Assembly: GCA_016215705.1 (NCBI GenBank)
Contig: JACRIR010000203.1
Span: forward strand, 1-12,397
Source of the DNA: Candidatus Poribacteria bacterium
GTDB lineage: Bacteria; Abyssobacteria; SURF-5
Length of the DNA: 12,397 nt
Direction of reading: 5' to 3'
Positions 1-12,397 of this stretch are shown here, piece by piece. The translations under genes were made by a program, and so were the position numbers. Each line of letters begins with the position of its first letter. Positions within the stretch are counted from its first letter, which is position 1. The notes beneath the pieces are model-generated. The model was not told where the DNA came from. It worked only from the letters and a program-made list of their open reading frames with translations, and did not search any database.

Positions 1-24
1 CTCTACCTGCTGAGCTACCGGGGA
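1..24 (-). tRNA. tRNA, 5' portion only (truncated by window edge)
   Basis: Read on the minus strand, 24 to 18 gives a 7-nt acceptor strand (TCCCCGG). It is followed by T8-A9 and the D-stem GCTC (15-12), A14-G15, the D-loop with GG (7-6), and the returning GAG (3-1) that pairs with the D-stem. This is the canonical 5' half of a bacterial tRNA. The anticodon lies outside the window, so the identity is unknown. A first base U with this acceptor would suit tRNA-Asn, but that is only a guess. Confidence 0.85.
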
Positions 25-51
25 AACTCACTTCAGTCCTCAAGTGCTTAG

Positions 52-110
52 TCCCGCCGATGGCGGGATCCCGCGCCTCGCGGGACTGAGCTATCCCGCC
101 AATGGCGGGA
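52..110. repeat. Three 17-nt GC-rich hairpins in a row
   Basis: Three units share the plan TCCCGCS-NNN-SGCGGGA: 52-68 (loop GAT), 69-85 (loop CCT) and 94-110 (loop AAT). Each has a perfect 7-bp stem and a 3-nt loop. Units 1 and 2 are directly abutted. Unit 3 follows after the 8-mer CTGAGCTA, which is also present in the adjacent tRNA D-arm (10-17). The middle unit has C/G swapped in both arms, a compensated change. They lie in the probable leader of the tRNA transcript. Confidence 0.8.
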
Positions 111-174
111 CGAGGGGCCAGGGAATCCTGGACTCAATAGGCCGATGCCTTCGTTTCTGCTCCAAACAGCAAAT

Positions 175-199
175 CGACGACCGCGCTATCGGGTCGTCG
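175..199. other. Hairpin in the tRNA upstream leader
   Basis: CGACGACC (175-182) pairs perfectly with GGTCGTCG (192-199) around a 9-nt loop. It falls just inside the transcript predicted from the minus-strand promoter at 221-249. There is no adjacent U-run in that direction, so it is not a classical terminator. Its role is unknown. Confidence 0.5.
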
Positions 200-220
200 T
201 CTGATGCTTTGCTTTTTGTA

Positions 221-249
221 ATTATATGTGCGAATATTAGATTTGTCAA
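221..249 (-). promoter_or_regulatory. Perfect-consensus sigma70-type promoter for the tRNA transcript
   Basis: On the minus strand the sequence contains TTGACA (249-244), a 17-nt spacer and TATAAT (226-221). Both hexamers match consensus exactly and the spacing is optimal. Transcription would start near 214 and run towards the truncated tRNA at 24-1, giving a leader of roughly 190 nt. Such a strong promoter fits a stable RNA operon. That it drives the tRNA is inferred from orientation and the lack of any intervening gene. Confidence 0.75.
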
Positions 250-339
250 GAGTTGGCGACATTCGCGCATTCGTATGGGTTTTGGAAGTCTGTTTGTGTC
301 AGAGAATTGAGGTTTCCATGACGGACTTTGTGCGCACTT

Positions 340-353
340 TGGCTACGTAGCCA
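340..353. promoter_or_regulatory. 14-bp perfect palindrome between divergent promoters (possible operator)
   Basis: TGGCTACGTAGCCA is a perfect palindrome lying between the minus-strand promoter at 221-249 and the plus-strand promoter at 494-525. A dimeric regulator could bind here, but nothing else supports this. The surrounding 250-490 region contains no convincing gene. The stretch at about 449-485 is a run of degenerate AATC/GAAA words similar to the other short-period repeats in this window. Confidence 0.25.
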
Positions 354-493
354 GAGCAGTCGGCGATTCGTTGATGTCGCGATTTGATCACTACGCGAAT
401 CAGATAGAGAAAGAGTCGGTCATAAATGTGCATACGACCGAGCCAGGCGAAGGGATTAGAATCGAAAATCCGAAATCGGAAATTCAGAATCGC

Positions 494-525
494 TTGACAG
501 CGCTTAGGCTGTGAGGTAATATAAT
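494..525 (+). promoter_or_regulatory. Promoter of the mla operon
   Basis: A perfect -35 hexamer TTGACA sits at 494-499. Downstream, the overlapping string TAATATAAT (517-525) offers a -10 box: TAATAT at 517-522 (17-nt spacer) or exact TATAAT at 520-525 (20-nt spacer). The predicted 5' leader to the mlaF GTG at 584 is about 50 nt. Confidence 0.6.
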
Positions 526-583
526 TCGGTTTCCACCCCTGAATTTGTGGCAATTTCGCTTGAATTTCAATGGAGGCATCGAG

Positions 584-1330
584 GTGATCGAAGTACGCAA
601 CCTCGTCTTTAAGTATAACAGCGATATTGTATTAAATGACGTTTCGTTCACGCTCGAAAAGAACGAGACAACCGTCGTCATCGGGCGGAGCGGCGTGGGC
701 AAAAGCACGCTTCTACGGTGTATCCTCGGCCTTGTGAGGCCGCAATCAGGCAGCATCATGGTCGAGGGGACCGATGTTACCAGGATAAGCGAAGAGGAAC
801 TCAACCTTATCAGGCGCGATTTCGGGATGCTGTTCCAGAGTGCGGCCCTCTTCAACTCGATGACCGTCGGCGAGAATGTCGCGTTTCCAATCCGCCAACA
901 TCGGAATTATGACGAAAAGACGATTCAGACGACAGTGAGGCAGAAGCTGGAGCTCGTCGGCCTCGAGGGCTGCGAAAGCATGATGCCCTCTGAACTCAGT
1001 GGTGGCATGAAGAAGCGCGCGGGCCTTGCAAGGGCGTTGGCGCTTGATCCAAAATGTTTGTTTTTCGACGAACCCATCGCGGGCTTGGACCCGATAATCG
1101 CAAATGGCATCGACGAGCTCATTTTGAGCCTAAAGAAGGTCTCGGGAATGACCATGATGATTGTGACTCATGAACTGTTGCACGGTTTCAAGGTGGCCGA
1201 CAAAGTAATCATGATCCATGAAGGCTCGGTTATTGCGGTCGGCACACCCGCCGAGATAATTCAGAGCAAAGACGAGAACGTGCACCATTTCTTGAGAGGC
1301 ATTCCTGACACCAAGACAATAATCAGATGA
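584..1330 (+). CDS. mlaF: MlaF-type ABC transporter ATPase (phospholipid/MCE transport)
   Basis: This is the cytoplasmic ATPase that powers an MlaFED-type lipid transporter together with the MlaE permease and the MCE protein MlaD. The 248-residue product contains Walker A GRSGVGKST (34-42), the Q-loop region GMLFQ (81-85), the signature LSGGM (138-142), Walker B CLFFDEP (158-164), the D-loop LDP (168-170) and the switch histidine (196). The signature continuing as LSGGMKKR is typical of the Mla/Ttg2A branch. I chose GTG at 584 because GGAGG lies at 572-576, 7 nt upstream, and the protein then begins VIEVRNL as in relatives. An in-frame TTG at 545 has no such support. The gene ends in an ATGA overlap with the next gene, suggesting translational coupling. 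Function is firmly assigned by family; the exact lipid substrate is not known. Confidence 0.95.
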   Translation: MIEVRNLVFKYNSDIVLNDVSFTLEKNETTVVIGRSGVGKSTLLRCILGLVRPQSGSIMVEGTDVTRISEEELNLIRRDFGMLFQSAALFNSMTVGENVAFPIRQHRNYDEKTIQTTVRQKLELVGLEGCESMMPSELSGGMKKRAGLARALALDPKCLFFDEPIAGLDPIIANGIDELILSLKKVSGMTMMIVTHELLHGFKVADKVIMIHEGSVIAVGTPAEIIQSKDENVHHFLRGIPDTKTIIR

Positions 1331-2847
1331 CCCACTTTGCTCCCCTCCTCGCGCTACTCGAGACAGCCACAAAGTGGTGGCGCCGTTTGATATCTACAGA
1401 AGCAATCTTTCTTGCGGCGGCTCTTTCCTTCATTCCGCTCCTGCCATCTTCGGCTTCTTCCGCTCTTGCCTCTGAAGAGAGTTCAAAAACGCAGGAAATC
1501 TGGCCTGTCTATTCATCTGCGGGCGAGGAAGGAACTGTTCTCGATTATTCAATCTGGCCTTTCCTGGCAGTCGAGCGGACGCCTGAGTGGAAGCAGTTCT
1601 CTCTCAGACCGTTCTATGTTAAAAGAGAGGCGCTAGACGGGTCGGAAGAGAGAATCCAGTTCCTTTGGCCTGTTTACCTCTATAAACGCTCTGAAGAGGA
1701 CGTCACTGTTCGGGTACTGCCGATATATACATATCGCAAGGATGTCTATCCCTACGAAGACGGACATGAATACAAGGTCAACTACATGCTGTTCCCCTTC
1801 TTGTTCGGCGGCAGTTCCACTGACGAGGGGGGATACTTCGCTTTTTTCCCCATAGGTGGGAACATCAAGGATTTTCTGGGACGCGACAAAATTCGGTTCT
1901 ACCTGTTCCCGCTCTACTACGAGTATTCCAAGAACGAGCTTCGCCAGCGCAACTACCTCTGGCCGGTATTGTCGTTTTCCGGCGGAGGTGATTATAATGG
2001 TTTCAGGCTTTGGCCGCTCTATGGGTACTCTGAAAAGCAAAATGAGTATCGGAAGGAATTTGCGCTGTGGCCGTTCTATCATCATCAGAAGTTTGACCTT
2101 GATAAGGAGCAAAGTGGCGAGCGAACTATGGTCTTCCCGCTATATGCTCGCGAGGACAGCGAGAGGAGGCGCTATCGGGCGTTTCTCTGGCCGTTGTTTT
2201 CGCGTGAGGAAAACTATGCGCGAAACTTCGAGGAGTATTCGGCTCCTTGGCCTTTCGTTACTATCTCAAGAGGAGAAGACATCAGCCAGACGCGGATATG
2301 GCCTCTTTACGGACATACGGAAACGAACGACTCGGAAAAGAGCTTCGTGCTTTGGCCCCTCTATTATCGAAACATCTTCACGCTCGACAGCGACACGGAA
2401 AGACGCGAGACGCTTCTGTTTCCGTTCTGGTCATCCCAGAGCGTGCTTTCCGGGTCAAAAGGGACAATAAGGCAAAAGTCCAGATTTTGGCCGTTTTGGA
2501 AGTATCGCAAGTTTGAGGACGGCGCGACATATACGAGGATACTCTCCCTGCTTTGGTTCGATGATGAGGAAGGTTTTGAGCGGCAGTATTCGCCTCTATG
2601 GACAATATATGAGCGCGAGACCGAGCCTGACGGAAGCAGCCACACATACGCACTTTGGCGGCTTTACAGGCATAAACAGACCGCCGACGGTTCAGAAACC
2701 CGAATTCCGCTCCTGTTCTCGCACAGTGAAGATGCTGCGACCGCATCCGGGGATACGACCATTCTCGGCGGAATCCTTGGCTCGAGCAGAGACGGAGACG
2801 AGCGCAGGCTGCGGATTCTGTATTTCATAGACATTCCATTTCAGTGA
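1327..2847 (+). CDS. Secreted W-P repeat protein of unknown function in the mla operon
   Basis: I do not recognise a named family. The 506-residue product has an N-terminal stretch with basic residues (WWRR, 17-20) and a hydrophobic segment (about 25-47) ending ALA-SEE, which fits a signal peptide. The rest consists of about 22 copies of a short core, [W/F/L]-P-hydrophobic-aromatic. Cores sit at 59, 77, 94, 114, 131, 156, 174, 194, 212, 229, 248, 270, 288, 308, 325, 343, 365 and 388, with degenerate copies to 464. Spacing is mostly 17-20 residues, with charged Asp/Glu/Ser/Gly/Asn-rich turns between. This suggests a repetitive beta-strand structure in the periplasm or outer membrane. There are no cysteines or obvious catalytic motifs. 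The start ATG overlaps the mlaF stop (ATGA), so the two are probably co-translated; mlaE follows after 169 nt. A role in the MCE transporter, perhaps as an envelope partner, is inferred from position only. Confidence 0.88.
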   Translation: MTHFAPLLALLETATKWWRRLISTEAIFLAAALSFIPLLPSSASSALASEESSKTQEIWPVYSSAGEEGTVLDYSIWPFLAVERTPEWKQFSLRPFYVKREALDGSEERIQFLWPVYLYKRSEEDVTVRVLPIYTYRKDVYPYEDGHEYKVNYMLFPFLFGGSSTDEGGYFAFFPIGGNIKDFLGRDKIRFYLFPLYYEYSKNELRQRNYLWPVLSFSGGGDYNGFRLWPLYGYSEKQNEYRKEFALWPFYHHQKFDLDKEQSGERTMVFPLYAREDSERRRYRAFLWPLFSREENYARNFEEYSAPWPFVTISRGEDISQTRIWPLYGHTETNDSEKSFVLWPLYYRNIFTLDSDTERRETLLFPFWSSQSVLSGSKGTIRQKSRFWPFWKYRKFEDGATYTRILSLLWFDDEEGFERQYSPLWTIYERETEPDGSSHTYALWRLYRHKQTADGSETRIPLLFSHSEDAATASGDTTILGGILGSSRDGDERRLRILYFIDIPFQ

Positions 2848-2889
2848 GAAGATGTTTTCCTCTAGGCGAGTCGAAGTCACATAGGGTAC

Positions 2890-3004
2890 GCCCGACCGTT
2901 TCGGGCAGAGTTGATTGTGAAAGAAAGGTAAGGCACGGGAACGAAGGTCGTTTCTTCTTTTTTGTATTTCCCCTTTCCCTTGTTCCTTTCGCCTTGCTCC
3001 TTTC
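2890..3004. other. Gap before mlaE: small hairpin and pyrimidine-rich degenerate repeat
   Basis: The 169-nt gap between the repeat-protein gene and mlaE contains a 6-bp hairpin (GCCCGA 2890-2895 / TCGGGC 2901-2906) with no U-run after it. From about 2950 to 3004 there is an almost purely pyrimidine tract made of TTTCCCC/TTCCTTT words. The ribosome binding site AGGAG (3007-3011) follows immediately. I see no gene and no convincing terminator here. Confidence 0.5.
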
Positions 3005-3016
3005 TTAGGAGAACTT

Positions 3017-3802
3017 ATGGGCAGGCTGGTGCGGTTTGTGGGCGCCCGGCTCATTTACCTCTTTGAGACCACGGGCGACGTTCTCATTCTGTTGAAGAAG
3101 ACTCTTTTCTATTGCAACAGAGCCGTCGGAAGTCGTTCGAGGATTCTTAAACAGATGTCTTTCATCGGCGTCGACACTCTTCCCATCGCCCTGCTCATGG
3201 GCTTTTTCGTGGGCATGGTGCTCGCTTTGCAAACAGGATATCAGTTGCTCAGATTCAATATCGAGAACATCATCGGAGCTATTGTGGGGCTTTCGCTTGC
3301 AAAAGAACTCGCCCCGGTTCTCACGGGATATCTGGTGGCCGGACGGGTCGGCGCCGCCATCACGGCGGAAATAGGAACAATGCAGATTTCCGAAGAGATT
3401 GATGCGCTTCGCGTCATGGGAGTGGACCCGGTCTATTACCTGTCGATGCCGCGCCTGATTGCAGCCGTATTCATGATCCCGATCGTCGTCATCTATGTAA
3501 ATCTTATCGGCATGTTCGGGGGCGCTATTATCTCGGCGAGCTACGTCGGAGTCGGGATGCGCAGCTATTTCGACAACTTGTTTGACGCAGTCACGTTCAG
3601 CGAAATATTCAGGGGTCTCATCAAGGCCATGTTCTTCGGCGGAATTGTGGCCACTATCGGGTGCTATAAAGGGTTCAAGACGACGGGAGGCGCTGAGGGC
3701 GTCGGCAAATACACGACTCAGTCGGTCGTTCTGTCTTTCATTCTTATTATCGTGTTCGACTATTTTCTTTCTCGAATTCTCCTGTTCAAAGTGTTCGAGT
3801 AA
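3017..3802 (+). CDS. mlaE: MlaE-type permease of the phospholipid ABC transporter
   Basis: This is the inner-membrane permease that pairs with MlaF and MlaD to move phospholipids between inner membrane and periplasm. The 261-residue length is normal for the family. An amphipathic N-terminal region (about 1-50) precedes hydrophobic segments at roughly 55-75, 84-106, 146-176, 200-216 and 235-256. The family hallmark is the conserved stretch from ELAPVLTGYLVAGRVGAA (97-114) through EIGTMQISEEIDALRVMG (118-135), followed later by the GCYKGF...GGAEGVGK motif (215-231). AGGAG at 3007-3011 is well placed for the ATG. No STAS-domain partner (MlaB) is encoded in the window, so the gene may act without one or use one elsewhere. 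Confidence 0.97.
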   Translation: MGRLVRFVGARLIYLFETTGDVLILLKKTLFYCNRAVGSRSRILKQMSFIGVDTLPIALLMGFFVGMVLALQTGYQLLRFNIENIIGAIVGLSLAKELAPVLTGYLVAGRVGAAITAEIGTMQISEEIDALRVMGVDPVYYLSMPRLIAAVFMIPIVVIYVNLIGMFGGAIISASYVGVGMRSYFDNLFDAVTFSEIFRGLIKAMFFGGIVATIGCYKGFKTTGGAEGVGKYTTQSVVLSFILIIVFDYFLSRILLFKVFE

Positions 3803-3857
3803 TGGCGCTTGGGGACATGAGATTCATCGAACTCATTGAAAGGAAGGCCGGTCAATC

Positions 3858-4895
3858 ATGTCGAAAGAAATGAAAGTGGGCATATGCTTCATTTTGGGGA
3901 TGGTCATTCTCGCCGGGCTGACGTTCTACGCCGGTGGCTTTGACGACTGGCTCAAGAAGCGGTACAAAATCAGCGGCTATTTCGAGAGAGTTGACGGACT
4001 CGAGAAGGAAGATGTCGTGACACTCGCAGGTGTCGAGGTGGGTGAGGTTGGTGACATGCGGGTCAAAGAGAACCGCGTGCAGGTTACACTTCTCATCAAT
4101 GGAGACACGGTTCTCCACAAGGATTCTGTCGCCCGAATCGAGAGCGAGAGCTTGCTCGGCGGGAAATATGTAAGCATAACCGTGGGCACACCCGGTGCTC
4201 CACGACTCAAGGAAGGAGACGTCATACAAACTCAGGAGGCCGCCGACCTGGCGAAAATCCTTCAAAACGTCGCCGACGTAAGCCAGGACCTGCGGACGAT
4301 GATAACCAGCTTCAATAAGAATCAGGAGACAATCGCGGGACAGATTCAGGACGTTCTGGGCGAAAACCGCGAGAATATCCGCAAGAGCTTCGAGTCGCTT
4401 GCGCGTATTACGACCGACAATGAACAGAATATCAAGGAGGCTCTTGCTGCGCTGCGCGATGCCGGCCCAATGCTCAAGGAGACTATGGAAAGCGTGAGCA
4501 ACATCACGCGTAAAATAGAGCGGGGCGAGGGCACTATTGGCAAACTGGTCCAGGACGACTCTCTGTACAACGACATGAAGAATCTCTCCGCAAGCCTGAA
4601 AGAGGCCTCGGGCACGGTCACTCGTATTATGGGTGACAACGAGAAGGACATAAGAGTCGTCGTCTCGTCGCTGAAGGAAGCTGCGCCGAAACTCGAAAAG
4701 AGCATGGACAGGATTGACGCTATCACTCAAAAAATTGAAAAAGGAGAGGGCACTCTGGGTAAACTCGTACAGGATGAGACGCTGTACAAAGAAACGACGC
4801 GCATGCTGAAAGAGGCGCGTCATGCGGCCGAAGACGTCCGTGAACAGGTTCCGATCATTACGTTCACGAGCGTCATTTTCGCGGCATTCCAATAG
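3858..4895 (+). CDS. mlaD: MlaD-type MCE-domain substrate-binding protein
   Basis: This is a periplasmic MCE protein anchored by one N-terminal membrane helix (about 6-24). It binds phospholipid above the MlaE permease as a ring. The MCE domain spans about 36-126, with YKISGYFERVDGLEKEDVV and the AGVEVGEV motif (57-64). Residues 127-330 are predicted mostly helical and probably extend the channel. Within this part a roughly 51-residue unit is duplicated (187-237 and 260-310), each copy ending in GEGT-[IL]-GKLVQD-x-x-LY; a third, partial unit starts near 169. The C-terminus is hydrophobic (VPIITFTSVIFAAF). At 345 residues it is much longer than E. coli MlaD and resembles the long, coiled-coil-tailed MCE type. 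AGGAAGG (3841-3847) supports ATG 3858; ATG 3870 is a weaker alternative. It is the third core transporter gene of this operon. Confidence 0.96.
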   Translation: MSKEMKVGICFILGMVILAGLTFYAGGFDDWLKKRYKISGYFERVDGLEKEDVVTLAGVEVGEVGDMRVKENRVQVTLLINGDTVLHKDSVARIESESLLGGKYVSITVGTPGAPRLKEGDVIQTQEAADLAKILQNVADVSQDLRTMITSFNKNQETIAGQIQDVLGENRENIRKSFESLARITTDNEQNIKEALAALRDAGPMLKETMESVSNITRKIERGEGTIGKLVQDDSLYNDMKNLSASLKEASGTVTRIMGDNEKDIRVVVSSLKEAAPKLEKSMDRIDAITQKIEKGEGTLGKLVQDETLYKETTRMLKEARHAAEDVREQVPIITFTSVIFAAFQ

Positions 4896-4963
4896 GAACT
4901 CGAACACGCGAAACATGCAATGACCTCCTGCGAAAGTGGCGTTGTTGATTTAAGGAGAATCAC

Positions 4964-6268
4964 ATGCTCGAGAAAGTCGTTATCGTGGACGCTTGTCGTT
5001 CCGCCAATGCTCGCGCCTCCAGAGGCTCGTTCGTTCACAAACGCATAGATGTTCTTGCCGCAGAAATCCTGAAAGCCCTGCTTGACCGCAACCCGCAGGT
5101 CGATCCTCGAATGATCGAGGACGTACGGATCGGTTCTGTGGTTCAGGGCCAGTTGATTCGTGGCGGTGGCAAAGGCATCGCGGGGGTCGCGGGTTTGCCC
5201 GATACCATACCCGGCTCCGGAACGAATCGGCAGTGCGGTTCAAGCATGGACACCTTCCAGCAGATAGTTGCCTTCATTGCCGCAGGCATGATAGACATCG
5301 GGATCGCAATGGGCGCAGAAAAAATGGCGCAGACCTTGGTGAGGCTCTCTTTTGATGTGCCCGGGATTCTGCCGGGCCTCGGCGATGTTCCGCCGCCGTC
5401 AGCGGTGCAACTGAGCATGGAACCGGACCACTCCGAAGTTTACTCGAAACCCTTCCCCGAGTATATCCTCAAAGCGCCACGCATGGTCGGGATGCCGCAA
5501 ACAGCGCAGAATATTGCTGAAGTATATGGGATGACGCGGGCGGAACTCGACCTGTACGCATACAAGAGCCACATGAAAGCTGCCAGGGCAGCCAAGGAAG
5601 GGAAGTTCAAGGATGAAATAATTCCGGTAAGAACGCACAAGCCTCTCTTCAACGAAAAAAAAGAGATCATACCCGACCAGGTAGGGGAGGAGTTTACTTT
5701 CGACCGGGACGAGTGCATCCGGCCCGAGACGACGCCCGAGGCATTGGCCAAGCTCCCGCCTTTGAAAATTGTGCAGACTTACTCTCCGGACGGCAAGGAG
5801 GTAGTGATCACCGCCGGCAACTCGTGTCCGACAAACGATTCTGCCGCTGCAGTTCTTGTCATGTCAGAGAAGAGAGCCAACGAACTCGGGCTAAAACCGC
5901 TGGCGCGAGTCAAATCAATGGCGGTCGCTGGAACCAAACCCCAGTTGATGGGCATCGGCCCCATCCCCGCCTCGAAAAAGGCTCTCGCTAAGGCAGGGCT
6001 CAAAGCAAGCGACATAGATGTCTGCGAACTCAACGAAGCATTTGCCTCGCAGGCGATCGCGAGCATCAACGACATCGGTCTCAATCCGGACAATGTCAAT
6101 GTCAATGGTGGCGCGCTTGCGTTGGGTCATCCGCTCGGGCAGAGCGGATGCAGACTCTTGACGACGATGGCGCACGAGATGAAGCGGCGTCCGGCTGCTC
6201 GTTACGGTCTTGCGACCATGTGCATCGGCGGCGGCCAGGGCATCGCTACGATTCTTGAAAAGTGCTAG
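4964..6268 (+). CDS. Thiolase (acetyl-CoA C-acyltransferase/acetyltransferase family)
   Basis: Thiolases cleave 3-ketoacyl-CoA with CoA, or run in reverse to condense acyl-CoAs. The 434-residue product carries the nucleophilic Cys91 in NRQCGSS, the NEAF motif (357-360), His389 in GGALALGHPLGQSG (382-395) and the second active cysteine Cys420 in CIGGGQG (420-426), so the full catalytic set is present. It is some 40 residues longer than the usual 390, with extra sequence around 130-175 in the region covering the active site. The GN-S-x-x-ND motif reads GNSCPTND (285-292). AAGGAG at 4952-4957 precedes the ATG by 6 nt. The gene lies 68 nt after mlaD on the same strand and may be co-transcribed, hinting at lipid metabolism. 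Whether it is degradative or biosynthetic cannot be told. Confidence 0.95.
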   Translation: MLEKVVIVDACRSANARASRGSFVHKRIDVLAAEILKALLDRNPQVDPRMIEDVRIGSVVQGQLIRGGGKGIAGVAGLPDTIPGSGTNRQCGSSMDTFQQIVAFIAAGMIDIGIAMGAEKMAQTLVRLSFDVPGILPGLGDVPPPSAVQLSMEPDHSEVYSKPFPEYILKAPRMVGMPQTAQNIAEVYGMTRAELDLYAYKSHMKAARAAKEGKFKDEIIPVRTHKPLFNEKKEIIPDQVGEEFTFDRDECIRPETTPEALAKLPPLKIVQTYSPDGKEVVITAGNSCPTNDSAAAVLVMSEKRANELGLKPLARVKSMAVAGTKPQLMGIGPIPASKKALAKAGLKASDIDVCELNEAFASQAIASINDIGLNPDNVNVNGGALALGHPLGQSGCRLLTTMAHEMKRRPAARYGLATMCIGGGQGIATILEKC

Positions 6269-6357
6269 AAGCTTCGGTAGCTGTCGAATTTATTTGCACG
6301 CGGTCAATCGCAAATCTGGCATAGCGCGGCATAGCCACGTCCGGGAGGCCGCAAGGT

Positions 6358-6396
6358 TTATTCGGAGACACCATACGGAGTTATGTCCCCGTATGA
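6358..6396. repeat. Degenerate GGGGACA-type palindromic element at the end of mocA
   Basis: CATACGG (6372-6378) and CCGTATG (6389-6395) form a 7-bp stem with a 10-nt loop. The flanks ATTCGGAGACACC and GTCCCCG resemble the arms of the perfect hairpin at 8154-8196 (ATTCGGGGACACC). The element lies between the convergent thiolase and mocA genes and supplies the mocA stop codon. It may form the 3' end structure for either transcript, although no U-run follows. Confidence 0.6.
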
Positions 6397-7086
6397 GAAA
6401 TTATTTGGTTCCCGCATGCAAGGTGTTGTGGAATACCGCTCGAGTATCCTCTGATAATCCTCCCGCGTGTCCATGTCGAAAACCACTCCTTCATCATTGA
6501 CGTCAAGGCAATGTACTTCTTTCGAATGCCTTCGGATCAGATCCCTAAGTGTTCGGACTGCGTCGATCTCTGCTAGAATTTCTCTCGGCAAGAGCGGGGG
6601 ATGCCCTCTTTTCCCTTTATGAACAGGTAGGATTATCGCGCCGGGCCTTTCAGCGTGACAGCGGCGCATGCCCATGAATGTCTCGGCCTTCACCAGAGGA
6701 TGGTCAGCGAGGCAGATGAAAATACCGGGGGAGGCGGGGTTAATCTTCTTGAGGCCGACCCGAACAGACTCGCACATGTCGGCCTCAGGTGTCTCGTTTT
6801 GGACCACGCGGATGGTGGACGGTCGAAAGTCGAAGGTCGGAGCGAATCTGTCAGATTCAGGAATCCGGTTCCTGACCGTGATCGGTGTAAATGCCTCAAT
6901 AGCCTGTAGTATCTCGTCACTGTTGGAGCCGACCACGACCACAATATCGTCTATCCCGGCTCCTCTGATGGTTTCAAGACAGTGGACGATGACAGGCCTC
7001 TCGCCAAGAGGTAGAAGCTGTTTTGGTTTGCCCATTCTCTTCGACGAACCTGCTGCAAGAAGAATGGCTGAGACCTCATGAGACAT
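6358..7086 (-). CDS. mocA: MocA/MobA-like molybdenum cofactor nucleotidyltransferase
   Basis: The enzyme likely joins CTP to molybdopterin, making the cytosine dinucleotide cofactor used by xanthine-oxidase-family enzymes. The nucleotide-binding loop LLAAGSSKRMGKPKQLL (9-25) is intact. ADHP (127-130) stands where relatives have the metal-binding D-[QH]-P, and GKRGHPPLLP (158-167) is the family motif; FDMDTREDY (203-211) closes the domain. Two parts look foreign. Residues about 72-93 form an extra segment encoded by TCGAAAG-type repeat words, and the last 12 residues are encoded by a palindromic element. The start codon overlaps the end of xdhC by 11 nt, with AGGAG-like sequence about 6-10 nt upstream. 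Pairing with xdhC and iorAB supports MCD rather than MGD synthesis. GTP-specific MobA is the alternative. Confidence 0.9.
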   Translation of the reverse strand: MSHEVSAILLAAGSSKRMGKPKQLLPLGERPVIVHCLETIRGAGIDDIVVVVGSNSDEILQAIEAFTPITVRNRIPESDRFAPTFDFRPSTIRVVQNETPEADMCESVRVGLKKINPASPGIFICLADHPLVKAETFMGMRRCHAERPGAIILPVHKGKRGHPPLLPREILAEIDAVRTLRDLIRRHSKEVHCLDVNDEGVVFDMDTREDYQRILERYSTTPCMREPNNFSYGDITPYGVSE

Positions 7087-7873
7087 TGCCTCTCCTCTTC
7101 TGGATGATCTGCGCCATGATACTTATCGCGATTTCTTCGGGGGTAACCGAGCCTATCGGAAGACCGACAGGAATGATGACCCGTTGTATATCGTCATCCG
7201 AGAATCCCTCACCGCTGAGCGTCTTGAAGAGCATCTCTCGCTTCCGTTTGCTTCCAACGAGACCTATGTAACATGCTTCCGTTTTGAGAGCCGACCTCAG
7301 TGCATCGAGGTCGTGATTGTGCCCTCTTGTCGCGATGACGACGTATGACCTTTTGTCAACGGTTACTCTTGTTGTGGGCGGAGGTTCGTTCCCGCAATCA
7401 GAGAAGACATTCCGGAAATCGTTCACGACGACATTGTGTGCGTCAGGCACATTCTCCTTGTTGGCGTATTCTTCCCGGTCATCGACCACCGTTACTCTGA
7501 AGCCCGAAAACTCCGCCAGCGACGACAGCGCTTTCCCCACATGACCCGCGCCGAGGATCACTAGATGGGGTTCGGGAACTACAGGTTCTATATACACTAG
7601 TATTTTCCCTCCGCATACGAGTCCGCCCTCTTTCCCGTTGAGATTGAATGGGACGGTCGCCGGAGAGCCGTCCCTCATCGCCAACATCGCAGAGTGAATA
7701 ACCTGAGCTTCGATGCAGCCGCCTCCGAGTGTTCCCATAGTAGTCCCGTCATCCCTCACGAGCATTTTAGCGCCTGTTTTCTGCGGAGCTGAGCCTATGC
7801 ATTGCACAATCGTGGCAATCGCAGAATACTTCTCTTCTCTTTTGAGTCTCAGAACCTCTTCAAAGATTTCCAT
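7076..7873 (-). CDS. xdhC: XdhC/CoxI-family molybdenum hydroxylase maturation factor
   Basis: XdhC-type proteins bind the molybdenum cofactor, protect it during sulfuration and deliver it to xanthine-oxidase-family enzymes. The N-terminal XdhC/CoxI domain shows GSAPQKTGAKMLV (27-39) and GTLGGGCIEAQV (47-58). A cysteine motif VCGG (86-89) follows. The C-terminal Rossmann-like domain begins VILGAGHVGKAL (105-116) and includes TRGHNHD (182-188), YIGLVGSKRK (202-211) and PVGLPIGSVTPEEIA (235-249). The length (265) is normal. A GAGG lies about 5 nt before the ATG. It overlaps mocA by 11 nt, so the two are coupled, and it lies downstream of the IorA/IorB-like genes on the same strand, the likely client enzyme. 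The 398-nt gap to iorB leaves open whether it has its own promoter. Confidence 0.93.
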   Translation of the reverse strand: MEIFEEVLRLKREEKYSAIATIVQCIGSAPQKTGAKMLVRDDGTTMGTLGGGCIEAQVIHSAMLAMRDGSPATVPFNLNGKEGGLVCGGKILVYIEPVVPEPHLVILGAGHVGKALSSLAEFSGFRVTVVDDREEYANKENVPDAHNVVVNDFRNVFSDCGNEPPPTTRVTVDKRSYVVIATRGHNHDLDALRSALKTEACYIGLVGSKRKREMLFKTLSGEGFSDDDIQRVIIPVGLPIGSVTPEEIAISIMAQIIQKRRGNVS

Positions 7874-7922
7874 GAGGACCTCGCTGCTAAATACAGACTT
7901 TTATAGATTGAGACTTTGTATC

Positions 7923-7949
7923 GTAGGGGCGACTCGCCGAGTCGCCCTA
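7923..7949. repeat. GTAGGGGC-family palindrome, copy 1
   Basis: GGGCGACTCG (7927-7936) and CGAGTCGCCC (7938-7947) are perfect 10-bp arms around one base, flanked by GTAG and CTA. It shares its outer GTAGGGGC with copies at 11218-11241, 11262-11285 and 12200-12227, but has a different core (GACTCG). Confidence 0.8.
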
Positions 7950-8023
7950 TAAAGAGCAAACAAATACGTCACCGTGTTTGTGAAATGCCTGCCAAGTAGC
8001 TATTGTAGAACACGGCGCAGCTT

Positions 8024-8049
8024 GTCATTCTTGCGAAGCGAAGAATCTC
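8024..8049. repeat. GCGAAGCGAAGAATCTC dispersed repeat, copy 1
   Basis: TGTCATTCTTGCGAAGCGAA followed by GAATCTC matches a dispersed repeat phrase that I recall from many environmental genomes. ATTCTT and AAGAAT form its short arms. A second, diverged copy in the same orientation lies at 8202-8227; similarity continues into the next bases (CCCTTTCGTC versus TCTTTGGTC). Confidence 0.65.
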
Positions 8050-8153
8050 CCTTTCGTCGTTGCCCTCTTTCTTAGGAGCGCCTGATCGCGCCGCAACGTG
8101 GCTAACGGTGCAAGAAACGCCCCTTAATTCGAGGACATGATCCCCCGTCGTCA

Positions 8154-8196
8154 GCTTATTCGGGGACACCTTGCGGCAAGGTGTCCCCGAATAAGC
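8154..8196. repeat. Perfect 20-bp hairpin, GGGGACACCTTG arms
   Basis: The 20-nt arms 8154-8173 and 8177-8196 are exactly complementary around a 3-nt loop (CGG). Each carries TTATTCGGGGACACC. No U-run follows on either strand, so it is not a standard terminator, though it could stabilise the 3' end of the iorAB message. It is related to the degenerate element at 6358-6396 and is probably a REP-like mobile palindrome (inference). Confidence 0.85.
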
Positions 8197-8201
8197 GGGT
8201 G

Positions 8202-8227
8202 TTCTCAGAAGCGAAGCGAGGAATCTC
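8202..8227. repeat. GAAGCGAAGCGAGGAATCTC dispersed repeat, copy 2
   Basis: This is a diverged second copy of the 8024-8049 element, same orientation, six bases after the 20-bp hairpin. Confidence 0.6.
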
Positions 8228-8271
8228 TCTTTGGTCTCTTCTAGCCCCAAACCCCAAACCTTAAACCGACT

Positions 8272-10437
8272 TCACGCCGTTCTCAATTCCTCGGCGCGGA
8301 TTGGCAAACTCCGGATGCGCTTGCCGGTCAGAGCGAAGACCGCGTTACAGACGGCCGGCGCGATCGGCGGCACACCCGGCTCCCCGATACCGCCCGGTTT
8401 TTCGTTGCTCTGCACGATGTGTGTTTCCACTTCGGGCATCTCGCTAATGCGCACTACCTCGTAGGAATCAAAGTTGTCTTGCTGTACCTTACCGTCTTTG
8501 AGCGTGATCGCCCCGTAGAGGGCCGCAGAAAGGCCGTAGACGATTCCTGATTCCATCTGCGCGGCGATAGTGTCGGGGTTCACCACTCGGCCGCAGTCGA
8601 CCGCACAAACCACTTTGTGAACGCGGACGTTACCCGCCGGATTCACCGATACTTCTGCAACCTGTGCGATAAAGCTTCCGAACGACTCGTGCACGGCAAT
8701 GCCGCGTGCGTGTCCCTGTGGCAGCGGCTTATCCCAACCGGCCTTTGTTGCGGCAAGCTCGAGTACTCCGCGATTACGCGGGTGCGCCGTGAGCAACTTA
8801 CGGCGGAACTCATATGGGTCTTTGCCTGCCGCATTTGCAAGTTCATCTATAAAGCTTTCGACGACGAAGGCTGTGTGAGAATGACCGACGGAGCGCCACC
8901 ACTGCACGGGCACGCCGATTTTCGGGCTGTGCAAATCCACAAGAATATTCGGGATGGCATAGGGAATCTCTGCGGCCCCTTCGACGGAGGCGCCGTCAAT
9001 CCCGTTCTTGATGCCCATTGCCTCAAATGGCGTTCCGGCCATTATTGATTGGCCGACGATGGTGTGCCGCCATGCGACCGGATTTCCGTCCGCATCGAGC
9101 CCCGCTGCGAGCCGGTCATACCACATGGGCCGGTAGTATCCGCCTTTCATGTCGTCTTCGCGCGTCCACATCACCTTTACCGGCTTCTTTACCGCTTTGG
9201 CAACGTGCGCCGCCATGACCACAAAATCCGAGTGGGGATTTGCCCGCCGCCCGTAACCGCCACCCAGGAATGTGGTGTGAACTTTGACCTGCTCGGACTT
9301 GAGTCCGACGATTTGAGCCGCGGCGTTTCTATCGCCGGTCTGAAATTGAGTGCCGGTCCAGATTTCACAACTGTCTGGCTTGAGATCGATGGTGCAATTG
9401 AGCGGTTCCATGGTGGCGTGGGCCAGGTAAGGAACTTCATACTCGGCGGCGATCTGCTTTGCGGCTTTTGTGAGTGTCTGCTCGGGGTCGCCTTCCTTGC
9501 GGGCGACGGCGCCGGCTGTCTTGGCGAGGCTTGCGTATTGTTCGCGCATTCCGGTCGTAGAGAGCCCGGCGTTCGGTCCGTCATCCCAAACGATCTCCAA
9601 TGCCTCGCGTCCGCTTGTCGCTGCCCAAAAGTTGGTGGCCACGACCGCTACGCCCGGCTCGATCTGGACAACCTCTTTCACACCGGGAACTTCTTTAGCC
9701 TTCTCTGATTTGAAGCTTTTCACCTTTCCGCCGAAGACGGGTGGACGTGCAACCACGGCAACAAGCATGCGCGGGATATTAATGTCGATGCCGAAGACCG
9801 CCTTACCATTTGTCTTCTCCGGGGTATCAAGACGTTTCGTGGGTTTGCCTACCAGTCTGTATTCGGATGGGTCCTTGAGCTGGACGCTTTCCGGCGCCGG
9901 CATTCCGGATGCTTTTTCCGCCAGTTGGCCGTACGTCAGGCTTTTGCCGCTCGTATGGATGACGAGGCCATTTTGGGCGCGACAACTTGCTTTGTCCACA
10001 CTCCACGTTTCGGCAGCCGCGGCAATCAGCATTTCACGTGCGGCTGTGCCTACCTTCGAGAGCCGGTCCCATTCGGTTCGCACGCTTGTGCTCCCCCCGG
10101 TCCCCTGGGCGCCCCATTGGGTATGGTTATAGACGGGGTCTACCGGGGCCGCTTCCACGTGTACGGCGCGCCAGTCGCATTCGAGCTCCTCTGCGACGAG
10201 CATTGGCAGAGACGTGTAGACTCCCTGTCCCATCTCCGACTTGTTGACAATGATGGTCACTATATCATCGGACCCGATATGAACAAAGGCATTTGGCAAG
10301 ATCGGTGTTGTGGGTTGCGCCGCCGTCTCGGCCAGGGACTCGCGCTCCGGCAGGTGGAGGCCGAGCACCAGGCCTCCTCCGAGCACGGCGCTCGTCTTTA
10401 TGAAGTCCTGGCGGCTTATCTTTATGATCTCGGTCAT
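8272..10437 (-). CDS. IorB-like molybdopterin-binding large subunit (xanthine oxidase family)
   Basis: This is the catalytic Mo subunit of a two-subunit hydroxylase of the isoquinoline 1-oxidoreductase/aldehyde oxidase type, which hydroxylates heterocycles or oxidises aldehydes. The true substrate is unknown. The 721-residue length fits IorB. Cofactor-binding motifs include EMGQGV (68-73), [14 protein letters not shown] (107-120) and FLGGGYGRR. The catalytic glutamate is Glu686 in [10 protein letters not shown] (682-691). The N-terminus ([21 protein letters not shown], residues 6-26) is a Tat-like leader, but the second arginine is Gln10 instead of Arg. Electrons would pass to the [2Fe-2S] subunit, whose gene overlaps by ATGA (10434-10437). 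No FAD subunit or cytochrome gene is adjacent. xdhC and mocA downstream on the same strand fit its maturation needs. Confidence 0.95.
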
Positions 10438-10898
10438 TTCGTCCCTCCCTCAGCCATCACTGCGGCTGCCCGATGAATGGCGTGGCGAATGCGCTGATAA
10501 GTTCCGCAACGGCAGATGTTGCCGGACATGAAATTGTCGATGTCCGCGTCAGTCGGTTGTGGTTTCTCGTTCAGCAACGCAATCGCGGACATGATTTGTC
10601 CCGAATGGCAGTATCCGCATTGAGGCACATCGTCGGCGATCCACGCCGTTTTGATAGGATGATTCTCGGGAATCCCTTCTATGGTAGTAATCTTCTTGCC
10701 CTCCGCGTCTTTCACCGGTATCTGGCATGACCGTTCGGCCTTGCCGTCGATATGAACAGTACAAGCGCCGCACTGAGCGATTCCGCATCCATACTTGGTG
10801 CCCGTGAGGTTGATTCTTTCCCTGATTACCCAAAGAAGCGGCGTATCAGGGGTTACATCCACGGTGTGCTTCTGGCTGTTGACTACGAGCGAGATCAT
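10434..10898 (-). CDS. IorA/CoxS-like [2Fe-2S] small subunit
   Basis: This is the electron-transfer subunit of the molybdenum hydroxylase encoded next to it. The 154-residue protein has the usual two domains. An N-terminal plant-ferredoxin-type cluster uses Cys38, Cys43, Cys46 and Cys58 ([16 protein letters not shown] region). A C-terminal helical domain carries the second [2Fe-2S] centre with Cys94, Cys97, Cys129 and Cys131 ([10 protein letters not shown] and [11 protein letters not shown]). All eight ligands are present. The start is well supported by AGGAGGAGG (10912-10904), 5 nt before the ATG. It is first in a minus-strand unit and its stop overlaps the large-subunit start by ATGA, implying coupled 1:1 synthesis. 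Lack of a signal peptide is normal: the small subunit usually travels with the Tat-exported large one. Confidence 0.96.
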
Positions 10899-11000
10899 AA
10901 TCGCCTCCTCCTAGTATAGGGTCCAAAACCCAAGGTCTGAGGGCCAAAGACGCCTTTGCACTCTCGTGGCTAGATTCCGCTTTTGGTTTTTCTTCAGTGA

Positions 11001-11100
11001 CAACCATAAACCCCGAACCACAAACCATGAACTATAAACCATGAACTATAAACCATGAACCATAAACCACGAACCATGAACCATGAACCATGAACCAACC
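11001..11100. repeat. Degenerate 14-nt tandem array (two 7-nt halves)
   Basis: Consecutive 14-nt units begin at 11013, 11027, 11041, 11055, 11069 and 11083, with a partial unit before and AACC after. The consensus is ATGAACYATAAACC. The units at 11027 and 11041 are identical. Each unit is itself two related 7-mers (nnGAACC/nTAAACC). There are no unique spacers, so this is not a CRISPR. Confidence 0.85.
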
Positions 11101-11217
11101 TTCGTGGCAAATCGCTTCCAACTATATCGTCGAACCTCGTTCCGGGCAATACATTGGTAAAGACTTCCAAGAATGAGAACCGCAGCGCGGCAGGGCCGCA
11201 ACCAAACGGCACACGTT

Positions 11218-11241
11218 GGGCGCGATGAATTGCGCCCCTAC
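11218..11241. repeat. GTAGGGGC-family palindrome, copy 2 (inverted)
   Basis: The minus strand reads GTAGGGGC and then a GCAATTCATCGCGCCC core. It is the inverted partner of 11262-11285, matching it at 23 of 24 positions, with 20 nt between them. Arms GGGCGC/GCGCCC are perfect; the inner pair 11224-11231 is G-T. Confidence 0.8.
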
Positions 11242-11261
11242 GAGGCATTTGGTTCAACCCT

Positions 11262-11285
11262 GTAGGGGCGCAATTCATTGCGCCC
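11262..11285. repeat. GTAGGGGC-family palindrome, copy 3
   Basis: The core GGGCGCAATTCATTGCGCCC (11266-11285) has 9-bp perfect arms and a 2-nt loop, preceded by GTAG. Together with copy 2 it forms a large composite inverted repeat spanning 11218-11285. Confidence 0.85.
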
Positions 11286-11338
11286 GCATTAGTTCCGTGC
11301 GACATGTCAATAGAATCACAACACAATTTCACCGTCCC

Positions 11339-11367
11339 TTCTCATCCACGGTCGTTCGTGATATAAT
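11339..11367 (+). promoter_or_regulatory. Promoter of the small Tyr/Pro-rich protein gene
   Basis: An exact TATAAT at 11362-11367 follows TTCTCA (11339-11344, four of six consensus bases) at a 17-nt spacing. The transcript would start near 11374 and carry a leader of about 115 nt before the ATG at 11490. The leader includes the 10-nt palindrome CAGCCGGCTG (11461-11470), close to the ribosome binding site. Confidence 0.5.
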
Positions 11368-11489
11368 ATAGGTGGATTTATTCTGGGCCACGGCTGAATA
11401 TTCTCCCGTCCGGCTCGTCTAAAACTACAAGAACACACGGCGAACTAGATGGGAAACCGGCAGCCGGCTGGTCTGAGGAGGTAAAGAGA

Positions 11490-11780
11490 ATGAAAAAGGT
11501 TCTGATAATGGTGGCATTGGTTCTTGGGCTGACCGCTGTCATGGCATCGAGCGCACAGGCAGGGGTCGCAATAGGCGTTGGATGGGGTCACGGCGCATGG
11601 CACGGAGGAGTCGTTTATCACGGTTTCTATCCTCGGCCCTATTACGCGCCCAGGGTAGTTTACGCGGTTCCGGCGCCCGCATATTACTACTACCCGCCTG
11701 CGCCCGTTTATGTAGCGCCACCGCCTGCGCCAGTATATCCTTACTACTATTACCCGTACTATCCCGGCTATTACCGCTAA
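11490..11780 (+). CDS. Small secreted Tyr/Pro-rich protein of unknown function
   Basis: The 96-residue product begins with a clear signal peptide: KK, a hydrophobic core (4-19) and a SAQA-G cleavage site after residue 24. The 72-residue mature chain starts with a Gly/His/Trp stretch (GVGWGHGAWHGG, 29-40) and continues as a low-complexity region rich in Tyr (19) and Pro (15), with YYYYPPAP and PYYYYPYYPGYY. There are no cysteines and no known catalytic motif. Similar Tyr/Pro-rich exported proteins are common and mostly uncharacterised; a surface or cell-envelope role is a guess. Start choice is strong: AGGAGGT at 11476-11482, 7 nt before ATG. The gene is a single transcription unit with its own promoter and terminator, which argues that it is real and well expressed. 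Confidence 0.83.
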   Translation: MKKVLIMVALVLGLTAVMASSAQAGVAIGVGWGHGAWHGGVVYHGFYPRPYYAPRVVYAVPAPAYYYYPPAPVYVAPPPAPVYPYYYYPYYPGYYR

Positions 11781-11804
11781 AGCAAACTATCGCCGCAGGA
11801 AAAT

Positions 11805-11853
11805 GCAAGCGCTCCTGATTTCCCACAAGGGAGTCTGGGGCGTTTGCTTTTTT
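11805..11853 (+). terminator. Intrinsic terminator of the Tyr/Pro-rich protein gene
   Basis: An 11-bp stem pairs 11805-11815 with 11837-11847 (two G-T pairs), directly followed by six T (11848-11853). A smaller TCCC/GGGA hairpin sits inside the loop. The sequence AAAGCAAAC, overlapping the stop codon (11779-11787), could alternatively pair with GTTTGCTTT (11842-11850). Confidence 0.8.
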
Positions 11854-11974
11854 GTATGAAAGGGGGCGCGCAAGGCGCGGAATCAAAGCAGACCGGAGGC
11901 CGGAGACGGGAGACCGGAGGCAGCCGGTTTTGAATGCTGGATTGGAGCGCATCCCAAAGAAGCTGAATACGATA

Positions 11975-12000
11975 TGTCATTCGTGCGAAAACGGGAATCC
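11975..12000. repeat. CATTC...GGGAATCC dispersed repeat (dRS3-like), diverged
   Basis: TGTCATTCGTGCGAAAACGG followed by GAATCC resembles the widespread CATTCCCGCGAAAGCGGGAATCC phrase with several mutations, so only part of the usual stem remains. Confidence 0.5.
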
Positions 12001-12060
12001 GTTGGCTACTTTACGGTATACTAGTGTGGCGTCTCAGAAATAACTTAAGGCGTTGCGAAG

Positions 12061-12114
12061 GGGGACTGTCCCAGATTTACGGGCGCTTTGCGCCGTAGAA
12101 TCGGGACTGTCCCC
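12061..12114. repeat. GGGACTGTCCC compound hairpin element
   Basis: GGGACTGTCCC occurs at 12062-12072 and 12103-12113, each copy nearly self-palindromic. Between them a stem forms: GATT (12074-12077)/AATC (12099-12102), then TACG/CGTA and GCGC/GCGC (12083-12086/12090-12093), with single-base bulges and a TTT loop. The layout resembles REP-like elements that I associate with RAYT-type transposases in environmental genomes; no transposase gene is in the window. Confidence 0.7.
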
Positions 12115-12199
12115 GAAGCTCAAATGTAAAGAAGCGTTAGAGACACTACATTGGTGTGCTGTCACGATAAAAATTGCTGGCATCGGCGCTTGGTTCTTC

Positions 12200-12227
12200 G
12201 TAGGGGCACGGCGCGCCGTGCCCGTAC
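12200..12227. repeat. GTAGGGGC-family palindrome, copy 4
   Basis: GGGCACGGCGCGCCGTGCCC (12204-12223) is a perfect 20-nt palindrome with GTAG before it and GTAC after it. It shares the outer GTAGGGGC with the other three copies, but its core (ACGGCG) differs. Confidence 0.85.
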
Positions 12228-12301
12228 AAATACCAACAAAATCAACTTAACATGACACTAGTACCGCTTTTCCTAAATAACATGCACTTAACTCGGCGAC
12301 G

Positions 12302-12393
12302 TTCCCCCCTTTGCAAAGGGGGGAAGGGGGGATTTAAGACTCTTGTTTTCCAAGGATTTCTGCGACTTCCTAAATCCCCCTTTGTCCCCCTTT
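12302..12393. repeat. G-run/C-run inverted repeat with 24-nt palindrome
   Basis: 12302-12325 is a perfect 24-nt palindrome (TTCCCCCCTTTG and its complement). The following AAAGGGGGG...GGGGGGATTTAAG stretch (12315-12338) is nearly the reverse complement of 12370-12393 (CTAAATCCCCC...CCCCCTTT). The result is a long inverted repeat with about 31 nt between the arms. The window ends four bases later, so flanks are unknown. Confidence 0.8.
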
Positions 12394-12397
12394 TTCA

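What the first reader, a model, noticed from the sequence alone, without database searches (positions are those of the whole stretch)
1327..2847. W-P repeat protein embedded and translationally coupled in an mla lipid-transport operon
Between mlaF and mlaE lies a gene for an exported protein made almost entirely of about 22 [W/F/L]-P-hydrophobic-aromatic cores spaced mostly 17-20 residues. It overlaps mlaF by ATGA. Known Mla parts (MlaA, B, C, D, E, F) do not look like this. The even, strand-length periodicity suggests a beta-rich envelope structure that could bridge to, or sit in, the outer membrane as a partner of the MCE ring. This could be an undescribed component of an MCE transporter.
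Basis: partly seen in the sequence, partly recalled or inferred. Interest (0 to 1): 0.78.

Follow-up and report, generated by a model that had tools for sequence, protein, structure and literature searches.

The report
New partner of bacterial lipid transporters
A protein built of about twenty Trp-Pro-tipped beta-hairpins is encoded beside a bacterial inner-to-outer-membrane lipid transporter in many deep-branching bacteria, and it comes with one particular tail on the transporter's MCE ring protein, so it is probably an undescribed outer-membrane-side part of that transporter.

Summary
A 506-aa exported W-P repeat protein (1327-2847) sits between mlaF and mlaE, overlaps mlaF by ATGA, and matches no Pfam, NCBIfam (at cut-off) or PDB sequence family. 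It is a real family: a profile finds it in 18 of 386 genomes sampled across Bacteria and 110 of 394 genomes of one phylum. About 90 of 103 loci carry it next to mlaE/F/D, in at least three gene orders. The tail is absent from all 39 MCE proteins of genomes lacking the W-P protein, and present once each in 8 of 9 genomes where the W-P gene lies elsewhere. Most carriers (16 of 19) lack MlaA and MlaC. AlphaFold models of two homologues (pLDDT 84) give a long open ribbon of short beta-hairpins with W-P at the tips, closest to single-layer sheets (CPAP G-box, MORN, OspA), not a barrel. Some homologues are lipoproteins. Best reading: an outer-membrane-side docking component for long, barrel-less MlaD, working like PqiC or MlaA but unrelated to them. 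Contact, localisation and lipid transfer are inferred.

The parts
584..1330 (+). mlaF, ABC transporter ATPase (ORF open from 545; GTG at 584 preceded by GGAGG is the likely start)
   Evidence: PF00005 E 1.4e-34; 78% identical to G002 mlaF
1327..2847 (+). W-P repeat protein gene, overlaps mlaF by ATGA; proposed MCE-transporter component
1327..1470 (+). N-terminal extension and signal-like hydrophobic segment (inferred cleavage after ..SSALA, residue 48)
   Evidence: by inspection of the translation; a lipobox replaces this in about 23 of 107 homologues
1471..2844 (+). mature chain: ~44 short beta-strands = about 20-22 hairpins with W-P or F-P at the tips
   Evidence: AlphaFold2 pLDDT 83.9; replicate on a Nitrospirota homologue pLDDT 83.8
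1840..1917 (+). most conserved block FFPxGG-x-LGRD-x-F-LFPLY (F174, P175, G178, G185, D187, P195, Y197), a landmark of the family outside the plain repeat
3017..3802 (+). mlaE permease
   Evidence: PF02405 E 7e-80
3858..4895 (+). mlaD, single MCE domain (residues 36-109) plus long helical region, 345 aa, no C-terminal barrel
   Evidence: PF02470 E 6e-17
4842..4892 (+). C-terminal hydrophobic tail of MlaD, EQVPIITFTSVIFAAFQ-stop, the feature that co-occurs with the W-P protein

Best explanation
The W-P protein is a conserved fourth component of MlaEFD-type lipid transporters whose MlaD is long and barrel-less. SHOWN by sequence: it belongs to a distinct protein family; its gene recurs beside mlaE/F/D in several gene orders; it occurs with MlaD proteins that bear one particular C-terminal tail, even when the genes are apart; most carriers lack MlaA and MlaC. 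PREDICTED: it is exported (a lipoprotein in some lineages) and folds as a long open ribbon of about twenty short beta-hairpins with aromatic W-P tips along one edge and charged loops along the other, with one face hydrophobic near the tips. INFERRED: the six MlaD tails at the far end of the MlaD helical needle dock on the W-P ribbon, which holds that end against the inner leaflet of the outer membrane by its aromatic tips (and by a lipid anchor where there is a lipobox). It thus links the tunnel to the outer membrane and replaces MlaA/MlaC, or the C-terminal barrel that other long MlaD proteins carry themselves.
For: Linkage: about 90 of 103 loci, in orders F-WP-E-D, E-F-D-WP, WP-E-F-D. MlaD present in 19/19 and 14/14 W-P genomes tested. 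MlaA and MlaC each in 3/19; in two of those three the MlaC (and in G065 also the MlaA) lies on the same contig as a short 155-158 aa MlaD, not beside the W-P gene. MlaD tail 85/86 beside W-P, 0/39 in W-P-negative genomes, one tailed MlaD in 8/9 genomes with an unlinked W-P gene, 2/16 among other paralogues; those two are in genomes G140/G272, where no mlaD lies beside the W-P gene. Fold. Amphipathic strands. Lipobox in about 23 of 107, with no Asp at +2. Functional precedent: PqiC, an OM lipoprotein ring that embeds in the inner leaflet and receives the PqiB C-terminus (PMC10897342). The open question it would answer: long barrel-less MlaD proteins may need 'as yet unidentified proteins' at the distal end (PMC10665443).
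Against: No direct evidence for contact, for outer-membrane location or for lipid binding. The tail rule was framed on linked genes of the same data, although the unlinked and W-P-negative sets were scored afterwards. Genomes are not independent, so the Fisher value (1e-31) overstates. One W-P genome (G538, 85% complete, W-P at a contig edge) shows no tailed MlaD. Single-chain models with 9-sequence alignments, pTM 0.54-0.62, do not fix the overall curvature or oligomeric state. Most W-P homologues have no lipobox.
Confidence: 0.55

Rival explanations
1. Periplasm-spanning bridge: the beta-ribbon itself carries lipid from MlaD or the inner membrane to the outer membrane along its hydrophobic stripe, as LptA or TamB-like bridge proteins do. 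About 44 strands x 0.48 nm would give roughly 21 nm if fully extended.
For: Elongated single-layer sheet, one-sided hydrophobicity, approximate periplasm-scale length.
Against: The linked MlaD is itself long enough to cross by its helical region (inference from length); no closed groove or taco fold appears among structural neighbours; the tail co-occurrence points to docking at MlaD's distal end.
Confidence: 0.2
2. Outer-membrane beta-barrel: each W-P repeat is one transmembrane strand and the protein is a ~22-strand pore or translocon partner, like TGD4 or LptD.
For: About 20-residue spacing, aromatic-rich repeats, C-termini ending in aromatic/hydrophobic strands in several homologues.
Against: Two models give ~6-residue strands with proline in the turn and no good match to a solved barrel: LptD-type rows have rmsd 14-29 A, porin and usher rows 7-18 A. 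A proline at the centre of nearly every transmembrane strand would be unusual (general knowledge).
Confidence: 0.1
3. Scaffold or collar that wraps and stabilises the MlaD helical needle in the periplasm, with no membrane role.
For: Closest folds (CPAP G-box, MORN, OspA) are solvent-exposed single-layer sheets; co-occurrence with an MlaD feature.
Against: The co-occurring MlaD feature is at the extreme C-terminus, not along the needle; lipobox in a subset; aromatic tips.
Confidence: 0.12
4. Passenger gene: the association with mla operons is inherited gene order without a functional link.
For: Linkage alone can be inherited.
Against: Different gene orders in different lineages and co-occurrence with the MlaD tail when the genes are unlinked.
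Confidence: 0.03

Closest known systems
PqiC (OM lipoprotein of the PqiABC MCE system; PMC10897342)
   Same: Encoded with an MCE transporter; the outer-membrane-side partner that receives the C-terminus of the MCE needle; lipophilic surface facing the OM inner leaflet; lipoprotein (as in a subset of W-P proteins).
   Different: PqiC is a ~20 kDa protein forming an octameric ring, in a family not matched by any of 23 W-P proteins in Pfam; the W-P protein has a ~458-residue mature chain and is an all-beta hairpin repeat.
MlaA / MlaC of the canonical Mla system
   Same: Proposed role: link MlaFED to the outer membrane.
   Different: No sequence relation; 16 of 19 W-P genomes have neither.
Veillonella MlaD with its own C-terminal beta-barrel (PMC10665443)
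   Same: Three-gene MlaEFD system without MlaA/MlaC, long MlaD reaching the outer membrane.
   Different: Here MlaD ends in a short hydrophobic tail and a separate protein is present; some W-P-negative MlaD proteins of the same phylum have barrel-like C-termini by eye.
LA_1737 family (NCBIfam NF047486, Leptospira)
   Same: 9 of 23 W-P proteins match it weakly (best E 2.5e-7); the Leptospira Mce model NF047463 aligns to the C-terminus of W-P-linked MlaD to the last position.
   Different: All scores seen are below the curated cut-off of 60 bits or unreported as passing it; no Leptospira genome could be examined.
CPAP G-box / MORN / OspA / ApoB100 beta-belt (folds)
   Same: Open single-layer antiparallel beta-sheet of short hairpins; Z up to 13.4 over ~150 residues.
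   Different: No sequence relation; only the arrangement is shared; alignments cover about a third to half of the chain.

Membership tests
MlaFED-type MCE transporter (for the operon) | MlaE permease, MCE-domain MlaD and ABC ATPase encoded together | tested here: met
   PF02405 268 bits (cut-off 22.5), PF02470 62 bits (cut-off 25.1), PF00005 120 bits
MlaFED-type MCE transporter (for the operon) | Lipid-transport activity | not testable with these tools
   none
PqiC / ABC-transport auxiliary lipoprotein | Sequence match to its Pfam domain | tested here: not met
   0 of 23 W-P proteins match any Pfam family at E 0.1
PqiC / ABC-transport auxiliary lipoprotein | N-terminal lipobox | tested here: not met
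   not in the window protein; present in about 23 of 107 homologues
MlaA | PF04333 domain | tested here: not met
   (W-P proteins); MlaA also absent from 16 of 19 carrier genomes
LA_1737 family (NF047486) | Score at or above the curated cut-off (60 bits) | tested here: not met
   window protein 15.5 bits; nine of 23 members match weakly, best E 2.5e-7
Outer-membrane beta-barrel | Closed sheet of ~9-12-residue transmembrane strands | tested here: inconclusive
Single-layer beta-sheet repeat proteins (MORN, CPAP G-box, OspA) | Open single-layer antiparallel sheet of repeated hairpins | tested here: inconclusive
   Z 9-13 to these folds over ~150-170 residues, rmsd 4-9 A; arrangement only
MORN repeat | MORN sequence motif (Pfam) | tested here: not met
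   no Pfam match in 23 members
TGD4 (chloroplast MCE partner) | Homology to plant TGD4 | not tested
   no plant sequences among the collections; recalled only as a lead

The most novel reading that the evidence does not exclude
Probability: 0.4. Interest if true: 0.85.

Novelty: new variant of a known kind. Interest (0 to 1): 0.74.

Why it matters
Most bacterial MlaD proteins are long, and most of those have no barrel; how such systems reach the outer membrane without MlaA and MlaC is left open in PMC10665443. A conserved, unnamed protein that comes with one MlaD tail gives that question a concrete, testable candidate, in lineages that include Candidatus Abyssobacteria, Nitrospirota, Schekmanbacteria, Planctomycetota and over a quarter of the sampled genomes of one further phylum. 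It also gives a landmark to a family that no curated model in Pfam or NCBIfam now covers.

Tried and rejected
Pfam, NCBIfam and PDB sequence searches for a known family: nothing above cut-off. Close-relative scan of genome contigs with the single protein found nothing, and a diverse alignment gave no usable pattern; a five-sequence alignment worked. An apparent MlaD-W-P fusion in L172 (G604) was rejected: the joint lies in a run of N, and MlaD ends in its normal tail before it. Whether tailed MlaD proteins form one clade: an MCE-domain tree did not separate them cleanly; the domain is short, so no conclusion. Search for NF047486 in 386 genomes found nothing, also in controls, so it says nothing. 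No plasmid carries a relative. Paper searches found no description of the protein, but only open-licence papers are held and no preprints. A single-strand-per-repeat, 22-strand barrel was considered and marked down on strand length and proline position. Foldseek rows to propeller proteins, IFT and LRP had TM-scores of about 0.1 and were ignored. Folds that did not appear in the VIA lists are not thereby excluded.

Full report
What is there. The window begins with an mla-type operon: mlaF (likely start GTG 584, end 1330), the W-P gene (1327-2847, sharing ATGA with mlaF), mlaE (3017-3802) and mlaD (3858-4895). The W-P protein has 506 residues, a signal-like N-terminus, and 17 strict hydrophobic-P-hydrophobic-hydrophobic cores against 1.5 expected from its composition. 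Fifteen of 24 proline spacings fall in 16-23 residues against 3.8 expected.

It is a family. Protein search of 60 genomes found it in both other genomes of its own family (52-60% identity) and in three distant lineages. The profile then found 18 of 386 genomes sampled across Bacteria, all sampled genomes of two tiny phyla and 2 of 3 of a third, and 110 of 394 genomes of one large phylum. A named-genome scan identified carriers: Candidatus Abyssobacteria SURF_17 (same family as the window's genome), a Nitrospirota MAG, a Schekmanbacteria genome, an unclassified bacterium and four Planctomycetota MAGs. Members align over the whole length with a non-repetitive conserved block (FFPxGG...GRD...LFPLY; P175, G178, P195, P230, W248, P249 and others invariant in 23), so this is conservation of a whole ordered chain, not mere shared composition. 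No Pfam, NCBIfam (at cut-off) or PDB sequence matches.

Linkage. In the first survey 17 of 19 loci have an mla gene as same-strand neighbour; one more has mlaD 4.7 kb away, and one lies on a 3.3 kb contig. Three further Planctomycetota loci are linked; the fourth is cut by its contig end. In the second survey 69 of 80 loci have mlaE, mlaF or mlaD on the same strand within 600 bp, and a seventieth (L172) is linked once its run of N is recognised. Orders differ: F-WP-E-D in the window's family, E-F-D-WP most commonly, WP-E-F-D, and E-x-x-F-D-WP. The ten remaining loci all lie in genomes that have MlaD elsewhere (34 of 34 genomes searched have MlaD); one of the ten sits at a contig edge (L123) and one is a weak second copy (L196).

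The MlaD tail. MlaD encoded beside the W-P gene ends in a short, nearly uncharged tail, for example EQTPITVLGTLLGLFF-stop, in the window EQVPIITFTSVIFAAFQ-stop. A simple rule for this tail is met by 85 of 86 such MlaD proteins; the exception is the N-run artefact. It is met by 0 of 39 MCE proteins from 20 W-P-negative genomes of the same phylum. In nine genomes where the W-P gene stands apart, eight have exactly one tailed MlaD (six of these genomes have only one MCE protein at all). Of 16 unlinked paralogues in W-P genomes of the first survey only two meet it, and those belong to the two genomes (G140, G272) in which no mlaD was found beside the W-P gene. The rule was written after seeing the linked set; the sets were scored with it afterwards. 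Relatedness makes the p-value (1e-31) too small, but the unlinked cases are the important part: the pairing holds without gene adjacency.

MlaA and MlaC. Of 19 W-P genomes only three have MlaA and the same three have MlaC; in G065 and G310 a short 155-158 aa MlaD lies on the same contig as MlaC, away from the W-P locus. This agrees with the published view that MlaABC is a later addition and that MlaEFD with long MlaD is the older core (PMC10665443).

Structure. AlphaFold2 on the mature window protein with nine sequences gives pLDDT 83.9, pTM 0.54 and 44 strands of mostly six residues. A second job on the Nitrospirota homologue (36% identical) gives pLDDT 83.8, pTM 0.62, the same strand pattern and the same single helix near residue 370. 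The W-P motif lies in the tight turns; the alternate loops are mostly charged. Strand residues alternate in hydrophobicity most clearly in the C-terminal hairpins (for example T458 0.88 and I460 1.00 against E457 0.00 and R459 0.06), so one face is hydrophobic near the tips. Nearest solved folds are open single-layer sheets: CPAP G-box Z 13.4 (rmsd 5.5, 149 residues), Morn1 Z 12.8 (4.5, 166), ApoB100 Z 11.6 (5.3, 222), OspA Z 10.6 (4.0, 171), and again CPAP, OspA and Morn1 for the second model at Z 9-11. These show arrangement, not kinship. The models do not settle curvature or oligomer.

Localisation hints. About 23 of 107 homologues have a lipobox (for example LILASGCATS), none with Asp at +2, which by the E. 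coli rule fits outer-membrane sorting (general knowledge). The rest, where inspected, have ordinary signal-like segments.

How it probably works. Known or predicted: MlaE/F/D form the inner-membrane pump with an MCE ring; long MlaD continues as a helical needle. [quoted passage not shown] The tail that co-occurs with W-P is at just this end. I therefore infer that W-P docks the MlaD tip at the outer membrane through the six tails, with its aromatic tips in the inner leaflet. Bridge, scaffold and barrel models are kept as rivals.

Confidence by step: part of an MCE system 0.93; functional pairing with the MlaD tail 0.8; outer-membrane-side docking 0.55; direct lipid handling 0.3.

Novelty. No description was found in the open-licence literature held and no curated family covers it. 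NCBIfam holds two Leptospira families that look like remote counterparts of both partners (NF047486 for W-P, NF047463 for MlaD with its C-terminus), so Leptospira may carry the pair. The transporter class is known; this component is, as far as could be checked, not.

Noticed in passing
window 6358-10898 (-): Molybdenum-hydroxylase cluster: [2Fe-2S] subunit (10434-10898), Mo-binding subunit of the aldehyde/xanthine oxidase type (8272-10437), XdhC-like maturation factor (7076-7873) and MocA-like cytidylyltransferase (6358-7086).
   Followed up: partly
window 4964-6268 (+): Acetyl-CoA C-acyltransferase (thiolase) directly downstream of mlaD on the same strand; not seen beside mla genes in the two other genomes of the family.
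   Followed up: partly
window 11490-11780 (+): Small exported-looking protein (96 aa) rich in Tyr, Pro and Gly (PYYAPRVVYAVPAPAYYYYPP...).
   Followed up: no
L010:2329-3792: In the E-x-x-F-D-WP operons (G043; similar gap in G060-G062) two extra ORFs of 235 and 250 aa lie between mlaE and mlaF; not identified.
   Followed up: no
window 3852-4916 (-): A 354-aa open frame lies antisense to nearly all of mlaD; probably a by-product of codon usage.
   Followed up: no
L232, L233, L237, L239, L243, L251, L252: Long MlaD proteins of W-P-negative genomes in the same phylum end in barrel-like C-termini (e.g. FFGAGFTFTDDDLKYLLTSVPL), perhaps the alternative to the tail plus W-P.
   Followed up: partly
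NCBIfam NF047486 and NF047463 (matches of window 1327-2847 and 3858-4895): Two Leptospira-named families look like remote relatives of the W-P protein and of its tailed MlaD partner, hinting that Leptospira carries the same pair.
   Followed up: partly
G000:C141:22145-22378 (L069): The window's genome has a second MlaD (380-aa frame) without the tail, outside this window; its partners were not examined.
   Followed up: partly
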